In this document: positions 1 to 64,000 of the stretch, piece after piece
Layout of the letters: each line of letters begins with the position of its first letter
How positions within the stretch are numbered: position 1 is the first letter of the stretch
From: Paenibacillus sp. cl123
Lineage (GTDB): Bacteria; Bacillota; Bacilli; Paenibacillales; NBRC-103111
Direction: 5' to 3'
Length of the DNA: 64,000 nucleotides
NCBI RefSeq assembly: GCF_900101595.1
Contig: NZ_FMYY01000001.1
Location: 244,735 to 308,734 of the forward strand
Notes under the pieces: generated by a model
Seen by the model: only the letters and a program-made list of their open reading frames with translations
Database searches by the model: none
What the model was told of the DNA's origin: nothing
Position numbers and translations under genes: made by a program

Positions 1-1804
1 CCCGGATGAACCGGGCGTTGCCGAAGCGGCGCACAATGACTGTGTCGCCTGCCCGGAAGCCGGAAGCGTCCTTGACCCGGAACGACCGGGCGCCCGCAGG
101 CACATACAGATCGGCTACCGGCGTGGCCGAGGACGTATCTACAGTCAGGGCTGCGCTGCCGCCGATCTCGAGCAGGTTGCGGGCGACGGCGCCGGTCGCA
201 TACAGCAGCGTGCCGTCTTCGCCTTGTCCTTCGCCGCGCAGCACGACCCCGCTGGCCGTGATGGTCAGCTTGCCGCCGATCTCGTAGCGGCCCTTCTTCA
301 GCAGCACCGCTCCGCGGAAGCCGTCAGCCGAAAGCGGTAGCTTGGAGACCTGGTCGACGGCGGCTTGGATGCGAGCGGTATCGTCGCCTTCTCCCGGCTC
401 TACGGCTATGCGGGCCTGCACGTCCGGCAGCTTCACGCCGCCGCCCTTGTAGCCGGCATGGGAGAAGTCCAGCACGCGATTGCCTTTGTAATCCGGCACA
501 TAAGCGAGCTTGCCGTCCTCGCCGAGGTAAGCTACCGAGCTTTGGCCGGACGGAATGCCTGCCGGAGGGAGGACCGTGAAGTAGAAGCTGTCGTAAACAT
601 CCCCCTCTCCGTCGGGGGTCAAGGTCAGCCTCAGCTCATACGAGCCTGGCTCGGCCGCCGTACCTTCCAGGCTCAGCGACCTGCTCTCTCCCTTGCTCCA
701 GACGCCGCCCGGCACTTGCAGCACAGGCGTTCCGTCCCGCAGCAGCACGCCGTGTACCTGCAGCGCCACATTGGCCTGCACGGTTACAGCCGGATAGGCG
801 TCGCCGGGAGCGAGCAACGCCGGCTGTCCGATCTCGGCCTTCATCGTCGGATGAGAGAGGCTGGTGTTCGCGATCAGCGCTTCGGCCAGCAGGTCCGCCG
901 CGTCCGTCACCACGATCCACAGATCGGGGGTCAGCAGCTTTCGGCCGTCCTCCATCGCGACCTCGGCGTACACCCGGCTTGCGCCGGCGGCCAGCGCCTG
1001 CACGCTTCCCGACGCGTCGATGGCGACATTTTTGGCCGAAGAAGTCAGCTGGCGCAGTATGCCCCCCATATCGATCTCGCCGCCGCTTGTGCGCCTGCCC
1101 TTGAGCGTCAGCTTGGCCAAGCCGTCCTTGGGCAGCCGGATCTCTTCGTTGAGGGTATAAGGCCGTCCGGCTTCATCCGTGAAGTAGATCGCCTCCAGAT
1201 CGGCCGGAGGGGGCGTCTCCGTGGAAGTATGACGGTAGATGCCCAGCTCGAACAAATTCAGATTCAAATCCCGTGACAGCATAAACTCCACCTTCACATA
1301 ACGTGCCGCAACCTCTTGGTCCAGCAGCAGCAATTCGTCCTTATTGGACGGTTTTTTGGCCAATGCCGGCGTCCAGCCGGTCTTGTCGTCCGATACATAC
1401 ACGCGGATGCTGCTCAGATTGTCGACGCGGTTCAGATGAACATCGACAGCGTTGAAGGTCCGCTTCTCTCCGAGGTCAACCGACCACCAGACGTTCAGGT
1501 CCGTCCTATCCGCGCCGGCAGGCTGCCACCAGGTGCCGGTGGCATCGGTGTCATTGGCTTTGCCGGGCTCGCGGGATGACGTGGAGGAGCTGGCCTCAGC
1601 GGGCCGGTTCAAAGCCAGGTTGAGCGGCGGCTCCGCAGCCGCAGTCGCAGCCGCATCCGTCTGGCCGGAAGCGGCTGCCACCACTGCAGGGGCGGGCGCA
1701 GCTGCTTGTACGGCGGGGGGCATAGCCGTGTGGCCCGATGTGCCCAGCGCTAGGACGATCGTGCCTATGGCAGCGCGTTTGACCCATCGTCTTGATTTGT
1801 CCAT
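1..1804 (-). CDS. Secreted discoidin (F5/8C) and beta-helix protein, 3' end outside window
   Basis: Reading leftward from an ATG at 1804 (SD GGAAAGGTG), the frame stays open to the window edge, giving at least 600 residues. It begins with a basic start and hydrophobic stretch ending at VQAAA, a Sec signal peptide. An Ala-rich linker follows, then an F5/8 type C (discoidin) carbohydrate-binding domain at about residues 60-195 (LALNRPAEASS, WWSVDLGEKRTFNAVDV, ARYVKVEF). Ig-like segments come next. From about residue 430 the sequence has the look of a right-handed beta-helix of the pectate-lyase type (DDTARIQAAVDQV, GVVLRGEGQGEDGTLLY). It is probably an extracellular polysaccharide lyase or hydrolase, but the C-terminal half is missing so the enzyme class is open. 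It is divergent from an SGNH esterase and sugar permeases, which fits plant-polysaccharide use. Confidence 0.75.
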   Translation of the reverse strand, partial: MDKSRRWVKRAAIGTIVLALGTSGHTAMPPAVQAAAPAPAVVAAASGQTDAAATAAAEPPLNLALNRPAEASSSTSSREPGKANDTDATGTWWQPAGADRTDLNVWWSVDLGEKRTFNAVDVHLNRVDNLSSIRVYVSDDKTGWTPALAKKPSNKDELLLLDQEVAARYVKVEFMLSRDLNLNLFELGIYRHTSTETPPPADLEAIYFTDEAGRPYTLNEEIRLPKDGLAKLTLKGRRTSGGEIDMGGILRQLTSSAKNVAIDASGSVQALAAGASRVYAEVAMEDGRKLLTPDLWIVVTDAADLLAEALIANTSLSHPTMKAEIGQPALLAPGDAYPAVTVQANVALQVHGVLLRDGTPVLQVPGGVWSKGESRSLSLEGTAAEPGSYELRLTLTPDGEGDVYDSFYFTVLPPAGIPSGQSSVAYLGEDGKLAYVPDYKGNRVLDFSHAGYKGGGVKLPDVQARIAVEPGEGDDTARIQAAVDQVSKLPLSADGFRGAVLLKKGRYEIGGKLTITASGVVLRGEGQGEDGTLLYATGAVARNLLEIGGSAALTVDTSSATPVADLYVPAGARSFRVKDASGFRAGDTVIVRRFGNARFIR

Positions 1805-2079
1805 ATTGCCATCACCTTTCCGTTTCGGTATTGTACGGCCAATTGTTTGAAACCGGTTTCATCTTAACAAATGAAATCTGTACCCAAATAGGTAAAATTT
1901 TACGCTTGGCCTGTGTAAAATTGCGAAAAGCTGTGAAGACCTGTTGTTTTCGGCGGCTTTTTCTCTATTACGGCCTTCGCGCTCCGCGGCAAGTCTTGCT
2001 AGAATGAGAAAGTCGCATAAGCGTAAGCGCGCTGAGGATTTGCCGACAATTCAGAGGAGAGCCGGAGGGGTTCAGAGGT

Positions 2080-2718
2080 ATGGCTACAATGCCGATCAAG
2101 CAGGGAGAGGTTGTGCTGTTCATCGGGGACAGCATTACGGACGCAGGAAGAAACAGAGAGAGTTCGGCCCATATGGGCAGCGGGTATGCCCTGATGGCAG
2201 CGGGGGCGTTCGGGGCGCGGTATCCGGAGCTGGGCGTCACCTTCTACAACCGGGGAATCAGCGGCAACCGCGTCAAGGATCTGGTCGGGCGCTGGCAGGA
2301 GGATTGCATCGATCTGAAGCCGGACTGGGTATCGATCTATATCGGCATCAACGATGTGTGGAGAAGATTCGACAGAAACGATCCGACAAGCGTCGAAGAG
2401 TTTGCCGAAGGCTACCGGTCGCTGCTGGAGCGGACGAAACGCGAGCTAGACGCAGGCCTCGTGCTGATCGAGCCTTTCGTGCTGCCGGTCCCCGAGGACC
2501 GCAAGCAGTGGCGCGAAGACCTGGAGCTGAAAATCCGCGTCGTCCGCGAGCTGGCTGTAGAGTTCGGGGCGCGTTACGTGGCGCTGGACGGCCTGTTCGC
2601 CGAAGCGGCGACCGAAGCGCCGGCTGCCTTCTGGGCGCCCGACGGCGTCCATCCGTCGCCGGCCGGACATGCGCGCATCGCGGAAGCATGGCTGCGCGTC
2701 ATGGGCGCGAACGGCTAA
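2080..2718 (+). CDS. SGNH/GDSL-family hydrolase (carbohydrate esterase-like)
   Basis: A 212-residue cytoplasmic protein with no signal peptide. All SGNH blocks are visible: FIGDSITDAGR near the N-terminus (block I, catalytic Ser), YNRGISGNRVKDL (block II Gly), IGINDVWRRF (block III Asn) and APDGVHPSPAGH near the C-terminus (block V Asp and His). This arrangement resembles rhamnogalacturonan acetylesterases and sugar-ester deacetylases. GGAGGGG precedes the ATG at 2080; an alternative start is Met4. Upstream is the divergent beta-helix protein and downstream are sugar permeases, so deacetylation of imported oligosaccharides is the best guess. The stop codon is immediately followed by a dispersed palindromic repeat. 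Confidence 0.85.
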   Translation: MATMPIKQGEVVLFIGDSITDAGRNRESSAHMGSGYALMAAGAFGARYPELGVTFYNRGISGNRVKDLVGRWQEDCIDLKPDWVSIYIGINDVWRRFDRNDPTSVEEFAEGYRSLLERTKRELDAGLVLIEPFVLPVPEDRKQWREDLELKIRVVRELAVEFGARYVALDGLFAEAATEAPAAFWAPDGVHPSPAGHARIAEAWLRVMGANG

Positions 2719-2890
2719 AAGTCCGGTGAATAAGAGGCCGGAGAGCCGATGGGGAGTTGAAACAGCGATAGCGGTCGCCTTTGTAGCCGGATTTTCCCCG
2801 AACAGGGGATCAACAATCAAAAAATCTGGCTACAACAGCGGGTGGAAACCCGATCGGCCGCAGGCCGCGCATTGTTCACCTGACTTTTAA
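2717..2890 (+). repeat. Dispersed structured repeat, copy 1 (with nested extra hairpin)
   Basis: First of three related intergenic elements (others at 22043-22146 and 33613-33713). It opens AAGTCCGGTGAATAAGAGG and closes with the near-complement TTGTTCACCTGACTT. Inner arms GCCGAT and ATCGGC and two GGCC blocks also pair. The shared core GGGGAGTTGAAA follows the left arm. This copy carries about 70 bp more than the others in its centre, and that insert is itself a hairpin (TTGTAGCCGGATTTT pairing with AAAAAATCTGGCTACAA). It starts at the stop codon of the SGNH gene, so it is probably transcribed as its 3' UTR. Confidence 0.8.
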
Positions 2891-3017
2891 GCCGCGCTGT
2901 GGCAAGCGGCGGCTTTACCTGCTTCCTCAAGGCGGACAAGCCTGGAGAATTTGATATCCGAATCGTAAGAAAACACAGTTCGGATGCAAGTTTCCCCATG
3001 GCTGGTCCGTCTTTTGC

Positions 3018-3045
3018 GTTGTAAGCTAGGAGCAGAACTTACGAC
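3018..3045 (+). promoter_or_regulatory. Inverted repeat just upstream of the permease SD
   Basis: GTTGTAAG and CTTACGAC are complementary (one G-T pair), separated by 12 nt, and end a few bases before the AAGGAGG of the next gene. It could be an operator or a stem affecting translation. The 2891-3061 stretch holds no gene I can support. A weaker pair, ATCCGAA and TTCGGAT, lies near 2954-2987. Confidence 0.3.
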
Positions 3046-3061
3046 ACAAGGAGGAAAGCCA

Positions 3062-4021
3062 ATGCCCGCCAATCTGCAGCATGCTACCCGAAGCGCGGTC
3101 AAGTCATCGTCGCGGGCCAGCGAAGTCTGGCGTTTGATGAGGAAGTACCCCGCGATTTACCTCATCTCGATACCCGGAATTTTATATTTTCTGGTATTCA
3201 AATATATTCCATTGTTCGGCTCGATCATGGCCTTTCAGAATTACAATATTTTCAAAGGCATCGCCGGCAGTCCATGGGTCGGACTGGAGCATTTCAAGCG
3301 AATGTTCGCGTATGAGGAATTTACCAACATTTTGATGAATACGATTCTGATCGGCTTGTACGATATTGTATTCGCCTTTCCAGTGCCGATCCTTCTGGCG
3401 CTGCTGCTCAACGAGATGCGTCTGGCCTTGTACAAGCGGGTCGTGCAAACCGTCGTCTATGTGCCGCACTTTCTCTCCTGGGTCATCATCGGGGGGATCG
3501 CCGTCGGTATTTTGTCGCCGACGACAGGCGTGGTCAACCATATCTTGAATCTCTTCGGGATCGAGTCCATCTACTTCCTCGGGGAAGATTCCTACATCCG
3601 TACCATATTGGTCAGCGCAGGCATCTGGAAGGACAGCGGCTGGGGCACGATCGTTTATTTGGCCGCCTTGGCCGGGATCAACCCGGAGCTGTACGAGGCC
3701 GCCAGGATGGACGGCGCGAATCGCCTGCGGCAGACGTTATCCGTCACGGTTCCTTGCATTCTGCCGACAATCGTGATCCTGTTCCTGCTGAACATCGGTC
3801 ATTTCCTCGACTTCGGCTTCGAGCGCGTTTATGTGTTTTTGAACTCGCTGAACTCGGTCAACGGGGATATTCTGGACACTTATATATACCGGGCCGGTCT
3901 GCAGGAGCGGCAGTACAGCTATACGACGGCGATCGGACTGTTCAAGTCCGTGGTCGGGCTTATTCTGATCGTCATCGGCAACACGCTCAGCCGCCGCGTG
4001 ACCGATCAAGGTCTTTATTAG
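3062..4021 (+). CDS. LplB-type carbohydrate ABC transporter permease
   Basis: A 319-residue integral membrane protein of the LplB / polysaccharide ABC permease family (binding-protein-dependent transport inner-membrane component). I chose the ATG at 3062, not an upstream in-frame start, because AAGGAGG sits 8 nt before it. Typical motifs are YPAIYLISIPGILYFLVFKY in the first membrane segment and the cytoplasmic EAA loop (YEAARMDGANRLRQ) that contacts the ATPase. About six membrane segments are visible. It forms a heterodimer with the next gene to import an oligosaccharide. No ATPase gene is adjacent; such importers commonly use a shared MsmX-like ATPase encoded elsewhere. Unusually, no substrate-binding lipoprotein accompanies the pair. 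Confidence 0.9.
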   Translation: MPANLQHATRSAVKSSSRASEVWRLMRKYPAIYLISIPGILYFLVFKYIPLFGSIMAFQNYNIFKGIAGSPWVGLEHFKRMFAYEEFTNILMNTILIGLYDIVFAFPVPILLALLLNEMRLALYKRVVQTVVYVPHFLSWVIIGGIAVGILSPTTGVVNHILNLFGIESIYFLGEDSYIRTILVSAGIWKDSGWGTIVYLAALAGINPELYEAARMDGANRLRQTLSVTVPCILPTIVILFLLNIGHFLDFGFERVYVFLNSLNSVNGDILDTYIYRAGLQERQYSYTTAIGLFKSVVGLILIVIGNTLSRRVTDQGLY

Positions 4022-4042
4022 GCGGAGGCGGTGAGAAGCGAA

Positions 4043-4906
4043 ATGAAAACCCAATCTCATACATGGTTCGATTATCTCAACTATATAGTGATGACTCTGC
4101 TGGCTTGCGCCATGGTATTTCCGGTGCTTCATGTCATCTCCCTGTCGCTCAGCTCCGATGTGGCTATCAACACGCGCAGCGTGTTCCTGTGGCCAGTGGA
4201 TGCGACGATAGCGAATTACCGCATTATTTTGAGCGACATGTCGATCTGGCGCGCTTTCGGAGTGAGCGTGTTCGTCACCTTGGCCGGTACGTTCATTAGT
4301 CTGACGCTGACGTCGATGCTGGCTTATCCACTGTCCAGACCCGAATTTGCCGGCCGCAAATATGTGCTCCTGCTCATTCTGGTCACGATGATTTTCCATG
4401 CGCCGCTTATTCCGAACTATCTGCTGCTGAAAAATCTGCACCTGATCGACAAGATCTGGGTGCTGATCATACCCGGCGCGATCAGCGCCTATAATTTGTT
4501 CGTCATGCGTTCTTTTTTCGTGAACCTGCCCAGTGAGCTGATCGACTGCGGCCGGATGGACGGGGCCGGTGAGCTGCGCATCATGTGGAGCATCGTGCTG
4601 CCTCTCTCCAAGCCGGCGATGGCGACGATGGGCTTGTTCTACGGCGTGTCATTATGGAACGCTTACTCGAACGCCTTGTACTACATCAACACCCGGACGC
4701 TGTACCCGCTGCAGGTGCGGCTGAGGGAGATCGTCATCACCGATCAGTTCGGCTCCTCCGATCAGTTCGAGGTATTCGGCGATATGTCCCCCGAAGGGGT
4801 CAAAATGGCGGTTATCGCATTTTCGGCGCTGCCGATTATGATGGTTTATCCGTTCCTGCAGCGCTTCTTCATCAAGGGCATGCTGATCGGCTCGATCAAA
4901 TCGTGA
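4043..4906 (+). CDS. YtcP-type carbohydrate ABC transporter permease
   Basis: A 287-residue permease of the YtcP/AraQ-like family and partner of the LplB-type protein 21 bp upstream. The start is ambiguous: an ATG at 4043 has GGTGA 8 nt upstream, while an in-frame GTG at 4031 lies too close to its GGAGG. It has six hydrophobic segments, the EAA-type loop (LIDCGRMDGAGELRIM) and the family's ending FFIKGMLIGSIKS. The partner pair, followed by a two-component system, is a common Paenibacillus sugar-uptake arrangement. After the stop a short region contains a strong hairpin before the regulator genes. Confidence 0.88.
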   Translation: MKTQSHTWFDYLNYIVMTLLACAMVFPVLHVISLSLSSDVAINTRSVFLWPVDATIANYRIILSDMSIWRAFGVSVFVTLAGTFISLTLTSMLAYPLSRPEFAGRKYVLLLILVTMIFHAPLIPNYLLLKNLHLIDKIWVLIIPGAISAYNLFVMRSFFVNLPSELIDCGRMDGAGELRIMWSIVLPLSKPAMATMGLFYGVSLWNAYSNALYYINTRTLYPLQVRLREIVITDQFGSSDQFEVFGDMSPEGVKMAVIAFSALPIMMVYPFLQRFFIKGMLIGSIKS

Positions 4907-4989
4907 TGCGGATGAACGATCAGAGCATCGCACCGTCAGCTTGGCGGAGGCATGGCTTGAAAAATGGCAAATAGCAACAACTAACGACC

Positions 4990-5035
4990 GGGCTCCGTCC
5001 ACGGCCGGCGAACAGGCCGGACGAGGACGGAGCCC
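4990..5035 (+). terminator. Strong hairpin between permease and response-regulator genes
   Basis: Perfect 11-bp arms GGGCTCCGTCC and GGACGGAGCCC enclose a further GC-rich inner stem. No T-run follows, so it may be an attenuator or mRNA-stabilising stem and not a classical intrinsic terminator. Confidence 0.45.
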
Positions 5036-5106
5036 TGCTGCACGTTGCCGGGGATTTGCCTGGCATACGGGAGCATAGTAAGATCAAAGCACAGGGAGGC
5101 GTAAGC

Positions 5107-6123
5107 ATGCGATTGTTAGTCGTGGACGATGAACCGATCATCCGTAATGGGCTGCTGAAGATGGCCCAGCAGTATGCGCCCGCGTTCGATATGATCGAAA
5201 CCGCTGCGAACGGGGCGGAGGCAATGGAACGGATCGCCGAGAATGAGCCGGATATCGTCTTGACGGATATCCGTATGCCGAAGGTGGACGGCTTGGAGCT
5301 GTGCCGGTATTTGTATCAGGGCTACAGCCATATCCAGACGGTCGTCATCTCGGGTTTCAATGATTTTGATTATGCCCAGAAATGCTTGTCCTACGGGGTT
5401 AAGCATTATTTATTGAAGCCGGTTATCGCAACGGACTTGCATGAGCTGTTCGACCAGCTGATGAAGGCGCAGCTGCAGGGTTATGTCCCGATGTCCCGCT
5501 ATGTGGAGTGGATCGAGAGGATGGAGGAGCATATCTGGTCGCTCCAGGTTGACGAGATGAGCCGGATGTACGGGCAGTGGCGGGAGCAGTGCGCCCATCT
5601 GAACGCCCAGCAGCTCCGGAGCAGGCAGCATGATGCGATGGAGATGCTGTACAAGCGGTTTCTGGAGAAAAACCGTCCGATCAAGCCGGGAATCAGAGGC
5701 GAGAGCAAGGCGCAGAGCAAGGCGGAGCTGTTCGCCGAGTTCGAGGCCGGCCTGCAGGCGATCGCGGACGGACTGTCCGCCTCGCGCAAAGGGAATTTCA
5801 AGGACCCGATGCAGGAAGCGAAGGCGTATATCGACAGTCACCTGTCGCAGGAAATTACGCTCAAGGAAGTGGCGGAGATGGTCGGCTTGACGCCAACCTA
5901 CTTCAGCGCGCTGTTCAAGAAGCTGACGAACGAGAACTTTGTCAGCTACCGCATCAACCGCCGGATGGAGAAGGCGTGCGAGCTGCTGGCATTTCCTCAT
6001 CTGCGGACGGTCGATGTCGCGGCCGAGGTCGGGTATGACGATTATCCTCATTTCACCAAGACGTTCAAAAAAATCGTCGGCGTCTCCCCGTCGGAATACC
6101 GCGGAACTTTGGGGATCAAATGA
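5107..6123 (+). CDS. YesN-like response regulator (REC + AraC-type HTH)
   Basis: 338 residues. The N-terminal receiver domain shows the acidic pair in LLVVDDEP, the phospho-acceptor Asp in DIVLTDIRMPKVDG and the conserved Lys in YLLKPV. A helical linker follows. The C-terminal AraC/XylS DNA-binding domain is clear (ITLKEVAEMVGLTPTYFSALFKK, then VDVAAEVGYDDYPHFTKTFKKIVGVSPSEYR). The ATG at 5107 is preceded by GGGAGGCG; an earlier in-frame ATG lacks an SD. Its stop overlaps the start of the histidine kinase by 4 nt, so the two are translationally coupled. It probably activates the adjacent sugar-uptake genes. Confidence 0.92.
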   Translation: MRLLVVDDEPIIRNGLLKMAQQYAPAFDMIETAANGAEAMERIAENEPDIVLTDIRMPKVDGLELCRYLYQGYSHIQTVVISGFNDFDYAQKCLSYGVKHYLLKPVIATDLHELFDQLMKAQLQGYVPMSRYVEWIERMEEHIWSLQVDEMSRMYGQWREQCAHLNAQQLRSRQHDAMEMLYKRFLEKNRPIKPGIRGESKAQSKAELFAEFEAGLQAIADGLSASRKGNFKDPMQEAKAYIDSHLSQEITLKEVAEMVGLTPTYFSALFKKLTNENFVSYRINRRMEKACELLAFPHLRTVDVAAEVGYDDYPHFTKTFKKIVGVSPSEYRGTLGIK

Positions 6124-7940
6124 AGCGCGCGGGCTTATACCCCAAGCTGCTGCTGTCCTTTGTCATCGTGATCTTCGTTTCGATGACCGGCGTAGGCGTG
6201 TTCTCCTACTATATGTCTTCCTCCGAGCTCGATAAGCTGATCGAAACCCAGATGTCGCAAATTTCCGGCAATGCCGTTCATCATACCGATATGTATCTGC
6301 AGGCGTACGAACGGTCGATGATATCGCTGCTGTCCAATGTCGAAATGAAGCGGTTCATGGATCTTCCTGCGGATGAGAAGGGATACTTGTATTATGAATA
6401 CCGCAAGCTGATCAAGGAAGGCGGCATCGATTCGGTATTCATCCGCAATCCCGAGGTAGCGGCAGTCTATCTGATCAGCTTCCAGGGCAATGCCATGACC
6501 TTCTATAACGGGACTACAGGCTATTCCTTCACCGAGGAGGAGGTGCGCCAGTATTCCGAATTCTACAGGCAGGCCTCGAAGCCCGACGGCTCCCTGGCGA
6601 TTCTGAATCACAGCCTGCTCCCCGATCCGCAGACCAAAACGCTGACGCTTGTCAGGCAAATTCGCGGATTAAGCTCGCAAAACAACAAGGGTGTGCTGGC
6701 CATCGAGCTGCGTTCGGCCGAGCTCTCGAGCCTGTGGAAGGGGATGGATCTCGGGGATAGCGGGTATTTCTTCATCGCCGATGAAAATGGCGAGATCGTC
6801 TATCATCCGGACCCTGCGAGAATCGGTTCGACGCTTCAGCCCGGATTAAGGGAGCCGGCGCTTCAGGCGGGAGAGAAAGCGTTTATTTTCAAGGAGGGAG
6901 ACGGCGAGCGGATGTACATGAGCCGGCGCTCCTCGTTCGGCGGCTGGCGGCTGGTCATATCGATGCCGTTGGATGAGCTGCTGAAGCCGGTACAGACGAT
7001 CAGGACCTCGACGATCGTGGTCGGAGCGCTTACGCTCGCTTTATCGTTATGGCTGGCCCGCCGTTTCGGCATCTCGATCACCAGACCTATCCAGGAGCTG
7101 AAGGATGCGATGCGGGAGACGGAGAAGGGCAACTGGGCGCTCATCCCCCTGCCTGATCACCGCGATGAGATCGTGGAGCTTCAGAAGCGGTATAATACGA
7201 TGGTAGGGCGGCTTTCGGAGCTGGTGGACAAGGTGTATCAGGCGGAGCTGCGCGATCAGGAGAACCGGCTGGAGCGGCAGAAGGCCGAGTTCCAGTCGCT
7301 GCAGCTGCAGATCAACCCCCATTTTCTGTATAATACGCTCGAGACGATCGTATGTTATGCGTTCGTGCGCGACTCCAAGGAAATATCGGAGATTGTGAAG
7401 GCGCTTGCCTACATGCTCCGCTATTCGGTGCAGACGAATCTGGAGGAAATCACGGTAGCCAATGAGCTTAAGCATGTCATGCTGTATATGGTCGTGCTGA
7501 GGCACCGGATCGAACGGGACTTCGAGGTCGACGTCATCGTCCATCCCGACCTGCTGCTGCACCGGATGGTGCGTCTGACGCTTCAGCCGCTGGTGGAAAA
7601 TGCGTTCCAGCACGCGTTCCCGGACGGGCTCGAGGATTACCATTATATTCGCATCGACGGAGGTGTGGATGAGGAGGTGTTCTGGATCAGCGTCGAGGAT
7701 AACGGGTCGGGCATCGAGCAGGAGCAGCTTGCCGGGCTTCGGGAGAAGCTGAGCGCCAACAGGCTGGCGGATGCGGCTTCCCAGGGCAATACCGGGGGGA
7801 TCGGCGTGGTGAATGTGCATCGCCGCATTCAGATGGTATACGGGGAGCAATACGGCTTGCGCATTGACAGCGAGCCGGACAAGGGCACGAAGATGACGAT
7901 GATCATGCCGCGTCCGGGAGCCGGAGCGTCCCCCGGCTGA
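6120..7940 (+). CDS. YesM-like sensor histidine kinase
   Basis: 606 residues. An N-terminal membrane anchor (PKLLLSFVIVIFVSMTGVGVFSYY) is followed by a large extracytoplasmic sensor domain of the Cache type. A second membrane segment (TIVVGALTLALSLWLA) leads to a HAMP linker, then the His_kinase domain with the phospho-acceptor His in LQINPHFLYNTLE and the ATPase N-box LQPLVENAFQHA. Glycine-rich ATP-lid motifs (VEDNGSGIE, GGIGVVNVHRRI) are intact. It is the cognate kinase of the YesN-like regulator that overlaps it by 4 nt. It probably senses an extracellular sugar, perhaps with a binding protein encoded elsewhere. Confidence 0.93.
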   Translation: MKRAGLYPKLLLSFVIVIFVSMTGVGVFSYYMSSSELDKLIETQMSQISGNAVHHTDMYLQAYERSMISLLSNVEMKRFMDLPADEKGYLYYEYRKLIKEGGIDSVFIRNPEVAAVYLISFQGNAMTFYNGTTGYSFTEEEVRQYSEFYRQASKPDGSLAILNHSLLPDPQTKTLTLVRQIRGLSSQNNKGVLAIELRSAELSSLWKGMDLGDSGYFFIADENGEIVYHPDPARIGSTLQPGLREPALQAGEKAFIFKEGDGERMYMSRRSSFGGWRLVISMPLDELLKPVQTIRTSTIVVGALTLALSLWLARRFGISITRPIQELKDAMRETEKGNWALIPLPDHRDEIVELQKRYNTMVGRLSELVDKVYQAELRDQENRLERQKAEFQSLQLQINPHFLYNTLETIVCYAFVRDSKEISEIVKALAYMLRYSVQTNLEEITVANELKHVMLYMVVLRHRIERDFEVDVIVHPDLLLHRMVRLTLQPLVENAFQHAFPDGLEDYHYIRIDGGVDEEVFWISVEDNGSGIEQEQLAGLREKLSANRLADAASQGNTGGIGVVNVHRRIQMVYGEQYGLRIDSEPDKGTKMTMIMPRPGAGASPG

Positions 7941-8135
7941 TCTTGGGACGCTGTTCTTGTCCGATTTCGCCGGAAGCGCGAAAATCCGCTCCGAGGCGGG
8001 AAATTGAACTCGACTTAGGTCCAGGTCCAAAACAGTTCGCGGGTCCGTACTTTCTTGGCGTATAAAGCGGTAATTTATATAGAGAGCATCACCGCACCGG
8101 CCGAGCAAAGCGTAGAACTGAAAGAGGGGCTTCCG

Positions 8136-9323
8136 ATGGATCGTATAAATAAACCCAAGATATTGCTGCTCACCGGCTCCCTGGGAGACGGGCATAATCA
8201 GGCGGCCAAAGCCATACTTGAAGCATCGCGCATGATTCGGCCGGATGTGGAGGTCGTAACGGTAGACTTCCTGGAATGGACGCATCCGTACCTGCACGGC
8301 GTAGGCAAGTTCTGCTACATGCAGTGGGTCAAAAGCTTGCCGAGCATGTACGGATATTTGTATGACAAGACCCGCAACCCGAACACGATGTCCAACCTGT
8401 TCAAGCGCATCAAATCGTTCAGCATCTCCCGTATGCTCAAGCTGCTGGAAGACGTGCGGCCGACTGTTGTCGTAAGCACTTTCCCTTCGGCTGCCGCCGC
8501 CATGTCCATGCTGAAGGCGCATGATATGACCCGCATTCCTACAGTGACGGTCATGACCGATTATACGGATCACAGCTATTGGATTCATCCCTGCACGGAT
8601 CGTTATCTGGTCGGCTCCGAGCAGGTGCGCAGCGCGCTGCTGCGCTACGGGGTGCCGTCCAGCTCGGTCCAGGTGACGGGAATTCCGATCCGCTTGTCCT
8701 TCTCCCGGGCTCAGGACCGCGAGCAATTGCGGCGGCGGTACGGTCTGGAGGACGGGCTGCCGACCGTGCTCGTGATGGGCGGCGGTCACGGACTGATCGG
8801 CAAGGAGCTGGTCGCGATGATCAGGACGCAGCATGCCGCGGCACCCGCCCGGTATATACTGGTTTGCGGGCGCAATGAGAAGCTTCGCCAGCAGCTTGAG
8901 GAAGAATTCGCGGACATGCGGAGGCATGTGACCGTAGTCGGTTTCGTCGATCATATTCATGAGCTGATGGCTGTCTCCGATCTGATCCTTACGAAACCGG
9001 GAGGGCTGACCGTCTCGGAAGCGCTTGCCATGGAGCTGCCGATGCTGCTGTACAAACCGATTCCCGGCCAGGAGCAGGCCAACGCCTCCTACCTCGTAGA
9101 ACTCGGCGCGGCGATCGAGGCGAAGAATGCCGAGCAGCTGCAAAAAAAATTATTTGAGCTTATCACCGATAAAACATCGTTATCGAGATTGAAAAATAGA
9201 GCAAAGCTGGGTACCATGAAGGAAGGAGCAATTCAAGCTCTGCATTCGATTCTGGGCGCCGCCCGGGATCATCAGGGCCCGGTTTGGCAGGAAAGCCGAC
9301 AAGCTGTGTACGCCAATGCTTGA
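8136..9323 (+). CDS. MGDG-synthase/UgtP-type glycosyltransferase
   Basis: 395 residues. The N-terminal motif ILLLTGSLGDGHNQAAKAI is typical of MGDG synthase and UgtP-like processive diacylglycerol glucosyltransferases (GT28 family). The C-terminal nucleotide-sugar half has VMGGGHGLIGKELV, the GFVDHIHELMAVSDLILTKP block, GGLTVSEALAMELPML and PGQEQANA. AGAGGGGC precedes the ATG at 8136; an earlier in-frame ATG at 8055 has no SD. The predicted role is transfer of a sugar from a UDP-sugar to a membrane lipid at the inner leaflet. It heads a four-gene unit with a deacetylase, a second glycosyltransferase and a transporter. Confidence 0.85.
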   Translation: MDRINKPKILLLTGSLGDGHNQAAKAILEASRMIRPDVEVVTVDFLEWTHPYLHGVGKFCYMQWVKSLPSMYGYLYDKTRNPNTMSNLFKRIKSFSISRMLKLLEDVRPTVVVSTFPSAAAAMSMLKAHDMTRIPTVTVMTDYTDHSYWIHPCTDRYLVGSEQVRSALLRYGVPSSSVQVTGIPIRLSFSRAQDREQLRRRYGLEDGLPTVLVMGGGHGLIGKELVAMIRTQHAAAPARYILVCGRNEKLRQQLEEEFADMRRHVTVVGFVDHIHELMAVSDLILTKPGGLTVSEALAMELPMLLYKPIPGQEQANASYLVELGAAIEAKNAEQLQKKLFELITDKTSLSRLKNRAKLGTMKEGAIQALHSILGAARDHQGPVWQESRQAVYANA

Positions 9324-9376
9324 AGCCGCCGTATATTCCTGTGCAACGGGATAGGCTGTTCTCAGGAGGTAAGTTG

Positions 9377-10726
9377 ATGGAGAAGAAACTTGCATTTGCT
9401 TTTATGTGTGTGCTTGCCTTGTATATGGTGCTGCCATGGATTATGACGCGAGTATTCGGAATCGGGGTGCTGCGGCATGGAAAAGGAGAGAAGGAGGTAG
9501 CGTTTACGTTCGATGACGGCCCGGACCCGGTGTACACGCCGCAATTGCTGGAGCTGCTGGGCAGGCACGGAATTAAGGGAACCTTTTTCGTACTTGGCTC
9601 CAAGGCCCAGGAGCACCCGGAGCTTATTCTTCGCATGCATCGGGAAGGGCATCTGATCGGGGTGCATAACTACACGCATACGTCCAATTGGCTGATGCTG
9701 CCCTGGACGGTGCAGCGGCGCCAGGTCGAGCGTTCCGCCGATATTATCGAGTCCATTACCGGAGTGCGGCCCGTGTACTACCGTCCTCCGTGGGGGATTA
9801 TCAATCTGTTCGATTACCTCTTGCGCAGCAAGTATACGATCGTGCTGTGGTCGGTCATGGTTCAGGATTGGCGCAGCAAGGTCGGAACCAAGCGCATGAA
9901 GTCCGTTCTGCTGAACCGGATTCGGGACGGTTCTATCGTTCTGCTGCATGACAGCGGCGATACGCTTGGGGCAGATCAGGACGCGCCGGGGTTTATGCTG
10001 GAGGCGCTGGAGGAAGTCATCGGCGAGCTTGGACGTCAGGGCTACCGCTATCTGAGGGTGGATGAACTGGCGGCCGGGCCTTCCGTCGTCGGTTTCTCCA
10101 AACGGCTGCTCGTCGCGGCCTGGATGTATTGGGAACGCGGATTCGTCAAGCTCATGCACGTCAAGCCGGTCGATTCGGCCAATACCTTGCTGCAGCTGCG
10201 GGTGACGGAGTACCGCGGCAAGCAGACGCTGCTGCTGACGGACGGCGAGCAGATTCAGCAGGGGGATCAGATAGCCGAGCTGCATCTGGACAATCATTTG
10301 CTCTATCAGCTCGGCGCGACCTCCAGCAGCTCCGTTCATCTGGCTATTCAACTGGTGCGCCGCACCGAGCTGCTGATGCCGCAGATTATCAGTCTGCTCC
10401 AGACGGACCCGGCGTACAAGAACGTCAAGGGGCTTTACGGCATCAGCATTATTCACCGGGGGACCAAAAAGCTTGGCTTTACCGTGCTGGATCTGCCCAA
10501 GGGAATTTTTTCCCATATGACCCGGCTTTATCTGCGTTTTCTGCTCTATGTGGTTCATCCCAGAGGCAAGGACCGGATGAAGGAAAAGTCCGAGCTCCTG
10601 GTGCCGAAGATCATCGCGATATCCAGAAAAGAACTTATGAACCGTTACGTTGCGCGGGCCGTAGAAAGGTGTGTCAGCTATGCAGAAGTTCCGCAACCTC
10701 TTGATCCTTACGGCAAGCTACGGTGA
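9377..10726 (+). CDS. Membrane-anchored polysaccharide deacetylase (CE4/NodB) with C-terminal extension
   Basis: 449 residues. A short N-terminal membrane segment (LAFAFMCVLALYMVLPWIM) precedes a NodB homology domain at about 40-240. CE4 motifs are present: FTFDDGPDP (catalytic Asp and metal Asp), HNYTHTS (the second metal-binding motif, usually H-x3-S/T-x3-H and slightly altered here), YYRPPWG and IVLLHDSG. The last 200 residues form a domain resembling YkoP-type proteins, of unknown function. AGGAGGT lies upstream of the ATG at 9377. The stop overlaps the next glycosyltransferase, indicating coupling. It may remove acyl groups from a glycolipid or cell-wall glycan made by its neighbours. 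Confidence 0.83.
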   Translation: MEKKLAFAFMCVLALYMVLPWIMTRVFGIGVLRHGKGEKEVAFTFDDGPDPVYTPQLLELLGRHGIKGTFFVLGSKAQEHPELILRMHREGHLIGVHNYTHTSNWLMLPWTVQRRQVERSADIIESITGVRPVYYRPPWGIINLFDYLLRSKYTIVLWSVMVQDWRSKVGTKRMKSVLLNRIRDGSIVLLHDSGDTLGADQDAPGFMLEALEEVIGELGRQGYRYLRVDELAAGPSVVGFSKRLLVAAWMYWERGFVKLMHVKPVDSANTLLQLRVTEYRGKQTLLLTDGEQIQQGDQIAELHLDNHLLYQLGATSSSSVHLAIQLVRRTELLMPQIISLLQTDPAYKNVKGLYGISIIHRGTKKLGFTVLDLPKGIFSHMTRLYLRFLLYVVHPRGKDRMKEKSELLVPKIIAISRKELMNRYVARAVERCVSYAEVPQPLDPYGKLR

Positions 10727-11825
10727 CGGACACTTGCAGGTGTCCCGGGTGCTCAAGCAGAAATTTGAGCAGTATGGCTTCCGGAGCATCCGCATGATCG
10801 ATCTGTTTGAGGAAGCGCATCCCCTGCTGAATAAGGTTACCCGCTTTCTATACATGAACAGCGGCGCCTTGTCCGCCTATGGGCTGGATTATTACGGCTG
10901 GAGTTATTATTTGACCCGGGATATGAAGCCGGACAGCCTGCTGGCCAGATGCCTGAACGTGCTCGGGATTCAGAAGCTTATGAAAGTGATTTTGAAGGAA
11001 GAGCCGGATATGATCATCAGCACCTTTCCGTTCGGCGGCATCTCGGAGCAGTTGAAGCGCCGCGGCATCTCGATCCCGACCTTCACTATCGTAACGGACT
11101 TCGCCCTTCACAACCGATGGCTGTATTCGATACCCGACCAATTTTTCGTAGCGACGGAACATCTGCGCCAGAAAATGATCGAAAGAGGGATACCGGAGCA
11201 TATCATTACCGTGAGCGGCATTCCGATTCGCGATACGTTCTATATGGCCGATCCCGAGACCGAGGAGCATGCCGTAGCGGAGCGCGCCGTCCTTGTGATG
11301 GCAGGAGCTTACGGCGTGCTCAGAGACTTGAAGAAAATGATCGAACAGCTGCTGTATCTTCCCGGCGTGCATATTCATGTGGTCTGCGGGAAAAACCAGA
11401 AGCTGAAGGGGGAACTGGAGGCCGGTTTCGCTCAAGAGTCGCGGGTGCGCTTGTACGGCTTCGTCGAGCAGATCCATGAGCTGATGAAGCGCTCCTCCTG
11501 CGTCATTACGAAGGCCGGGGGGATCACCTTGTCCGAAGCGATCCACGTGAACGTGCCGATCGTCGTGTTCAAGCCATTCCCCGGGCAGGAGAAGGAGAAT
11601 GCCGGCTATTTGTCCGAGCAGGGAATCGTATTCATCGCAAATAACCTGACGGAGCTGATCCGTTATGCCGATGCGCTGACCAGCGATCATGAGCTCCGCC
11701 GGACGGTCAAGGAAAAAACCTGTTCCTTGCAGGCCGGCTATGCGGCCGAGCGCATTGTGTCCGATGTGCTCCATATGCTGAAGGGCCGGACCCAGGTACA
11801 GACACATAAAGGCTCAAGCGCTTGA
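10680..11825 (+). CDS. Second MGDG-synthase-type glycosyltransferase
   Basis: 381 residues and paralogous to the gene two positions upstream. It has the N-terminal LLILTASYGDGHLQVSRVL and the C-terminal VVCGKNQKLKGELEAGF, YGFVEQIHELMKRSSCVITKAGG and FPGQEKENAGYL motifs. The ATG at 10680 has AAAGG 10 nt upstream; a GTG at 10671 is the alternative. The gene begins inside the deacetylase, so the two are coupled. Having two divergent enzymes of this family in one operon suggests they add successive sugars or use different acceptors. The actual lipid acceptor cannot be read from sequence. Confidence 0.85.
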   Translation: MQKFRNLLILTASYGDGHLQVSRVLKQKFEQYGFRSIRMIDLFEEAHPLLNKVTRFLYMNSGALSAYGLDYYGWSYYLTRDMKPDSLLARCLNVLGIQKLMKVILKEEPDMIISTFPFGGISEQLKRRGISIPTFTIVTDFALHNRWLYSIPDQFFVATEHLRQKMIERGIPEHIITVSGIPIRDTFYMADPETEEHAVAERAVLVMAGAYGVLRDLKKMIEQLLYLPGVHIHVVCGKNQKLKGELEAGFAQESRVRLYGFVEQIHELMKRSSCVITKAGGITLSEAIHVNVPIVVFKPFPGQEKENAGYLSEQGIVFIANNLTELIRYADALTSDHELRRTVKEKTCSLQAGYAAERIVSDVLHMLKGRTQVQTHKGSSA

Positions 11826-11846
11826 GAAGGCCAGACGGGGGTTTGC

Positions 11847-13034
11847 ATGAAACGTAAAGAAGGAACCATATTCACAGCATCTTTTATTCGCTTGGCGTTG
11901 ATCCTGTTTTTCACGGAGGTCGTTCGGAGCGCCTTCGTGATTTCGTTTCTGCCGGCCTACGCGGCAGACTATCTGGGCATCTCTGTAGCGGCCGTCGGGT
12001 TGGCCGTCTCCGTCCATTATGTGGCCGATACGGCTGTCAAAGCGGTAGCAGGATACTTGCTGGATCGCTTCCCCCCCAAGGCCATCCTGCATATCTCGCT
12101 GGCTGTCGCCTTTATCGGCTTATGGCTTGCGTTCTTCAGCGATCTGCCCTGGATGCTGATTACGGGCGCCGCCTTGATGGGGCTTGGCGTATCGCCAATC
12201 TGGCTCATCTGTCTGAGCTCGATTCATGAAGATCAGCGCGGGTCGCAGATGGGGACGATCTATACGGTATGGCTGGCGAGCCTGGGTCTTGGTCCGGTTG
12301 CCGTTAATTTTGTCATCGACAGCGGCTATCAGCTCACCTTCTGGGTGCTTGCTGCGATCTATGCGGCCGGATGGCTGGTCGCGCTCAGATGGAACGAGCA
12401 GCTTCGCCCGATTCAGACCATGCCGCTGCGGGAGCAGCTGGGCCAGCTGAAGCTGAAGCTGGTTCTGATGAAGCCGCTGGTGCCCGGTATGATCCTGCAA
12501 ACGGCTGCAGCCGGTCTGCTTGTTCCCGTCCTGCCTACGCTGGCCCGTCAGCATCTGGGACTTACCTATTCCCACTATTCGCTGGTGATTATCGCCGGCG
12601 GTGCCGTGACTACCTTATGCTTGATACCTTTGGGCCGTTTGTCAGACAGGTGGGGGCATAAATGGTTTCTGGTGGCCGGTTTCGGAGCGCTCGCCGTCGG
12701 TCTGATCGCCCTGCTGTTCTCGGCGAATCATCTGTACATGACGATGCTGATGGCCGCTCTGCTCGGCGGCTCCTATGCCGCTGTCCTTCCGGCCTGGAAT
12801 GCGCTGATGTCCTACTTCGTGCCGCCGGATCAGAAAGGGACGGGCTGGGGAGTGCTATCAAGCATCGAGGGCATCGGCGTTATGATCGGACCGCTTATCG
12901 GAGGCTGGGTGGCAAGCCGCTACGATGCTTCGATAACGGTATGGATCAGCGCGGCGCTGCTTGCCTTTATAGCCGTATATTATTTCCGGACTCCCCTGGT
13001 CAGGCCGGCCAGGGAGGAAGGGCTGAGGTCCTAG
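11847..13034 (+). CDS. MFS transporter
   Basis: 395 residues with about twelve hydrophobic segments. MFS signatures are seen after segment 2 (GYLLDRFPPKAILH, motif A-like) and in the second half (LGRLSDRWGHKWFLV). A GPLIGGWVASRY motif near the end is typical of drug/proton antiporter subfamilies. It starts 21 bp after the second glycosyltransferase and is probably the last gene of the glycolipid operon. It could export a lipid or glycolipid, as LtaA does for glycolipid anchors, but this is inference from context. A long perfect hairpin follows about 95 bp after the stop. Confidence 0.85.
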   Translation: MKRKEGTIFTASFIRLALILFFTEVVRSAFVISFLPAYAADYLGISVAAVGLAVSVHYVADTAVKAVAGYLLDRFPPKAILHISLAVAFIGLWLAFFSDLPWMLITGAALMGLGVSPIWLICLSSIHEDQRGSQMGTIYTVWLASLGLGPVAVNFVIDSGYQLTFWVLAAIYAAGWLVALRWNEQLRPIQTMPLREQLGQLKLKLVLMKPLVPGMILQTAAAGLLVPVLPTLARQHLGLTYSHYSLVIIAGGAVTTLCLIPLGRLSDRWGHKWFLVAGFGALAVGLIALLFSANHLYMTMLMAALLGGSYAAVLPAWNALMSYFVPPDQKGTGWGVLSSIEGIGVMIGPLIGGWVASRYDASITVWISAALLAFIAVYYFRTPLVRPAREEGLRS

Positions 13035-13128
13035 CGTAACGGACAGCAGGGGCCGGTCTTGTTGTTTCCCTCGCCTCCCGGCCGGCTGCTCCGCCAAAGC
13101 ATGTCCTGCTCCAGGTAACATGTGTTAC

Positions 13129-13180
13129 ACGCAAAGACGCCTCCAACCCCGCGGTAGCGGGCCTGGAGGCGTCTTTGCGT
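13129..13180 (+). terminator. Long perfect hairpin after the glycolipid operon
   Basis: Outer 17-bp arms ACGCAAAGACGCCTCCA and its exact complement enclose an inner CCCGC-GGTA-GCGGG stem. The tail after it is CTTGCCCG, not a T-run. The rest of the 13035-13406 gap shows no gene; it also contains a small GGGCCCGG/CCGGGCGG hairpin near 13195-13215. Confidence 0.6.
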
Positions 13181-13406
13181 CTTGCCCGTCGCCCGGGGCC
13201 CGGCTTGACCGGGCGGCTTCCGTCTATCTTAGAGTCCTTCACAATCACGGTTAAAATCATCGGGATTTTCTTCAAAATGGGTTGTCCCGCTCCCTTCATC
13301 CGGGCCCGTGTTAAATCGATCTTAGGTCTTTAGTCTCGAAGGAATCCAGGGAACATACGTCGAACTTGTAACCCATCACTTTATCCCAATCAAGGTGGAA
13401 CATGGC

Positions 13407-14573
13407 ATGAATTATGAGTTGGAGCTCAACTTTTTGATCCAGCGCCGAAACGAAATGATCGGGGAATGGGCCCGGATGATGGCGGATGAATTTCCGTCTT
13501 TTTACCAAAGAGGGATATTTACCGGCAGCTCAACAGTTTTTTTTGACTACCTATGCGATATCCGGGTTCCTCTGCAAGACCATCCGATTCGCCATCTGGC
13601 CAGTTCCTGGGCACAGAAGCTGATTGAACACGGCATTCCGTTCAATCATATTTTCCGAAGCAGTACGTTCTGGCGAGTATCGTTGTTCCGCCTGTATGAA
13701 CGCGAACCGCAAGCGAATCCGGAGGGTGTCCTTGGATGCCTGTCGATTCTTCTTGACCGGCTTGATGAATTCATGGTGCTGGTCGCTGAGGAATATGTAT
13801 CGCTTACGACCAGTCAACTGGAAGTTCATAAAGAGGCCATCACCCAGCTTCATGACGACAGGCTGAATCTCATAGGTAAAATGGCAGCCAGCATGGCCCA
13901 TGAGATTCGCAATCCGCTTACCTCCATCCTCGGGTTTCTGAAGCTGATACGCGAACAGCTTCCCGAGCGGCTTTCCGAAGAGCAGCAGGATAAGACGCGG
14001 CAATATTTATCGATTGTCGAAGCCGAATTCGAGAATATCAACATGCATATTACCGGCTTCCTTAGCTTCTCGAAAAACCGGGTAGCGGAGGAAGCGTGCG
14101 TAGCCATGACGGCGGAACAACTGCTCGATTCGGTGATTTCGCTGCTGAAGCCGCGATTTGTCGGTGAAAATGTGCAGTTGTTCGTCAGCATATGCAGCCC
14201 GGCCGTGCTTTTTATCCAGAAGGTAGCCGTTCAGCAGGTCATTGCCAATGTGATGAACAATGGGCTGGATGCCTTATGCGGCGTTAGAGGACCCAAAGAA
14301 ATGTCGGTCCGGTGCTATAGGGAAAAGGACGCCTACACGATCGAGATTTCGAATAACGGTCCGGTCATCCGTCAGGATATGATGGATTCGCTGTTCGAGC
14401 CGTTCGTGACGGATAAGCTGGAGAGCACGGGTCTCGGGCTAGCCATCTGCAGAACGATCATGCGCAAGAACAAGGGGGATATTTCATGCGACTCAACGCC
14501 GGGAAAAACCTCATTTCAGCTGACCTTCCAGCTGCATGAATCGGCAGCCGCGGCGGCTGCGGCTGCCGAATAG
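13407..14573 (+). CDS. Soluble sporulation-type sensor histidine kinase
   Basis: 388 residues. The N-terminal 150 residues are hydrophilic and lack membrane segments, resembling the cytoplasmic N-terminal domain of Bacillales sporulation-type kinases. The H-box GKMAASMAHEIRNPLTSILGF contains the phospho-acceptor His. The C-terminal ATPase shows VIANVMNNGLDAL (N-box), TIEISNNGPVI and ESTGLGLAICRTIMRKNKG (G-box). An Ala-rich tail ends the protein. AAGGTGGA precedes the ATG at 13407; a GTG at 13395 is an alternative. No cognate regulator is adjacent, so this is an orphan kinase. That fits a feeder of the Spo0F/Spo0A relay, and an Sda-like inhibitor of such kinases lies 12 kb away. Confidence 0.85.
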   Translation: MNYELELNFLIQRRNEMIGEWARMMADEFPSFYQRGIFTGSSTVFFDYLCDIRVPLQDHPIRHLASSWAQKLIEHGIPFNHIFRSSTFWRVSLFRLYEREPQANPEGVLGCLSILLDRLDEFMVLVAEEYVSLTTSQLEVHKEAITQLHDDRLNLIGKMAASMAHEIRNPLTSILGFLKLIREQLPERLSEEQQDKTRQYLSIVEAEFENINMHITGFLSFSKNRVAEEACVAMTAEQLLDSVISLLKPRFVGENVQLFVSICSPAVLFIQKVAVQQVIANVMNNGLDALCGVRGPKEMSVRCYREKDAYTIEISNNGPVIRQDMMDSLFEPFVTDKLESTGLGLAICRTIMRKNKGDISCDSTPGKTSFQLTFQLHESAAAAAAAAE

Positions 14574-14608
14574 AGGGTAGAGAGGCATGGCTGCCGGCTC
14601 CTCTTCCG

Positions 14609-14815
14609 TCAGACGTAGGCCTTCCCCCGGGTGAGTATGCACGGCACTCCGTTGCCGACGGCGCCTGGGACGGACATTTTCTCCAGATAGCGCACGCCGC
14701 GTTCGCATTTGCGGCACTTGGCGCACACATCCGAGAGCACCACCTTCATATTATATTTATTTTTGTCGATTGAGCTGGCCGGAACATTTTTTTTGGCCTT
14801 CTTGCTTTTGCTCAT
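14609..14815 (-). CDS. Small Cys-rich, probably zinc-binding protein
   Basis: 68 residues, starting MSKSKKAKKN, with a basic N-terminus and the Cys cluster VCAKCRKCERGVRYLE, a CxxCxxC knuckle, plus a fourth Cys in VPCIL. GGGAG lies 9 nt before this ATG; the ATG three codons earlier overlaps the SD. I do not recognise a named family. The arrangement suggests a small metal-binding or nucleic-acid-binding protein. It converges with the kinase gene and is divergent from the small gene at 15051. Confidence 0.65.
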   Translation of the reverse strand: MSKSKKAKKNVPASSIDKNKYNMKVVLSDVCAKCRKCERGVRYLEKMSVPGAVGNGVPCILTRGKAYV

Positions 14816-15050
14816 AGTGCTCATCTCCCGCGGCTTGATGATGTATTGTATGTGGCTTAGCCTTGCAGGGTGCGGCTTCTTGGGGCGGACTTCTATCATG
14901 CGGGCGGGCTGCGCCCCATTGTTCGCGATGAAGAACGACGCTGCCGGGTCAAGCAGGAATTTTGCCGGGAAATGTCGTATTAGAGTTTAAGAAAGTCAAA
15001 CAGGTCCCTGGGCGCTCAGCGAGTCAGCCGACCTATAAGGAGGCAAATCT

Positions 15051-15350
15051 GTGGAGTATAACATCTGTCAGACCGTGAAGATTGTGGATATGAATGACGA
15101 GATTATTTCCGAGGTGTTGTTTGAACACGGTCAATTCGAAATTTCCTCCCTTACTATTGGTTCCTCCGTATTGTCTTATCAACTGGGACTTAAAGAGTTT
15201 GAAGTCGTGTTCGATAAGCGGGACGGCAAATATCAGCGCTATAAAATCGTAGATGTGGAAATCGATCTGATCCAGAAGCCGGCAACCCTGAAAGCATTTT
15301 TGGAGCCGGTCACCTTAATCGTCGGACAACATGATATCGGCTTGATGTAG
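15051..15350 (+). CDS. Conserved hypothetical protein
   Basis: 99 residues starting at GTG (15051) with AAGGAGG 7 nt upstream. The sequence is mostly beta-strand-like and soluble (CQTVKIVDMNDEIISEVLF, LKEFEVVFDKRDGKYQRYKIV). I do not recognise a family. A clear rho-independent terminator follows directly, so it is a single-gene unit. Confidence 0.7.
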   Translation: MEYNICQTVKIVDMNDEIISEVLFEHGQFEISSLTIGSSVLSYQLGLKEFEVVFDKRDGKYQRYKIVDVEIDLIQKPATLKAFLEPVTLIVGQHDIGLM

Positions 15351-15370
15351 ACCCGGGACCCGTTGTGCCC

Positions 15371-15414
15371 ATCCCGCTAGCTGCCCCGAACGGGCGGCAG
15401 CGGGATTTTTCTTG
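15371..15414 (+). terminator. Intrinsic terminator
   Basis: ATCCCGCT and CTGCCC pair with GGGCGGCAG and CGGGAT around a short loop, followed by TTTTCTT. It closes the small gene at 15051. Confidence 0.85.
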
Positions 15415-15484
15415 CGATCATCGGGATTTGGCATGGGGAGACCGATGATTTATGATAAGGAAAGACTAATGGAGGTGAAACAAA

Positions 15485-15856
15485 GTGAATCGGACATTTG
15501 TCATATGGGGAAGTATATTCGGTTTTTTATCGGTGGCGCTCGGCGCTTTTGGCGCGCATGCGCTCAAAGCGGTGCTGAGTCCGGAGCTGCTGGCGAACTT
15601 TCAGACCGGGGTGCAGTATCAGATGATGCATGCGCTCGGGCTGATCGGAGTTGGGCTGGCCTCGCTCGGGCTGGGGCAGCGCCGCGCTTTGACGGTGGCC
15701 GGGTGGTCGATGCTGATCGGCATCGTAATATTCTCGGGCAGCTTATACGCTTTGAGCTTGTCGGGCGTCAAGATGCTGGGGGCGATCACCCCGATTGGGG
15801 GCGTAGCCTTTCTGATCGGTTGGCTGAGTCTCACTGCTGCCGCCTGGAAGAAATAA
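15485..15856 (+). CDS. DUF423 (YwdK-like) membrane protein
   Basis: 123 residues with four hydrophobic segments. The family signature is strong: WGSIFGFLSVALGAFGAHALK at the N-terminus and GVQYQMMHALGLI in the middle, then FSGSLYALSL. A GTG at 15485 follows GGAGGTGA. The function of DUF423 proteins is not established. The gene has its own terminator and seems monocistronic. Confidence 0.9.
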   Translation: MNRTFVIWGSIFGFLSVALGAFGAHALKAVLSPELLANFQTGVQYQMMHALGLIGVGLASLGLGQRRALTVAGWSMLIGIVIFSGSLYALSLSGVKMLGAITPIGGVAFLIGWLSLTAAAWKK

Positions 15857-15886
15857 ATATAGGTCCCTCTATAGGACATCCGTCTC

Positions 15887-15912
15887 AATCGGCAGAATTG
15901 CCGATTTTTTTT
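15887..15912 (+). terminator. Intrinsic terminator
   Basis: AATCGGCA-GAAT-TGCCGATT followed by a run of T. It ends the DUF423 gene transcript. Confidence 0.9.
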
Positions 15913-16043
15913 GTGAATAATGACACGATTTATCATTTTCAGCCGGTTTAGCAGGAAAATGTGCGAGTTTCGTAGAATTGTTCACGTAGCCGGGCAGTGG
16001 GTAAGCATGGGTAATAAGGCGCTTTTCTAGAAGGGGGATATCC

Positions 16044-18008
16044 ATGTTTAGGACAAAAGATACGGGACAACGGAGTATGGAACGGTTTTTCCTTCGCTGC
16101 AGCTGGGCGATTACCTTCCTGGCCGCCGTCAGTACAGCCGTATCCGTACTGCTGGCCCCATTTGCGGTCGCCGCAGTATGCGGGATGGTCATGCTCTCTG
16201 CGCTCGGGATGAGCATCTGTATGAGAAAAGCCGTTCGCGAAGCAGCGTATGCCCGGGAAGCGGAACGTCACTGCGCGCGTCCCGAGGCGCAAGAGGAAAT
16301 AGAGGAGCCTCACTCTCTGCTCGGAGCTCTGTATCAGCATATACCAAGCGCCGTAGCTGTTCTGGACATGCAAAATAAGATTACCCGAATCAATGCTTCA
16401 GGGACGCATATGACGGGTTATGCGGAGCATGAGATGCGAGGGAAGTCGGTGCTGGAGTACCTGGTGCCGGATCGAATGAAGTCGAACTCGGCGATTTTCG
16501 CCGAAGTGCTCAAGGGAACGACCCGTTCGTTCCGTTCGGCGATTATACATAAAGATGGTTACCGCGTAGATGTAGAATCTACGGCCGTGCCGATTAAGCG
16601 GGACTCGGAGATCGAAGGGGTCGTCGTCATCAGCAATGACGTATCGTCGGCAAGGCGTACGGAAGAGCAGATCAGACATATGGCCTATTATGACGACATG
16701 ACGGGGCTCCCCAACCGGCGGATGTTCCTGCAGCAGCTGGATATGGCTCTGAACGCAGAGCTGGCGCGCGGAATCCGGCTCGCCGTATTTTTTATCGATA
16801 TCGACCGTTTTAAGATGGTGAACGACGGGTTCGGACATGATTATGGAGATATGCTCCTGCTCCAGGTGGCGGAACGGTTTACTCGCTGTATGTCGGAGGA
16901 TGATTTCCTGGCACGCTCCGAAGGCGATGAGTTTGCGCTGTTCTTTGCGGGATGTACGGTCAGCGGTGAGAGGGACCGGGTGCAGGCGATGGCCGAATCG
17001 CTCGCCCAGGTGCTCGAGGAGCCGTTCACACTGGGGCAATACCAGCTTCATATTACGGCAAGCATCGGCATCGCTCTCGTATCGGATGAGGAGAACACCG
17101 CCGAGGAGCTGATGAAATGCGCCGATATGGCGCTGACCCGCGCCAAGGAGAAGGGACGCAATAATTATCAGCTGTTCAACCATCTGATGAAATCGGCCTC
17201 GCTGGAGAAGCTCACGCTGGAGCAGGAGCTGCGCCGCGCGTTGTCACAAGGCGAGCTGCTGCTGCACTACCAGCCGCAGATGGACGTAAAGAACGAGCGG
17301 ATAGTCGGCTTCGAGGCGCTCGTGCGCTGGTCCCACCCGAAGCGGGGGCTCGTGCCGCCCGCCCAATTCATTCCTTTCGCCGAGGAGTCCGGCCTTATCG
17401 TGCCGATCGGCGAGTGGGTGCTGATCGAGGCGTGCCGGCAAAATAAAGCCTGGGAGGATGCGGGCTACGCTCCGCCTCCGGTAGCGGTTAACATATCGAC
17501 CAGACAGTTCCTGCAGCATAACCTGACTGGGCGGGTGGCTGAGGTGCTTGCATTGACGGAACTGCATCCCAGCCAGCTGGAGCTGGAAATAACCGAAAGC
17601 TGCACGATGGATGTCGAATACGCGATCGAGCAGATGCATGATCTCAAGGAGCTGGGCGTCAAGATCAGCATAGATGATTTCGGTACGGGGTACAGCTCGC
17701 TGTCCTATCTGAAGAAATTTCCGATCGACAAGCTGAAGATCGATCAATCCTTTGTCCGCGACATTATGACCGACCCCAACGATGCGGCCATCGTCGCCTC
17801 CATCATCGCCATGACCGGCCATCTCAGCTTGAAGGTTATCGCCGAAGGCGTAGAGACGGAGGAGCAGCTGGAGTTTCTCCGCCGCAATCACTGCGACGAA
17901 ATTCAGGGATATTATTTCAGTCCTCCTCTGCAAGCGGGCAAGGCCGAACAGCTGCTCAAGAACCCCGAATATGCGGCGACGGCAGCCGCTAAGCGACTGC
18001 CGTCGTAA
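16044..18008 (+). CDS. PAS-GGDEF-EAL membrane protein (c-di-GMP turnover)
   Basis: 654 residues. Two N-terminal membrane segments (about 17-60) are followed by a PAS domain (HIPSAVAVLDMQNKITRIN) at about 95-210, a GGDEF domain and an EAL domain. The GGDEF signature reads EGDEF (RSEGDEFALFF), so the first Gly is replaced and cyclase activity is uncertain. The EAL domain keeps its catalytic set: FEALVRW, ELEITES, SIDDFGTGYSSL, KIDQSFV and IAEGVETEEQ. It should therefore hydrolyse c-di-GMP, with the degenerate GGDEF perhaps acting as a GTP-binding regulator. AAGGGGGAT precedes the ATG. A short hairpin separates it from the convergent gene. Confidence 0.93.
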   Translation: MFRTKDTGQRSMERFFLRCSWAITFLAAVSTAVSVLLAPFAVAAVCGMVMLSALGMSICMRKAVREAAYAREAERHCARPEAQEEIEEPHSLLGALYQHIPSAVAVLDMQNKITRINASGTHMTGYAEHEMRGKSVLEYLVPDRMKSNSAIFAEVLKGTTRSFRSAIIHKDGYRVDVESTAVPIKRDSEIEGVVVISNDVSSARRTEEQIRHMAYYDDMTGLPNRRMFLQQLDMALNAELARGIRLAVFFIDIDRFKMVNDGFGHDYGDMLLLQVAERFTRCMSEDDFLARSEGDEFALFFAGCTVSGERDRVQAMAESLAQVLEEPFTLGQYQLHITASIGIALVSDEENTAEELMKCADMALTRAKEKGRNNYQLFNHLMKSASLEKLTLEQELRRALSQGELLLHYQPQMDVKNERIVGFEALVRWSHPKRGLVPPAQFIPFAEESGLIVPIGEWVLIEACRQNKAWEDAGYAPPPVAVNISTRQFLQHNLTGRVAEVLALTELHPSQLELEITESCTMDVEYAIEQMHDLKELGVKISIDDFGTGYSSLSYLKKFPIDKLKIDQSFVRDIMTDPNDAAIVASIIAMTGHLSLKVIAEGVETEEQLEFLRRNHCDEIQGYYFSPPLQAGKAEQLLKNPEYAATAAAKRLPS

Positions 18009-18010
18009 GA

Positions 18011-18026
18011 CCCGCCTGGAGGCGGG
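18011..18026 (+). terminator. Short hairpin between convergent genes
   Basis: CCCGCCT-GG-AGGCGGG lies directly after the GGDEF/EAL stop and before the convergent gene's stop at 18041. There is no T-run on the plus strand. Confidence 0.4.
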
Positions 18027-18040
18027 ATGATTCAGCTGAT

Positions 18041-18559
18041 TCAGCGTACTTCATAGTCGTCGATTTCATTGATTTTGAGCAAATATACCTTCTTTTCGTC
18101 CACATGATAAACGGACAGGTTGCCGCTGGGCGGATCGATGTTGATGATTCGGCAGGGCATGCTTAGCTTGACGCCCTTGGCTTTGATAATATGAAGCCGG
18201 ATTAACGTATTGTCCGTTTGAAACCGTTTCATTTCCTCCCAGATCTGACGATGCTGATCGCCGGCCAGCTCAGCGGCAGGGGGAGCGGCGGCTTCCTTGG
18301 CGCTACCGCCCGGAGGCTTTGCTTCCTTGGCTGCTGCCTGCGGGAAATCCGGCGCTTTCTGCCGTTGTAAAATCGTCTCTTTCAAGGACTGCTCGATTTG
18401 TCTCCCCAGCTCGATCCCTTCCCTGATCTGATAATCCTCGAATGTATTTGAGTTGAGCACATGCAGAAGGGCTTCCAGCGCCCGTCCGTTCGTCTCTTCT
18501 TCGATAAGAATGTCGACTTTGAATAAAAATTTCTTGCGCTGTTTTTTCTGGCTATCCAT
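18041..18559 (-). CDS. Hypothetical protein with Ala/Pro-rich linker
   Basis: 172 residues, SD AGGGAGG before the ATG. The N-terminal half (KFLFKVDILIEEETNGRALE, helical segment ELGRQIEQSLKETI) is joined to a C-terminal beta-rich domain (MPCRIINIDPPSGNLSVYHVDEKK) by a low-complexity Ala/Pro/Glu linker at about 95-125. I do not recognise a family. It is divergent from the YunC-like gene. Confidence 0.7.
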   Translation of the reverse strand: MDSQKKQRKKFLFKVDILIEEETNGRALEALLHVLNSNTFEDYQIREGIELGRQIEQSLKETILQRQKAPDFPQAAAKEAKPPGGSAKEAAAPPAAELAGDQHRQIWEEMKRFQTDNTLIRLHIIKAKGVKLSMPCRIINIDPPSGNLSVYHVDEKKVYLLKINEIDDYEVR

Positions 18560-18755
18560 AAGGAACCTCCCTAGTTAGGTAGTACTACTATACCATGAAT
18601 CAGCTCACTCATGTAGGGGAGATGGCCTTTGTCCCATAATTGCAGGGAGACGGCCGGCTGACGCCTATCCCGGGAATTGGGTGCGGGCCAGCGCACCCCC
18701 CGTATCCCGTCCTCATATAGTAAAAGCATACCAAGCCTTAAGGGGGTGCTGGATC

Positions 18756-19058
18756 ATGATGCGAATGGAGCCAGTCGAAGTGAGCGGGGGTATGGCGCTT
18801 GCCATCGAGGTAAAGCTGCCGAAGACGACTCTGTTGGCTGTCACGACGGATAAAGGATATATTATGTGCGGAGCGCTGGATGTGGGACTGCTCAACGAAA
18901 AGCTGAAGGACCGGGGGATTATCGCGGCGCGGGCCACCGGCGTGCGCACGATCGAGGAGCTGCTGGAAGCTCCGCTCGAATCCGTCACGCATAAAGCCCG
19001 GGAGCTTGGCATTGTTCCTGGCATGCGCGGGATCGATGCGGTCGCCCTGATGCTTTAG
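18756..19058 (+). CDS. DUF1805 (YunC-like) protein
   Basis: 100 residues, start at ATG 18756 with AAGGGGGTG upstream; a 25-codon in-frame extension has no SD. The family core is visible: ALAIEVKLPKTTLLAVTTDKGYIMCGALDVGLLNEKL, then a VRTIEELLEAPLESVT segment. The function of YunC is unknown. In Bacillus it neighbours yunD; here the YunD-like gene lies 27 kb away at 45386. Confidence 0.85.
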   Translation: MMRMEPVEVSGGMALAIEVKLPKTTLLAVTTDKGYIMCGALDVGLLNEKLKDRGIIAARATGVRTIEELLEAPLESVTHKARELGIVPGMRGIDAVALML

Positions 19059-19213
19059 TTCGATCAGGCCGGGAACTGACAACAGACCGGGCCGCTGCGG
19101 CGCTGTCAGCCGAAGGCCGCAGGCGGCCTGATTTTCATGGAACGGCGGGACAAGCCTGCAGGAGGGCAAGGTACCTGGGCTGCTCCCGGCCTGGTACGGC
19201 CTGAGGCATTTTC

Positions 19214-19222
19214 TGGTATAAT
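19214..19222 (+). promoter_or_regulatory. Extended -10 promoter for the alpha/beta hydrolase
   Basis: TGGTATAAT is a perfect TATAAT preceded by TGn, about 35 nt before the start codon. No good -35 hexamer is present, which is usual for extended -10 promoters. Confidence 0.55.
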
Positions 19223-19256
19223 AAGGTCATCCGATTTATAGGGTAGGGGGCTTTCC

Positions 19257-20216
19257 ATGCGCAATGATCATTTTACGTTCGAAGATCCGGATGGAATTCG
19301 CATATATGTATACCGTTGGCTCCCGGACGCCGGCGTTCCGGTCAAGGCCGTCGTTCAAATCTCGCATGGGCTGGCTGAAACCGCAGCCCGTTACGCCGAG
19401 TTGGCCGCGAAGCTGACAGCGGCCGGATACGCGGTCTATGCCCATGACCATCGCGGTCACGGGAGAACGGCCGGCACGCCTGAGCAGGTCACGGTGATCG
19501 GGACTAACGGCTTTGACCGGATGACGGAAGCCGTCGCGATACTGATCGGACGCATCCGCTCCGCATACCCCGAGCTGCCCGTCTTTCTATTGGGTCACAG
19601 CATGGGCTCCTTTGTGGTCATGCAAGCGATGTACCGATACCCCGGACTTGCGGACGGGATTATGCTGTCTGGCACGATGGGACCTCAGCCCATCGCGCAT
19701 GCCGCAGGCTGGCTGCTGGCGGGGCTGCTCATGCTGACGCAGGGCCCGGACAGACGAAGCAAGCTGCTGAACAGCTTGTCCACCGGCGCTTTCAACAAGC
19801 CTTTCCGGCCAAACCGTACCCCGGTAGACTGGTTGAGCCGGGACGAGGCCGAGGTCGACAAGTACATGGAGGATCCGTTCTGCGGCGGGGCTGCGACCAA
19901 CGGGTTATGGTTCTATACGTTGAAGGGATTGCTGGGCAATCATAAGCCTGCCCATCTGAGGCGGATACCGAAGACGCTGCCTTTGTTTGCCTTTGCGGGC
20001 GATCAGGACCCGCTCGGTCTGCAGGGCAAATCCTTTCTGGCCTTGATGCGCCAGTACCGGAGGCTGGGGATGACCGGCGTTACATACAAGCTTTATGAAG
20101 GCGGAAGGCACGAGATGCTGCATGAAACGAACCGGGACGAAGTCATGCAGGATGTGCTGGACTGGCTTGACGTCCAGGTTCGCAAATTCTCGGAGAATAA
20201 GAATAACGAAGGCTGA
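19257..20216 (+). CDS. Alpha/beta hydrolase (monoacylglycerol lipase-like)
   Basis: 319 residues. Typical Hydrolase_4 motifs are an oxyanion-hole region ISHGLAETAARY, AHDHRGHGRT, the nucleophile elbow LLGHSMGSFV, the acid in FAGDQDPLG and the His in EGGRHEMLHE. The catalytic Ser-Asp-His triad is therefore complete. It is probably a cytoplasmic lysophospholipase or monoacylglycerol lipase. TAGGGGGC precedes the ATG. It is followed after 73 bp by a FadR-type regulator, which may or may not share its transcript. Confidence 0.9.
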   Translation: MRNDHFTFEDPDGIRIYVYRWLPDAGVPVKAVVQISHGLAETAARYAELAAKLTAAGYAVYAHDHRGHGRTAGTPEQVTVIGTNGFDRMTEAVAILIGRIRSAYPELPVFLLGHSMGSFVVMQAMYRYPGLADGIMLSGTMGPQPIAHAAGWLLAGLLMLTQGPDRRSKLLNSLSTGAFNKPFRPNRTPVDWLSRDEAEVDKYMEDPFCGGAATNGLWFYTLKGLLGNHKPAHLRRIPKTLPLFAFAGDQDPLGLQGKSFLALMRQYRRLGMTGVTYKLYEGGRHEMLHETNRDEVMQDVLDWLDVQVRKFSENKNNEG

Positions 20217-20289
20217 GCCGGGAAGCGGCAGGGAGCGCGGACGCGCCATCTGACCGGTCCGGAACGGTCCTGACGACAGGAGCGCTTGG

Positions 20290-21003
20290 ATGGACATTCA
20301 GAAGATTACGACGCGTAAAATTTATGAGGTGATTGCCGATCAGATCAAGGACCAGATCACGGGGGGACAGCTGAAGCCGGGGGATAAGCTGCCGTCGACC
20401 AAGGAATTGTCCGAACGGTTCCAGGTTGGGCGCTCCACGGTGAGAGAGGCGCTCAGTGCCCTGAAGGCGATGGGGCTCGTGGAAATTCATCAGGGCGAGG
20501 GAAGTTATGTGCGCACGATCGATTCCGTCGATGTCGATCTGCCCGAGTGGAATTCGCTGCTGATGAGCCGCGAGACGATACTTGATCTGCTCGAAGCGCG
20601 GCAGGCGCTCGAGATTGCCAATGCTGGCTTGGCGGCCGAGAAGCGGAATGAGGAAGACCTGCGCCGGTTCGAAGCCGTTCTGGAGCGGATGGAGCGCCAT
20701 CTGGGCGATGAGGAGGAGGGAGAGCGGTCCGACATCGAGTTCCACCTGACGCTCGCCCAAGCGACGCATAATGATATTCTCGCGCGGATGATCGATTCGA
20801 TCTCTTCTCCTATGCAGCTGGCGATCCGGGAAACCCGCCGTCTGCAGATGTACGGCAGCCGTGCGGTATCCGAGCAGCTCTGGAAGGAGCATCAGGCCGT
20901 ATACGAGGCGATTCGCGACGGCAAGGCCGAGGAGGCCCGCGAGCAGATGCGCCGCCATTTATTCCACGTCGAGCGGGTGCTGGTCACCTTTCTTCAAAAA
21001 TAA
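20290..21003 (+). CDS. FadR/LutR-type GntR-family regulator
   Basis: 237 residues. The N-terminal winged helix (KIYEVIADQIKDQITGGQLK, PSTKELSERFQVGRSTVREAL, VEIHQGEGSYV) is the GntR signature. The C-terminal all-helical FCD domain has LEARQALEIANAGLAAE, DIEFHLTLAQATHNDIL and a HxxxHxxxxEAI-like end (EHQAVYEAIRDGKAEEAREQMRRHL), with His/Asp metal ligands. Such regulators respond to organic acids such as lactate, glycolate or galactonate. No target operon is adjacent, so the effector is unknown. An ACAGGAG SD precedes the ATG. Confidence 0.92.
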   Translation: MDIQKITTRKIYEVIADQIKDQITGGQLKPGDKLPSTKELSERFQVGRSTVREALSALKAMGLVEIHQGEGSYVRTIDSVDVDLPEWNSLLMSRETILDLLEARQALEIANAGLAAEKRNEEDLRRFEAVLERMERHLGDEEEGERSDIEFHLTLAQATHNDILARMIDSISSPMQLAIRETRRLQMYGSRAVSEQLWKEHQAVYEAIRDGKAEEAREQMRRHLFHVERVLVTFLQK

Positions 21004-21022
21004 AATCACAGCAATCCCACGT

Positions 21023-21055
21023 TATCCCGCCCGCCGGTCTGCAGGGCGGGATATT
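21023..21055 (+). terminator. Hairpin after the GntR-family gene
   Basis: TATCCCGCCC and GGGCGGGATA form perfect 10-bp arms, followed by TTT only. It is probably the terminator of the regulator transcript. Confidence 0.6.
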
Positions 21056-21250
21056 TGCGCTGCGCTCCAAACCGGCGGTTTTAAAGAAGCAAATGATGAG
21101 CAATCAGCATAAATTTGTCAATATAGGGTAAATAATAGGCAAAGCGGCACATGAAAGTGGCACACACTAATAATCTCCTAATAATTAACTGAAACTTTCT
21201 GAAAGATTGCTAGCTATAGTGAAGTTAACAAGTTGATGGAGGTGATGGAG

Positions 21251-21832
21251 ATGAAAGACATGCAGCTTCTCCATAAAGGAAAGGTATATCGCGGGCAAGT
21301 TTCCTATGAAGGCTCTGACCTCATGGAGGTCTCGTTCAACGAATCTTCCGACTTTGAGAACGGCGAGTCGGTGATCTGCTTCAATTACCAGAAGCGTGTG
21401 CAGATGAGGGTGCTCCGGGTATCCAAAACAAAGCTGATTCTGGTGCCGGCCGATTCGGAAGTATTCAAGATCGAAGCGCAAAGCGAGCAGCACTACGATA
21501 TGTACCGGGACGAGGACAAAACGTTTGAAAGCTATAAAATCAATATGTTCGGCACGATCAACGATGATTTCAAAATACTGCCGGTTCGCTACAGCTCGGT
21601 CAGCCGGCTTGGATTTGGTTTCGAGGTCAACGACTTCACGGTGAAAATGAACCATGTCTACGATACGATGATCATCTGTGACGACGAAACGATTCATCCG
21701 AAGCTTATCGTCCGCTATGCGCATATCCAGGAAAGTACCATCCGCTACGGCGCTGAAATCCATGCAATCTCGCCATCCGACTTGAACAAACTGCGCTATT
21801 TCTTGGTGACTCAGCAGTTTCTGAAAAATTGA
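21251..21832 (+). CDS. PilZ-like domain protein
   Basis: 193 residues with start at ATG 21251, chosen because GGAGGTGA lies 8 nt upstream; earlier in-frame TTG, ATG and GTG codons overlap that SD. The C-terminal half looks like a divergent PilZ domain (ILPVRYSSVSRLGFGFEVND in place of the usual D-x-S-x-x-G; YAHIQES; AIS-PSDLNKLRYFLVTQQ ending). The N-terminal half resembles a YcgR-like adaptor. The c-di-GMP-binding Arg motif is not obvious, so ligand binding is uncertain. Other c-di-GMP enzymes in this window are at 16 kb, 41.6 kb and 47 kb. Confidence 0.6.
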   Translation: MKDMQLLHKGKVYRGQVSYEGSDLMEVSFNESSDFENGESVICFNYQKRVQMRVLRVSKTKLILVPADSEVFKIEAQSEQHYDMYRDEDKTFESYKINMFGTINDDFKILPVRYSSVSRLGFGFEVNDFTVKMNHVYDTMIICDDETIHPKLIVRYAHIQESTIRYGAEIHAISPSDLNKLRYFLVTQQFLKN

Positions 21833-21928
21833 GCCAGCGCTTCCTTCCTCGTGAATATAATCCGGCCGCAGCCTTCGGGCGCGAGCCGGTTATTTGTGTG
21901 CGGCAGACGCCTGGGCGAGCCGGCGAAG

Positions 21929-21969
21929 CGCAGCAAGCCCTGCCCGGGTTCCGGGCAGGGCTTGCTGCG
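21929..21969 (+). terminator. Perfect 19-bp hairpin with 3-nt loop
   Basis: CGCAGCAAGCCCTGCCCGG, then GTT, then the exact complement. No T-run follows on either strand, so it may stabilise or process the PilZ transcript and not terminate it. The 21833-22296 gap otherwise holds repeat copy 2 and a pair of 25-bp direct repeats, and no gene. Confidence 0.55.
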
Positions 21970-22042
21970 TACAGAGGCTGTCCGCTATGCAGCGGTAGGC
22001 GGCCTCGTTGAACGGACAGACAGGATTGGAGTTGCGGCTTGG

Positions 22043-22146
22043 AAGTCCGGTGAATAAAAGGCCGAGAGCCGATAGAAAGTTGAAACAGCGAGTTTTGAAC
22101 CCACGATCGGCTGCAAATCACGCGTTATTCGCCGGCTGAGCTTTTA
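22043..22146 (+). repeat. Dispersed structured repeat, copy 2
   Basis: It shares AAGTCCGGTGAATAAAAGG, GAGAGCCGAT and AGTTGAAACAGCG with copy 1, and closes with CGATCGGC and TTATTCGCCGGC, complementary to the left end. It is more diverged at its right end than copies 1 and 3. It lies between the PilZ-like gene and the 3' end of nagA, in a convergent intergenic region. Confidence 0.75.
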
Positions 22147-22217
22147 GATCTGCCGTTCACGGGAGGGCTGAGCGGCAAACGAATGTTGCAGGCAAATCGT
22201 ATGCTTTTTGACAGGGA

Positions 22218-22294
22218 GTCGTGGTCGTTTATGCGGTTTTTCGAACAAACGGCATGCGCTCGACTGTCTGTCGTGGTCGTTTATGCGGTTTTTC
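22218..22294 (+). repeat. Pair of exact 25-bp direct repeats 3' of nagA
   Basis: The sequence beginning GTCGTGGTCGTTTATGCGG and ending TTTTTC occurs at 22218-22242 and 22270-22294, offset by 52 bp. The second copy abuts the nagA stop codon. Read on the minus strand the nagA end forms a small GCGG-AAAAA-CCGC hairpin. Confidence 0.75.
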
Positions 22295-22296
22295 CG

Positions 22297-23478
22297 CTAC
22301 AGCTTGGCTGCTCCTCCGACCCATACCTGCTCGATCTGCAGGTCGGTACTGACGAGCAGTGCGTCGGCCAGCTTGCCGGCTGCAAGGGAACCGGTCTCCT
22401 GGAACAGCCCGATGGCCTTGGCGGGGTTGCGGCTGCCCAAGCGGCTGGCTTCCTCGACCGACAAGCCGATCCGCTCAACCATGAAGCGAAGAGCATCGAT
22501 CATCGTCAAGGTGCTGCCGGCCAGGCTGTTGCCTTCCTTGAGGCGGGCGACGCCTTCCTCGACAATGACAGGAAGACCGCCAAGATCGTATTCGCCGTTG
22601 CCGAGGCCGGCAGCGGAGATGGCGTCGGTGATCAGCAGCAGGTTGTCGCTGCGTTTAGCCAGGGTGAGCAGCTTGATGCCGGCCGGGTGGACGTGATGGC
22701 CGTCGGCGATGATCTCGGCATGGATGCTGTCCTCGGTCAGTACAGCCCCGACGACGCCCGGATTGCGGTGATGCAGCCCAGTCATCGCATTGAACGTATG
22801 GACGGCATGTCCGAGTCCGTAGGAGACCGCCTCCAAGATCTGATCGTAGGTGGCGTCCGTATGACCGGCGGCTACCGCGATGCCCTGCTCCGCCAGCCGG
22901 CGGATGACGGCCGGCGCGCCCTCCCGCTCCGGAGCCAAAGTCACAAGCTTGATCAGCCCCGGATATTCGGCCGTCCAGGCGTCGACCCAGTCCAGCCGGG
23001 GATTGACGATGAAGGAAGGATTTTGCGCGCCGGGCCACTTCGGACTGATGAACGGTCCTTCCAGATGGACGCCTGCCACTCTCGCATAAGGCGAGCCTTC
23101 GCGGACATAATCGCTGACAGCCCGCAGCACCGCTTCGATCGCTTCGCGCGATTGAGTCACCGTCGTCGGCACGATGGTAGTGGTCCCACGGCTGTTATGG
23201 AATTTGGTGATCGTATCCAGCGCTTCTTTGGTGGCATCCATCACATCGGAGCCGTATCCTCCATGGATATGCACATCGACGAATCCGGGCAGCAGCCAGC
23301 TGCCGGCCGCATCAATGCGGCTTGCGGCGCTCGCGGCCAGCGACTCATCCAGCTCTTCCATAGGACCTAGCGAGACGATTCGCCCGCCGCTCCATGCGGC
23401 ATACCCAAGCTCCCAAGTGATCTCTTCCGCTGCGACCTTGGCATTGACGATTAAAGTATCCCAATTTACTGTTGTCAT
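22297..23478 (-). CDS. nagA: N-acetylglucosamine-6-phosphate deacetylase
   Basis: 393 residues. It converts GlcNAc-6-phosphate to glucosamine-6-phosphate and acetate. Amidohydrolase motifs are intact: LPGFVDVHIHGGYG (HxH), VAGVHLEGPFIS (metal Glu), AAGHTDATYD, HAVHTFNAMTG and LLITDAISAAG (catalytic Asp), ending with SLAAGKLADALLV. I chose the ATG at 23478, which overlaps the nagB stop as ATGA; a longer in-frame start at 23553 would lie inside nagB. It is the last gene of the rpiR-nagB-nagA operon. Confidence 0.95.
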   Translation of the reverse strand: MTTVNWDTLIVNAKVAAEEITWELGYAAWSGGRIVSLGPMEELDESLAASAASRIDAAGSWLLPGFVDVHIHGGYGSDVMDATKEALDTITKFHNSRGTTTIVPTTVTQSREAIEAVLRAVSDYVREGSPYARVAGVHLEGPFISPKWPGAQNPSFIVNPRLDWVDAWTAEYPGLIKLVTLAPEREGAPAVIRRLAEQGIAVAAGHTDATYDQILEAVSYGLGHAVHTFNAMTGLHHRNPGVVGAVLTEDSIHAEIIADGHHVHPAGIKLLTLAKRSDNLLLITDAISAAGLGNGEYDLGGLPVIVEEGVARLKEGNSLAGSTLTMIDALRFMVERIGLSVEEASRLGSRNPAKAIGLFQETGSLAAGKLADALLVSTDLQIEQVWVGGAAKL

Positions 23479-24218
23479 ACGAGCAGACTCCCCGCTTCCT
23501 GATCCAGAAGTACTACGACGTGAGAATGGGTTTGGAGCAGCGATGCCGGGCATTCGGTCGTAATCGGACCTTGCAGCGCTTGCTTCACGATTTCGGCCTT
23601 ATCTTTGCCGCGAACGACAAGCACGATCAGCTTGGCCTTTAGGATCGTGCCTACGCCCATCGTGATCGCGTGCGTAGGCACCTGCTCCGGCTTGTCGAAG
23701 AAACGTGCGTTGGCTTCACGGGTCTGCTCGCGAAGCTCGACGACATGCGTCCCGCACACAAGAGCGCTGTCCGGCTCGTTGAAGCCGATGTGGCCGTTAT
23801 GGCCGAGCCCGAGCAATTGCAGGTCGATCTGGCCGCTGTCCTTGAGCAGCCGCTCGTAACGGAGGCATTCCTTCTCCAGATCTTCGGCCATGCCGTCAGG
23901 AATATGGCAGCGCTCCGGGGAAATATCGACCTGCCCGAGCAGATGCTTCTGCATAAAGGTGTAGTAGCTGGCTTCATGATTCCGCTCCAAGCCGATATAT
24001 TCGTCGAGGTTGAAGGAAGAAGCGCCTTGGAAGCTGACCAGACCTGCCTGGCAATCGCGGACAAGTTCCTCGTAGATGCCGACAGGCGTTCCGCCGGTCG
24101 CGAGCCCGAGGCGGGCGTTCGGATTCGTCTGGAGCAGGGCGGTGATGATGCCGGCTCCGGCTTTGTTCAGAGCTTCTTGGGTTTGAAAAGTCAGGATGTT
24201 CATCGGGTTTGTTGTCAT
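23475..24218 (-). CDS. nagB: Glucosamine-6-phosphate deaminase
   Basis: 247 residues. It converts glucosamine-6-phosphate to fructose-6-phosphate and ammonia. Recognisable NagB motifs are LGLATGGTPVGIYEEL, FNLDEYIGLERNHEASYYTFM, LLGLGHNGHIGFNEP and THAITMGVGTIL. The ATG at 24218 overlaps the upstream regulator's stop as ATGA. The in-frame Met6 (MNILTFQTQEAL) matches the usual family N-terminus and could be the true start. Product and pathway are consistent with the adjacent nagA. Confidence 0.95.
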   Translation of the reverse strand: MTTNPMNILTFQTQEALNKAGAGIITALLQTNPNARLGLATGGTPVGIYEELVRDCQAGLVSFQGASSFNLDEYIGLERNHEASYYTFMQKHLLGQVDISPERCHIPDGMAEDLEKECLRYERLLKDSGQIDLQLLGLGHNGHIGFNEPDSALVCGTHVVELREQTREANARFFDKPEQVPTHAITMGVGTILKAKLIVLVVRGKDKAEIVKQALQGPITTECPASLLQTHSHVVVLLDQEAGSLLV

Positions 24219-25072
24219 CTCCCTTTTTCTTTGCGGTATTTGCGGACTTGCTGAAAAGAATGCTCCAGACGAGGCACATACTCGTCGAAGTTCTCGCTGA
24301 CAAGCGCAGTGAACAAAATATCCATCACATGCAGTTGGGCGATGCGGGAGGCCATATCTCCGCGCCGCATGCCTTCTTCAAGCGAGGAGGCGAAGAGGCG
24401 GATATCGGCTTCCTGCGAGATCCGGTTGGAGCCGAACTTGGTCAAGGAAACCGTCACGGCTCCCCGTTCCTTGGCGCAGAGCAGCGCATCATAGGTCTCG
24501 ACCGTCTCGCCCGAGTAAGAAATGGCGAAGGCGACGTCCCCTTCCTCCAGGCTGGAAGCCGAGGTAATCTGCATGTGGGCGTCCGGCCAGTAATAGGCTA
24601 CCTTGCCGATCCGCACCAGCTTCTGCTGGAAGTCCAGCGCGACAACGCCCGAGGTGGCGACGCCGTACAGATCGATCCGCTTGGCTCCCAGCAGGGCGTC
24701 CACGGCTGCCGCCACGGCCTGCAGATCAAGCTGGCGCGTGGTGTCGGATATCGAACGCACATGATTCGCTTCGATGGCCTGGACGATGCTGTGCAGCGAG
24801 TTGCCTGCAACAATATCCTGGTAGGTCGACTGAGGGGGCGTAACGGCAAGCTCGGCGCCCAATCTCATCCGAAAATCGCTGTAGCCCTTGAGCATCAGAC
24901 TGCGGCAGAAGCGGGAAACGGTGGCCGTACTGATGCCGGAGCGCTCCGCCAGCTCCGTAATGCTGAGCTGCACCGCTTCATGGGGATGCTCAAGAAGAAA
25001 ATGCGCCAGCTCCAGTTCCTTGCGGTTCATGCCCGCCTGCTGTTCGCGGATCATTTGGATAATACTGGACAA
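24215..25072 (-). CDS. RpiR/MurR-family sugar-phosphate-responsive regulator
   Basis: 285 residues. An N-terminal RpiR helix-turn-helix (LSITELAERSGISTATVSRFCRSLMLKGYSDF) is joined to a SIS domain (AKRIDLYGVATSGVVALDFQQKLVRIG, AFAISYSGETVETYDALL) that binds phosphosugars. I chose the TTG at 25072, preceded by AGAGGGTGA; in-frame ATGs further upstream lie in an A/T-rich promoter-like stretch with no SD. It leads the nagBA operon and probably senses GlcNAc-6P or GlcN-6P. Many Bacillales control nag genes with a GntR-family NagR, so an RpiR regulator here is a variant. Confidence 0.9.
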   Translation of the reverse strand: MSSIIQMIREQQAGMNRKELELAHFLLEHPHEAVQLSITELAERSGISTATVSRFCRSLMLKGYSDFRMRLGAELAVTPPQSTYQDIVAGNSLHSIVQAIEANHVRSISDTTRQLDLQAVAAAVDALLGAKRIDLYGVATSGVVALDFQQKLVRIGKVAYYWPDAHMQITSASSLEEGDVAFAISYSGETVETYDALLCAKERGAVTVSLTKFGSNRISQEADIRLFASSLEEGMRRGDMASRIAQLHVMDILFTALVSENFDEYVPRLEHSFQQVRKYRKEKGR

Positions 25073-25101
25073 GGGAATCACCCTCTTTATGAAGGTTTTG
25101 A

Positions 25102-25145
25102 AAATTTTTTGTAAAAAATTTAGTCTGTATAAGAAAATTATTTTC
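25102..25145 (-). promoter_or_regulatory. Two perfect palindromes upstream of the rpiR-nagBA operon
   Basis: AAATTTTTTGTAAAAAATTT (25102-25121) and GAAAATTATTTTC (25133-25145) are perfect inverted repeats about 30-70 nt before the regulator's start codon. They lie in an A/T-rich block within a G/C-rich genome. RpiR-family proteins bind short palindromes, so these are candidate autoregulatory operators. Confidence 0.5.
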
Positions 25146-25156
25146 ATATCAATCAT

Positions 25157-25716
25157 ACCTCAACTTTTGGCAGCTTGCAACCGCCGTCTGAGTTTGAAGA
25201 ACTGCGCGGCATTCAGAAAAGACAGGCTACAGAAGCAAGGAGAACGCAGCGAAGCGGAGCGGGGGAGCTGCGGAAATCAGCGGCCGCAAGCGCACGGTCG
25301 GTCGTTTTTGCTGAGTTCCGTAAGGATGGAAGATTGCGAGAACAGCGACTAAAGGGAGGGGGTGGCGAGTCCCGCTACTGTTCCCGGGGCGCTATCTGCC
25401 TAACGTCCGATGTTGGATGTCAGCTTGATGGGGAAGGAGACGAAGAGAAATCTGTCCTAATGATGACCAGAGGTTTCATGGAAACAAATCCCGGATAGAG
25501 ACCGGAATGGTCCTAGAAGTCCTGGAGAAATCCTAGTCTCGGCGAAATCGAAGAATACATAGATTTAGAAGAAGGGGGATAGATGGGGAAGAAGACTTCA
25601 AGAGCGGGAGGAACCGCACAGCCGTTCCTCCCGCGCACCAAAAGTATGGAGCCGTGCGCAGAGATCTTCAGGTCCTTGACGATGGAGCTGTCAACAGCCC
25701 CGATGGCCAGGTTTTC
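25157..25716. other. 560-bp region without a supported gene
   Basis: Between the rpiR promoter and the sda stop. Open frames at 25175-25498 and 25583-25807 (plus) read as low-complexity basic or polar sequence. The second has an SD (AGGGGGAT) but runs antisense into sda. A GCGGGAGGAAC hairpin at 25603-25632 is the only clear structure. Confidence 0.4.
25603..25632 (-). terminator. Hairpin downstream of sda
   Basis: GCGGGAGGAAC and GTTCCTCCCGC form perfect 11-bp arms about 85 nt after the sda stop on the minus strand. A moderately T-rich tail (TCTTGAAGTCTTCTT) follows. Confidence 0.55.
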
Positions 25717-25905
25717 TCAAACTCCGCCTGCATCCAAATATAAGGATCGTTCTGCGGCCGACGCTCCTGACGATTCCTCGAGCCTGACAGACAGCTTGCG
25801 CGACTGAAGCTCCTGAAGCAGCAGCTCGATGAATTCGCCATCAAGCTGCAACTTAACGGATATCGTATAGGCGGCGGTCAGGTCCTGATCGCTAAGCCAT
25901 CTCAT
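25717..25905 (-). CDS. sda: Sda-like sporulation histidine-kinase inhibitor
   Basis: 62 residues. The pattern MRWLSDQDLTAAY, LQLDGEFIELLLQEL, RKLSV matches Sda of B. subtilis (MRKLSD..L...Y, L..DFIELI..EI.RR.L), a helical-hairpin protein that binds sporulation kinases and blocks autophosphorylation when replication is disturbed. It is longer than the usual 46-52 residues because of an Ser/Ala-rich tail. GAGGGG lies before the ATG. An orphan sporulation-type kinase is at 13407. Neither its family nor its activity has been tested here. Confidence 0.75.
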   Translation of the reverse strand: MRWLSDQDLTAAYTISVKLQLDGEFIELLLQELQSRKLSVRLEESSGASAAERSLYLDAGGV

Positions 25906-25924
25906 GATAGTCCCCTCGCCATAG

Positions 25925-26362
25925 TTATTTTCGTTTCCTGCTGCTTTTCATCAGCGTCATGCGGCGGGAATGCCGCAGCCAGGAGTAGTAGGTTTTCAAA
26001 TCTCGCAGTTCCATGGACTGCGACATGCAGCCGAGGAAAGTGACGGCAATCAATTTATACAAAGGAGCGCCATATTGCTCCGACTCCTGCTCGGCTGGTA
26101 CGAACTCGACGACCATCAGCAGATCGCCGTCCACGACAAATACGTCTTCTTCGTTGCGGTAATAGGACTCGATCCGGCCGTCTTTGAGCCTGTCCCATAG
26201 AAAGCGGGCTATCTCCGCGGCGCTCCGATGATCTTGAGCGACCCGGGTTTTCCAGCGATCATAGGCGTGGTGGGTAAGAATCAGCTCAATGATTTTCTTA
26301 TCCTCCAACTCTGCAACGTCTCTCTCTCGGGTGTTGATTTCATTCCGGTTGACGTGCTTCAT
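25925..26362 (-). CDS. Conserved hypothetical protein
   Basis: 145 residues, starting MKHVNRNEINTRERD at ATG 26362 with AGGAG 8 nt upstream; a longer in-frame ATG at 26404 has no SD. Visible features are a charged helical N-terminus, HHAYDRWKTRVAQDHRSAAEIARFLWDRL and a beta-rich centre (EEDVFVVDGDLLMVVEFVPAE), ending in a basic SRRMTLMKSSRKRK. The middle resembles proteins annotated only as hypothetical in Bacillales; I cannot name a function. It is 19 bp from the Sda start, so the two probably share a transcript. Confidence 0.7.
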   Translation of the reverse strand: MKHVNRNEINTRERDVAELEDKKIIELILTHHAYDRWKTRVAQDHRSAAEIARFLWDRLKDGRIESYYRNEEDVFVVDGDLLMVVEFVPAEQESEQYGAPLYKLIAVTFLGCMSQSMELRDLKTYYSWLRHSRRMTLMKSSRKRK

Positions 26363-26549
26363 CGCAGGCACTCCTCTCACTAATAAACAGCCCATATTTT
26401 CCATATAATACTATTTATCATAAGCTTAACTGCGCCCGGATGCATCGCATATCTGACCAGAATCCATGCTATTTTTTTTCATCTTGTTGCAAAACATGCA
26501 AACAGGAAGCTGCATCGAAGCAAAACCCCCCAGCTATTTGGCCGCAAAT

Positions 26550-26598
26550 AAAAAGAGATCGCACGATTAGCGGAACGCTAAATATGCAATCTCTTTTT
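26550..26598. terminator. Bidirectional terminator upstream of the comX-like gene's end
   Basis: AAAAAGAGATCGCA and TGCAATCTCTTTTT are complementary with one mismatch, with A- and T-runs on both sides. On the minus strand it lies about 30 nt after the stop of the 66-residue peptide gene. Confidence 0.85.
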
Positions 26599-26628
26599 AA
26601 TCTGGTAAAATCATACTAGGAATTCCGT

Positions 26629-26829
26629 CTAGCCCCAATCGCTTTCGCGATCGGTTAACGCTTTCTTGCCGTCGATGTGAATGCGGGTGAACGTACCGAT
26701 CAGAGCGGAGGACTCTTCTTTCGACAAAGACAGGTCGGCCGGTACACGGTTGGGTTGGCTTGGGGCGCCCTTGCTGTTGAGTTCGTGAACGACGTTGTGC
26801 AATTGCGGATGCAGCTTGATGGTAAGCAT
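26629..26829 (-). CDS. comX: ComX-like pheromone precursor (candidate)
   Basis: 66 residues starting MLTIKLHPQLHN, GGAGTG 9 nt before the ATG. It has no signal peptide. The C-terminal half (ADLSLSKEESSALIGTFTRI then KALTDRESDWG) resembles ComX: an amphipathic helix with an acidic L-x-x-E-E-x-x-A-L-I-x-x-F pattern, followed by a short tail whose only Trp is the penultimate residue. In B. subtilis, ComQ prenylates a Trp near the ComX C-terminus (…RQWGD) and the last residues become the exported pheromone. The gene is divergent from and 85 bp away from comP, in a region that also encodes ComA and ComQ homologues. An isolated small hypothetical protein is the alternative, but the combination is telling. 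Confidence 0.7.
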   Translation of the reverse strand: MLTIKLHPQLHNVVHELNSKGAPSQPNRVPADLSLSKEESSALIGTFTRIHIDGKKALTDRESDWG

Positions 26830-26914
26830 GTTAGATACACTCCATTCTCGGGAAAATGGTACTTCAGTCCTAGTATAGCAAATTGTCCCACAGAAAGGAT
26901 ATGATTTTTGGAGA

Positions 26915-29239
26915 ATGTTGAAAAAAAATATTTGGCCCATATGGATTATGACTATTTTCCTAGTCGCCCAAGCTTGGTGCTCCTTTATCACTTTTCATTA
27001 TCCATATATCGGAATAAGCCTGGAGCAGACGGAAGCCCGGCAGTGGGTGATCAGGGAACTTGAGCAGGAAAACATCAGAGCGCAGCTTGGGCTTAAAGTA
27101 GGGGACATCGTAGTTCTTGTGGATCATCTCCCTCCTGAAGAATCTCCTTCCGTACAGAAATGGAAGATGGTCGAGCAGGCGCGCTCACTGACCGTGATAA
27201 GAGAAGGCGAGCGGATCGACATCTCGATCGACATTCCAAGCACGACCATCGGGGATATGATCCCGATCGTTCAGGAATTGGTCTGTCTCATCATGGCGGC
27301 GCTGCTCTGGTTCAAGGTGCGCCGTTCCAAATCTTCCGTCATGCTGGCGGCCGTCTTCCTGACTATCGCCACCATATACATGAGCTTGGGAGCTTCCGTT
27401 CGAGGCGATGCGGTAGGCAAATTGCTGATCACGGGCTTTATGATGGTGCTTCCTGTCGTCTTTTATCATTTTCTCGTTGTTTTTTTCGAGGAGAAAAGCG
27501 GATTGACGCTGCCCAGCCGCATGCTGAGCTACCTGTATGCATTTGTGGGAGCGGGCCTTGTAGTCCGGCTGCTGTATTTTTATCCACCCATGTCCTTCAC
27601 GGTGTACCAGTACAGTCCTACCATCTCGCTGATTTTCTTCGTCATAGGGTTTGCTTGCATTATGGTTGTGCTCTCCAGGCTGTATGTGCGCAAGAAAAAG
27701 GAAGCGGGTCACGTGATCTCCATCATCACAAGCATATGGGCGGCCTTTTTCATTTCGTTCCTGCCCGTGATCTGCTTCTCCTTTTTGCCCATTATCTTTA
27801 CGGGCCAATCGATTATGGACGCCAGATTCACGAGCGGCTTCATTCTGTTTTTCCCGATCTCATTCGCTTATCTGATTGCTTCGGATCAGCTGTATGATAT
27901 AGGTCTTGTGCTCCGGCGGTTTCTATTCACCTGCTTGCTCGCCGTTGTGCCGGTCGTCGTGTTTACAAGCGTCTACGTCTTCATGTTCCATCGGAATAGC
28001 GACTACAGTCAGATTATTTTCCTGTTCGTGGGCTTGATGATCATGGTGTCGCTGGTGCTGTATGCGGCCGAGCATTGGACGACCCGGTTGGAGCCTTATC
28101 TGTTTCCGAGAAAGTTTATGCTTCAGGCGGCGCTGAAGAAGATTTCAAGAAATCTGGGCAATATTTCGAATTTGCGGGAGCTGCGGGAGCTGATCCTGGT
28201 CGATATCGTCGCTACCTTGCAGGTTTCCGGCAGCGCTATCGTGTTCTGTTACGAGAACGATATGGAGATCGTCCATGAAGGCAAGATAGATCCGGCCGAG
28301 ATTCGGCAGCTCATCCAGTCGTCCTCGCTGCTTCAAAACCGGTATCTTACTTGCATCGAGATGAACCGTCATGAAGCTTATACAAGCTATCTGATCATTA
28401 CGCGCAAGAAGACGAATACGATGCTGGCCAAAGAAGAGCTGCAATGGCTGCACCTCATTACGTCCTATCTCGAGGTCAGTCTGGAGAACGTTCACCTGAT
28501 CCGCAAGCTGACGTTCCGTTTGCAGGAGATGGCCTCACAGCTGCCGCAGGAAAATTCGGCCCGGGATATCCAGTGGTTCCGCAAGGTCATGTTCGATCTG
28601 CAGGAGGAAGAGAGGGTGCGCATCGCTACGGAGCTTCACGATACGACGCTGCAGGATCTGTTTTTTCTTAAACGAAGGCTGACCGGGCTGGCCGACAGCG
28701 CCGCTATGCACAAGGAGGAGCAGGAGCCTTTGCGCGGGATGATCAATTATGTCGAGATGATCAATGAAAGTCTGCGGCAGAGCTGCTTCGAGCTGAATCC
28801 TTATTTGCTCAAAGAAGTAGGGCTGATTAAGACGTTGAACATGTACTTGGAGAAGGAAGCCTATACGACTCCGTTCGAGCTGGAGTTCAAGGTAGAGCCT
28901 GTGCCGGTTATCGAGGAGAACGGCATGGCGACCGAGCGTCATCTGTTCCGGATTGTGCAGGAGCTGCTCAATAACGCGAAGAAGCATTCTCAGGCAACGA
29001 AGGTGAGCTTCCATATCACGGAAGCCGACGGGCGGCTGCGGCTGGTTTACGAGGATGACGGAGTGGGCTTTGACGAGCAGGAGGAGGTCCGTCTGCAGAT
29101 CGGAGCCTCCGGTCTCGGGCTGGAGCAGATGAGGACCAGAGTTTTGCAAATGGGCGGGGAAATCGAATATATCACGCAAAAAGGAAAGGGAACAAAGGTA
29201 GTCATCATGGTGCCGACTGAGAGGGGAAAACAAAAATGA
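26915..29239 (+). CDS. comP: ComP-like membrane sensor histidine kinase
   Basis: 774 residues, close to B. subtilis ComP (769). An N-terminal membrane segment is followed by a PDZ-like extracytoplasmic loop (LKVGDIVVLVDHLPPEE, VIREGERIDISI), then about eight membrane segments to residue 375, a linker and a HisKA_3/HATPase_c kinase. The H-box EEERVRIATELHDTTLQDLF puts the phospho-acceptor at His575; the ATP site has RIVQELLNNAKKHSQATKV and DGVGFDE. The start is ATG 26915, with GGAG almost touching it; a TTG at 26918 is an alternative, and a 6-codon frame (ATG 26901 to TGA 26921) overlaps it. It should bind the pheromone outside and phosphorylate the ComA-like regulator it overlaps by 4 nt. Confidence 0.88.
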   Translation: MLKKNIWPIWIMTIFLVAQAWCSFITFHYPYIGISLEQTEARQWVIRELEQENIRAQLGLKVGDIVVLVDHLPPEESPSVQKWKMVEQARSLTVIREGERIDISIDIPSTTIGDMIPIVQELVCLIMAALLWFKVRRSKSSVMLAAVFLTIATIYMSLGASVRGDAVGKLLITGFMMVLPVVFYHFLVVFFEEKSGLTLPSRMLSYLYAFVGAGLVVRLLYFYPPMSFTVYQYSPTISLIFFVIGFACIMVVLSRLYVRKKKEAGHVISIITSIWAAFFISFLPVICFSFLPIIFTGQSIMDARFTSGFILFFPISFAYLIASDQLYDIGLVLRRFLFTCLLAVVPVVVFTSVYVFMFHRNSDYSQIIFLFVGLMIMVSLVLYAAEHWTTRLEPYLFPRKFMLQAALKKISRNLGNISNLRELRELILVDIVATLQVSGSAIVFCYENDMEIVHEGKIDPAEIRQLIQSSSLLQNRYLTCIEMNRHEAYTSYLIITRKKTNTMLAKEELQWLHLITSYLEVSLENVHLIRKLTFRLQEMASQLPQENSARDIQWFRKVMFDLQEEERVRIATELHDTTLQDLFFLKRRLTGLADSAAMHKEEQEPLRGMINYVEMINESLRQSCFELNPYLLKEVGLIKTLNMYLEKEAYTTPFELEFKVEPVPVIEENGMATERHLFRIVQELLNNAKKHSQATKVSFHITEADGRLRLVYEDDGVGFDEQEEVRLQIGASGLGLEQMRTRVLQMGGEIEYITQKGKGTKVVIMVPTERGKQK

Positions 29240-29880
29240 GCGAAATGATTAAAGCTCTGGTGGTCGACGATCATCCGCTGGTCGCCAATGCAACCAAGAC
29301 GCTGCTGGAGGATATGGGCCATATTAAGGTGATCGGGACCGTTCCGACGGCAAGACAGTGCATGGAGCAGGCTTCCTTGTATCAGCCGGATCTGGTGTTC
29401 CTGGACTATCATTTGCCGGATCAGCCCGGCACGGAGGTGGCCGCCTGGCTCAAAAGCAGGTACCCGGCCATTCATATCGTTATTTTTACCGGAGTGGAGC
29501 TGACGGGGATTCTCGACAAGCTTATCGAGATCCGTGTCAGCGGCGTGCTCTCGAAGGAGTCGGGCGAGCACACGATTAGGAATATGGTCAGCTGTATATT
29601 GGACGGGCATACGATGCTGCCTTTATCGATCTATCACCGGATGCAGATGAACAGTGGGTATGCTCCTGAGGACGAACGTCTGGAAGAGGAAGAAATACTC
29701 ATGATGAACCTGATGGTGAAAGGCGCTACGCACGAGCAGATAGCGGCCCGCATTCATATGAGCAAGCGCACGGTCGATAACTATTTACGGAAAATATACG
29801 CCAAGCTTGGCGTCAAGTCCAGGGTGGAAGCGCTGGAGAAGTTTATTACGAGTAAATATTATACGCAGGATGAGGTGTAG
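29236..29880 (+). CDS. comA: ComA-like response regulator (REC + LuxR HTH)
   Basis: 214 residues, the same length as B. subtilis ComA. The receiver domain has LVVDDHPLVANATKTLLED and the phospho-acceptor Asp57 in DLVFLDYHLPDQPG, with Thr and Lys conserved (IFTGV, LSKESG). The LuxR/NarL-type HTH is clear (LMVKGATHEQIAARIHMSKRTVDNYLRKIYAKLGVKSR). It overlaps comP by 4 nt and precedes comQ by 2 nt, so all three are co-translated. It should activate target promoters when phosphorylated by the ComP-like kinase. No srfA-type target is in the window. Confidence 0.9.
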   Translation: MSEMIKALVVDDHPLVANATKTLLEDMGHIKVIGTVPTARQCMEQASLYQPDLVFLDYHLPDQPGTEVAAWLKSRYPAIHIVIFTGVELTGILDKLIEIRVSGVLSKESGEHTIRNMVSCILDGHTMLPLSIYHRMQMNSGYAPEDERLEEEEILMMNLMVKGATHEQIAARIHMSKRTVDNYLRKIYAKLGVKSRVEALEKFITSKYYTQDEV

Positions 29881-29882
29881 GG

Positions 29883-30824
29883 ATGAACCCGGATATCCGG
29901 CGGCAGATGTGCCGCATTGTGGACGACTATATAACAGTGGAGGAGCTCGGCGCGCTTCTGAAAGCTTTCATCGCGGACAAGGCGCTGGAATACGGGACAT
30001 GGTCCGACATGACGATCTGCACGCACTATATGCTGGGCGGCTCATCGCCTCATATTGAACGGCTGGCCGCGGTAACGGAGCTGATCGTGCTGACCCTGGA
30101 CATCGTGGACGATCTCCAGGACCAGGACCAGGGGGGCAAGCCCTGGATGCAGTGCCCGCAGGCGGTTGCGCTTAATGCGGTGCTTGCCTTGCTTCTGGGA
30201 GCCATAGGCGAGTTGGGAAGGCTGCAGGTCAGGCCCGAGGCGCTGACGGAGCTGGCCCTTCTGCTGACCCGGTCCGTGAACGGCCAGCAGAAGGATGTGA
30301 GCGGAGCGCTGACGACGCCGGATGATTATATCGCCATGACGCAGGAGAAATCCGGCTCCTTGTTCCGGCTCGCCTGCTTTATGGGCCATTCCGCCTTGAA
30401 TGCCGCGCCCGCCACGATCGAGCGGCTTCATCAGCTGGCTGACTGCGCCGGTCTTATCCACCAGATCCAGAACGATATGAGAGACCTGATCAGCTTCGAT
30501 ATCAAAAGCGATCTGCTCGGCAGGAAGCGTACGCTGCCCGTGCTGTATTTGCTTCAGGTGGAGGAGGAGGCTTTCCGGCCGTTCAAGGATTATTATGAAG
30601 GCCGTCTTGACGCAGACTGGCTGCTGGCGCATAAGGAGGAACTGGTGCATACGATCCGGCATTCGGGATGCATTGAATATGCGGGGGTCGTCCAGTCCAT
30701 ATGCGTGCAGAAGGCGCAGGAGATTTATGCGGGTATAGAAGCGGCATCTCCGTGGAAAGAGAAGCTGAAGGCCGCGATGCTCGGCTCGTTCCTGGATGAG
30801 GAGCAGGCTGAAAGCACCGCCTGA
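29883..30824 (+). CDS. comQ: ComQ-like isoprenyl transferase
   Basis: 313 residues of the polyprenyl synthase fold. The first Asp-rich motif is DIVDDLQDQDQ (Asp76, Asp77, Asp80), required for binding the isoprenyl diphosphate; a second, less regular, acidic region is QIQNDMRDLISFD. The protein lacks the length and other blocks expected of a chain-elongating synthase such as IspA, and the locus contains ComP, ComA and a Trp-tailed peptide. ComQ modifies the ComX Trp with a geranyl or farnesyl group and is required for pheromone production. The C-terminal end runs into a tandem-repeat region. The alternative, a quinone or terpenoid prenyl synthase, is less likely in this context. Confidence 0.82.
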   Translation: MNPDIRRQMCRIVDDYITVEELGALLKAFIADKALEYGTWSDMTICTHYMLGGSSPHIERLAAVTELIVLTLDIVDDLQDQDQGGKPWMQCPQAVALNAVLALLLGAIGELGRLQVRPEALTELALLLTRSVNGQQKDVSGALTTPDDYIAMTQEKSGSLFRLACFMGHSALNAAPATIERLHQLADCAGLIHQIQNDMRDLISFDIKSDLLGRKRTLPVLYLLQVEEEAFRPFKDYYEGRLDADWLLAHKEELVHTIRHSGCIEYAGVVQSICVQKAQEIYAGIEAASPWKEKLKAAMLGSFLDEEQAESTA

Positions 30825-30838
30825 AGAATATGTAAAGC

Positions 30839-30971
30839 CAGAAGAACAGCCAGAAGAACAGCCGGAAGAACAGCCAGAAGCACAAGGACACCCAGAAGCG
30901 CAAGAAAAGCTAAAAGCACAAGTAACAACCGGAAGGATACCCAGAAGCACAAGGACACCCAGAAGCGCAAG
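30839..30971 (+). repeat. Tandem repeats after comQ
   Basis: CCAGAAGAACAG-type 12-bp units repeat at 30839-30873. A 31-bp block (CCAGAAGCACAAGGACACCC and 11 more bases) occurs exactly at 30874-30904 and 30941-30971. In one frame the region encodes PEEQPEEQPEEQPEAQGHPEAQ. That frame opens at ATG 30796 inside comQ (59 codons to 30975) but has no SD. The comQ frame ends at 30824, so a frameshift could have detached a Gln/Glu/Pro tail. Confidence 0.7.
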
Positions 30972-30995
30972 CTGAGTACCAGGAAGAACATGGAC

Positions 30996-31027
30996 AAAAA
31001 GCCGCAGGCGGTGCCTGCGGCTTTTTT
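30996..31027. terminator. Intrinsic terminator of the comPAQ operon
   Basis: AAAAAGCCGCAGGC-GGT-GCCTGCGGCTTTTTT is symmetric with A/T tails. It serves comQ on the plus strand and mtnA on the minus strand. Confidence 0.92.
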
Positions 31028-31070
31028 GCAGCTGTCAGTATCAGATGATGCCAAACGCGCTCTAAGGCTG

Positions 31071-32150
31071 TTATTTAAACAGCTTCTTGAGGTTTTCCTT
31101 GTAAGGTCCGCGGATGACGCCCTTCTCCGTTATGATCGCGGTGACGTATTCATTGGGCGTGACATCGAAGGCCGGGTTGTATACCTTCACGCCAGCCGGC
31201 GCGGTGCGTTTGCCGAAGCCTTGGGTGATCTCGTCCTCATGCCGCTCCTCGATAGGAATATCGGCACCTGTCGGCGTATTCAGATCGATCGTGGACATCG
31301 GGCAAGCGACATAAAACGGAATGCCGTGCGCCTTGGCCAGCACCGCTACGCTGTAGGTGCCGATCTTGTTGGCGACGTCGCCGTTGGCGGCCACGCGGTC
31401 GGTGCCGACGATGACGGCCTGCACCCAGCCCTTGGCCATCACGGCGCCCGCCATATTATCGCAGATCAGCGTCACATCGACCCCGGCCTGCTGCAATTCA
31501 AAGGCCGTCAGCCGCGCGCCCTGCAGCACAGGACGGGTCTCATCCGCGAATACCTTAAGCGCGATGCCCTTCTCCTGAGCCAGATACATCGGCGCCAGCG
31601 CGGTGCCGTAACGGGCCGTTGCCAGTCCTCCCGCATTGCAATGGGTCAATACGCCCATCCCGTCGCGGAACAGAGAGAGCGCATGCTCGCCGATCAGCCG
31701 GCATGTTTCCTCATCTTCCGACTGGATGGCGATCGCTTCATCCAGCAGCGCGCGCTGAGCGGCTGCGGGCTCAGCCGCGCCGTCGCCGGTCAGCAGCGCC
31801 GCAGCCCGCGCCCGCATCCGGTCGAGCGCCCAGAACAGATTGACCGCCGTCGGGCGGCTGGTCGCCAGATAGTCGCATTGGCGGTTCACTTCCGCCAGCA
31901 GTTCGTCCCGTCCGCCCCGCACCTCGCGGATGCCGAGATAGACGCCGAAGGCGGCGGCGATGCCGATGGCCGGGGCGCCGCGTACGGCGAGCTGCTTGAT
32001 GGCATCCCACACCTGCTCGGCGGTTGTCAATTCCAAATATACGATTTCATCGGGAAGCAGCCGTTGATCCAGCAGATCCAGCCGGTCCCCCAGCGAGTTC
32101 CAGCGTACCGATTGAAGCCAGTCGGCCGCCGGAGCTTGTCCGTTCGTCAT
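31071..32150 (-). CDS. mtnA: Methylthioribose-1-phosphate isomerase
   Basis: 359 residues. It converts 5-methylthioribose-1-phosphate to methylthioribulose-1-phosphate in methionine salvage. It belongs to the eIF2B-like family. Motifs are [53 protein letters not shown] (catalytic Cys), [48 protein letters not shown] (Asp) and [21 protein letters not shown] lies 9 nt before the ATG at 32150; an earlier ATG touches the SD. It follows mtnK with a 37-bp gap. Confidence 0.96.
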
Positions 32151-32187
32151 AGCACTCATCTCCTCGCGTTATGCTTGTTGTCTCTCG

Positions 32188-33402
32188 TTAATTGTAGGCC
32201 AGCGCAGCCTGCTCGGCGGCTTCGATCAGCTGTTCGATCGAGACGGCCGTGCGGTTCGATTTGATCAGCGATACGCCGATCGTCAAAGCGATGCGCTGGG
32301 CGCGCTCGCGGGCCGCACTATCTTCGATCTGGTTAATATCGGCGACCTGAGCCAGGCCATGCACGCGGCGCACCATCTTGCTGCCGGAATAGCCGATGGC
32401 GTCCCGCAAAATCTCCTGCATATAATAATCGGCGAAGCCCGGCGTGCGGAACATGCGGTCTGTCCCGTGCTCCTCCCACAGCGCGCGGAATTCAGCCTCG
32501 AACTTCGTCCAGATTTCCCGGATCGTTCCTGTCAAATAGGCGCGGTACTCGCGGCGGGAGGCGTTGTCGGAGCTCCATCCCTCCTGGGCGGCGAAGTTCA
32601 GCAGCAGGTTGGCGAACACTGCGCCGATATCGAAGCCCATCGGTCCGTAATAAGCGAATTCGGGGTCGATTACCTTGGTGGAATTAGGCTTGATGAAAAT
32701 GCTGCCTGTATGCAAATCCCCGTGCAGCAAAGACTGCGCCCGGGTCAGAAACTTGTCGCGCAGGATGGCGACTTCGATATGAAGCTGCGTATCCTGCCAG
32801 ATCGCCTGAACCGCATCTTGGATCGCCGGAGGCACGTTGTTGTTGGGCGAATCGGTATACGGATCGTCGAAGATCAGATCCTCCGTTATTTTGCAAAGCT
32901 CGGGATTGATAAACTGCTTCACGCGCTCCTTCTTCTCCTGCTGGTTCATGCCGAGGTCGGAGGTGAAAAAAAGCGTCCGGGCCAGGAAAGTCGCGATATG
33001 CCCGGCGAACAGCGGGTATTGCTGCCGCTCGATCAGCCCTTTGCGCATAATGACGTGATCGCTCAAATCCTGCATCACGGTAAGCGCCAGTTCGGGCTCG
33101 TATACATGCACATGGGGGACAAGCTCAGGGCAAAGGGCTTCTTGTATGAGAAGGGCTTCGCTCTCGATGCGCGCCCGGTCGAGGGTGAGCGGCCATGACT
33201 CTCCTACGACCTTGGCATAGGGAAGCGCCTGCTTGAGTATAATGCTGCGGCCCGAGGCCGGCTCCGAGATATGGAAGACCAGGTTAAGGTTGCCGTCGCC
33301 GATCTCGCGGCTGACCAATTCGCTGTCTGGGGCGAACAGTTCGGGAATGCGCCTGGAGTAGGCGATAGCCTCGGCTTCCGTAAAAGGGTGATATGCGGAC
33401 AT
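32188..33402 (-). CDS. mtnK: S-methyl-5-thioribose kinase
   Basis: 404 residues starting MSAYHPFTEAEAIAYS. It phosphorylates 5-methylthioribose. The aminoglycoside-phosphotransferase-like fold shows SLLHGDLHTGSIFI (catalytic Asp), KVIDPEFAYYGPMGFDIGAVFANLL, SREIGDGNLNLVFHIS near the N-terminus and IILKQALPYAKVVG (ATP Lys). The ATG at 33402 follows AGGAGG by 12 nt. A TATACT -10 lies just upstream on the minus strand. I see no S-box (SAM riboswitch) leader there, which is the usual control of mtnKA in B. subtilis. Confidence 0.96.
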   Translation of the reverse strand: MSAYHPFTEAEAIAYSRRIPELFAPDSELVSREIGDGNLNLVFHISEPASGRSIILKQALPYAKVVGESWPLTLDRARIESEALLIQEALCPELVPHVHVYEPELALTVMQDLSDHVIMRKGLIERQQYPLFAGHIATFLARTLFFTSDLGMNQQEKKERVKQFINPELCKITEDLIFDDPYTDSPNNNVPPAIQDAVQAIWQDTQLHIEVAILRDKFLTRAQSLLHGDLHTGSIFIKPNSTKVIDPEFAYYGPMGFDIGAVFANLLLNFAAQEGWSSDNASRREYRAYLTGTIREIWTKFEAEFRALWEEHGTDRMFRTPGFADYYMQEILRDAIGYSGSKMVRRVHGLAQVADINQIEDSAARERAQRIALTIGVSLIKSNRTAVSIEQLIEAAEQAALAYN

Positions 33403-33544
33403 TGAGAATAAATTCCTCCTTTTTCCATAGCAAAACAAGTTCATTCCCTCTAGTATAAAACAATTTGCCGCAGGTTGGAATAGCGCTATGGAGTAAGGCG
33501 GAAGGGCAGCCCTGGTGACGAGAAACGGGTCATGGACCTGGACA

Positions 33545-33577
33545 GTCGAAAAAGGGAAGGCCTGGAAGCCTTCCCTT
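33545..33577 (-). terminator. Intrinsic terminator for the small membrane-protein gene
   Basis: AAGGGAAGGC and GCCTTCCCTT are perfect 10-bp arms. On the minus strand a TTTTT run follows. The repeat element at 33613-33713 lies between this hairpin and the gene's stop codon. Confidence 0.8.
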
Positions 33578-33612
33578 CTCCGCCGAAGCGCGGATGCGCT
33601 GCGGCATGCCCC

Positions 33613-33713
33613 AGAAGTCCGGTGAACAAGAGGCCGGGTTGCCGATGGGGAGTTGAAAAACAAAAGTGGAGACCCCAATCGACCGCAGGCCGCGCGTTAG
33701 TCACCGGATTTCT
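33613..33713 (+). repeat. Dispersed structured repeat, copy 3
   Basis: AGAAGTCCGGTGA at the left pairs with TCACCGGATTTCT at the right (12 of 13 positions). Inner GGCC and CGAT/ATCG blocks also pair, with CCGATGGGGAGTTGAAA shared with copy 1. About 101 bp. Its right end touches the stop codon of the minus-strand gene at 33712, so it forms that gene's 3' UTR. It is the shortest and most symmetric of the three copies. Confidence 0.82.
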
Positions 33714-33882
33714 AGAATGGCGATCTTCTGCGGTGCTCCACCAAATCGATCGCGCCGAGCACGACATGAGCAAGCCCGAAGCCGACTACTGCGGCTGCAG
33801 CCATCGGATGCTTGCCGCGGAGCATGGCTCCGGATGCTGTTACAGCCGTACCGAGTACCGTTGGAATCAGTCCTTCACGCAT
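33712..33882 (-). CDS. Small membrane protein
   Basis: 56 residues, ATG 33882 with AAGGAGG upstream. Two Ala/Gly-rich hydrophobic stretches (GLIPTVLGTAVTASGAML and MAAAAVVGFGLAHVVLGAI) with a basic loop between them and a basic C-terminus (VEHRRRSPF) suggest a two-pass membrane protein. It seems to be a small conserved protein of Bacillales with no assigned function. A longer in-frame start at 33933 is without an SD. Confidence 0.75.
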   Translation of the reverse strand: MREGLIPTVLGTAVTASGAMLRGKHPMAAAAVVGFGLAHVVLGAIDLVEHRRRSPF

Positions 33883-34078
33883 CGTCCTGTTTCCTCCTTG
33901 GCCAAACGTTTTGGGTTGGTGCCGTCTTAGCATCGAACTTTGCGATTGATTTTATGCTGGTTCGGAATTGCAATGTTTTGCCTAAAAATCTATAATTATT
34001 TGAATGGTTGATCCCGTGCGGATAGCGAACCGGACGCGAGACCCGCTATTACGGGATTGCAAAGGAGGGTGAGCGCGG

Positions 34079-34663
34079 TTGGACGAAGAGGGCCTATGGG
34101 CGGCCGGGCTGAAGGAATGGGCCGTCGCGGCGGATGCTTTGGCGCGCGGCGATCAGATCCTGATCATGCGCAAGGGAGGCATCCGCGAGGAAACAAAAGA
34201 GTTTCGCGTGGAGAGCGACAGCTTCTATTTGTACCCTACATATGAGCATCAACGCAAGGAGCTGGTGAAGCCTCCGTATGCGGACCGGGTGGAGGAACTG
34301 GTGTCCGGCTGGAGCGCCGAGCAGATCGAGATCGGCATCGAGCTGTATGCCGAACTGGCCGAGGACATCCTGATTCATTCGCAGGAGCAGCTGGACAAGC
34401 TGGCGCCGTTCCATATCTGGACGGACCGGTTCGCCGAAGAAAGATTGAAGTGGAAGCGCGCCAAGCCGCTTCATCTGATGCTGCTGAGGGTGTACAAGCT
34501 GGAGACTCCCGTGAGGATTCCCGTTTTGCCCGCCTACAACGGCTGCAAGTCCTGGATCGAATTGCCAGGCAAGGCGCTTGACGCGGTCGAGCGGCGGCAG
34601 GTATTGTCGGAAGAGCAGTTTCAGGTCAAGCAGGCGGAGATTAAGGCGGCGTTAAACCGGTGA
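34079..34663 (+). CDS. DUF1802-family protein
   Basis: 194 residues starting at TTG 34079 with AAAGGAGGGTG 8 nt upstream. The sequence matches the DUF1802 layout: LKEWAVAADALARGDQILIMRKGGIREETKEF, PTYEHQRKELVKP, WTDRFAEERLKWKRAKPLHLMLLRVYKL and a final PAYNGCKSWIEL. The family has no known function, though it is sometimes linked to nuclease-like folds. It is upstream of the suf operon but with its own leader. Confidence 0.88.
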   Translation: MDEEGLWAAGLKEWAVAADALARGDQILIMRKGGIREETKEFRVESDSFYLYPTYEHQRKELVKPPYADRVEELVSGWSAEQIEIGIELYAELAEDILIHSQEQLDKLAPFHIWTDRFAEERLKWKRAKPLHLMLLRVYKLETPVRIPVLPAYNGCKSWIELPGKALDAVERRQVLSEEQFQVKQAEIKAALNR

Positions 34664-34725
34664 GATCCAAAGAAAAAGCGTCAAAATGAGCGCAGGCAGG
34701 TATTTATTGATTCCAAATGGTAAGA

Positions 34726-34782
34726 TATAATAGTATATTATGATTGAGAATCATTGAGAATCAGTTTAGAATGATTCTTAAG
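34726..34782 (+). promoter_or_regulatory. suf promoter region with Fur/PerR-like palindromes
   Basis: TATAAT at 34726-34731 is a likely -10. It is followed by TGATTGAGAATCATTGAGA (direct and inverted repeats of GAATCA) and TTTAGAATGATTCTTAAG. The second is an imperfect 7-1-7 palindrome matching about 11 of 14 fixed positions of the PerR/Fur consensus (TTATAATNATTATAA). It suggests iron or peroxide control of suf. Confidence 0.5.
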
Positions 34783-34827
34783 AAGAAACAATTCCAAAAA
34801 ATAAAGAAGTACGGAGGCAAACACGCT

Positions 34828-35661
34828 ATGGCAAATTCTCCTCATTTTCAAATAGAGGGCTTGAAAGCATCGATCGAAGGCAAGGAAATTCTTAAAGGAT
34901 TGAGCCTCGAGATTAAGGGCGGCGAGATCCATGCGATCATGGGACCGAACGGTACGGGGAAAAGTACGCTCGCTTCCACGCTGATGGGACATCCGAAATA
35001 TGAAGTGGTGGGCGGCTCGGTCACCTTGGACGGGGAAGACGTGCTCGAGATGGCTACAGACGAGAGAGCCCGCGCCGGCCTGTTTCTGGCGATGCAGTAT
35101 CCGAGCGAAATTACCGGCGTCACCAATGCCGACTTCCTGCGCAGTGCGATCAATGCCCGCCGCGAGGAAGGCAGCGAAATTTCCCTGATCAAGTTTATCC
35201 GTCTGATGGAAAGCAAGATGAAGGAGCTGGAGATGAACCCTGAGTTCATGCACCGCTACCTCAACGAAGGCTTCTCCGGCGGCGAGAAGAAGCGCAATGA
35301 AATTTTGCAGATGCTGATGCTCGACCCGCGCATCGTCATCCTTGACGAGATCGACTCGGGCCTTGATATCGACGCCCTGCGCATCGTGGCAGCCGGCGTG
35401 AACGCGATGCGTTCCGAAGACCGCGGCTTCCTGATCATCACGCACTACCAGCGTCTGCTCGACTACATCAAGCCCGACTTCGTCCATGTCATGATGCAAG
35501 GGCGCATAGTCAAATCCGGCGGACCTGAGCTGGCTCAGCGTCTGGAGAGCGAAGGCTATGACTGGGTCAAGGAAGAGCTGGGCATCGTCGATGAGACGGT
35601 CGGCGGCAGCGAAGAAGAGGAATTCAAGATTCCGATGAACACGACAGCTCCAAAATATTAA
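34828..35661 (+). CDS. sufC: Fe-S cluster assembly ATPase SufC
   Basis: 277 residues, ATG 34828 with CGGAGG upstream. ABC ATPase motifs: Walker [13 protein letters not shown], the SufC-type signature [16 protein letters not shown], Walker [18 protein letters not shown] and the switch His in [10 protein letters not shown]. It is the ATPase of the SufBCD scaffold that builds iron-sulfur clusters. The protein is slightly longer than usual, with an acidic C-terminal tail ([11 protein letters not shown]). First gene of sufCDSUB. Confidence 0.97.
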
Positions 35662-35695
35662 TCAGCTACCCGGGAGGGACAGGAGGAAAATACGA

Positions 35696-38638
<2,943 letters not shown>

Positions 38639-38682
38639 AGGGTAAAGTAAGTATAGATAGTTTCTAAGGAGGTACGAAGGCC

Positions 38683-40080
38683 ATGGCTAAGAAAATGCCG
38701 GAGATGGAAGAGTACAAGTATGGGTTTCGCGACGAGCATAAGAACATCTTCCAGAGCGGAAAAGGGCTGACGCGCGAGATCGTAACCGAGATTTCGCGGA
38801 TGAAGGGCGAGCCGGAATGGATGCTGGAATTCCGGCTGAAATCGCTGGAGCAGTTCCTGAAGATGCCGATGCCGAAGTGGGGCGGCAACATGGACGATCT
38901 GGATTTCGACGACATCCAGTACTATGTGAAACCTTCCGAGAAGCAAGGCAAGACGTGGGAGGAAGTGCCTACGGAGATCAAGGAAACGTTCGACAAGCTG
39001 GGTATTCCGGAAGCCGAGCAGAAGTTTCTGGCGGGCGTATCCGCCCAATACGAATCCGAGGTTGTTTATCACAGCATGCAGAAAGATCTGGAGGATCAAG
39101 GCGTGCTGTTCATGGACACGGACACCGCTTTGAAGGAGCATCCGGAAATTTTCCGGAAGTTTTTCGGGACGATCATCCCTCCGAGCGACAACAAATTCGC
39201 CGCTCTGAACAGCGCCGTCTGGTCGGGAGGCAGCTTCATCTATGTCCCTAAAGGCGTGAAGGTGGAAATTCCGCTCCAAGCCTACTTCCGGATCAACTCC
39301 GAGAACATGGGACAATTCGAGCGGACGCTGATCATCGCGGACGAAGGCAGCTTTGTCCATTACGTGGAAGGCTGCACAGCTCCGGTTTACAGCACCAACT
39401 CTCTGCACAGCGCGGTTGTTGAGATCATCTGTCTCAAGGACTCCCGCGTGCGTTACACGACGATCCAGAACTGGGCGCCGAACATTTACAACCTCGTCAC
39501 CAAGCGTGCCGTGGCTGAAGAGAACGCGACCATGGAATGGGTGGACGGCAATATCGGCTCCAAGCTGACGATGAAATATCCGGCTGTCGTTCTGAAGGGC
39601 CGCGGCGCGAAAGGCATGGTACTTTCCATCGCTGTAGCAGGCAAAGGCCAGCATCAGGACGCCGGCGCCAAAATGACGCACTTGGCTCCGGATACAACGT
39701 CCACGATCGTGTCGAAGTCCATCAGCAAGCACGGCGGCAAGGTCACTTACCGCGGACTCGCCTCGTTTGGCCGCAATTCCCAAGGCTCCAAGGCGAACAT
39801 CAAGTGCGATACGCTGATTATGGATAATCAGTCCACGTCCGACACGATCCCGTACAACGAGATCATGAACGACAATATTACGCTTGAGCATGAAGCGACG
39901 GTATCCAAGGTATCGGAAGATCAGCTGTTCTATCTGATGAGCCGGGGCTTGACCGAAGCGGAAGCGACCCAGATGATCGTTATGGGCTTTATTGAGCCGT
40001 TCACCAAGGAGCTGCCGATGGAATACGCGGTAGAGATGAACAGGCTGATCAAGTTTGAAATGGAAGGCAGTATCGGATAA
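38683..40080 (+). CDS. sufB: Fe-S cluster assembly protein SufB
   Basis: 465 residues. Conserved SufB segments are [31 protein letters not shown]-like ([17 protein letters not shown]), [40 protein letters not shown] and [28 protein letters not shown]. It is the main scaffold component with SufC and SufD. AAGGAGG precedes the ATG. It is the last gene of the operon, with a terminator 16 nt after the stop. Confidence 0.98.
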
Positions 40081-40095
40081 AAAGACATCTCAATA

Positions 40096-40150
40096 CGTGT
40101 CCGCAGCGACTTCGACGCAAGTATGTCAAAGTCGCTCGGACACGTTTTTT
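40096..40150 (+). terminator. Intrinsic terminator of the suf operon
   Basis: CGTGTCC and AGCGACTT pair with AAGTCGCT and GGACACG around a 16-nt loop, followed by TTTTTT. The rest of the gap to 40410 shows only a small GGGCGG/CCGCCC hairpin and no gene. Confidence 0.9.
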
Positions 40151-40409
40151 GCGTCTGCCGCCAAGAGGGCGGGATCGTCCGCCCTGCACGTTCCTTCCGC
40201 TGCTCCTGCATTGTCCGTGCGGGGTTAGCGGAGAGGCTCCGATCGGCTAAAACACGAATGTATCTTCCTCGAATAGCACGATCAGGAGCTTTATTTATGC
40301 GTGTCCGACATATGCATCTGTTCCCAGCGTTTTGCATGCATACCTGATTTCTTCCTATCCCATGCTAAGCTTATAGTTCCATCCATGCGATAACAGACAA
40401 GGAGTCGGT

Positions 40410-41528
40410 ATGATGAAGCGTTATAGCAGACGATTGGCAGCATCGGTATTGGTTCTGAGCGTACTTTTTACGTCGGGCTGCGGCCAACTGTCCAAGGAAC
40501 AGCGGCAGGCTCGTCAGCAAAACCTCTCAAGCCAGGAGCTTCGTCCTTCGCAGAGGCAGCTTAGCGAGGAGAAATATGGAAGAACGACGGCGGTTGGCGA
40601 AGGCAGCACAATCCGGATGCAAAGCGGATCGGAGCAGGCTACGATCCCGTTTCGTACGGTGAACGGAGTCGATTATGTCGTGGCTTCCGAGTTCGCTACG
40701 ATTGCAGGCTTCCGGTTCAAGTGGGATGAAGCCTCAAGCACTTTCAAATTCGGCGATAATGACGCGGCGTTCCAACTGAAGCCGGGCAGTCTGCAGGCGC
40801 AAAAAGAGGATAGCAGCGTCCAGCTCGCGGAGCCGCCGATCCTGCATAACTCGCAGGTGCTGATTCCCGTGTCTGCCTTCGCCTTCTTACTGTCGGATGA
40901 AGTCAGCTATCAGCTGCAAGGGAAAAATATGATTCTTCAGGCATCCGGAAATGCGGTGTTGGGACCGATCGACGGACCGGATGAAGTGAACACCGGCAGC
41001 GAGCTTGATTTCGAGGATGATCCGAATGATCCGAACAAAGGGGAAAGGCAAGCGGCGCCGACGCTGGGCCAGGTCTGGCTGTCCGCAGACGGATGGGAAG
41101 ATATTCATGCCGTGCCCGCGTTGAAAAATATTGATCTAAACGGGCTGATTACGCAGGCCAAACGGTATATTGGAGTCAAATACGACTTCGGCGCCGATCC
41201 ATATCCGCAATCTGGCAAGTTCGACTGCTCCACGTTTACCCAATATTTATTCAATAAGCAAGGCATCAGCCTGAGCCGGACCGCCCGCGCACAGGCCAAG
41301 CAGGGGGTCACGGTCAGTCGTAAGTCGCTCCGCAAGGGGGATCTGATGTTCTTCTATGTGCCTGGCCGCTTCAAGACCAATAAAGTGGTCGGGCATGTAG
41401 GCATCTATATGGGCGATCAGCGAATGATTCATGCTTCCCCGGAACCGAAGGACGGGGTGCAGATTACGAGCATCAACAAAGCCTATTGGAAGCATACCTA
41501 TCTGAAAGCAACGCGCTTGGCTGATTGA
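40410..41528 (+). CDS. NlpC/P60 endopeptidase lipoprotein with copper-amine-oxidase-like domain
   Basis: 372 residues. A lipobox LFTSGC places the acylated Cys near residue 24. A central domain (IPFRTVNGVDYVVASEFATIAGFRFKW, EPPILHNSQVLIPVSAFAFLL) resembles the copper amine oxidase N-terminal repeat common in Paenibacillus surface proteins. The C-terminal NlpC/P60 domain carries the catalytic Cys in GKFDCSTFTQYLF, His in KVVGHVGIYMG and the third polar residue His in RMIHASPEP. It is probably a membrane-tethered cell-wall gamma-D-glutamyl-diamino-acid endopeptidase. An AAGGAG SD precedes the tandem ATGs. Confidence 0.92.
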   Translation: MMKRYSRRLAASVLVLSVLFTSGCGQLSKEQRQARQQNLSSQELRPSQRQLSEEKYGRTTAVGEGSTIRMQSGSEQATIPFRTVNGVDYVVASEFATIAGFRFKWDEASSTFKFGDNDAAFQLKPGSLQAQKEDSSVQLAEPPILHNSQVLIPVSAFAFLLSDEVSYQLQGKNMILQASGNAVLGPIDGPDEVNTGSELDFEDDPNDPNKGERQAAPTLGQVWLSADGWEDIHAVPALKNIDLNGLITQAKRYIGVKYDFGADPYPQSGKFDCSTFTQYLFNKQGISLSRTARAQAKQGVTVSRKSLRKGDLMFFYVPGRFKTNKVVGHVGIYMGDQRMIHASPEPKDGVQITSINKAYWKHTYLKATRLAD

Positions 41529-41540
41529 CTTTCGTTTAAA

Positions 41541-41585
41541 AATGCCGGGGTCCAATAGACGTAATGTCCATTGGCCCCGGTATTT
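41541..41585. terminator. Bidirectional terminator
   Basis: TGCCGGGGTCCAAT and ATTGGCCCCGGTA pair around a 13-nt loop, with A-rich and T-rich flanks. It lies between convergent lipoprotein and HD-GYP genes. Confidence 0.8.
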
Positions 41586-41645
41586 CAAAATGTAGCGCGG
41601 CGATTCGTTAAAGCGGCAAATAAGGCTGTGCCGACGAATCCTGTT

Positions 41646-42731
41646 TTAAACGAAAATATGCTCTACGCCCAAGTCCTGACGCAGCGATAAATCAATGAAA
41701 TGACCGTCAAAATTCACAAGCGGCCGAAAGAAGTCGGTCGGATGGGTCATGACGATTTTGCCGATCTCCCCTGTGCTGAGCTGCAATTGCTTGCCGATAA
41801 AGTTGGGCACCATATGCTTGATAAACGCATGGGCGATATGAGGCTCCAGCTCGCCGAAGCTGCACCGGTGAATCTCGCGCAGCACAGACAGCAGATCGCG
41901 TTTTTTCTGGTACACCCGGGTCGAGATCATGGCGCTGTATACGTCGGCGACGGCGATGATTTTGGCCAGCGGGTGGATGTCGGGGCCCTTTAGCCGCAGC
42001 GGGTAGCCCGTGCCGTCCATTCGTTCATGATGCTGGAGGGCAGCCAGGCACAAGCCTTCGGGCAGACCCGATTTCTTGAGGATATCATATCCGAAGACCG
42101 TATGCTGCTTGATGTGCAGGTACTCTTCATCCGTCAGCCGTCCGGGCTTGGTCAGCACGCGCTGGTCCACTCTGCTTTTCCCGATATCATGCAAATAACC
42201 GGCCTTGCCCGCGAGTACTGCCTCGTCTTCGGGCTGCCCCATCCATTTGGCGATATAATAGGAGATCATGCCGACCTGGACGCTGTGCTGGTATGTGTAG
42301 TCGTCTTTATTGTTCAATACAAGCAGGAGGGAGACGACGTCCTTTTCCTGATGCACCTGCTCGACAAGCGGATTAAACCCTTCATTGATCTGTTCCATCG
42401 AAACATAGCCATCGGCAGCTACCTGCTCGAAGACGCTTTTGATGCCGGACACTGCCCCTTGATAGATCGCTCGCGTCTCCGCCAACCGGTTTTTCCCGGG
42501 ATTGGAGAGTGCGTAAGCTTCCTCCTGCCGGTTGTCCTGCCTTTCTTCGACTGATGATGGCTTCTCGTCACCCGGCTTGATATCCACCTCATCCACATGA
42601 TGGAGGGATAACTTGAAGATATCGTCTTCCGACAAGACGGTAGCGGCGGACAAGACCAGCAGTCCCGTATGGTTGAAAACATCAGATCCCAAACGATCGC
42701 CAATCTTGATTTCGTTAATCGGTATCCGCAA
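41646..42731 (-). CDS. HD-GYP domain protein (c-di-GMP phosphodiesterase)
   Basis: 361 residues if started at the TTG at 42731, which has AGAGGTGA upstream and gives MRIPINEIKIGDRLGSDVF, matching the N-terminus of the other HD-GYP protein in this window. A longer in-frame ATG at 42764 sits within a TATAAT -10-like element. The HD-GYP domain is complete: YQHSVQVGMISYYIAKWMG, GYLHDIGKSRVD, TVFGYDIL and LQHHERMDGTGYPLRLKG. It should degrade c-di-GMP. It has an N-terminal DUF3391-like segment. Confidence 0.88.
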   Translation of the reverse strand: MRIPINEIKIGDRLGSDVFNHTGLLVLSAATVLSEDDIFKLSLHHVDEVDIKPGDEKPSSVEERQDNRQEEAYALSNPGKNRLAETRAIYQGAVSGIKSVFEQVAADGYVSMEQINEGFNPLVEQVHQEKDVVSLLLVLNNKDDYTYQHSVQVGMISYYIAKWMGQPEDEAVLAGKAGYLHDIGKSRVDQRVLTKPGRLTDEEYLHIKQHTVFGYDILKKSGLPEGLCLAALQHHERMDGTGYPLRLKGPDIHPLAKIIAVADVYSAMISTRVYQKKRDLLSVLREIHRCSFGELEPHIAHAFIKHMVPNFIGKQLQLSTGEIGKIVMTHPTDFFRPLVNFDGHFIDLSLRQDLGVEHIFV

Positions 42732-42908
42732 AAAAGTCACCTCTGCGTTTTCGGCATTATACAAAGCTAGTGAGTATCCCAGTAGAGGGCACGTCCTACT
42801 ATTATACCAATAAAAGTTAATTATGTTAACTATACACGCCAGATGATTACTAAAATTTTTTTAATATTAACTTCATATGAAAATAGGTACATAGACTCTT
42901 GATAAGCC

Positions 42909-43982
42909 TCACATACCGATGTAACGACTGTAAAGGCTTTTGGCAGCAACGGGATCATCCGTGCCTTGTACGATCAGCCGTCCGTCGGGGAAGAGGACCA
43001 AAGTCATGCCTTTGTCATCTAAATGCAGCTTCAGCAGAAACGGATTGCGTTCGATCCGGCCGAGCGGGGCGAGCCTCGCTTCCCAGTCGGCTAACGAGAG
43101 CCGCTGCGGGCGGCTGGGCTGTACCTGGACAGAATTGCGGCCGCATAAGGATTGAATCGTATCCTCTTCTACGGATGCCTCCAAATAATCGAAGCTGAGC
43201 TGTCCACAGCACGGGCAATCGGCTTTGCGGGCCTGGCTGACGTCAATTCCCGCATGCTGGTTGTACCAGATGTCCCAATGCATCATCTTGGGGGTGAGCG
43301 CGGCGCGGGCGCCGACCAGCAGCTTGAGAGCTTCGGTGGCCTGATGGGAGGCGACCACGTGGATCAGCGGACCGAGCACCCCGGCTGTATCGCATGTCTC
43401 CGCAGTGCCCTGACCGGGCGGTTGTCCGAACAGGCAGCGCAGGCACGGAGTCTCTCCCGGCACAATCGTGAGCGACACGCCGCGGGAGCTTACGGCACCG
43501 CCGTATATCCACGGAATGCCGTGTTTGACGCTCACATCGTTGATGAGAAAGCGGACGGCGAAATTGTCGGTGCCATCCAGAATCAGATCCACATCCGTCA
43601 GCAGCTCCTCGGCGTTGGTTGCGTTCAAATCGGCTACGACAGGCTCGATGATAATCCCCGAGTTCGCCGCCCGAAGCCGGGCGGCGCCCGCTTCCGCTTT
43701 GGGGGAGGATGAGGCGGCATCCTCTTCGTCGTAAAGCATCTGCCGCTGCAGATTGCTGCGCTCCACGAAGTCCCTGTCAATGATCCGGATAAAACCAATA
43801 CCGGCGCGCGCCATATGATTGGCCAGCACGGTGCCGAGCGCGCCCATCCCGACGATTGCGATGCGGGCTTGGAGCAGCTTGGCCTGGCCCTCTTCGCCGA
43901 TCGGAGCGAACAGCATCTGCCGCGAATAGCGTTCGCGGTCCAGGCCGGTCAGCGGCGGCAGGAGATGATCGGCGGCATTCAT
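42909..43982 (-). CDS. moeB: ThiF/MoeB/HesA-family adenylyltransferase
   Basis: 357 residues with an E1-like fold. Motifs are RYSRQMLFAPIGEEGQ, the nucleotide loop VGMGALGTVLANHMARAG, the catalytic D-F-V-x-x-S-N-L-Q-R-Q block (DFVERSNLQRQMLY), ILDGTDNFAVRFLIND and GETPCLRCLF with zinc Cys pairs (CLRC, CPCC). Its C-terminal 70 residues are extra and unlike the rhodanese of MoeZ. It probably adenylates the C-terminal Gly of MoaD in molybdopterin synthesis; ThiS activation is the alternative. ATG 43982 with AAGGAGGGG upstream overlaps the moaD-moaE stop. Confidence 0.88.
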   Translation of the reverse strand: MNAADHLLPPLTGLDRERYSRQMLFAPIGEEGQAKLLQARIAIVGMGALGTVLANHMARAGIGFIRIIDRDFVERSNLQRQMLYDEEDAASSSPKAEAGAARLRAANSGIIIEPVVADLNATNAEELLTDVDLILDGTDNFAVRFLINDVSVKHGIPWIYGGAVSSRGVSLTIVPGETPCLRCLFGQPPGQGTAETCDTAGVLGPLIHVVASHQATEALKLLVGARAALTPKMMHWDIWYNQHAGIDVSQARKADCPCCGQLSFDYLEASVEEDTIQSLCGRNSVQVQPSRPQRLSLADWEARLAPLGRIERNPFLLKLHLDDKGMTLVLFPDGRLIVQGTDDPVAAKSLYSRYIGM

Positions 43983-44713
43983 GGCAAATCCCCTCCTTGG
44001 GAAGGCGTTGACGGCTCGGACAGCGGGTTCCATGGGCCTTGTTGATGGCCCTTCCACTCGGACCCGTCCGACCATCTCTCCTTCTTCCAGATGGGCACAA
44101 TCTGCTTAAGCCGCTCGATGGCGTAGCGGCTGGCTTCGTAGACATCTTGACGATGGGGAGCGGAGACGGCAATGACGACACTGATCTCGCCGATCGCGAC
44201 CTCTCCGAGCCGGTGGGTGATGGCGCACAAGGCTCCGGGCCAGCGCCCTCCAATCTCGTCCGCTATCTGGGTCAAGGTGCGCAGCGCCATAGGCTCGTAA
44301 GCTTCATATTCCAGCAGAACGGTGCGCTTCCCATGGGTCCACTCCCGGGTCGTGCCCGTGAAGGTAAGAGCGGCTCCATGATCCGGATGCAGCACCTTGC
44401 GCGTTACTTCATCGGGGATGATCGGTTGAGACGTAAGCTCGGTCATCTCGGGCTCCCCTCCGGACACGGGCGGGATAAGGGCGATCTCGTCATTCTCCCG
44501 AATAGGCGCGCGATCGTCCGCATATTGTTGATTGATTGCCATATAGGCATTGGCGATGGCCTCGGCAGAGTCGGGATACTGACGGCTCAGGATCGCTTTC
44601 AGCTCCGCTGCAGTCAGCGGGCCGAGGTCCGGATTTCGTTCGATGTCAAGCTGCAGGAGACGGGTGCCCCAAAGCTCGGCAAGCCCGGCAAACAGCAGGA
44701 TATTCAGCTTCAT
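43979..44713 (-). CDS. moaE: Fused MoaD-MoaE molybdopterin synthase
   Basis: 244 residues. Residues 1-86 are MoaD-like (a ubiquitin-fold sulfur carrier), ending in PPVSGG with Gly85-Gly86. Residues 90-244 are MoaE-like (ALTFTGTTREWTHGKRTVLLEYEAYEPMA, ALCAITHRLGEVAIGEISVVIAVSAPHRQDVYEASRYAIERLKQIVPIWKKER). In separate MoaD the Gly-Gly is C-terminal and becomes a thiocarboxylate, so here it must be freed. Met90 has GGAGGGGAG upstream, formed partly by the Gly-Gly codons, so a separate MoaE may also be made. The gene starts at ATG 44713 (GGAG 9 nt upstream) and overlaps moeB by 4 nt. Confidence 0.9.
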   Translation of the reverse strand: MKLNILLFAGLAELWGTRLLQLDIERNPDLGPLTAAELKAILSRQYPDSAEAIANAYMAINQQYADDRAPIRENDEIALIPPVSGGEPEMTELTSQPIIPDEVTRKVLHPDHGAALTFTGTTREWTHGKRTVLLEYEAYEPMALRTLTQIADEIGGRWPGALCAITHRLGEVAIGEISVVIAVSAPHRQDVYEASRYAIERLKQIVPIWKKERWSDGSEWKGHQQGPWNPLSEPSTPSQGGDLP

Positions 44714-44806
44714 GACCATTCACTCCGTTGCTCGAAAATTTTCGTATATGTACATGGGATTGCAGAATAGCAAGTATGTTCAGCATACCATATCCGCATC
44801 CAAAAG

Positions 44807-44815
44807 TGATATAAT
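44807..44815 (+). promoter_or_regulatory. Extended -10 promoter
   Basis: TGATATAAT combines a perfect TATAAT with TGn just upstream, about 90 nt before the start at 44906. No clear -35. Confidence 0.5.
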
Positions 44816-44905
44816 GGCTGGTAGGCCGGTCATCAGTTCAGCCTATATGGAATTTGTCTGTTCACTTACATAAAAGCTCAAACAAGAAGCGGAGGCCTAT
44901 CGGAT

Positions 44906-45373
44906 ATGATTGAAGTGGTGGATGATCAAAGAGGAAGCCGAACATTTGCCTCGGCCGGCGAGCTGGCCGCGGTCTCGGGAGAGCCGTTTGCAGCCGGCAG
45001 CCGCGTGAAGGGCGCGGAAGGAAACGCCGTTGATTGGCAGCATTGGTACGCCGCCTGGAGCGGAGGGGATGACGCTGCGGCAGCGAGCCGGCCCACGCAT
45101 CTGCAGGTTTTCGCGGCCGATGAGTTCCAGGCTACGATCCCTTGGCAGGAGCTGCAGGATGCTTTCTTCGTGTATGAGCAGGACAACGGCCTGCCGCTGC
45201 AGAAGAGCCAGCCGATCCGTCTCTATGTGCCGAACGGAAGCAGCGAATGTCTGAATGTCAAAAGCGTCATCCGGCTTCGGATCGCCCGCGATCCTCTGCT
45301 TGGCGAAGCGGCGACTTACGGCTTCCTGAACCGGATCAGTTCCGAGCAGCTGCTGTCGGCGCGGCGCGGTTGA
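44906..45373 (+). CDS. Small protein resembling a molybdopterin-binding oxidoreductase domain
   Basis: 155 residues. The segment THLQVFAADEFQATIPWQEL, IRLYVPNGSSECLNVKSVIRLRI resembles part of the sulfite oxidase / molybdopterin-binding domain (PF00174-type), but the length is well below the 180 or more of a full domain and the Cys-containing binding loop is not evident. The SD GCGGAGG precedes the ATG. It is divergent from the moaD-moaE and moeB genes. It may be a structural relative lacking cofactor, or unrelated. Confidence in the fold is modest. Confidence 0.5.
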   Translation: MIEVVDDQRGSRTFASAGELAAVSGEPFAAGSRVKGAEGNAVDWQHWYAAWSGGDDAAAASRPTHLQVFAADEFQATIPWQELQDAFFVYEQDNGLPLQKSQPIRLYVPNGSSECLNVKSVIRLRIARDPLLGEAATYGFLNRISSEQLLSARRG

Positions 45374-45385
45374 CGAGTTGACGAG

Positions 45386-46840
45386 ATGAGACAAATTGCC
45401 GAACAACAAAGGAAGCTTCGTATCGTCCATACGAATGATATACATAGCCATGTCGACCGGATGGGCAAAATCGCCGGCATCATCCGGAAGCTCCGCGAAG
45501 AAGCGGGGGAACGCCACACGCTGACGTTGGATATTGGCGATCATATCGACCGCATGCGTCCGGAGACGGAGGGGACCGACGGCGGGGTCAATGTGGCTGT
45601 TCTGAACGCAACCGGCTACGATGCGGTGACGCTGGGCAACAATGAAGGATTGACCTACACGCCGGATGTTCTTCAGAAGCTGTATGCCGAGCAGGCGCAA
45701 TTTACAGTTGTCCTGGGCAATATGTTCGAGGCTTCCACCGGTCTTGTTCCAGCGTGGGCAAAGCCTTGGCATTTGCTGGAGAGGGGAGGCTTGCGGATCG
45801 GGCTGATCGGAGCGACCGCGGCTTTCTCCGAGTTTTATCGGCTGCTGGGCTGGGAAGCGCGCGATCCGTTTGCGACGATCGGCGAGGCGGTCCGCGAGCT
45901 GCGGCCGCAAGCCGATCTGCTTATCGTGTTGTCTCATCTGGGGCTGCGCAACGATGAGCGTTTGGCGGAAGTTTTCCCCGACATCGATGTCATTTTGGGC
46001 GGGCATACGCATCATCTGCTCAGCGAGCCTTTGATCATCGGCAAAACGGTCATTGGCGCGACGGGGAAATTCGGCCAGTACGTCGGCTATATCGATCTGG
46101 AGGTGGATACGAAGCAAGGGACGGTTAGTGCGGCAGGGGGAGGCGTCCTGGAAACGGCCGGCCTTCCGGGCGACCCGGAGATCGAAGCCTTGCTGGAGGG
46201 CTATGCCCGCTTGGCCCAAGATAAGCTGAAGCGCGAGGTCGCTTATATCGGAATGCCTCTGCCTATCGACTGGCACGGCGAGGCGCCGCTTGGCAATTTG
46301 CTGGCATCGGGCTTGAAGCGATGGGTTGGCGCGGAGCTGGCGATCGTCAACACCGGTCAACTGCTGGCAGCGCTGCCGGCGGGTCCGGTCTCGGCGGGCG
46401 ATCTGCTGGACCTGTGCCCTTCGCCGATCAATCCGTGCAGGCTGAAACTGACCGGGGAGCAGATACTCCGGGCGCTGGAGGAATCGCTGCTGCCGGAATT
46501 TCAAGATAAGCCGATAATCGGCTTCGGCTTCCGCGGCAAGGTGCTCGGCTCGCTGGCCGTGGCCGGCATGCGGGTGGAATACGATCCGCAAGCGCAGCCT
46601 TACTCCCGCATTGTTTCGGTTTATATAGGCGAAACTCCGCTGCAGCTTCAGCACGACTACTCCGTCGCGACGATCGATATGTTCACCTTCGGCATCGGTT
46701 ATTTATCCATAGGTCAAGGCGTTGAGCCTGAGTTTTACTTGCCGGAATTTATCCGGGATGTGCTGTTGCAGGAGCTGCTCGACCCCGAGGCCCTGCATGA
46801 GAGCGAAATGAAGCGGTGGATCGAGTGTGAGCGAAGCTGA
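45386..46840 (+). CDS. YunD-like 5'-nucleotidase / metallophosphoesterase
   Basis: 484 residues. N-terminal calcineurin-like phosphoesterase: LRIVHTNDIHSHVDRMG (metal Asp/His), LDIGDHIDRM, VTLGNNEGLTY, LLIVLSHLGLRNDE and DVILGGHTHHLL. The C-terminal 5'-nucleotidase domain is GEAPLGNLLASGLKRW, LDLCPSPINPCRLKLTGEQILRALEES. There is no signal peptide, so it acts in the cytoplasm like Bacillus YunD. The substrate is unknown; nucleotides or UDP-sugars are candidates. Only a weak SD precedes the ATG. Confidence 0.88.
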   Translation: MRQIAEQQRKLRIVHTNDIHSHVDRMGKIAGIIRKLREEAGERHTLTLDIGDHIDRMRPETEGTDGGVNVAVLNATGYDAVTLGNNEGLTYTPDVLQKLYAEQAQFTVVLGNMFEASTGLVPAWAKPWHLLERGGLRIGLIGATAAFSEFYRLLGWEARDPFATIGEAVRELRPQADLLIVLSHLGLRNDERLAEVFPDIDVILGGHTHHLLSEPLIIGKTVIGATGKFGQYVGYIDLEVDTKQGTVSAAGGGVLETAGLPGDPEIEALLEGYARLAQDKLKREVAYIGMPLPIDWHGEAPLGNLLASGLKRWVGAELAIVNTGQLLAALPAGPVSAGDLLDLCPSPINPCRLKLTGEQILRALEESLLPEFQDKPIIGFGFRGKVLGSLAVAGMRVEYDPQAQPYSRIVSVYIGETPLQLQHDYSVATIDMFTFGIGYLSIGQGVEPEFYLPEFIRDVLLQELLDPEALHESEMKRWIECERS

Positions 46841-46853
46841 CAAAGACGGTTTC

Positions 46854-46880
46854 GGCAAGCCTAGAGCTTGCCTTTTTTTT
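46854..46880 (+). terminator. Intrinsic terminator
   Basis: GGCAAGC-CTAGA-GCTTGCC followed by eight T residues; ends the YunD-like transcript. Confidence 0.93.
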
Positions 46881-47006
46881 ACTGTCGGATCGTGCAGGAA
46901 TTGTCGGAAAAACAAAATTTTTGTTGCTCTTTTTCTGCGAATCCGATACGCTATTAGAACAACGAAAATTCTAAATTTTTCATATAGGAAGAGATGAGGA
47001 AACGGT

Positions 47007-48107
47007 ATGCGTCTGCTGCCGCTCAGCATGGTGGAGCCAGGGATGAGGCTCGGTAAAAAAATTTATAATTCAGAAGGATTAACGCTTCTAGGCGAGCAGA
47101 TCGAGCTGACTCAAAGCATGATACGCCGGCTGGAAAGCCACGGCATCGATTTTGCATATATTGACGATCCTCGTACTGATGATATTATTGTCCGGGATTT
47201 GCTTTCCGAGGAAACGCGCGTCCGTGCGGTAACGGAGATTCGCGATTCATTCCGCAAGATTGCGGATGATCAGCTGAGGCGCAAGACGAGCGGACAAGTC
47301 CAAGTAGGCAAAGCGTTCCGCAAGCTGATGGAGATGATTATGAGCGACCTGAGCGATCACCGGGATGCGATGATTATGCTCACGAATATCAATGCGATGG
47401 ATGACTATTTGTTCCATCATTCCTTGAATGTCTGCGTCTACTCGACCATGCTGGGCATAGCCCATGGCTACAGCCAGGACGAGCTGATGACGCTTGGTCT
47501 CGGCGCGCTTCTCCACGATGTGGGGAAAACCCAGATCCCCCTCGAGCTGTTGCGCAAGAAAGATCGGCTCTCGGATGAAGAGTTCTCTCATATTAAGCAT
47601 CATACCTCGTTCGGCTTTCAATTCCTCAAGGACGAGCCCAATATTCCGCTGCTTGCCGCGCATTGCGCGTTCCAGCATCATGAGCGGCTCGACGGAAGCG
47701 GGTATCCGCGCGGCCTGAAGGGCGAAGAAATCCATGACTTCGCCAGATGGATCGGCTTGGTGGATTCGTATGATGCGATGACGACCCATCGGGTATACCG
47801 GAAGGCGATGCTGCCGCATCAGGCTATGGAGATTTTATTTACAGGCACAGGGAGTCTGTACGACAAGCAGAAGATCGAGCTGTTCCGCGATAAAATTGCC
47901 ATTTATCCGATCGGCGTCACCGTTACGCTCAGCACGGGGGAGAAGGGCGTTGTCGTCGATCTGAATGCGACGGTGCCTCATCGGCCCGTTGTTCGTCTGC
48001 TCCAGGACGAGTTCGGCCAGGATCTGGACGGCAGCCGGGAGATCGACTTGTCCAAATCGCTCAATGTGATGATCGTCGGCGTGAGCGGCGAGATGGTTGT
48101 TTCCTGA
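47007..48107 (+). CDS. HD-GYP domain protein (c-di-GMP phosphodiesterase)
   Basis: 366 residues starting MRLLPLSMVEPGMRLGKKIYN. An N-terminal DUF3391-like part precedes an HD-GYP domain with HHSLNVCVYSTMLG, GALLHDVGKTQIPLELL, HHTSFGFQFLK and FQHHERLDGSGYPRGLKG. Metal ligands and the GYP motif are intact. The second such protein in the window lies 5 kb away on the opposite strand. GAGGAAACGGT precedes the ATG, and a terminator follows. Confidence 0.93.
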   Translation: MRLLPLSMVEPGMRLGKKIYNSEGLTLLGEQIELTQSMIRRLESHGIDFAYIDDPRTDDIIVRDLLSEETRVRAVTEIRDSFRKIADDQLRRKTSGQVQVGKAFRKLMEMIMSDLSDHRDAMIMLTNINAMDDYLFHHSLNVCVYSTMLGIAHGYSQDELMTLGLGALLHDVGKTQIPLELLRKKDRLSDEEFSHIKHHTSFGFQFLKDEPNIPLLAAHCAFQHHERLDGSGYPRGLKGEEIHDFARWIGLVDSYDAMTTHRVYRKAMLPHQAMEILFTGTGSLYDKQKIELFRDKIAIYPIGVTVTLSTGEKGVVVDLNATVPHRPVVRLLQDEFGQDLDGSREIDLSKSLNVMIVGVSGEMVVS

Positions 48108-48120
48108 AGCGCGTGTATAT

Positions 48121-48152
48121 GAAAGCCCGCTCCCCTTGGGAAGCGGGCTTTC
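48121..48152 (+). terminator. Intrinsic terminator-like hairpin
   Basis: GAAAGCCCGCT and AGCGGGCTTTC pair perfectly around a short loop, ending the HD-GYP transcript. The T-run is internal to the stem. Confidence 0.75.
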
Positions 48153-48252
48153 GCGCGTCCGGTTTTCTTTTCCGCATGATTGCGCTACAATAAGACTATA
48201 TCTTTCTAATGAAGAACTACAATCCTACAGAAGAGTCAGGTGTCTTCCTATC

Positions 48253-49386
48253 ATGTCCGAATCATTTTCGTTACCTTCTACGCCTCTGCCCGAGATTTCG
48301 CCGCAATACGATCCCTGGGACCCGCTTCCGGCATATCGCCTCTATGGGGAGCACCGATTGACGAGCGTGGAGCTGACCGTAACGAATCTGTGCAATATGC
48401 GCTGCGAGCATTGCGCGGTCGGTGAATCGCTGACGTTGACGGAAGGCCCGCGGCTCCCTCTGGCCGATGTGCTGCGCCGTCTGGATGAGGTGGAGCAGCT
48501 GGAGACGATCAGCATTACGGGCGGCGAGCCCAGCTTCCATGCGAAGACGGTTAGAGAGTATATCGTGCCCTTGTTGAAATATGCGAGAGAACGCGGCGTA
48601 AGATCGCAGATCAATTCCAATCTGACCCTGGATCTTGCCCGCTATGAGGAGCTGGCGCCTTATCTGGATGTCATGCACATCTCGTTCAATTATTTGAATG
48701 AGGATGACTTCTACCAGGTCGGCTTCGTTCGTTCCGAACGCCGGACCAGCCGGGAGTCGGCTGTCAAGTTATACGAGCGGATGCTGGAGAATACGCGGGC
48801 GTTGTCCGCGGGCGGCCTGTTCGTCTCGGCCGAGTCGATGATTAATTTCCGCACGCATGAGAAGCTGGTCGGCATTCACCGGCTGATCGCCGAGATGGGC
48901 TGCTTGAGGCATGAGGTTCACCCGATGTATCCGAGCGCGTTCGCTTCCAATCTTCCGGTACTGACGTTAGATGAGACGCGGACGGCGATCCATGCTCTGC
49001 TGGACGGCCGCGACAAGCGGCTGTGGATGCTGTTCGGCACGCTGCCGTTCTACGCCTGCAGCCCTCAGGAAGCGGATAGAAGCATCGTTGCCCGCTTGCG
49101 TCAGGAGCCCATGGTGACGGTACGCAACGATCCGGACGGCCGCAACCGATTGAACGTGAATTTGTTCACGGGCGATGTGTTCGTGACCGATTTTTCAGAT
49201 GTCCCGGCTTTGGGTAATGCGCAGTATGACCGCCTGGACCAAGTCTTCGCCCGCTGGCGACAGCATCCGCTGTATGCGACTGTCGGCTGCTATTGCCCGG
49301 CAGCCGCCTGCTGCGGCCCGAATTTGCTAGTGGCGGATACGTACTATAAGGACGTTGATTTCAGGAAGCGTCATGCGGTTGTCTGA
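48253..49386 (+). CDS. YfkAB-like radical SAM protein
   Basis: 377 residues. The radical SAM cluster motif is in LTVTNLCNMRCEHCAVGESL (C-x3-C-x2-C). Then SITGGEPSFH (SAM-binding), and a C-terminal Cys-rich segment VGCYCPAAACCGPN that could bind further clusters. The substrate is unknown. The ATG at 48253 begins MSESFSLPSTPLPEIS; a longer in-frame start at 48097 lies inside the HD-GYP gene and terminator. A weak AGGTG lies upstream. Confidence 0.88.
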   Translation: MSESFSLPSTPLPEISPQYDPWDPLPAYRLYGEHRLTSVELTVTNLCNMRCEHCAVGESLTLTEGPRLPLADVLRRLDEVEQLETISITGGEPSFHAKTVREYIVPLLKYARERGVRSQINSNLTLDLARYEELAPYLDVMHISFNYLNEDDFYQVGFVRSERRTSRESAVKLYERMLENTRALSAGGLFVSAESMINFRTHEKLVGIHRLIAEMGCLRHEVHPMYPSAFASNLPVLTLDETRTAIHALLDGRDKRLWMLFGTLPFYACSPQEADRSIVARLRQEPMVTVRNDPDGRNRLNVNLFTGDVFVTDFSDVPALGNAQYDRLDQVFARWRQHPLYATVGCYCPAAACCGPNLLVADTYYKDVDFRKRHAVV

Positions 49387-49433
49387 AGATGACCGCGCAG
49401 GACCATACCCTAAGCAAAGGAGTTTGAACCCCA

Positions 49434-50819
49434 TTGGCCAGTAGTATAGAAAGCCATAGTACAGGCTTGGCAGGCTTTGATTTCGGCTCTATCGCATTGA
49501 ATCTCGTTCTCGTCGTATTTTTGGTATTGCTTAACGGTTTTTTCGTGGCGGCGGAGTTCTCACTCGTCAAGGTGAGGCAAACACGCCTGCAGCAGCTGGA
49601 AAGCGAGGGGAACGGCAAGGCCCGATATGCGCTCGCCGTCACCAAGAAGCTGGATGCATATCTGTCCTCTACTCAGCTTGGCATAACACTGGCCTCACTC
49701 GGGCTCGGGTGGGTCGGCGAGCCCGCGATTTCGCATCTGATCGTGGAGCCGCTCTTCGGGCTGATGGGGCTCGGTCATGCCTGGTATGCCGACGCTCTGT
49801 CCATCGCGATCGGCTTCGCCGTCATCACGTTTCTTCATATCGTGCTGGGCGAGCTGGCTCCCAAGTCGCTTGCCATCCAGAAGTCGGAGATGACGTCGCT
49901 TTGGCTGTCTGCGCCGCTTATGTTTTTCTATAAGCTGTTCTTCCCCGTTATTTGGCTGCTGAACGGGGCGGCAAACCGGCTGCTTCGTCTGGTCGGCATT
50001 CACCCGGCGACCGAGCACGAGGCGGCTCATACGGAAGAAGAGATCCGCATTCTGATGGATGAAAGCGCGCGCAGCGGCCATATCGATCAAGACGAGATGG
50101 CGCTTTTCGACAATATTTTCGAGTTCTCCGAACGGGTTGCCCGCGAGATCATGCTGCCCCGAACCGATATGGACTGTCTCTTCACGGAACTGTCGTTCGA
50201 GGATAATCTGAATATCGTCTACGAGACGAAGCACACGCGCTACCCGGTTGCGACCCATGACAAGGATGAGATCATCGGCTTCGTCCATATTACGGATATG
50301 CTCACCGCCAAAGGCGCGCAGCAGGATCTGAAGCGATTCGTCCGTCCCGTCCTGATGGTGCCGGAGTCGATGGAGATCAGTCATGTGCTTCGGATGATGC
50401 AGAAGAAGAGATCCCAGCTTGCGATCGTCATCGACGAGTACGGCGGAACAGCCGGCCTGATCACAGCCGAGGACATTCTGGAGGAGATCGTCGGAGAAAT
50501 TCACGACGAATTCGACGTAACGGAACGTCCCGAAATCGAGAAAGTCGGCGAGGGCTACTCCGTTGACGGCCGGGTGCTGCTCGAGGACCTTGATGACATG
50601 CTTGGGCTGGGAATCGAAGATGAGGAGGTCGACTCGATAGGAGGCTGGCTGTTCAAGCAGCTGGAGGGCTCCGTAGACAAAGGCCAGCAGCTTGTTCATG
50701 AGCGATTTGTATTAGAGATCACGGAGGTTGACCGGCTGCGGGTGATGAGGCTGACCATTCATCAGCTGCCGGCGGCGCCGGAGCCTGAGGAGAACGGGAC
50801 TCGGGAAGCGGAAGATTAA
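49434..50819 (+). CDS. CNNM/CBS/CorC_HlyC family transporter (hemolysin-like)
   Basis: 461 residues. An N-terminal CNNM membrane domain (LVVFLVLLNGFFVAAEFSLVKVRQTR, LASLGLGWVGEPA, FLHIVLGELAPKSLAIQ), a CBS pair (VAREIMLPRTDMDCLF, RYPVATHDKDEIIGFVHITDML, AIVIDEYGGTAGLITAEDILEEIVGEIHDEFD) and a C-terminal CorC_HlyC domain (VDSIGGWLFKQLEG). Related proteins move magnesium or other divalent cations. It starts at TTG 49434 with AAAGGAG upstream. It lies 24 bp before the ytvI-like gene. Confidence 0.93.
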   Translation: MASSIESHSTGLAGFDFGSIALNLVLVVFLVLLNGFFVAAEFSLVKVRQTRLQQLESEGNGKARYALAVTKKLDAYLSSTQLGITLASLGLGWVGEPAISHLIVEPLFGLMGLGHAWYADALSIAIGFAVITFLHIVLGELAPKSLAIQKSEMTSLWLSAPLMFFYKLFFPVIWLLNGAANRLLRLVGIHPATEHEAAHTEEEIRILMDESARSGHIDQDEMALFDNIFEFSERVAREIMLPRTDMDCLFTELSFEDNLNIVYETKHTRYPVATHDKDEIIGFVHITDMLTAKGAQQDLKRFVRPVLMVPESMEISHVLRMMQKKRSQLAIVIDEYGGTAGLITAEDILEEIVGEIHDEFDVTERPEIEKVGEGYSVDGRVLLEDLDDMLGLGIEDEEVDSIGGWLFKQLEGSVDKGQQLVHERFVLEITEVDRLRVMRLTIHQLPAAPEPEENGTREAED

Positions 50820-50843
50820 TATAGAGGAGGGGCTTGGCCGCAC

Positions 50844-51896
50844 ATGTCAATACGAACGGTGCTGTTGTGCGTGATCGGTGTGCTGCTGCTCTACGGATTG
50901 TTTACGATAGGCTTTCCGTTTCTGCTGGCCATGCTGGTGGCGATTCTGCTCGAACCGGTCGTCCAGATGCTTATCCGGTATGCCCGGATGAGCAGGACGG
51001 CAGCCGCCATCACGGCATGCACGTTATTTACCGGCGCAGTTCTTGGATTTTTTTACCTTGTCGGCTTTAAAATGGTTTCTGAGCTTGTCCAATTTCTGAA
51101 AAATGTGCCCGGTTATTTCACTGAAGCTCAAAGCTTTATCGAGGATACGACGGTCAAGACGCAATTCTTCTTCGACAAGCTGCCGCCGGCTGTAGCTGCC
51201 GACGCTATACACTGGATGGAAGAGGGGCTGGCCGGCCTGACGAGCAATTTGAACACCGTGATCTCGGGAATCACAGGGTATTTGATCGGCTTCGCCAAAA
51301 CAATCCCGAACCTGTTTATTTTCTTCGTCGTGTTCATCATCGCCCTGTATCTGATCTCTCTGAGCTTGCCCAAGCTTCACCAGTCGTTTCTGAATTTGTT
51401 CGACGACGCTTCGCGAACGAAAATGGGCACCGTCCTGCAAGATCTTCGCAAAGCCATCATCGGGTTTATTTTCGCTCAAGCGCTGATCAGCCTTCTGACG
51501 TACATCGTCACGCTAGTCGGTCTGCTGCTGCTTAGAGTCGATTATCCGCTGGCCATCGCGCTGGTCATTATTCTGGTGGATATCCTGCCGGTATTGGGCG
51601 TAAGCGCCGTGCTGCTGCCTTGGGCGGCCTATGGCTTGCTCGTCGGCAATGTGAAGCTGGCTATCGGGCTGGTCGTCTTGTACCTGGTCATTCTGATTTT
51701 CCGCCGAATCGTGGAGCCGAAGATAATCGGGGATGCGGTGGGCATCAACGCGCTGGCCGCTCTGGTTAGTATGTATGTGGGCTTTCAGGCGATTGGCGTA
51801 GTCGGCTTGTTCCTGGGTCCGGTTTTGATCATTATTTATCACGCCTTGCGGCGGGTCGGCTTGCTGAAGATCAAGTTCAAGCTTGACGGATCGTAA
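50844..51896 (+). CDS. YtvI-like AI-2E/PerM-family membrane protein
   Basis: 350 residues with about eight hydrophobic segments. The family pattern is FPFLLAMLVAILLEPVVQML, PNLFIFFVVFIIALYLISLSLPKL, LIVDILPVLG-like (VIILVDILPVLGVSAVLLPWA), IFRRIVEPKIIGDAVGINALAALVSMYVGF. YtvI is annotated as a sporulation integral membrane protein in Bacillus. TATAGAGGAGG precedes the ATG. No substrate can be inferred. Confidence 0.88.
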   Translation: MSIRTVLLCVIGVLLLYGLFTIGFPFLLAMLVAILLEPVVQMLIRYARMSRTAAAITACTLFTGAVLGFFYLVGFKMVSELVQFLKNVPGYFTEAQSFIEDTTVKTQFFFDKLPPAVAADAIHWMEEGLAGLTSNLNTVISGITGYLIGFAKTIPNLFIFFVVFIIALYLISLSLPKLHQSFLNLFDDASRTKMGTVLQDLRKAIIGFIFAQALISLLTYIVTLVGLLLLRVDYPLAIALVIILVDILPVLGVSAVLLPWAAYGLLVGNVKLAIGLVVLYLVILIFRRIVEPKIIGDAVGINALAALVSMYVGFQAIGVVGLFLGPVLIIIYHALRRVGLLKIKFKLDGS

Positions 51897-51964
51897 GGAC
51901 GCGCCTACCATTAAAACTATACAATATCCTATTATCACTTGAGGAATAAGGGGGAAACAAGCAG

Positions 51965-52849
51965 TTGCAAGGGGAACTCGCGAATATCAAGCAGCATACC
52001 AAACTGTCGCCCGCCAAACTGGTGCGCCGCGCAGTCCTTATGTTCATCGGGGCTGCGCTCGTCTCCGTCGGACTGGAAATTTTCCTGGTACCAAATAATA
52101 TCATCGATGGCGGAATTGTCGGTATTTCCATCATCACCTCGCATCTCTCCCAATTGCCTATCGGCGTTTTTCTAATTTTATTCAATCTACCGTTTCTTTT
52201 TATCGGATACAAGCAGATCGGCAAGACGTTTGCTTTGTCCACCTTATTTGCCGTCGTTGTTATGTCGGTCGGGACCTATTATTTGCACCCGGTAAAGGCA
52301 TTTACCGCCGATCCTCTGCTGGCGGCCGTATTCGGGGGGATCATACTGGGAGTCGGCGTCGGCATGGTTATCCGCTCCGGGGGATCGCTTGACGGTACGG
52401 AGATTATGGCGATTTTGTTCAGCAAAAAAACGCCTTTCTCGGTTGGCGAGATCGTCATGTTCTTCAACCTGTTTATCCTGAGCAGCGCCGGCTTTGTGTT
52501 CGGCTGGGATCATGCGATGTATTCTTTGATCGCCTACTATATCGCCTACAAGATGATCGATCTGACGATCGAAGGGTTTGACGAGTCCAAGTCAGTCTGG
52601 ATCATCAGCGAGAACAGCCGCGAGATCGGCGACGCGATCATTCACCGGCTGGGCAGAGGGGTCACCTATCTGCAAGGCGAAGGCGCCTTCACCGGAGGCA
52701 ACAAGCTGGTTATTTTCTGCGTCATCAACCGGCTGGAGGAAGCCAAGCTGAAGTCGATCGTCGAGGAGATGGACCGGAGCGCTTTTCTGGCGGTAGGCAA
52801 TATTCACGATGTCAAGGGCGGAAGATTCCGCAAGAAGGACATTCACTAG
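51965..52849 (+). CDS. YitT-family (DUF2179) membrane protein
   Basis: 294 residues. Five to six membrane segments (RRAVLMFIGAALVSVGLEIFLVPNNIIDGGIVG, ILGVGVGMVIRSGGSLDGTEIMA) are followed by a C-terminal DUF2179 domain (GFDESKSVWIISENSREIGDAIIHRLGRGVTYLQGEGAFTG). Function unknown. It starts at TTG 51965 with AAGGGGG upstream. Confidence 0.93.
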   Translation: MQGELANIKQHTKLSPAKLVRRAVLMFIGAALVSVGLEIFLVPNNIIDGGIVGISIITSHLSQLPIGVFLILFNLPFLFIGYKQIGKTFALSTLFAVVVMSVGTYYLHPVKAFTADPLLAAVFGGIILGVGVGMVIRSGGSLDGTEIMAILFSKKTPFSVGEIVMFFNLFILSSAGFVFGWDHAMYSLIAYYIAYKMIDLTIEGFDESKSVWIISENSREIGDAIIHRLGRGVTYLQGEGAFTGGNKLVIFCVINRLEEAKLKSIVEEMDRSAFLAVGNIHDVKGGRFRKKDIH

Positions 52850-52866
52850 CATACAAAGGGAAGAGG

Positions 52867-52890
52867 GGTCGTCTGCGGACGGCCTTTTTT
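52867..52890 (+). terminator. Intrinsic terminator
   Basis: GGTCGTC-TGCG-GACGGCC followed by TTTTTT, just after the YitT-family gene. Confidence 0.9.
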
Positions 52891-53074
52891 CCCTATCGGA
52901 AGGCTTAAATCGGTGAGACCGACCGAAAACCGGCTTTAAGGAGCGGTGAGTTCCGTTACAGTTCCGGGCGCGCCATCCCTCGTCCGTCTGTGGGTGAGGA
53001 CATCGTCGGGAGCTTTTCTTACTTGCCGGTCATGGAGGGAGATCCTTTCGGGAGCAAGGGGGAGGTATACGCGG

Positions 53075-53767
53075 ATGAACAAAGTGCTCGGCATTCTAGG
53101 TGTTTTGCTGCCTTTTCTCAGTATAATCTGGATGAAGGAAACGTCGATGGGCTTTATTGTCGGCGACTATCTGCTGGGTCTGCTCGGGATTCCGGCTTGG
53201 TCGAGGGGCGGGGAAAGCGGACTGCACTGGAGCGCGATTAGCGGACTCGTGCTGCTGCTCTTGGGCTGGCTTGAAGCTCGCCGATATGGCCGGACGGTAC
53301 GAAGCCGGCGTTGGTGGACCAGGTACAACGTGGTACTCGTATTGTTTTTTATGACCTATTCGACCCTTGCGGGCAAGCTTCCTTATGTATGGATGGCTGG
53401 CGCTCAAGGAGTCGAAGCAATCGGTTATTCGCCCAAAGGCTCGGAGTGCAGCTACAAATCCGAGCCTCCGCAGGAACAGGTAGTCATCGTGATGACCTGC
53501 AGCTACCGGTTGGTGAATTACAGCGGCAAGCCGGTTACATTCCTGCTCAGTCCGGATGTCAACCGCAGACTGGGCGGCGGCATGAACCTTCACGGAATTA
53601 TCAGACCGGTGGAGTTCGAGCCGTTCCGGCATACGATGGAGCCGCGTGCGGAAATGTCGTTTACGACAAGCTTCCGGAGCGGGCCGGTCGGCAGCTATTC
53701 CGGAGAAGGAAGCTTCAATCAAGTACGGTTCCTTCTCAGCTCGGAGGGCATAACGAGGCAGCTCTGA
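53075..53767 (+). CDS. Hypothetical membrane protein
   Basis: 230 residues starting MNKVLGILGVLLPF at ATG 53075 with GGGGGAGG upstream; an in-frame extension to 52946 has no SD. Three to four hydrophobic segments occupy the first 110 residues. A C-terminal soluble beta-rich domain (VVIVMTCSYRLVNYSGKPVTFLLSPDVN) follows. I do not recognise a family. It is monocistronic. Confidence 0.65.
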   Translation: MNKVLGILGVLLPFLSIIWMKETSMGFIVGDYLLGLLGIPAWSRGGESGLHWSAISGLVLLLLGWLEARRYGRTVRSRRWWTRYNVVLVLFFMTYSTLAGKLPYVWMAGAQGVEAIGYSPKGSECSYKSEPPQEQVVIVMTCSYRLVNYSGKPVTFLLSPDVNRRLGGGMNLHGIIRPVEFEPFRHTMEPRAEMSFTTSFRSGPVGSYSGEGSFNQVRFLLSSEGITRQL

Positions 53768-53784
53768 CCGGCGACAGGGCGGAA

Positions 53785-53937
53785 ATATGAAATGTCGCGG
53801 CCGGACGAAAGAGTGAGGTGCTGCGGCAGGATGAAGGAATGAAGCGCCGCGGCCGGACGAGTGAGCTGCTGCGGTCTGGATAAAGGATTAAAGCGTTACG
53901 GCCGTAAGAAGGAAGCCGCGATGCAGCCCGGATAGAG
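53785..53937 (+). repeat. Degenerate ~50-bp tandem repeat
   Basis: Three units resembling AATGAAGCGCCGCGGCCGGACG, then AGTGAG, CTGCTGCGG and GGATAAAGG. The third is the most diverged. It lies in the 495-bp gap between the hypothetical membrane protein and the fucosidase gene. Unit boundaries are approximate. Confidence 0.55.
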
Positions 53938-53971
53938 AGAGCGCTACTGGATCAAAGCTGCTTGGAGGCAG

Positions 53972-54005
53972 GCCCTTCCTTTTCCCGTCAGGGAGGGGGA
54001 AGGGC
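53972..54005 (+). terminator. Hairpin upstream of the fucosidase locus
   Basis: GCCCTTCC and GGAAGGGC, with inner TCCC/GGGA, form a stem of 12 or so pairs. Followed by TTATT only. It may end the upstream gene's transcript. Confidence 0.5.
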
Positions 54006-54084
54006 TTATTCGCATTAAGCTGCGAAGGTTCAGCGCCAGCGCCGGAACCGGCGTCAAAGCGCTGAGCCCGCAAGGGCCATGGAC

Positions 54085-54113
54085 TTGCTCCGAATGGACC
54101 GGGCGCATATACA
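54085..54113 (+). promoter_or_regulatory. Candidate promoter of the fucosidase locus
   Basis: TTGCTC at 54085-54090 and TATACA at 54108-54113 are separated by exactly 17 bp, about 150 nt before the fucosidase start. Each hexamer matches consensus at four of six positions. Confidence 0.3.
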
Positions 54114-54262
54114 AGAAAAATGTGTATTGCAGGAAGGGCAGATCCTGGACTATGCTGGACCCGATTATGCAGGCTGGGAGAGCAGTCCCTATCGTCCGCG
54201 CGGGCGATAAGCGGCTGCTGCCCGGCTGGAGCAAAGCGAAGCATGGATCGGGGGAAGAGAGC

Positions 54263-55645
54263 ATGGGACAAGAGGATACGAAGAGCCTGCCCGCCTACTG
54301 GAGCTGGTTCAAGGAAAGCCGGTACGGGGCGTTTATTCATTGGGGACCGTATGCGCAATACGCGCGCGGTGAGCAAATTTTATTCCGTGAGCATATGGAT
54401 CATCGGGAATATGCGGAGGCGGCATGCCGTTGGAATCCGCAGCATTGGGACCCGGAGCTTTGGGCTTATACGATCCGCAAGGCGGGGATGAAATATGCCT
54501 GCTTCACGACCCGCCATCACGACGGTTACTGCATGTGGGATTCGCAGTATACGAATTATTCCAGCGCCAAGCAGGCGCCGGGCCGCGACTTCGTGGCGGA
54601 CTTTGTCCGCGCCTTCCGGGCGGAGGGGCTGCGCGTCGGCTTGTATTACTCGTGGCTGGACTGGCGGATTCCGGCGTACTTCGACGGGCCGGAGAAGGAC
54701 CCGGAGGGCTGGCGGGAGATGCGCGATTACTGCCATCATCAGGTGCTGGAGCTGCTTAGCGGTTATGGGCGGATCGATCATTTTTTCTTCGACGGCGCTT
54801 GGCCACGCACTCATCGCGAGCTGCGCAGTCTGGAGTTGGTTCAGCAGATGAGGGAGCTGCAGCCGCATATTTTGATCAACAACCGGCTGGGCGTGGCCGA
54901 GGAGCTTCAAGGAGCGCATGCCGACGGAGGGGGAGGAGCGGGAGAACGCGACGATCTGGGCGACTTCGGCACACCGGAGCATCGGATCGCCGAAGACCCG
55001 AACCGGCTCTGGGAATCCTGCCAGGTGACAACCTCACGGCTGTGGGGCTATGCGGCCGGAGAGAGATGGCGTTCCGCCGAGCAGTGGCTGGATATGCTGT
55101 GCGAATGTGCGGAGACGGGGAGCAGCGGCGGCGGCAATCTGTTGTTGAACGTAGGACCGCAGCCTGACGGGCAGCTGCCGGCCGAGTTCGTAGAGCGCGC
55201 GCTTGAGGTGGGAAGCTGGCTGGATGTACATGGCGAAGCGATCTATGGAACGGATGGCGGCAGCCTGACGGAATTTGTTACCCGGGGCCGGCAGACGCGG
55301 AAGGGATGTTCTCTTTATCTGATCATCCGCTTCTGGGACGGGCGTCCGGAGATGCTGCTGCGGGATCTTCCTACAGAAGTGGCGGGTGTGACGCTGCTGA
55401 CTACAGGCCAGACGCTCCCCTACCGTCAGAATGGGGACATCCTGACGATTTTCGGCTTGCCGAAGGAACGGCCGACCCGTCTGTTCCCGGTAATCCGGGT
55501 GGAATTCACAGAACCGCCCCAAACTACGGTATGGGGGAGGGAACGGCTCTGGCAGGGCGATCCTTCGCGTATTGCGGACTGGGCGCGAACGAGAGGCACG
55601 TCCGTGTACGCGGACGGCGAACCTGGAAAGGGGAGTCAGAGATGA
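54263..55645 (+). CDS. GH29-family alpha-L-fucosidase
   Basis: 460 residues, ATG 54263 with GGGGGAAGAG upstream; an in-frame extension to 54122 lacks an SD. GH29 features are FKESRYGAFIHWGPYAQYARGEQ, KYACFTTRHHDGYCMWDS, VGLYYSWLDWR and GRIDHFFFDGAW, which holds the catalytic Asp nucleophile. Then GGGNLLLNVGPQPDGQLP. There is no signal peptide, so it acts on imported fucosides. It overlaps the SGNH gene by 4 nt (ATGA) and leads a sugar-utilisation locus. Confidence 0.92.
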   Translation: MGQEDTKSLPAYWSWFKESRYGAFIHWGPYAQYARGEQILFREHMDHREYAEAACRWNPQHWDPELWAYTIRKAGMKYACFTTRHHDGYCMWDSQYTNYSSAKQAPGRDFVADFVRAFRAEGLRVGLYYSWLDWRIPAYFDGPEKDPEGWREMRDYCHHQVLELLSGYGRIDHFFFDGAWPRTHRELRSLELVQQMRELQPHILINNRLGVAEELQGAHADGGGGAGERDDLGDFGTPEHRIAEDPNRLWESCQVTTSRLWGYAAGERWRSAEQWLDMLCECAETGSSGGGNLLLNVGPQPDGQLPAEFVERALEVGSWLDVHGEAIYGTDGGSLTEFVTRGRQTRKGCSLYLIIRFWDGRPEMLLRDLPTEVAGVTLLTTGQTLPYRQNGDILTIFGLPKERPTRLFPVIRVEFTEPPQTTVWGRERLWQGDPSRIADWARTRGTSVYADGEPGKGSQR

Positions 55646-56652
55646 TCCGGGACGAGGTTTATATTCACAATGCGGCTGAGCTGGAACCGGACCCGCGGAC
55701 CGGAGGCATATATGTGCGCCGGTTTCCGCGAGAGGTGCGTCATGCGCTGGAAGACCGGGGCCGGTGGATTTCAGAGGAAGCGAGCGGCTGCGAGCTTCGC
55801 TTCGTGACGACGGCGAAGACGATTCGCGTAAGCCTGTGCATCCCTGAATGCGACGGAGAAATATTCGTCTACAAGGGCGGCCTGTTTCATTCCCAGCACC
55901 GGCTGCAGGCAGGCCAGTTCCGGACGCTGCAGCTGGAGGAACCGGTAAGGCCGAATCAGACCGATCGCGCGCAGCTGCTGCAGTCCGGCTTCGCGCCGGA
56001 GGTATGGCGCATTTGCCTCGGCCGCTACACTTGCGTTTGGGGCGGGGTGCAAGCTTTCGGACACCCGGTCCGTCCGCCGCAGGCAGACGAAATGCCGCAG
56101 CTGCGCTGGCTCGCTTACGGGTCCTCCATCACCCATGGATTGTATAACCATCCGATGACCTACATTCATCAAGCTGCCCGGCATCTGGGAGCCGATGTGA
56201 TGAATAAGGCGCTTAGCGGCTCCTGCCTGATCGAAAAGGAGGCAGCCGATTTTCTGGCGGCGGCGGACGACTGGCAGATCGCCACGCTGGAGCTGGGCGT
56301 CAATATGCGGGGCCGGTTTACCCCGGAGCAGTTCCTTGAGCGCTCCGCCTATCTGCTGGACCGTATCCGGGCCCGGCATCCGGACAAGCCGTTGTTTCTG
56401 ATCACGATCTTTCCGAACTTCGCGACATTCGCCGATAATGAAGTGACAGAGACGGATTTGCGTTATAATGACATGTTGAGGGAGCATGCGCATCGTCTGA
56501 ACGACCCGCAGCTGCATGTTATTGAGGGAAGCCGGGTGCTTGACGACTTCTCTGGGCTGTCGGTCGACCTGGTGCATCCGAGCGAATACGGCCATGTGCG
56601 GATGGGCTGTAACTTGGCTGGCTTGATGAAGCAAGCTCTGAATAACGCCTGA
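55642..56652 (+). CDS. Two-domain SGNH/GDSL hydrolase
   Basis: 336 residues starting at the ATGA overlap with the fucosidase. The first 150 residues form a beta-sandwich-like domain (RFVTTAKTIRVSLCIPECDG). The second holds SGNH blocks: LAYGSSITHGLYNH (Ser), NKALSGSCLIEKE (Gly), ATLELGVNMRGRF (Asn) and SVDLVHPSEYGH (Asp, His). This layout resembles carbohydrate acetylesterases of Paenibacillus. It probably deacetylates fucose-containing oligosaccharides before or after fucose removal. Confidence 0.88.
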   Translation: MIRDEVYIHNAAELEPDPRTGGIYVRRFPREVRHALEDRGRWISEEASGCELRFVTTAKTIRVSLCIPECDGEIFVYKGGLFHSQHRLQAGQFRTLQLEEPVRPNQTDRAQLLQSGFAPEVWRICLGRYTCVWGGVQAFGHPVRPPQADEMPQLRWLAYGSSITHGLYNHPMTYIHQAARHLGADVMNKALSGSCLIEKEAADFLAAADDWQIATLELGVNMRGRFTPEQFLERSAYLLDRIRARHPDKPLFLITIFPNFATFADNEVTETDLRYNDMLREHAHRLNDPQLHVIEGSRVLDDFSGLSVDLVHPSEYGHVRMGCNLAGLMKQALNNA

Positions 56653-56694
56653 TCGGCCGGCATGAAGCGATAGTAGGAGAGAGGGGGATGCTTC

Positions 56695-58953
56695 TTGCAA
56701 AAAAAATGGTTGTATCGTCTGATTATGTCCTACATCCCGATCTTTTTTGCGGTCGTGTTCTGCCTGATGCTGTTGTTCTTCATGACGATGAGCGATCTGG
56801 TCCGCAAGCAGTCGGTGCAGGCAAGCGGCGTGTTCGCCTCCCAGGTTATGCAGATTGTGGACTCCACGCTGAAAAATATCGATACCGCCGCCAGCAAAAG
56901 CCTGCTGCTGAACGAGAAAATAGCCGGTTACTTCAACAGCAGCGGGCCTCAGGCTACTTATGCCTATTATGAAGTGACCGAAGTGCTGCTTGATTTTATG
57001 ACCCAGGTCGGGCTGGTTGATTCCATTTATTTGTACCGGGAATCGGATGGAAAAGTGCTGATGCAGCATTTTTCCTCCGAGCTGGCGGAATTCGGCGACC
57101 GCGCCTTCATCGCGGAGGCGATGAAAACGCCGGGCAGTCTGATGTGGAGCGATATTCGGCAATTTGCGCTCTTCGATACGCCCGATACGTCCAAGCGGGT
57201 AGTATCGCTTGTCAAGAAAGTGCCGTATTATTCGGGCGAGCAAGGCTTGATCGTCGTCAATATCAGAACGGATTCGCTGCACGCCTTGATCAGGGAGATG
57301 AGTCTGGACGGCGTCTCGTCCTTATGCATGACCGACGGCCGCGGCAGCAGCTTCGAAGGTTCCGACCGCACATGCCCTTCCGGCAGCGGAGAGCAGGGCA
57401 ACGTGATGGAGCTGCAGTCCGATTACAGCAGCTGGCATCTGCGGATCGGGATGAAGCAGGCCGGGTTGTTTACTTATGTTTCGGCCTTTTCTTACGTCTG
57501 GTTTGCCCTTGGCTTCGTGGCGATTGCCGGCGGTATGCTGGCGATGACCTACATCAGCCACCGCCATTACCGGCCGCTCGAGCAGGTGCTGCGCCGGATT
57601 CACGCCTTCGCCGACAAGCGAAGCAGCTTAGCGCGCCGCGAAGCGGCGGAGGATGAGTTTGCATTTATCGATAAATCGCTGGAAAGTCTGATCGAGCACA
57701 CGAATAATTATGACAAGCTGCAGGCCGAGGGAAAGCTGTACCGCCGGGTGCAGCTGTTCAACGAACTGATGGACGGGTCGCGTGCCTGGTCCATGGAGCA
57801 GTTGAAGAGAGAGCTTAGACAGGTCGGCTTGAACGGGGACTTCGATGGTTTGGCGGTCGGGCTTGTGGAGATCGATTATTATGCGCCTTTCGCCGAGCAG
57901 TACTCCCCGTCCGACCAGTCATTGTTCAAATTCACGCTGCGCAGCGCCGTTCAGGAGATTGCCGAAGCGGAGAATGAGCAGCTTTGGACGGAATGGGTAG
58001 CCCCGAATCGGCTTGGTCTGATCTACCGGCTGGAGGGGACCGGCAAGGAGCGCCAGCAGCTGCTTAAGCTGAAGCAGCTTGCGGAGCGGGCACGCGTATG
58101 GGTCGGGCAATATCTGAAGTTTACGGTCACTATCGGAATGAGCGAGCCCGTCAAGCGAGGAGAGGAATTGCCTGCCGCGTTCCATCAGGCTGCTGCCGCC
58201 GTCGAGCGCAAAATCTCGTTTGGTCCCAATCAGGTCTACGTCTATGAGGCGCACTGGGCGCAGACGGCTTCGAACCGCGGACATGACGTGCTGCTGCAGG
58301 AGATGCGGGAGACGGCGCAGCTGTACCGGCTGGGAAACCCGGATTGGGAGCTTCTGCTGGAGCAAACTTGCCGGACGATGGCCGCCGGTCTGTACACTCG
58401 CGAGGACTTGACCGGCTTGATCCGGATCTTCAAGTCCGAGATCAACCGCGAGATGCAGGAGCTGCCTCAGGAATCGCTGGGACAGTGGCAGGCAAGCGGC
58501 TGGAGCCGGCTGAGCGGCATGCCGGAGGAATTCGAATGGATCGGTGACGCTCGCGAGCTTCTGCACCCGCTGCTTCAGGACGCTCAGCAGCAGCTTCAGA
58601 GCTTGCGGATGAATCGCCAGCAGTATATGCTGGCTTCCGAAGTTCGCAATTATATCGCCGGGCATTACGCCGATCAGGAGCTGTCGCTGTCTCATCTGAG
58701 CGAAGCGTTCGATATGAACACGAAAACCTTGAGCCGTATATTCAAGGAAGAAATTGGCGAGAAGTTCGTCGATTATTTGGCCCGGGTGCGGATCGAAAAA
58801 GCGAAGCAGCTGCTGGAGGAGACGAATGAACCGGTCCAATCGATCGCCGAGAAAATCGGGTATTTGTACCCGATGTCGTTTATCCGCGTCTTCAAGAAGC
58901 TGGTCGGCATGACGCCCGGCGATTATCGCAAGGAAATGGAGCATAGGAAGTAA
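56695..58953 (+). CDS. Membrane-bound sensor with AraC-type DNA-binding domain
   Basis: 752 residues starting at TTG 56695 (GAGGGGG upstream). A membrane segment (MSYIPIFFAVVFCLMLLFFM) and an extracytoplasmic Cache-like sensor domain run to about residue 260, followed by a second membrane segment (FALGFVAIAGGMLAMTY). The cytoplasmic linker leads to a C-terminal AraC HTH: LSLSHLSEAFDMNTKTLSRIFKEEIGEKFVDY, VQSIAEKIGYLYPMSFIRVFKKLVGMTPGDYR. It lacks kinase and receiver domains, so it is a one-component membrane-tethered regulator. It probably controls the permease genes downstream. Confidence 0.9.
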   Translation: MQKKWLYRLIMSYIPIFFAVVFCLMLLFFMTMSDLVRKQSVQASGVFASQVMQIVDSTLKNIDTAASKSLLLNEKIAGYFNSSGPQATYAYYEVTEVLLDFMTQVGLVDSIYLYRESDGKVLMQHFSSELAEFGDRAFIAEAMKTPGSLMWSDIRQFALFDTPDTSKRVVSLVKKVPYYSGEQGLIVVNIRTDSLHALIREMSLDGVSSLCMTDGRGSSFEGSDRTCPSGSGEQGNVMELQSDYSSWHLRIGMKQAGLFTYVSAFSYVWFALGFVAIAGGMLAMTYISHRHYRPLEQVLRRIHAFADKRSSLARREAAEDEFAFIDKSLESLIEHTNNYDKLQAEGKLYRRVQLFNELMDGSRAWSMEQLKRELRQVGLNGDFDGLAVGLVEIDYYAPFAEQYSPSDQSLFKFTLRSAVQEIAEAENEQLWTEWVAPNRLGLIYRLEGTGKERQQLLKLKQLAERARVWVGQYLKFTVTIGMSEPVKRGEELPAAFHQAAAAVERKISFGPNQVYVYEAHWAQTASNRGHDVLLQEMRETAQLYRLGNPDWELLLEQTCRTMAAGLYTREDLTGLIRIFKSEINREMQELPQESLGQWQASGWSRLSGMPEEFEWIGDARELLHPLLQDAQQQLQSLRMNRQQYMLASEVRNYIAGHYADQELSLSHLSEAFDMNTKTLSRIFKEEIGEKFVDYLARVRIEKAKQLLEETNEPVQSIAEKIGYLYPMSFIRVFKKLVGMTPGDYRKEMEHRK

Positions 58954-58960
58954 ACGATCT

Positions 58961-58994
58961 AAAAAAAGGCTGCGCCTGGGCGCAGCCTTTTTTC
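58961..58994. terminator. Intrinsic terminator
   Basis: AAAAAAAGGCTGCGC-CTGG-GCGCAGCCTTTTTT directly after the AraC-type gene. It separates the regulator from the transporter operon. Confidence 0.93.
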
Positions 58995-59204
58995 GGCATA
59001 CTGGGAGTTGCAGTCAGAGCTATATCGGCCAAGACGGGCATGCGAGCCGATAAACGGCTTCCGCAGCTATCTTCAGAAATCTTAGCAGCCTTTGTCCGGT
59101 ATACGAGAAAACTGAATATTGCCCCGTGCGGCGCCCTCCCCTAAAGTGAGTGACAGGCAATAGCTCAGACACAGCAACAGGAGCGAAGAGAGGGGAATAC
59201 CTGC

Positions 59205-60170
59205 ATGCAATCGGAACAGGCGGGAAGCGTAAGGCAAGGAGGCAGCGCGGCGCTGCCGGCGGGGAAGCGGTCGTCGCAGCTCAGCCGCCGCTTCAAGCAA
59301 AATGTACCGCTGTGGATCATGTTCATCCCGGTGGCGGTCTTTTATATCGTATTCAAATACACGCCCATGCTTGGGCTGGTCATCGCCTTCAAAAACTATA
59401 CGTTTTATGAAGGCATATGGGGAAGCGCCTGGACGGGCCTGCAAAACTTCGAGCATCTGTTCACGCAGGCCCAGTCGGTGCAGATCATCCGCAATACTTT
59501 GCTGCTCAGCGTCTTAACGGTGTTCGTAGGCTTTCCGTTCCCGATTATGCTGGCGATCATGATGAATGAAGCGCGCAAAATGTGGTTCAAGCGCACGGTG
59601 CAGACGCTCGTCTATCTGCCTCATTTCTTCTCCTGGGTCATCGTCGGCGGGATCGTCGTTACCTTGTTCTCGCAAAGCGGCGCGGTCAATGCGCTGGTGG
59701 AGAAGCTGACCGGCGAGGCGTATCCGTTCCTGTTCCGCGAATGGTCGTGGATCGCGGTTTTTCTCGGCTCAGGCATCTGGAAGGAGGCAGGCTTCAGCGC
59801 CATCATTTATTTGGCGGCCTTGACGACGATCGATCCGAGTCTGTATGAAGCGTCCAGTATGGACGGCGCAGGCAAGTGGAAGCAGCTGTGGCATGTGACG
59901 CTGCCGGGCATCAGCTCCACGATTGTGCTTATGCTGATTTTGGCGATGGGACGGGTGATGGAGGTCGGTTTCGATCAGGTGTATGTCTTGCAAAATTCGA
60001 TCGTCGCCAACATATCCGAGGTTATCAGCACCTTTATCTATCAGATCGGTCTACAGGGAGGACAGTTCAGTCTTACGGCGGCGCTTGGCTTGTTCGAGTC
60101 GCTTGTCGGCCTGGTGCTTGTCTTGATCACGAATGCGATCGCCAAACGATTTAACAAAGGGCTCTGGTAG
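59205..60170 (+). CDS. LplB-type carbohydrate ABC transporter permease
   Basis: 321 residues, ATG 59205 with GAGAGGGG upstream. The hydrophilic N-terminus is followed by VPLWIMFIPVAVFYIVFKYTPMLGLVIAFKNYTFYEGI, the LplB-type signature. The EAA loop is YEASSMDGAGKWKQLWHVTLPGI. It is paralogous to the permease at 3062. It is the first gene of a three-gene importer operon here, with the YtcP-type partner and a binding lipoprotein. Confidence 0.93.
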   Translation: MQSEQAGSVRQGGSAALPAGKRSSQLSRRFKQNVPLWIMFIPVAVFYIVFKYTPMLGLVIAFKNYTFYEGIWGSAWTGLQNFEHLFTQAQSVQIIRNTLLLSVLTVFVGFPFPIMLAIMMNEARKMWFKRTVQTLVYLPHFFSWVIVGGIVVTLFSQSGAVNALVEKLTGEAYPFLFREWSWIAVFLGSGIWKEAGFSAIIYLAALTTIDPSLYEASSMDGAGKWKQLWHVTLPGISSTIVLMLILAMGRVMEVGFDQVYVLQNSIVANISEVISTFIYQIGLQGGQFSLTAALGLFESLVGLVLVLITNAIAKRFNKGLW

Positions 60171-60187
60171 GAAGGGAGGATGCTTAT

Positions 60188-61063
60188 ATGAAATCAACCG
60201 CAAGCGAAAAGCTGTTTTACGGCATCAACTATGTGCTGTTGGCCATAGTGGCCCTACTCTGTCTGCTTCCCCTGGTTCACCTGGCTTCCGTTTCCCTCAG
60301 CGGCAAGGATGCGGTGCTGTCCGGCTTCGTCTCCTTTTGGCCGGTCGAGGCCACCAAGGAATCTTATGAGATGCTGTTCGCCGGGACGCCCGTTGTCCGC
60401 GCCTTTATGAACAGCGTGACGATCACCGTCGTCGGCGTGGCGCTAAGCATGGTATTCACGATATTCGCCGCCTACCCGCTGTCGCGCAAAGTATTTTTCG
60501 GGCGTCGGTATTTGACGCTGGCGATTGTGTTCACCATGCTGTTCCAGGGCGGCTTGATTCCGACCTATCTGGTCATCAAGCAGCTTGGGCTGATCGACTC
60601 CTACGGCTCTCTCTGGCTGCCGGGGCTGGTCAGCACGTTCAATATGCTGATTATGCGTTCATTTTTCGAAAACATCCCCGAGGAGCTGGAGGAGGCGGCG
60701 CGCATCGACGGAAGCGGAGAATGGAGACTGCTGCTGCGCATCGTGCTGCCGCTGTCGCTGCCGATGCTGGCGACGATCGCTTTGTTCTACGGGGTGCATT
60801 ACTGGAACTCGTTCTTCAACGTGCTGATCTACATGAACAGTCCCGAGAAATACAACCTGACGGTGCTCATTCAGCAGATGGTGCGAAGTCAGGCCGTACT
60901 TCAGGAGCTGAATGCGATGAATGCGGAAGACGTGGCCAACGTGACGCCGGAAGGAATCAAGGCTGCGGGAATTATGGTTATGATCATCCCGATGCTGATC
61001 GTGTACCCGCTGCTGCAAAAGTATTTCGTCAAGGGGGTGATGATCGGCGCGATCAAGGGATAG
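60188..61063 (+). CDS. YtcP-type carbohydrate ABC transporter permease
   Basis: 291 residues, ATG 60188 with GAAGGGAGG upstream. Six membrane segments, the EAA-type loop LEEAARIDGSGEWRLLLRIVLPLS and the ending KYFVKGVMIGAIKG match the family and the paralogue at 4043. It pairs with the LplB-type permease 17 bp upstream. No ATPase gene is present. Confidence 0.93.
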   Translation: MKSTASEKLFYGINYVLLAIVALLCLLPLVHLASVSLSGKDAVLSGFVSFWPVEATKESYEMLFAGTPVVRAFMNSVTITVVGVALSMVFTIFAAYPLSRKVFFGRRYLTLAIVFTMLFQGGLIPTYLVIKQLGLIDSYGSLWLPGLVSTFNMLIMRSFFENIPEELEEAARIDGSGEWRLLLRIVLPLSLPMLATIALFYGVHYWNSFFNVLIYMNSPEKYNLTVLIQQMVRSQAVLQELNAMNAEDVANVTPEGIKAAGIMVMIIPMLIVYPLLQKYFVKGVMIGAIKG

Positions 61064-61156
61064 CCGGGAGCTGTCCGATTGCAGGCTGGCTGGAACCGAT
61101 GGAGAGGCAGTAAACTGAATGTAAGGAAGAGGAACATCCGGGGAGGTCTTGATCAC

Positions 61157-62806
61157 ATGTTCAAGAAGATGAGAAGAAATAAAGCCGGGGCGGTTTCGGC
61201 CATTCTGGCGCTGGCGCTTATGGCGGCGGGCTGCAGCGGAACCGGCGGCAAGCCGGCGGACACGGCGGAAGCCGGAGACAAGGGCGCCAAGACGGAGGAA
61301 AAGCGCGGCTCGATCACCGTTTCGCTGTACGACCGCGGCACAGTACCCGCCGAGGAAGGCACGATGGACAACAACCGCTGGACCAAGTGGGTTAATGAGA
61401 AAGGGCCGGCCGATGTCAAATATATGACCGTACCGCGGTTCGAGTCGCTGCAAAAGTATAATGTCATGTTCGCCTCCGGCTCTGCGCCCGATTTGATCTT
61501 CGAATTCGACACCGCTTACCATGGCCAGCTGTACAGCCAGAAGCAGCTGATGCCGCTCGATGATCTGATTGCGAAGCATAGCACGACCTACAAGGCGATG
61601 CTGGAGCAGTACCCGGCGCTGAAGAAAGCCGGCACGATGCCGGACGGCAAGCTGTACACGGTTGGCCGCCCGATGCAGCTCGCGCCGCAGCATTATTTGT
61701 TCGTGCGGGCGGATTGGCTGAAGAAGCTGAACCTGAAGACGCCGACGACGCCGGAGGAACTGCTTGAGGTAGTCAAGGCATTCACGCTCAACGATCCGGA
61801 CGGCAACGGCAAGGCGGACACGCAGGGCATCGGTCTGAGCTTTGTATCGGGCATTATTTTGAACAATATGTTTGGCACCGGCTTCACCCTGTTCGGCACG
61901 GATCAATACCCTTGGTACGTGAAGGACGGCAAGGTCGTCCATGACTGGGAGCGGCTGAAGGCGGCGCTTGACTACCAAAAGCAGATCTATGAGGGCGGCT
62001 ATGCGGACAAAGACTTCGTGACCGACAAAAACGGCGAGAAGCAGAAGCAAGCGTGGATCACCGGCAAGCTGGGCATCTACGGAGGCAATGGCGCAGATGT
62101 CAACACGTATGCCGCGCTGAAGAAAAATGTGCCGGATGCCGAGGTTATTCCGATCGCTCTCCCGAAAACGGAGTTCGGCCAGTTCAGTCCGACGCTGAGC
62201 AACCCGATCCAGATGACGGGGATGGTCAATGCGGCGGCGAAGGACCCGGTGTCAGTCATCAAAATGATCGATTTCATGGCGTCGGAGACATTCACCCATA
62301 CGATCGAATACGGTATCGAGGGGCAGCACTGGAAGGTCAGCGCAAACGGCTGCCCGGAGCCGATCGACGCGGAGAAAAACAAGAAGGAACGCGATTACAA
62401 CCGCGACATGAACATGCTGTTCCCGCTGCTCGGCAAATGCTACGGGCTGGCCAACAAGCCTAATCCGTCGGCTACCGACAAAGAAATGATCGAAATTATT
62501 AATCAGGCCAAGACAGCCTACATGGACCAAAGCCGTCCGATGGTCGGCATTACGCAGAAAGCTTATCTGCCGATTCTCCCGCAGGATCTGGCGCAGATCA
62601 ACAACAACTCCAACAAGACGATTCTGGATCTGGCGCTCAAGGCGATCGTCAGCGGCAAATCCTACACCGTCGACCAGTTCCTTCAGGAAGCGAAGGCAGC
62701 CTGGGAAAAGGCGGGCGGAGCCAAAGTCGACGAGTTTTATGACAAGTGGTACCAGGAGAACAAGGGAACGGCTATTCTGATGGACGATATTTATAAAATG
62801 AAATAA
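61157..62806 (+). CDS. Extracellular solute-binding lipoprotein (sugar ABC importer)
   Basis: 549 residues, ATG 61157 with GGGGAGG upstream. A signal peptide with lipobox LMAAGC places the acylated Cys near residue 24. The family 1 binding-protein fold is recognisable (FESLQKYNVMFASGSAPDLIFEFD, ADWLKKLNLKTPTTPEELLEVVKAFTLNDPDGNGKADTQGIG). The Asp-rich D-P-D-G-N-G-K-A-D loop is the calcium-like site common in this group. It delivers an oligosaccharide to the two permeases upstream. The nearby GH29 suggests a fucosylated ligand. Confidence 0.94.
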   Translation: MFKKMRRNKAGAVSAILALALMAAGCSGTGGKPADTAEAGDKGAKTEEKRGSITVSLYDRGTVPAEEGTMDNNRWTKWVNEKGPADVKYMTVPRFESLQKYNVMFASGSAPDLIFEFDTAYHGQLYSQKQLMPLDDLIAKHSTTYKAMLEQYPALKKAGTMPDGKLYTVGRPMQLAPQHYLFVRADWLKKLNLKTPTTPEELLEVVKAFTLNDPDGNGKADTQGIGLSFVSGIILNNMFGTGFTLFGTDQYPWYVKDGKVVHDWERLKAALDYQKQIYEGGYADKDFVTDKNGEKQKQAWITGKLGIYGGNGADVNTYAALKKNVPDAEVIPIALPKTEFGQFSPTLSNPIQMTGMVNAAAKDPVSVIKMIDFMASETFTHTIEYGIEGQHWKVSANGCPEPIDAEKNKKERDYNRDMNMLFPLLGKCYGLANKPNPSATDKEMIEIINQAKTAYMDQSRPMVGITQKAYLPILPQDLAQINNNSNKTILDLALKAIVSGKSYTVDQFLQEAKAAWEKAGGAKVDEFYDKWYQENKGTAILMDDIYKMK

Positions 62807-62934
62807 GAGCATCCTTCATACCGGCATGCAAGTCGGCATCAGGTCTAAGCGGGAGGCGGTCTTCACGGAACGCTTCCCGACTTAGCGACTTACAGCTTAG
62901 CGGCTTAGGCCAAATCGGAAAAAGGTGGGATATG

Positions 62935-64000
62935 ATGATGAAGAACGCCAAGCGGCGTGGAAGCAAAATTGCAACCGTTTTCCTTATAGCAACGCTTATG
63001 CTGGGGCTGGCCGCTCCGGGTGCTGTTCCTGTTCCGGCCGCGTTTGCTGCATCAGCTGTGGCTGCGGATGACAGCGGGGACGTGCTGGCCGAGACATTCG
63101 ACGCGATGACGCTCGGACAGAAGCCTGCAGGTTGGACGGGCAATCCGCCTGCCGCAGCCGTGCCCGATGCTTCCTACATAGCGAAGGCTTCGGTGGAAGA
63201 GCTGGACGGGCATGGGTCCCGACTGCTCAAGCTGGAGAAAAACGCCAAGTCAACGGCCACCTACAATCTTGAGCGCGCCGTCAGCGGGGCGACCTCGCGC
63301 AGCGAGCTGACGTATAAGGTTCGAGCCGAGCAGACAGGGGCAGTCGTTTATTTGCCATCGCCCAAGAACGGCACTTCCTCCATCAAGTTTGCCTTGAACG
63401 GAGGGCAGTTCGCCTATATGAAACAGGGCGCATCAAGCTGGACGAATCTGATGCCTTATGACAGCGGCGTCTGGTACGAGGTTCGTCTTGTCCATGATGC
63501 GGAGGCCGGGCGGTTCGATCTGTTCATTAACGGGCAGCAGCTTCTGTTCCGGGAGCCATTTCAGGCGGGAGGCCAGCTGACGGCCTTTTATCTGGGCATG
63601 TACAAGGACAGCGCAGGGGTCGTCTATTTCGACGACTTTTATGTACGCGCTTACAAGCCGGCCATAGCCATTACGCCGGCGAAGGCGGTTTACCAGCTGA
63701 CGAAGGGCGTCAGCGAGACGATTAATCTCGCCTTTCAGCCCGCCGATGCGACTTTCCGGACGGTGGACTGGAGCTCCAGCGATCCGGCTGTAGCGGAGGT
63801 GTCCCGTACGGGGGTTGTCACCGCCAAGGCGGTCGGTACGGCGCTTATTACGGCGCAGTCCTACGATCCGCTGCCACCGGTGACGGTCACGGTCAAAGTG
63901 ACGGAGGCGGGACAAAGCGGCGGGGATGTGCTGTCGGAGAGCTTCGATACGATGACGCTGGGGCAGCGGCCATCCACATGGACCGGTAATCCGCCGCCTG
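62935..64000 (+). CDS. Modular secreted protein, 3' end outside window
   Basis: At least 355 residues and still open at the right edge. Three ATG codons in a row begin at 62932; 62935 has AAAGGTGG 6 nt upstream. A signal peptide (KIATVFLIATLMLGLAAPGAV) ends near AFA. A module starting VLAETFDAMTLGQKP includes a jelly-roll-like domain (WYEVRLVHDAEAGRFDLFING) and a Big2 Ig-like domain (SETINLAFQPADATF, DPAVAEVSRTGVVTAKAVGTALITA). The same opening recurs 282 residues later (VLSESFDTMTLGQRP), so the module repeats. It is probably a cell-surface or secreted polysaccharide-acting enzyme whose catalytic part is outside the window. Confidence 0.8.
   Translation, partial: MMKNAKRRGSKIATVFLIATLMLGLAAPGAVPVPAAFAASAVAADDSGDVLAETFDAMTLGQKPAGWTGNPPAAAVPDASYIAKASVEELDGHGSRLLKLEKNAKSTATYNLERAVSGATSRSELTYKVRAEQTGAVVYLPSPKNGTSSIKFALNGGQFAYMKQGASSWTNLMPYDSGVWYEVRLVHDAEAGRFDLFINGQQLLFREPFQAGGQLTAFYLGMYKDSAGVVYFDDFYVRAYKPAIAITPAKAVYQLTKGVSETINLAFQPADATFRTVDWSSSDPAVAEVSRTGVVTAKAVGTALITAQSYDPLPPVTVTVKVTEAGQSGGDVLSESFDTMTLGQRPSTWTGNPPP

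Follow-up and report, generated by a model that had tools for sequence, protein, structure and literature searches.

The ComQXPA quorum-sensing system of Bacillus and other Firmicutes is described, in the sections of the published census available to us (PMC4008528), as four adjacent genes in the order comQ-comX-comP-comA on one strand, with a ComQ carrying a DDxxD and an ND motif and a ComX precursor of 52-73 aa that places a Trp within its C-terminal 5-10 residues and is the most variable part of the system. The same sections list unusual com-like loci, amongst them those of Paenibacillus curdlanolyticus, B. coagulans, three B. cereus strains and L. fusiformis ZC1. Another Trp-prenylating cluster with a kinase, PalXQP, has been reported from Paenibacillus alvei; in the parts of the report available to us (PMC10853753) its three genes encode a kinase, a C-terminal-Trp peptide with an NHLP leader and a Trp prenyltransferase of the isoprene synthase superfamily with conserved SARM aspartates, with no response regulator amongst them.

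Here we analyzed a locus in a stretch of 64,000 nucleotides from Paenibacillus sp. cl123 (contig NZ_FMYY01000001.1; referred to as the window), which encodes the same four protein families as ComQXPA, including a small precursor with a near-C-terminal Trp (Table 1). Each of the four ORFs of the first-pass annotation was found where it had been placed, and the rearranged order it described, with a divergent comX-like gene on the minus strand followed by comP-comA-comQ on the plus strand, is borne out and shared with relatives. The comP and comA genes overlap by 4 nt, and 2 nt separate comA from comQ. Because comX is divergent and comQ comes last, the locus departs from the canonical one-strand order and was filed as a ComQXPA variant. 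In the census (PMC4008528, as available to us), the hypothetical comX genes of the three B. cereus strains and L. fusiformis ZC1 also lie on the opposite strand, but between comQ and comP and with comQ not last, while P. curdlanolyticus, likewise a Paenibacillus with a com-like locus, has the canonical order, again with comQ not last. We found no description of the divergent-comX, comQ-last layout in the literature. The best explanation of the locus is a rearranged ComQXPA-type peptide quorum-sensing module, to which we assign a probability of roughly 0.85. In such a module ComQ would place an isoprenyl group on the near-C-terminal Trp of the ComX-like precursor, whose modified tail would be cleaved and then exported from the cell, and ComP would sense the modified peptide outside the membrane and phosphorylate ComA, which in its phosphorylated form would alter transcription.

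Table 1. Features of the rearranged com-like locus, in window coordinates.
Feature	Position	Strand	Basis
comX-like precursor gene, 66 codons	26829..26629	-	ORF list
comP-like receptor histidine kinase gene, 774 aa	26915..29239	+	HisKA_3, HATPase_c (Pfam)
comA-like response regulator gene, 214 aa	29236..29880	+	Response_reg, GerE (Pfam)
comQ-like prenyltransferase gene, 313 aa	29883..30824	+	polyprenyl_synt (Pfam), ComQ tree
Predicted extended -10 element of comX, TGCTATACT	26872..26880	-	pattern common to relatives
Predicted extended -10 element in comP direction, past the comX stop, TGGTAAAAT	26603..26611	+	pattern common to relatives
Predicted comP leader, antisense to entire comX	26618..26914	+	start inferred from -10 element
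Hairpin directly 3' of comX, probable terminator	26549..26599	-	RNA fold
Probable PDZ-like loop of ComP, residues 34-104	27014..27226	+	strand/helix pattern of model
First Asp-rich motif of ComQ, DDLQD	30108..30122	+	DDxxD in 108/108 ComQ rows
Pseudo-SARM of ComQ, NDMRD	30471..30485	+	ND in 107/108 ComQ rows

The arrangement is widely conserved. The order comP-comA-comQ is retained in 70 of 80 related named loci; of the 80, five have no comA between comP and comQ, and two carry comQ alone. In all 71 testable loci (the window locus and these 70) a divergent ORF of 38-74 aa with a Trp in its last three residues is present, so that no comP-comA-comQ locus without a nearby Trp-tailed peptide was encountered; at random positions in the same loci such an ORF occurs in 110 of 4000 cases (2.75%), a control that ignores shared ancestry. 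Across 60 genomes, counting ComQ matches of 125 bits or more as strong, the peptide and ComQ occur together in 23, the peptide alone in one, ComQ alone in five and neither in 31, with a Fisher test that likewise ignores ancestry. The 85% complete genome G007 contains comX-comP but no strong ComQ match.

The window peptide (MLTIKL...DRESDWG), with its 66 aa and penultimate Trp, falls within the limits given for ComX precursors. Profile searches with the four products recovered the expected domains in ComP, ComA and ComQ, but the Pfam ComX model (PF05952) does not match the window peptide at E<=1 and matches only one of 29 members of the peptide family (E 0.0025). The model found nothing in the cl123 genome either; as it also had no match in any of 14 control genomes, this negative says little, and class-wide it matches in 26 of 398 genomes, 22 of them over the cut-off. 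Profile-profile comparison with hhalign, using a family profile built without five truncated peptides, did connect the family to canonical ComX (probability 94%, score 36.1, best of 40 shuffles 12.2), and with the tails cut the score was still 30.7 against at most 10.8 for shuffles. The comX-like ORF shows dN/dS values of 0.05-0.58 in 13 of 14 close pairs (those computable). The ComQXPA-type identity proposed in the first-pass annotation is thus supported by the co-conservation of the peptide and by its profile match to canonical ComX.

The Pfam name of the comQ product, polyprenyl_synt, would by itself fit an ordinary polyprenyl diphosphate synthase of isoprenoid metabolism next to an unrelated small ORF. 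We consider this highly improbable, since the ND pseudo-SARM is present in 107 of 108 ComQ rows, the profile of the window-type ComQ gives canonical ComQs up to 341 bits, against at most 32 bits with P0001 for the other prenyl synthases of the relatives, and the peptide accompanies the genes at every testable locus. The DDxxD motif noted earlier is confirmed as DDLQD, and an NDxxx or GDxxx motif is stated to be required for Trp prenylation in the part of PMC5331326 available to us. In a ComQ tree the enzymes of these loci cluster together, separate from nearly all canonical ComQs.

As PalXQP is a Trp-prenylating, kinase-bearing cluster reported from Paenibacillus itself, the locus might instead be a RiPP cluster of this type (kinase, NHLP-leader peptide and PalQ) and no relative of ComX. 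This reading is very unlikely: the window peptide has no match to the NCBIfam NHLP models at E<=1, and ComQ carries the ND pseudo-SARM NDMRD in place of conserved SARM aspartates, which by description sets it apart from PalQ with its intact second motif. Moreover, a search for the NHLP family in the order (204 of 296 genomes) led to a separate PalXQP-like locus, L261, in the cl123 genome, comprising an NHLP peptide (NCBIfam 1.6e-18) and a DDWSD enzyme; with the ComQ and ComX-like profiles, neither of the two rises above background. Amongst 104 genomes of the family, none contained an exact match to the P. alvei PalX core. The window locus is a rearranged ComQXPA variant and distinct from the PalXQP-like locus of its own genome.

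For the receptor, the kinase domains of the earlier description are confirmed, while its estimate of about eight membrane segments gives way to ten long helices in a structural model of residues 1-400. The PDZ-like loop is probable: in the model, residues 34-104 form a beta-rich stretch between helices 1 and 2, with the expected elements in the expected place, although PDZ_2 matches it only weakly (E 0.009, below its cut-off). A Foldseek search with the ComP half lists PDZ-bearing proteases and an isolated PDZ domain amongst weak matches, none of which reaches E 0.001; no meaning was attached to its top matches, eukaryotic membrane receptors at E about 0.01. B. amyloliquefaciens ComP is likewise described with ten helices and a PDZ-like loop (PMC9620489, in the part available to us). 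The 214-residue ComA-like regulator proved to carry both the receiver and the GerE domain.

Several relatives carry extra comX-comP copies without comA or comQ nearby, as is the case in 14 of 16 second regions; the cl123 genome has one comX-comP pair. The comX-comP pair is therefore a separable divergent signal-receptor cassette, able to duplicate apart from comA and comQ, and consequently several such pairs probably share a single ComQ and a single ComA in some relatives. Amongst close relatives, it is ComX and the sensor half of ComP that vary, while the kinase half, ComA and ComQ stay similar, although between the window locus and L069 ComQ shows no higher conservation than the sensor half; the comparison that includes this pair covered 55 loci, after 11 with truncated, broken or multi-copy genes had been dropped, along with loci missing genes or with a short comP. 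Divergence of ComX and of the ComP sensor half are correlated (Spearman 0.88 at the main locus and 0.49 at the second locus, the pairs not being independent). ComQ thus seems largely unlinked to signal type within the close relatives examined. Both features, stand-alone comX-comP pairs and a ComQ that looks uncoupled from the signal, differ from the ComQXPA systems as presented in the available sections of the census (PMC4008528). On a further reading, the peptide would be prenylated but serve as an antimicrobial or another exported product, with ComP-ComA only regulating its production, and would be no population signal. The sequence fixes the peptide, the modifying enzyme and the kinase but not the role of the product; co-variation with the sensor half and the retention of the stand-alone pair are, however, what is expected of a ligand and its receptor, and we regard an exported product as unlikely.

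The first-pass annotation had also proposed separate control of signal and receiver, which stands in so far as distinct promoters are predicted. An extended -10 element in the comX direction is present in 56 of 69 loci (the 71 minus two with duplicate peptides; shuffles mean 5.1, max 11). For the comP direction, 47 of 69 loci carry the corresponding element past the end of comX, after its stop (shuffles mean 4.5, max 13), so that the comX and comP transcripts would overlap, which speaks against fully separate control; the receptor-operon leader is predicted to run antisense to comX. Convergent transcription with antisense RNA at a signalling gene pair is also described for the scbA-scbR butyrolactone switch of Streptomyces coelicolor (PMC3134472, in the part available to us), where the proteins are unrelated; at the window locus the overlap is a prediction. 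We see about an even chance that comP is instead driven by an ordinary promoter within the comX-comP gap and that the conserved element belongs to the comX 3' end or serves as a protein site: the element abuts a conserved hairpin, is missing in 22 of 69 loci and has no -35 hexamer, and a consensus scan of 26400-27000 gave no sigma-70 promoter, no -35 and no terminator, leaving the hairpin unreported. On the other hand, its variable positions are largely those tolerated by an extended -10, only three of 69 loci have a comP-direction element within the gap, and it recurs beyond the comX stop in 12 of 16 second regions against three of 26 canonical comX loci, which is background. Enriched words in the comX-comP gaps are A+T-rich and longest around the -10 elements, and inspection of the gaps printed showed no palindrome to the eye. 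The minus strand of 26540-26640 folds at -34.3 kcal/mol (z -4.2), similar hairpins occur in the downstream stretches listed for relatives, and the hairpin sequence is not a dispersed repeat, with a single match each in the window and in the genome at up to 3 mismatches.

Within the ComQXPA-type reading we tentatively suggest, as a somewhat doubtful extension, that the antisense comP transcript through comX would make sending and listening restrain each other, and that cassettes for new signals may copy around the genome and plug into a shared ComQ and ComA, so that a cell of some species would have several ComX-type channels. The prediction that comX and the comP leader overlap in antisense is directly testable. 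Our findings widen the range of ComX-type signalling to include many species of Paenibacillus, Cohnella and Chengkuizengella, whose peptides largely escape the Pfam ComX model. As comQ lies outside the signal-receptor block and seems to change largely independently of signal type, and stand-alone pairs exist in some genomes, the close relatives examined offer a natural comparison for studying how new signal types arise when the modifying enzyme does not co-evolve with them.

The four reading frames of the rearranged locus lie where the first-pass annotation had placed them, and the overlap and the short gap that it had described between comP, comA and comQ are present. The profile check that it had proposed held for three of the four products, as Pfam matches the domains of ComP, ComA and ComQ, but the 66-residue product of the divergent ORF has no Pfam match, and no NCBIfam match at E<=1.

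Genes of the locus and the next gene downstream (window positions)
Feature	Position	Strand	Remarks
comX-like ORF	26829..26629	-	66 codons
comP	26915-29239	+	Pfam HisKA_3 + HATPase_c
comA	29236-29880	+	Pfam Response_reg + GerE; 4-nt overlap with comP
comQ	29883-30824	+	Pfam polyprenyl_synt; 2-nt gap after comA
S-methyl-5-thioribose-1-phosphate isomerase gene	31071-32159	-	opposite strand; next gene downstream of comQ

Short tandem repeats with 12- and 18-base units lie shortly past the comQ stop (window 30836-30971). The neighbour of comX encodes a 159-aa protein of no known function (window 25925-26404, minus strand; DUF6895 match below cut-off), and a related locus (L036) has an ORF with a similar end at the same place.

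A profile search of 60 genomes, the window's own included, gave ComQ matches of at least 125 bits in 28; the remaining matches reached at most 59 bits and comprised an extra piece of a broken copy in genome G012 and prenyl synthases (at most 32 bits). Scanning named genomes with the ComQ alignment gave 226 loci encoding a relative, some on contigs shared with the 60-genome set, and the best 80 of these 226 were retained; they come from Paenibacillus, Cohnella, Chengkuizengella and some MAGs. The order comP-comA-comQ is kept in 70 of the best 80 (L112 and L137 counted in). Five have comP-comQ without comA between them (L076, L079, L092, L102, L108), two keep comA-comQ but have comP at another place or outside the contig (L107, L136), two have comQ with neither partner nearby (L120, L146) and one has the canonical order (L148). 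The G012 copy (L066), read in pieces, is decayed, with comP, comA and comQ spread over several frames and an uninterrupted comX-like ORF.

Ten of these 80 loci lack the comP start or the preceding 450 nt. The remaining 70 and the window make 71 testable loci, and in all 71 we found a divergent ORF of 38-74 codons that starts 56-140 nt from comP and encodes a tryptophan within the last four residues, so that relatives with comP-comA-comQ and no nearby Trp-tailed peptide, which the first-pass annotation had named as evidence against its reading, did not appear. The same criterion is satisfied by 110 of 4000 random positions in the same loci, a control that ignores shared ancestry. The tryptophan is the penultimate residue in 54 peptides, the last in 15 and the antepenultimate in two. 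Divergence is large, with identity to the window's peptide as low as 13% (29 aligned), and dN/dS, computable for 13 of 14 close pairs, ranges from 0.05 to 0.58.

Pfam ComX was matched in 26 of 398 genomes of the class, and 26 ComX precursors read from the matched loci, a few of them from below-cut-off matches, served as the reference set. Against these, a profile of 66 window-type peptides gave an hhalign probability of 94% and a score of 36.1, the best of 40 column shuffles reaching 12.2; after removal of the final 12 residues on each side, the score was 30.7 compared to 10.8 in shuffles. Common to both families is a core, LSxxExxAxxxxF, and one member (the L127 peptide) matches the canonical ComX profile directly, at E 2e-3. 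By these matches the window peptide is a divergent ComX homologue missed by the Pfam model.

The DDxxD motif is present in 108 of 108 aligned ComQ proteins and the ND of the pseudo-SARM in 107, L107 having SD; NDxxx or GDxxx at this site is required in Trp-prenylating ComQ according to the accessible part of a review (PMC5331326). In an unrooted tree of the 108, all 82 labelled rearranged, a loose label that takes in loci without comA, fall inside one group of 85 (SH-aLRT 98), together with two from comQ-alone loci and L148, the sole canonical-order member; the canonical, long-branched L178 adjoins the group with weak support. At canonical ComX loci, spanning at most 1.5 kb on each side, the ComQ profile found ComQ in 20 of 30. 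An AlphaFold2 model of ComP residues 1-400 (mean pLDDT 88) has ten long helices, rather than the roughly eight membrane segments first proposed, and a beta-rich stretch at 34-104. This resembles B. amyloliquefaciens ComP, for which the accessible text of PMC9620489 describes ten helices and a PDZ-like loop spanning 30-108. A PDZ_2 match in ComP stays below the Pfam cut-off. Foldseek returned no match to the model at E<=0.001; PDZ domains do occur among its weak matches, within the proteases AlgW, DegS and CtpA and as one isolated domain.

The Trp-prenylating RiPP cluster PalXQP of Paenibacillus alvei was considered as an identity for the locus and rejected: the same genome carries a separate PalXQP-like locus on another contig (L261; C36, 5355-8848), with a HisKA kinase, a Trp-ending NHLP peptide and an enzyme, and neither this peptide nor the enzyme rises above background with the ComQ and X profiles. 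The comparison was made with this enzyme rather than PalQ itself; it carries the motifs DDLID and DDWSD, has no Pfam or NCBIfam match and aligns to the window ComQ by BLASTP at E 0.62. Within the taxonomic order, 204 of 296 genomes carry NHLP matches. We found no description of the rearranged gene order in an open-access library, which lacks most subscription papers. In the accessible part of the 2014 ComQXPA survey (PMC4008528), P. curdlanolyticus has the canonical order, unlike the window, and four strains have a hypothetical comX lying in reverse orientation between comQ and comP, whereas in the window comQ is last. From similarly partial texts, a 2025 paper places ComX (PF05952) near lanthipeptide clusters in a Paenibacillus sp., a P. 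polymyxa paper describes eight strains without the B. subtilis com genes, and PMC8895600 and PMC10931772 contributed no further information about gene order.

X and comP form a separable cassette. Matches to the peptide profile are present in 24 of the 60 genomes, 11 of which hold two or three copies; the window's own genome has a single X and a single full-length ComP match. Sixteen second regions were taken around X copies not adjoining a ComQ gene, three of them from a fragmented MAG (G036) and possibly pieces of a main locus. In 14, X and comP point away from each other and the stretch has no match for comA or comQ; in L224 comA adjoins comP, and in L226 the contig ends too early. There are also tandem forms. 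L097 carries three X with two comP, L112 carries two X-comP pairs, and L053, L055, L062 and L144 (the contig of L144 being that of L059), from Chengkuizengella and kin, carry three comP with one X; comA and comQ are single in all of these. One genome, 85% complete (G007), has X-comP and no strong ComQ match. In some relatives, several X-comP pairs may be served by one ComQ and one ComA.

In close relatives, variation is concentrated in X and the sensor half of ComP. In the second cassettes of eight genomes, pairwise identity averages 45% (X), 72% (sensor half), 96% (kinase half) and 95% (a neighbouring gene); at the main locus of eight relatives around P. tyrfis/P. elgii the averages are 59% (X), 74% (sensor half), 96% (kinase half), 97% (ComA) and 95% (ComQ). 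Over non-independent pairs, X correlates with the sensor half (Spearman 0.49 in the second cassette, 0.88 at the main locus) and, at the main locus, more weakly with ComA (0.47) and ComQ (0.38). Conservation of ComQ exceeds that of the sensor half in 26 of 28 pairs within the P. tyrfis/P. elgii group and 19 of 30 other close pairs; ten of the 11 exceptions among the latter have X identity of at least 79%, and the eleventh is the window with L069 (X 48%, sensor half 72%, ComQ 69%). Among L096, L098, L099 and L100, ComQ identity is 90-95% both at X 100% and at X 64%; over this change the sensor half drops from 94-98% to 72-74%. As ComQ stays steady while X and the sensor half change, it looks, on these alignments, largely uncoupled from signal type in close relatives. 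The accessible part of the survey (PMC4008528) gives diversities of 0.46 for ComQ and 0.29 for ComP in the B. subtilis clade and the reverse (0.60 and 0.64) in the second tabulated clade.

Of 69 distinct loci, 56 carry a predicted extended -10 element for comX on the minus strand of the gap (shuffles mean 5.1, max 11), and elements in the comP direction are at background there (3/69; shuffles mean 3.7, max 10). Just past the comX stop, a comP-direction element is present in 47 of 69 loci (shuffles mean 4.5, max 13) and absent in 22, the opposite direction giving 3/69. This comP-direction element is found again in L107 and in 12 of the 16 second regions. It is absent from the canonical-order L148, L064 and L065 and from the three additional copies in L097 and L112; among canonical comX loci, 3 of 26 carry it (Fisher 6e-7 against 47/69, ancestry ignored). 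No -35 box accompanies it, and a consensus promoter scan of the region was empty. If this element is the comP promoter, the comP transcript would begin with a leader, some 297 nt long for the window locus, that is antisense to all of comX.
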